Source of the DNA: Dehalococcoidia bacterium
Lineage (GTDB): Bacteria; Chloroflexota; Dehalococcoidia; JACPQF01
Length of the DNA stretch: 5,189 bases
Reading direction: 5' to 3'
NCBI GenBank assembly: GCA_030650265.1
Contig: JAUSEJ010000096.1
Coordinates: 1 to 5,189 of the forward strand
Shown: positions 1-5,189 of the stretch, in pieces
Layout: every line of letters begins with the position of its first letter
Position numbering within the stretch: position 1 is the stretch's first letter
The notes under the pieces: model-generated
Databases searched by the model: none
What the model was told of the DNA's origin: nothing
The model's input: only the letters and a program-made list of their open reading frames with translations
Translations under genes and position numbers: made by a program

Positions 1-1097
1 TCGGTTGTCCGTACGCCGTTGGCGAACGAGAGGATCTGAGTCTTGTAGCTGCGGCTGTCCGGTTGCAAGGCCACTTCCAGCGATACATCCTCCCGTGTCC
101 TGGCAATCGAGATGGGCAACTTGATGAGCGGGGCGCCGCCCGGCATCAGCCTCTGAACGTAGTCCACTAGACCCTTCTCGGAATGAAAAGCCCGATTGAC
201 GTTCTTGCCTTCTTCCTCATCCCAGTAAGTAAAATCTATCTTCAACCCGCGATTAAGACAGGCCGTCGCCTCGAAGCGGAACGTCAGAGCCTCGATGTCG
301 TAGACCACGTCCTCATCGAATATCGTCTGGTCATATAGCCAGGCGATCTGGGTGCCATGCAGCAGGCCCTTGTATGGTACGATCACCGGCTTGCTGAAAG
401 AGCCACCATGCCTGAATTCCTGATGATAGTGCTTGTTGTCCCGCCAGATATCAACCACCAACTCGCTAGAGAGGGCGTTGATGACGGTAAGGCCAACGCC
501 GTGAAGGCCGCCGGCCTGCTTATAGGCGCCGGCTTCGAATTTGCCACCGGTGAAAGGTTTTAGGAATATCCAGGCCGCCGCCGGCAGCACGACGCCGCCA
601 GACTCTTTCGGGTCGATGGGAATACCCCGCGCCTCGTCTCGCACAGTCACCCGACCGTTCTGCTCGATGGTCAGATGCAACGTAGACCCAAAACCGGCGG
701 CGAACTCGTCCACGACGTTGTCGACTGCCTCGTAGATGAGATGCAGGAGGCCGGAAGTGGAGGTGGAGCCGATATACATGCCAGGGCGCTGGCGGATATG
801 CTGGACACCCTCGAGGATTTGAATGTCGGCGCCGGTATAGGCCGCCGCAGTGCCCGTCTCATTCTTCTTGCCCCCGTGCTGACCGGCTGCCCTTCGTTTC
901 GCCACTGCTGGCTTAGTTACTGGCGCGGCCACCACAACGGCAGCCGGAGCGGCCTTCTTGACAACGGTTTTGCTGCTCTCCGTCTTGGCATCAAAGAGAG
1001 ACATCTGCGCCGCGGCATTGGCCGGGGCATGTCCACTGACCTTGGCCGGCGTTTTTGACGCCTTCTTTGTCGATATATCGTCTGCTTTCTTGGTCAA
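1..1097 (-). CDS. gyrB: Type IIA DNA topoisomerase subunit B (GyrB/ParE family), N-terminal part, divergent
   Basis: This is the ATPase subunit of DNA gyrase or topoisomerase IV. It binds and hydrolyses ATP to drive strand passage together with a GyrA/ParC subunit. The frame is open from a TTG at 1097 to the left edge, giving 365 residues; the rest lies outside. Residues 1-86 are a Lys/Ala/Pro-rich, probably disordered tail containing QMSLF (31-35). The GHKL ATPase domain follows: RQRPGMYIG (102-110), YEAVDN with the catalytic Glu123 and Mg-binding Asn127, DEARGIP (154-160), GGKF (184-187) and YKQAGGLHGVG (192-202). The start of the transducer domain follows, ending at SFANGVRTT. Relative to E. 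coli GyrB the numbering is shifted by +81. The G1 box has Ala156 where DxGxG expects Gly, and the stretch before GGKF is unlike the usual AAEVIMTVLHAGGKF. The TTG was chosen because GAGGAG sits 8 bases upstream. An ATG at codon 32 has no ribosome site and would cut the clamp-like motif. Family membership is certain; gyrase versus topo IV versus a paralogue cannot be decided here. Confidence 0.93.
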   Translation of the reverse strand, partial: MTKKADDISTKKASKTPAKVSGHAPANAAAQMSLFDAKTESSKTVVKKAAPAAVVVAAPVTKPAVAKRRAAGQHGGKKNETGTAAAYTGADIQILEGVQHIRQRPGMYIGSTSTSGLLHLIYEAVDNVVDEFAAGFGSTLHLTIEQNGRVTVRDEARGIPIDPKESGGVVLPAAAWIFLKPFTGGKFEAGAYKQAGGLHGVGLTVINALSSELVVDIWRDNKHYHQEFRHGGSFSKPVIVPYKGLLHGTQIAWLYDQTIFDEDVVYDIEALTFRFEATACLNRGLKIDFTYWDEEEGKNVNRAFHSEKGLVDYVQRLMPGGAPLIKLPISIARTREDVSLEVALQPDSRSYKTQILSFANGVRTT

Positions 1098-1105
1098 CTA
1101 CGTCG

Positions 1106-1111
1106 CTCCTC
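1106..1111 (-). promoter_or_regulatory. Ribosome binding site (GAGGAG) for the gyrB-like gene
   Basis: GAGGAG on the minus strand lies 8 bases upstream of TTG at 1097. It is the strongest Shine-Dalgarno match near any candidate start of this gene. It decides the TTG start and hence the presence of the 86-residue N-terminal tail. The later in-frame ATG (codon 32, near 1004) has no comparable site. Confidence 0.7.
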
Positions 1112-1153
1112 GTACCCACCATCGGTAGGGGCGGTGCCCCCGTGCCCACCATC
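1111..1153. repeat. 13-base direct repeat flanking a GC-rich hairpin in the gyrB leader
   Basis: CGTACCCACCATC (1111-1123) and CGTGCCCACCATC (1141-1153) match at 12 of 13 positions and lie 30 bases apart. Between them GGGGC and GCCCC can pair around a short loop. The composition resembles the GTAGGGGC...GCCCC intergenic repeats scattered in many bacterial genomes, a resemblance recalled and not searched. If the promoter near 1300 is used, this lies in the untranslated leader just before the ribosome site. Confidence 0.6.
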
Positions 1154-1164
1154 TGTGTCCCGCT

Positions 1165-1179
1165 AAGGGAAATTCCCTT
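1165..1179. repeat. Short palindrome AAGGGAA-A-TTCCCTT
   Basis: Two perfect 7-base arms surround one central base. The symmetry suits an operator for a dimeric regulator of the gyrB-like gene, whose start is 68 bases downstream. With a 1-base centre it would not form a stable hairpin unless the inner pairs open. No function can be assigned. Confidence 0.35.
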
Positions 1180-1291
1180 TGATGCGGTCCAACAACATCG
1201 GGGGCTATCTTAGCATACTCCGCCAAACTCGTCACGCCAAGATAGTAACTCATCTTACAACCCCGAAACAAGAACGCGTGTTCTATTGGCT

Positions 1292-1321
1292 ATTATGCAC
1301 CATTGTAATCCAATTTGTAAA
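1292..1321 (-). promoter_or_regulatory. Candidate sigma70-type promoter for the gyrB-like gene
   Basis: On the minus strand a -35-like TTTACA (1321-1316) is separated by 18 bases from a -10-like CATAAT (1297-1292), in the most AT-rich part of the interval. Transcription would begin near 1285 and give a leader of about 190 bases. Each hexamer has one or two mismatches to consensus and the spacer is one base long, so this is a plausible candidate only. Confidence 0.4.
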
Positions 1322-1400
1322 CCATTTCTTGATGGCACAGTGTGGCAAGTATGGCGTATCACTTGCGGAGTGGGCGGTGGCAGGAGGTACGCTATCTGAA

Positions 1401-1489
1401 CCGCGGATTCGCCAGATTACGCTGATCACGCTGATTCCAGTGGCGCCATCGACAACAATTGCCAGTTCTACAAGCTGATCTCGCTGATT
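1401..1489. repeat. Degenerate GCTGAT/GCGGATT intergenic repeat cluster
   Basis: GCTGATCACGCTGATT (1421-1436) and GCTGATCTCGCTGATT (1474-1489) agree at 15 of 16 bases. Each contains two GCTGAT units 9 bases apart. Just before, GCGGATTC (1403-1410) and CCAGATTAC (1412-1420) continue the same 9-10 base rhythm. Read on the minus strand this is the AATCAGCGTGATCAGCGTAA type of sequence seen between genes in many unrelated bacterial genomes; that is recollection, not a search. A further fragment, AATCTGCGAAATCC, lies at 1532-1545. Confidence 0.55.
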
Positions 1490-1551
1490 TGGCTCCAAAT
1501 AGGAGTTGCTCGTGCCGAACTCCGTGGAGTCAATCTGCGAAATCCAACAAT

Positions 1552-1573
1552 CCGTCCTTCGGCTGAAGGACGG
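1552..1573 (-). terminator. Stem-loop after the COG3581 gene, possible transcription terminator
   Basis: CCGTCCTTC (1552-1560) and GAAGGACGG (1565-1573) form a perfect 9-bp stem with a 4-base loop, starting 38 bases past the TGA at 1612. On the minus strand the bases after the stem are ATTGTTGGATTT, only modestly T-rich. It is either a weak intrinsic terminator or an mRNA 3'-end stabilising hairpin. Position and stem quality make a role at the end of the rnpB/murE transcription unit likely. Confidence 0.5.
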
Positions 1574-1611
1574 TTCAGACAACGTACCGAGCGCAAGGTG
1601 CCCGAAGCAAA

Positions 1612-2742
1612 TCAGCCCCCCGTACCTACTCCCACGCTGGCGGTTCTTGCCATGCGCTTAATGCCAGAGCGGCGGCGGGCCATGAGGTCGACGGAGGCCT
1701 CGAGGCGGGTGATCATCCCTGCTTTGCCCATTTGCTCGTCGAGAATGAGGGTGAGGACGGGGATGTCGAAATCCTTGACCACCTTGGGAAAGATGTTTTG
1801 GGCGATTATCTCAGGCATGCAGGTGAAAGGCATCACATGGATGATGCCGTCGAAGCCGTCCTGCTTGTGAAGGACGGTCTCGCCAAGGGAGGATATGGCA
1901 TCGCCGGAGACGTCGCGACTGAGATAGGGAAGAGCAGCTTTCTTGACCTTTTTGGCATGACTCATGCCTATCGCTTCGAGAAAGAGCCAGACCTTGCACC
2001 ACTCGGTCAAGTAGGCCGAGCGGTGAACCTCCACGCCTCTGTGCCCCAACTCCTCCTCAAGGTCCATGTTGCAGAACGGGTCGATGGCCATGAAAAACTC
2101 GCCCAAAAAGCCGACCTGAAGGGGATTCGCATTGGGCTTCAGGGGGATGGCGTCCAGTTCCCCGAACAGCTCTCCGTTGGTCTTCTTTAGCTCTTGGGGT
2201 GTGTGGGCGGCGCAGACGCGGTCCCCGGCGTCCCGCCAAATCTTGCTGACCGATCCCTTGACCTTCTCCCTGGGTCGCAAGTAGTGGACACGACGCTCCA
2301 GCGAGTCCATGAGAAGCAGCTGTTGGAGGCCAAATTTCACGTCGCCCAGGACCTCCATCCAGGTCTTCTCCGGCCCCAAGACACTTCTAATGAACTTGGC
2401 CAGGCCAACGATGCCGCCTTCCTGCCAGTTAAAAATAACCATCTGGAAGTCGTAGCCAAGGTCTCGCAGCACGGCCTCGTGGAGTTTGGCGTAGTAGCCC
2501 AAACGGCATAGGCCGGGGCCGCCGATATCCAGCACCGTGTCGGCGCCGAGTTCCAACCCTTCCAACATGTTTCCCAAGAGCATCTTGTAGGGGAGGCAAA
2601 TCCACTCGGGCGAATGCTTGACGCCGAGGGATAAGGTTCGTTTACTGGACTTGGGCGGGACAATGCAAGTGATCCCGTTCTTATCGAACAGGGATTTCAG
2701 GGGTACCCAGGCCGATCCGGCATGGGGAAATGTAACGATCAT
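1612..2742 (-). CDS. DUF2229/COG3581-type protein of the 2-hydroxyacyl-CoA dehydratase/activase superfamily
   Basis: A 376-residue protein recognised as the stand-alone DUF2229/COG3581 type, related to 2-hydroxyacyl-CoA dehydratase components and usually annotated as CoA protein activase. The reaction is unknown. Family-typical blocks: TFPHAGSAWVPLK (4-16), HSPEWICLPYK (43-53), LELGADTV (63-70), GPGLCRLGYY (75-84), GFLGEFFMAIDPFCN (211-225), HVMPFTCMPE (302-311) and IPVLTLILDEQMGKAGMITR (327-346), followed by a short basic tail. Cys49, Cys79 and Cys308 lie in these blocks and could bind an iron-sulfur cluster (inference). There is no signal peptide or membrane segment, so it is cytoplasmic. 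ATG at 2742 was chosen because AGAGGG lies 7 bases upstream and it leaves a 16-base gap after murE. An earlier ATG (2808) would add 22 unfamiliar residues inside the murE 3' end. Relatives are often paired with a second activase-like gene; none is visible here. Confidence 0.85.
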   Translation of the reverse strand: MIVTFPHAGSAWVPLKSLFDKNGITCIVPPKSSKRTLSLGVKHSPEWICLPYKMLLGNMLEGLELGADTVLDIGGPGLCRLGYYAKLHEAVLRDLGYDFQMVIFNWQEGGIVGLAKFIRSVLGPEKTWMEVLGDVKFGLQQLLLMDSLERRVHYLRPREKVKGSVSKIWRDAGDRVCAAHTPQELKKTNGELFGELDAIPLKPNANPLQVGFLGEFFMAIDPFCNMDLEEELGHRGVEVHRSAYLTEWCKVWLFLEAIGMSHAKKVKKAALPYLSRDVSGDAISSLGETVLHKQDGFDGIIHVMPFTCMPEIIAQNIFPKVVKDFDIPVLTLILDEQMGKAGMITRLEASVDLMARRRSGIKRMARTASVGVGTGG

Positions 2743-2749
2743 TGGCAAA

Positions 2750-2755
2750 CCCTCT
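2750..2755 (-). promoter_or_regulatory. Ribosome binding site (AGAGGG) for the COG3581 gene
   Basis: AGAGGG sits in the 16-base murE intergenic gap, 7 bases before ATG at 2742. It supports that start over the in-frame ATG at 2808. It also indicates that the gene is translated independently from a shared murE message. Confidence 0.7.
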
Positions 2756-2758
2756 AAA

Positions 2759-4279
2759 CTACGCCAGACTGGCGTCCTTCCGCCGAAGGATTTCGCGCAC
2801 AACCTCACGGTCGTCGCAGGCCACTCTTAAATGGCCATAATCGATGTACTTCTCGTGGCCCCGGCCGGCAATGAGAACGGCGTCACCTGGCCTCGCTCTC
2901 GCCAGCACCAGCCGGATGGCCTCGAACCGGTCGATAAGCTTCTCATAATTCGTTCCGACTACGGCGCCCGCCTGCTTTGCCCCGGCCTCGACCTGGTCGA
3001 GGATGCGCCCGGGCTCTTCGTGATGCGGGGTATCGGTCGTGATGACAAAGAACTCAGACAACCTGGCGGCCAGCTCACCCATGGCGGGACGCTTGAGCTC
3101 GTCTCGCTCGCCGGGGCAACCGAACACTAACAGAACCCTGCCCGCGGTCTGAGAACGCAAGAAGGTCAGAGATTTCTCCATGGCCGCAGGCGTGTGGGCA
3201 AAATCCACGAAGACCGCGAAAGGCTGGCCGTGATCCACCCTTTCCCATCGTCCGGAGACACCGGAGAAATCGGCAAGACACCGTTGAATCACGTCCAAAG
3301 TAACGCCCAACGTGGAACAGAGCGCGATCGCCGCCAGCGCGTTGTAGACATTGTATCTGGCCAGCAGCCTGGTCGTCAACTCCACCTGGCCCGCGGGCGC
3401 CGTCAGCCGGAACGATGTCCCAGTGCCGGATAGTCTGATATCGTCGGCGCGGAAATCGGCCTCTCTGTCGATGCCGTAGGAGACAACGCGGCCCTTTGCT
3501 ACCTGACGCAGGAAATCGAAGGATCTATCGTCGGCGTTAAGCACGGCAGTCTTGGGAATGCCCTTGTCGATGGACTCGCCGAGAAGGGTGAACAGTCGGG
3601 ACTTGGCTTGCAGGTACTGGTCGACGTCCCGGTGGAAGTCCAGATGCTCGGCGGTCAGATTGGTGAATACGGCCGCATCATATTCGCAGGCCGCCACCCG
3701 ATCGAGAACGAGAGCGTGAGATGTGCTTTCGATAATAGCGAAATCCATTCCTTCTGCTACCATCTCCGCCAGTAACTCCTGTATCGCCGGCGCCTCCGGG
3801 GTGCTCTGGCCGGTCTCGTTTGACCAGAGGCGTTGGCCGATCTTGAAATCGACCGTGCCGATAACGCCGGTAGAGTGACCGGCGGCCTCGAGAATGGCGC
3901 TAACCAGAAAGCTGGTGGTGGTCTTGCCATCCGTGCCAGTTATGCCTACCACCTTGAGCTTGCGGGCTGGGAAGCCTTGCAGGGCGGCGCTAAGGAAGGC
4001 CAAAGCCCGCCGGGCATTTGGCACTATTACGACAGGCACGCCTAAATCGTGAGCCTCTGGCATTCCATCGACTGATCGTTCGGCGACGACCGCCGCCGCC
4101 CCTCGCCTGATGGCCTCGGGGATGAAGGCACGGCCATCGACGCGCAATCCGGGAATGGCGACGAACAGGGAGTTACCGGCGACCTGCCGGGAATCCTGAA
4201 AAATGCCGCCGATATCGGGGTCGCCCTCGCCAAGTATCTGTTTGAGGGGTAAGGCAGATAGTAGCTCAGAGAGCTTCAC
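2759..4279 (-). CDS. murE: UDP-N-acetylmuramoyl-tripeptide synthetase (MurE family Mur ligase)
   Basis: MurE is a cytoplasmic Mur ligase that adds the third amino acid to UDP-MurNAc-L-Ala-D-Glu using ATP. The 506-residue length is normal. N-terminal UDP-binding domain: DSRQVAGNSLFVAIPG (29-44). Central ATPase: P-loop GITGTDGKTTT (112-122), STPEAP (159-164), ESTSHAL (184-190), FTNLTAEHLDFH (205-216), the AKSRLF lysine Lys226 that is carbamylated in the family, and NADD (248-251). C-terminal domain: GVSGRWE (340-346), DFAHTPAAME (359-368), KRPAMGE (396-402), DTPHHEEP (416-423), GRGHE (472-476) and DDRE (489-492). DTPH stands where DAP enzymes have DNPR and Lys enzymes DNPA, so the added residue is uncertain. 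GTG at 4279 was chosen because VKLSELLSALP is the usual MurE N-terminus. Starting from an ATG at 4366 would translate the 3' end of the RNase P RNA. Its ribosome site is weak (GAAAG). It probably shares a transcript with rnpB upstream and the COG3581 gene 16 bases downstream. Confidence 0.95.
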   Translation of the reverse strand: MKLSELLSALPLKQILGEGDPDIGGIFQDSRQVAGNSLFVAIPGLRVDGRAFIPEAIRRGAAAVVAERSVDGMPEAHDLGVPVVIVPNARRALAFLSAALQGFPARKLKVVGITGTDGKTTTSFLVSAILEAAGHSTGVIGTVDFKIGQRLWSNETGQSTPEAPAIQELLAEMVAEGMDFAIIESTSHALVLDRVAACEYDAAVFTNLTAEHLDFHRDVDQYLQAKSRLFTLLGESIDKGIPKTAVLNADDRSFDFLRQVAKGRVVSYGIDREADFRADDIRLSGTGTSFRLTAPAGQVELTTRLLARYNVYNALAAIALCSTLGVTLDVIQRCLADFSGVSGRWERVDHGQPFAVFVDFAHTPAAMEKSLTFLRSQTAGRVLLVFGCPGERDELKRPAMGELAARLSEFFVITTDTPHHEEPGRILDQVEAGAKQAGAVVGTNYEKLIDRFEAIRLVLARARPGDAVLIAGRGHEKYIDYGHLRVACDDREVVREILRRKDASLA

Positions 4280-4302
4280 GGTCTTGCTTTCATGGGTGAA
4301 GA

Positions 4303-4692
4303 ATAGACCCAACTGGGTCTGTAAGCCGAGTTCTGTATCCGGGAGTTTACCCCGAATGGTGATCATCTATCTAGGATGTCAGTTACCTGACACCTCAAGC
4401 GACCAACCCGAGGACAGGACGGGCACGCCTTATAGTCCTCCTATTAGGTCTTGCTCCAAATGGGGTTTGCCTAGCCGACCGGTCACCCGGCCGCTGGTGA
4501 GCTCTTACCCCACCGTTTCACCCTTACCGACCGCAACTCAGCGGCTTGCGCCCCTGGGTCCGTCTAGGCGGTATGTTTCTGTGGCACTTTCCGTAGGGTC
4601 ACCCCTCCTGGGAGTTACCCAGCACTCTGCCCGTTGGAGCTCGGACTTTCCTCGAACCTTGCAGCTCGCGATCACCTGACTCAGTTGGATCT
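4303..4692 (-). ncRNA. rnpB: RNase P RNA, bacterial type A
   Basis: This is the catalytic RNA that removes 5' leaders from pre-tRNA, working with the RnpA protein. Conserved blocks in order on the minus strand: GAGGAAAGTCCG, TGCTGGGTAACTCCCAG, CACAGAAACATACCGCC, AGGGTGAAACGGTG followed by GGTAAGAGC, GGAGCAAGACC, GCTTGAGG, AGATAGATGATCACC and ACAGAACTCGGCTTA. P2 is a perfect GGTGATC/GATCACC helix (4676-4670 with 4364-4358). P1 pairs GAUCCAACUGAGUC (from 4691) with GACCCAACUGGGUC (from 4319), with an internal loop and one mismatch. A P19 hairpin (4339-4354) is present. The length of about 390 nt is normal. Ends are set by P1 and by the promoter at 4698-4727, and are accurate to a few bases. Identification is certain. 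Confidence 0.97.
4305..4320 (-). other. Self-complementary 3' strand of rnpB P1, possible processing or attenuation hairpin
   Basis: AGACCCA-AC-TGGGTCT has two perfect 7-base arms around 2 bases and is followed on the minus strand by ATTCTT. It is also the 3' strand of RNase P helix P1, so the two pairings exclude each other. It could be a weak terminator or processing signal between rnpB and murE. The very small loop and the short T-tract make this uncertain. Confidence 0.35.
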
Positions 4693-4697
4693 ACGGT

Positions 4698-4727
4698 AGT
4701 TTACCACGGCCTTCCGAGATGCGTCAA
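4698..4727 (-). promoter_or_regulatory. Sigma70-type promoter of rnpB
   Basis: TTGACG (4727-4722), an 18-base spacer and TAAACT (4703-4698) on the minus strand place transcription start at about 4690-4692. That is exactly where the 5' strand of RNase P helix P1 begins. The agreement of two independent signals makes this a strong call. It may also drive murE and the COG3581 gene by read-through, because only 23 bases separate the rnpB 3' end from the murE start. Confidence 0.75.
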
Positions 4728-4838
4728 CGAACGGATACAGGCGAAGGCGGCGCTTCAAGTTGATGCCATTTGCACGGTAGCAAGACTGCAATGCCGGACA
4801 GAGTCGCAGATCGCCATGAGTAACGAGCCTTACAACCA

Positions 4839-4941
4839 AAACCCGCCTTAGGCTGAAGCCATAGGCTAACAGCCGAAGCACGCTAAAGCGTGCTGGGAGA
4901 CCAGGTTGGTCGTTCTCTAGCACGCTTTAGCGCGCTTGCGC
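4839..4941. repeat. REP/BIME-like palindromic repeat cluster
   Basis: AGCACGCTAAAGCGTGCT (4877-4894) is itself a hairpin, with 7-bp arms and loop TAAA. It recurs inverted as AGCACGCTTTAGCGCGCT (4919-4936), matching the reverse complement at 17 of 18 bases. The 24-base spacer contains another hairpin, GACCA-GGT-TGGTC (4899-4911). On the left flank are GGCTGAAGCC (4851-4860) and AGGCTAACAGCC (4863-4874), each a small stem-loop. CGCGC-TT-GCGCG follows on the right. An inverted pair of palindromes around a spacer is the layout of REP/BIME elements mobilised by RAYT transposases; no such gene is in the window. On the minus strand GCCTAAGGC followed by GGGTTTT at the left end could also terminate the gene at 5007. 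Confidence 0.65.
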
Positions 4942-4948
4942 GATTAGA

Positions 4949-4966
4949 CTGATGATTGATCATCAG
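4949..4966. repeat. Small perfect palindrome CTGATGA-TTGA-TCATCAG
   Basis: Seven-base arms surround a 4-base centre, 40 bases past the stop codon at 5007. No T-tract follows on the minus strand, so it is not a classical terminator. It could be a 3'-end hairpin of the upstream gene or a protein-binding site. Confidence 0.4.
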
Positions 4967-5006
4967 GCGACCGGGAGCAGGACTTGACCAAGTCTCGTTT
5001 TCCTAT

Positions 5007-5189
5007 CTACCGCGCCGGGACGTTGATCGGCTTCGTTATCGCCGGATGGCCCACTCCCATACTGGGGACAAAGGTGGTATGCAGACCCGAAGGCCCTCCC
5101 GCCACGATGATCACGAGTTCGTCAGGCTGGCCCAGCAGGGGGACCATACCGTCGAACACGAGACCGAGCGTGTACTTCTCCGCCGCCAC
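5007..5189 (-). CDS. C-terminal fragment of an unrecognised protein
   Basis: The open frame enters at the right edge and ends at TAG (5009-5007). It gives the last 60 residues of a longer protein. The GTG at the edge is probably an internal valine and not a start. A hydrophobic strand, ELVIIVAGGPSG, and the turn-rich SMGVGHPAITKPINV suggest the end of a cytoplasmic alpha/beta domain. The rhythm faintly recalls the C-terminal domain of pyruvate kinase (VVVxxGxPxG...TNxIxV), but the match is too weak for a name. The only neighbour context is that rnpB starts about 315 bases downstream on the same strand, beyond a repeat cluster. That it is a real gene is likely; its function is unknown. Confidence 0.6.
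   Translation of the reverse strand: MAAEKYTLGLVFDGMVPLLGQPDELVIIVAGGPSGLHTTFVPSMGVGHPAITKPINVPAR

Follow-up and report, generated by a model that had tools for sequence, protein, structure and literature searches.

Several bacterial proteins, Pol III alpha, PolC and RecB among them, are described as clamp-binding-motif proteins that carry a QxxLF pentapeptide in a flexible segment. The motifs can be weak, as in the DnaE of B. subtilis, whose QMGLF binds at about 78 uM according to the portion of PMC12309361 consulted. In the part consulted of the table of PMC9690074, the bacterial clamp partners include no topoisomerase, and a eukaryotic type II topoisomerase, topoisomerase II alpha, is listed as a partner of the sliding clamp PCNA. 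The placement of type II topoisomerases at bacterial replication forks is partly open: in the accessible part of PMC11253446 the recruitment of E. coli gyrase is stated as open, and SeqA is thought to order topoisomerase IV. The literature searched, which was covered by titles and abstract openings, gave no clamp motif on a bacterial type II topoisomerase. A conserved clamp-binding motif on such an enzyme would be a different, direct route of recruitment.

The gene considered here encodes the ATPase subunit of a type IIA topoisomerase and differs from the known motif proteins in its carrier. It lies at the edge of the window, by which is meant the whole stretch of 5,189 nucleotides analysed (contig JAUSEJ010000096.1 of a Dehalococcoidia bacterium). 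What is new is that a motif of a known kind stands on a class of enzyme where it was not expected, and that much of a protein family keeps it.

The topoisomerase gene of the window

The features of the gene are as follows.

3-1097, minus strand: first 365 residues of a ParE/GyrB-like subunit B of a type IIA topoisomerase, the gene running off the window edge
1106-1111, minus strand: GAGGAG resembling a Shine-Dalgarno sequence, 8 nt ahead of the TTG start, read from the sequence itself
840-1097, minus strand: N-terminal extension, residues 1-86, Lys/Ala-rich, predicted to be disordered
993-1007, minus strand: QMSLF, residues 31-35, clamp-binding-like motif (codons CAG ATG TCT CTC TTT)
1002-1004, minus strand: ATG codon 32, a rival start whose use would remove the Gln of the motif
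432-755, minus strand: GHKL ATPase domain (Pfam HATPase_c), residues 115-222, E 2.4e-11
3-173, minus strand: beginning of the transducer domain (Pfam DNA_gyraseB), residues 309-365, truncated at the edge of the window, 21.1 bits against a cut-off of 27

The gene is cut before the TOPRIM domain, so that the ATPase domain and the start of the transducer are present, the latter below the Pfam cut-off. The protein matches NCBIfam PRK05644 (E 5.9e-76), and in the PDB the B subunit of a topoisomerase IV (4url, E 2e-54) matches its sequence best. As a half-length fragment it scores well below both the parE equivalog TIGR01058 (211 against a cut-off of 899.95 bits) and the NCBIfam gyrB model (247.6 against 882.4 bits).

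The initial annotation had placed a QMSLF at residues 31-35 within a Lys/Ala-rich, probably disordered tail of about 80 residues. The motif is where it was said to be (window positions 1007 to 993, in the frame from 1097 to 3), and the extension is real, if slightly longer than stated, since the GyrB-type body begins at about residue 82-87 and the tail thus comprises about 86 residues. Its composition was also described correctly: the first 90 residues hold 23 Ala, 14 Lys and 5 Pro, with a net charge of +11, and their single Leu and single Phe both fall within QMSLF. Disorder is predicted by an AlphaFold2 model in which block means of pLDDT are 36-43 over residues 1-90; secondary structure is absent before residue 89, so that the motif would sit in a flexible segment. 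In the same model pLDDT is around 90 or higher over most of the ATPase domain and falls at residues 181-200. The motif is not readily produced by such a composition, as Q..[LM]F arises in 0.05% and Q.[SD]LF in 0.002% of shuffles of the window tail. QMSLF fits QxxLF, and its Met at position 2 lies outside the revised aliphatic set given in the sections consulted of PMC12309361 and PMC13254535.

A probable second, topoisomerase IV-like enzyme of the Chloroflexota

The relatives of the window protein are mostly labelled in their sources as GyrB or topoisomerase IV subunit B of Chloroflexota, a few metagenome bins bearing the label of another phylum. Nearly all relatives, among the matches listed, carry PF02518, PF00204, PF01751 and PF00986. 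They form a family distinct from ordinary GyrB. In all 12 genomes compared, an ordinary GyrB that scores lower (577-677 against 1010-1283 bits) stands alongside the family member, which in one genome (G010) is split in two frames. A sample of 301 Chloroflexota genomes, with at most three candidates scored per genome, gave a family-level match of at least 760 bits in 35, the next match being at 680.5 bits; in one of these 35 (G162) a second GyrB was not found among the at most three candidates scored. Over the body, family members are 49-70% identical to the window protein (the nearest relatives 66-70%) and other GyrB at most 44%. A tree separates the family from other GyrB, with one intermediate sequence (L188) that takes no settled position; the window protein does not group with canonical GyrB and has its 86-residue tail against their short N-terminus.

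The A subunits point the same way. By a GyrA domain search, each of the 15 family genomes examined has two GyrA genes and each of three others has one. A GyrA-like frame was present in all 40 family loci fetched, and in the 38 where both frames were recognised it always lay downstream of the B frame on the same strand. In 29 of these loci the two frames overlap or are no more than 110 nt apart, and in the others the distance reaches 1713 nt at most; at L253 a 424-codon frame lies between the two. The strict GyrA-box was absent from all 35 full-length family partners and present at 10 of 15 canonical GyrA loci; the loose pattern was found in 4 of 35 and 12 of 15, respectively. As a proof of topoisomerase IV identity the box is weakened, since 3 of the 15 canonical GyrA miss even the loose pattern and four partners match it.

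Because an ordinary GyrB is also present and a second GyrA/ParC-like gene follows on the same strand, we read the family as a Chloroflexota-centred paralogue and the window protein as the putative ParE-like half of a topoisomerase IV-like enzyme. For the window gene itself the pairing is taken from its relatives, the contig ending inside the gene. The initial annotation had called the protein a GyrB-like topoisomerase; GyrB-like it is, but by its relatives it would be a ParE-like paralogue with its own ParC-like gene and not an ordinary GyrB. The enzyme resembles topoisomerase IV (ParE2ParC2) in having a B subunit with a GHKL ATPase and, in the relatives, a second A gene that follows it, mostly without a GyrA-box, beside a separate gyrase. 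It differs in belonging to a separate, Chloroflexota-centred clade, and in its long disordered tail with a clamp-like motif, of which the ordinary GyrB and ParE examined showed no example.

Among the ordinary genes, five canonical gyrB frames (G043, G052, G086, G110 and G118) are 1210 residues long and three gyrA frames (G029, G129 and G226) 949-1114 residues, the match in each being split by an intein-like insert.

Clamp-like motifs in the tails of the family

The tails of the family range from about 12 to 254 residues and cannot be aligned between lineages, yet many lineages keep one island. QxSLF occurs in four of them. Tails of the Ktedonobacteria type have QLSLF or close forms, those of the L081 type an invariant QQSLF (7 of 7), and those of the UBA2235 group QPSLF or QTSLF; the window protein has QMSLF. 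The sister group of the window protein has QLVMAW or QLVLAW within DPDPQQLVMAWD, which is the only long conserved island across the 311 alignment columns of 18 motif-bearing clade A tails. A further group has QQLEL, the sole long island among its 10 aligned tails. Motifs are present in both halves of the family tree. The groups used for these island alignments were picked by hand with mostly motif-bearing members, and that of clade A left out P0003, P0011, P0019, P0022, P0121 and the window protein; an unselected count is provided by the clustered tails.

These tails were clustered at 95% body identity, with the longest tail representing each cluster, which gave 119; P0023, P0024, P0202, L105 and L128 (no anchor) and L179 (too short) were left out of the counts. 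A motif was defined as QxxLF, Q-phi-x-[LM]-[FL] or Q-phi-x-[LM]-x-[FL], following the parts of PMC12309361 and PMC13254535 consulted. The published motifs were found in 61 of the 119 tails (shuffle mean 1.11, maximum 6), and with Trp allowed at position 6 in 77 (shuffle mean 1.18, maximum 5); in both cases none of 2000 shuffles reached the observed number. QxxLF by itself accounts for 57 of 119. Taken alone, the hexapeptide that has F or L at position 6 shows no enrichment: it occurs in 2 of the 119 tails, a number reached by 124 of 2000 shuffles. Coarser clustering leaves 10 of 44 tails with a motif at 85% (19 with Trp at position 6) and 4 of 14 at 75% (5 with Trp), where the shuffle means are 0.08 and again none of 2000 shuffles reaches the observed count. 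As the clusters are related, the motif lineages amount to some five to seven tail types and not to dozens of independent events.

The initial annotation had proposed that close homologues be aligned for conservation of the tail and of QxSLF, and had named homologues lacking the motif at this place as a refutation. The outcome is mostly favourable. In much of the family, clamp-like motifs do form conserved islands within tails that differ widely elsewhere. The exact QxSLF is not kept in the nearest relatives, which have QLVMAW or QLVLAW and in one case (P0003) nothing recognisable. Homologues without a motif do exist: none was recognised in L090/L185/L186, L092/L187/L189, L091/L130/L158, L118/L119, L129, P0022 and P0003. 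Some Ktedonobacteria have degraded forms (QEFSFL, QLAF), and the window's sister P0011 has QLAMAGEW. QLVMAW relies on a Trp that lies outside the published consensus, and QQLEL is without the last hydrophobic residue. The earlier reading saw a real feature, undersold its breadth and named the enzyme too narrowly.

It has to be considered whether the tail is a basic, disordered extension that contacts DNA or is adapted to crowding, with the QMSLF of the window incidental. The charge of +11 and the Lys/Ala-rich composition would suit such a role, and L129 and L185 keep a short basic tail without a motif. We nevertheless regard this as unlikely: where a motif is present it is the motif that forms the conserved island and the basic stretches are not conserved, the only Leu and the only Phe of the window tail stand next to each other inside it, and it is enriched over shuffles that keep the composition.

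The window tail has no close homologue, a search with the tail alone giving eight proteins, all family members with weak scores. A contig scan with the single window protein found no close relatives, and viral contigs and plasmids gave only distant GyrB among the matches listed. Relocation of the motif to the ParC-like partner in lineages without it was also considered and rejected, since the partners have no consistent terminal motif and the regular-expression matches fall inside the body. Two smaller features were seen in the tails. In the L081 lineage (L002/L081-type tails) a second conserved island, GALAL, follows QQSLF, and P0002 and P0005 have a second stretch of the LFD/LFS type late in the tail.

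Comparison with ordinary GyrB and ParE

The statement that GyrB normally has no such tail agrees with the ordinary GyrB examined. Their N-termini are short, and the motif was found in 0 of 55 clusters from the same phylum (1357 N-terminal residues altogether) and 0 of 59 loci from many phyla, after 6 of 65 had been dropped for want of an anchor. Genomes of other groups, 17 in number, supplied 21 frames of GyrB and ParE, and none of these has it (L331 and L332 having been dropped from 23). As these control N-termini are short, with about zero matches expected by chance, they demonstrate the joint absence of tail and motif and not that the motif occurs at a lower rate. Among the other ORFs of the family loci, 318 in all, two have QxxLF within their first 95 residues; one of the two is the family member L128, so that 1 of 317 remains once it is set aside; the broader motif pattern occurs in 12 of 318. 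A ParE from a Paenibacillus genome (L328), thus from another phylum, starts with a short EQLEFAKG that recalls the QQLEL group and otherwise has no tail.

The clamp and DnaE of related genomes

The main DnaE has a QxxLF-like motif in 6 of 10 related genomes, at one internal place that we take to be the usual DnaE motif site. The dialect is that of the tails: GQITMFD (G089), GQTSLFD (G009 and G147), GQIDLFS (G011), GQTDLFA (G012) and GQTTLFD (G008). No motif was found at that place in the main DnaE of the other four (G002, G003, G006 and G226).

Twelve DnaN from ten related genomes were aligned to E. coli DnaN and scored with a list of residues, in E. coli numbering, that we assume to line the ligand pocket. 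R176, P242, M362 and P363 are conserved in every one of the 12, and L155, L177 and M364 in 11 of them; all 12 have other residues in place of T172, H175 and S346, and R246 and V360 are variable. The pocket thus appears, from the alignment, to be largely kept. In five genomes (G006, G089, G003, G009 and G226) two to four dnaN-like matches, some of them partial, occur beside the tailed topoisomerase, one match in each of G003 and G009 being below the cut-off.

These data bear on the idea that the island is a short linear motif for a partner other than DnaN, such as the enzyme's own A subunit, an SMC complex, an adaptor or a protease. QLVMAW and QQLEL depart from the clamp consensus, clade A conserves the longer block DPDPQQLVMAWD, and E. 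coli topoisomerase IV interacts with MukBEF according to the part of PMC5061553 consulted, all of which would be in keeping with another partner. Against it, the QxSLF lineages have a canonical clamp pentapeptide that resembles the main DnaE motif in those six of ten genomes, and a different partner seems to us quite improbable.

The translation start

An in-frame TAG immediately precedes the TTG, which is therefore the earliest possible start of the frame. The initial annotation had credited this TTG with a strong ribosome site, and GAGGAG does lie 8 nt upstream of it. Translation from Met32 or later, which would give a protein without the motif, is very improbable: TTG is the less common kind of start and ATG codon 32 is in frame, but codon 32 has no Shine-Dalgarno sequence, and L083, L109 and L081, which have ATG starts with good ribosome sites, also hold the motif inside the tail.

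A possible tether to the sliding clamp

The explanation we consider probable, on sequence grounds, is that the ATPase subunit of this second, topoisomerase IV-like enzyme is tethered through its disordered N-terminal tail, with QMSLF docking into the ligand pocket of DnaN, the sliding clamp. The enzyme would then be held near clamps at the fork, or on those left behind on the freshly synthesised lagging strand; sister duplexes intertwine there, and the enzyme could decatenate or relax them. An assembled enzyme should have two B subunits and hence two tails. The initial annotation had likewise suggested a tether to the replisome through DnaN, together with basic stretches that may touch DNA.

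The wider claim, that the whole Chloroflexota topoisomerase IV-like family is clamp-tethered by its ParE-like tail and that DnaN itself places decatenation on newly replicated DNA, we regard as evenly balanced. On that reading the two tails of an enzyme might occupy the two pockets of a single clamp, or reach clamps on both sister duplexes. If true, bacteria would have their own counterpart of the topoisomerase II that binds PCNA, a likeness of function only, kinship aside; topoisomerase II alpha uses another clamp and another motif. The family provides natural variants of the tail, in which the motif is QxSLF, QLVMAW, QQLEL or lost.

Other genes of the window

Three further features were recognised in the window.

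4306-4687, minus strand: class A RNase P RNA (RF00010, 298 bits), overlapping the 5' end of the listed murE ORF
4366-2759, minus strand: murE ORF as listed, with MurE homology from near residue 31
1612-2808, minus strand: protein of 398 residues that matches DUF2229 (CoA enzyme activase family) below threshold; the frame and the end of murE overlap

Since MurE homology begins only near residue 31 and the listed frame overlaps the RNase P RNA, the true start of murE is probably downstream of the RNA gene. The MurE of the window is at most 50% identical to the best-scoring among the matches listed from the 301 sampled Chloroflexota genomes.
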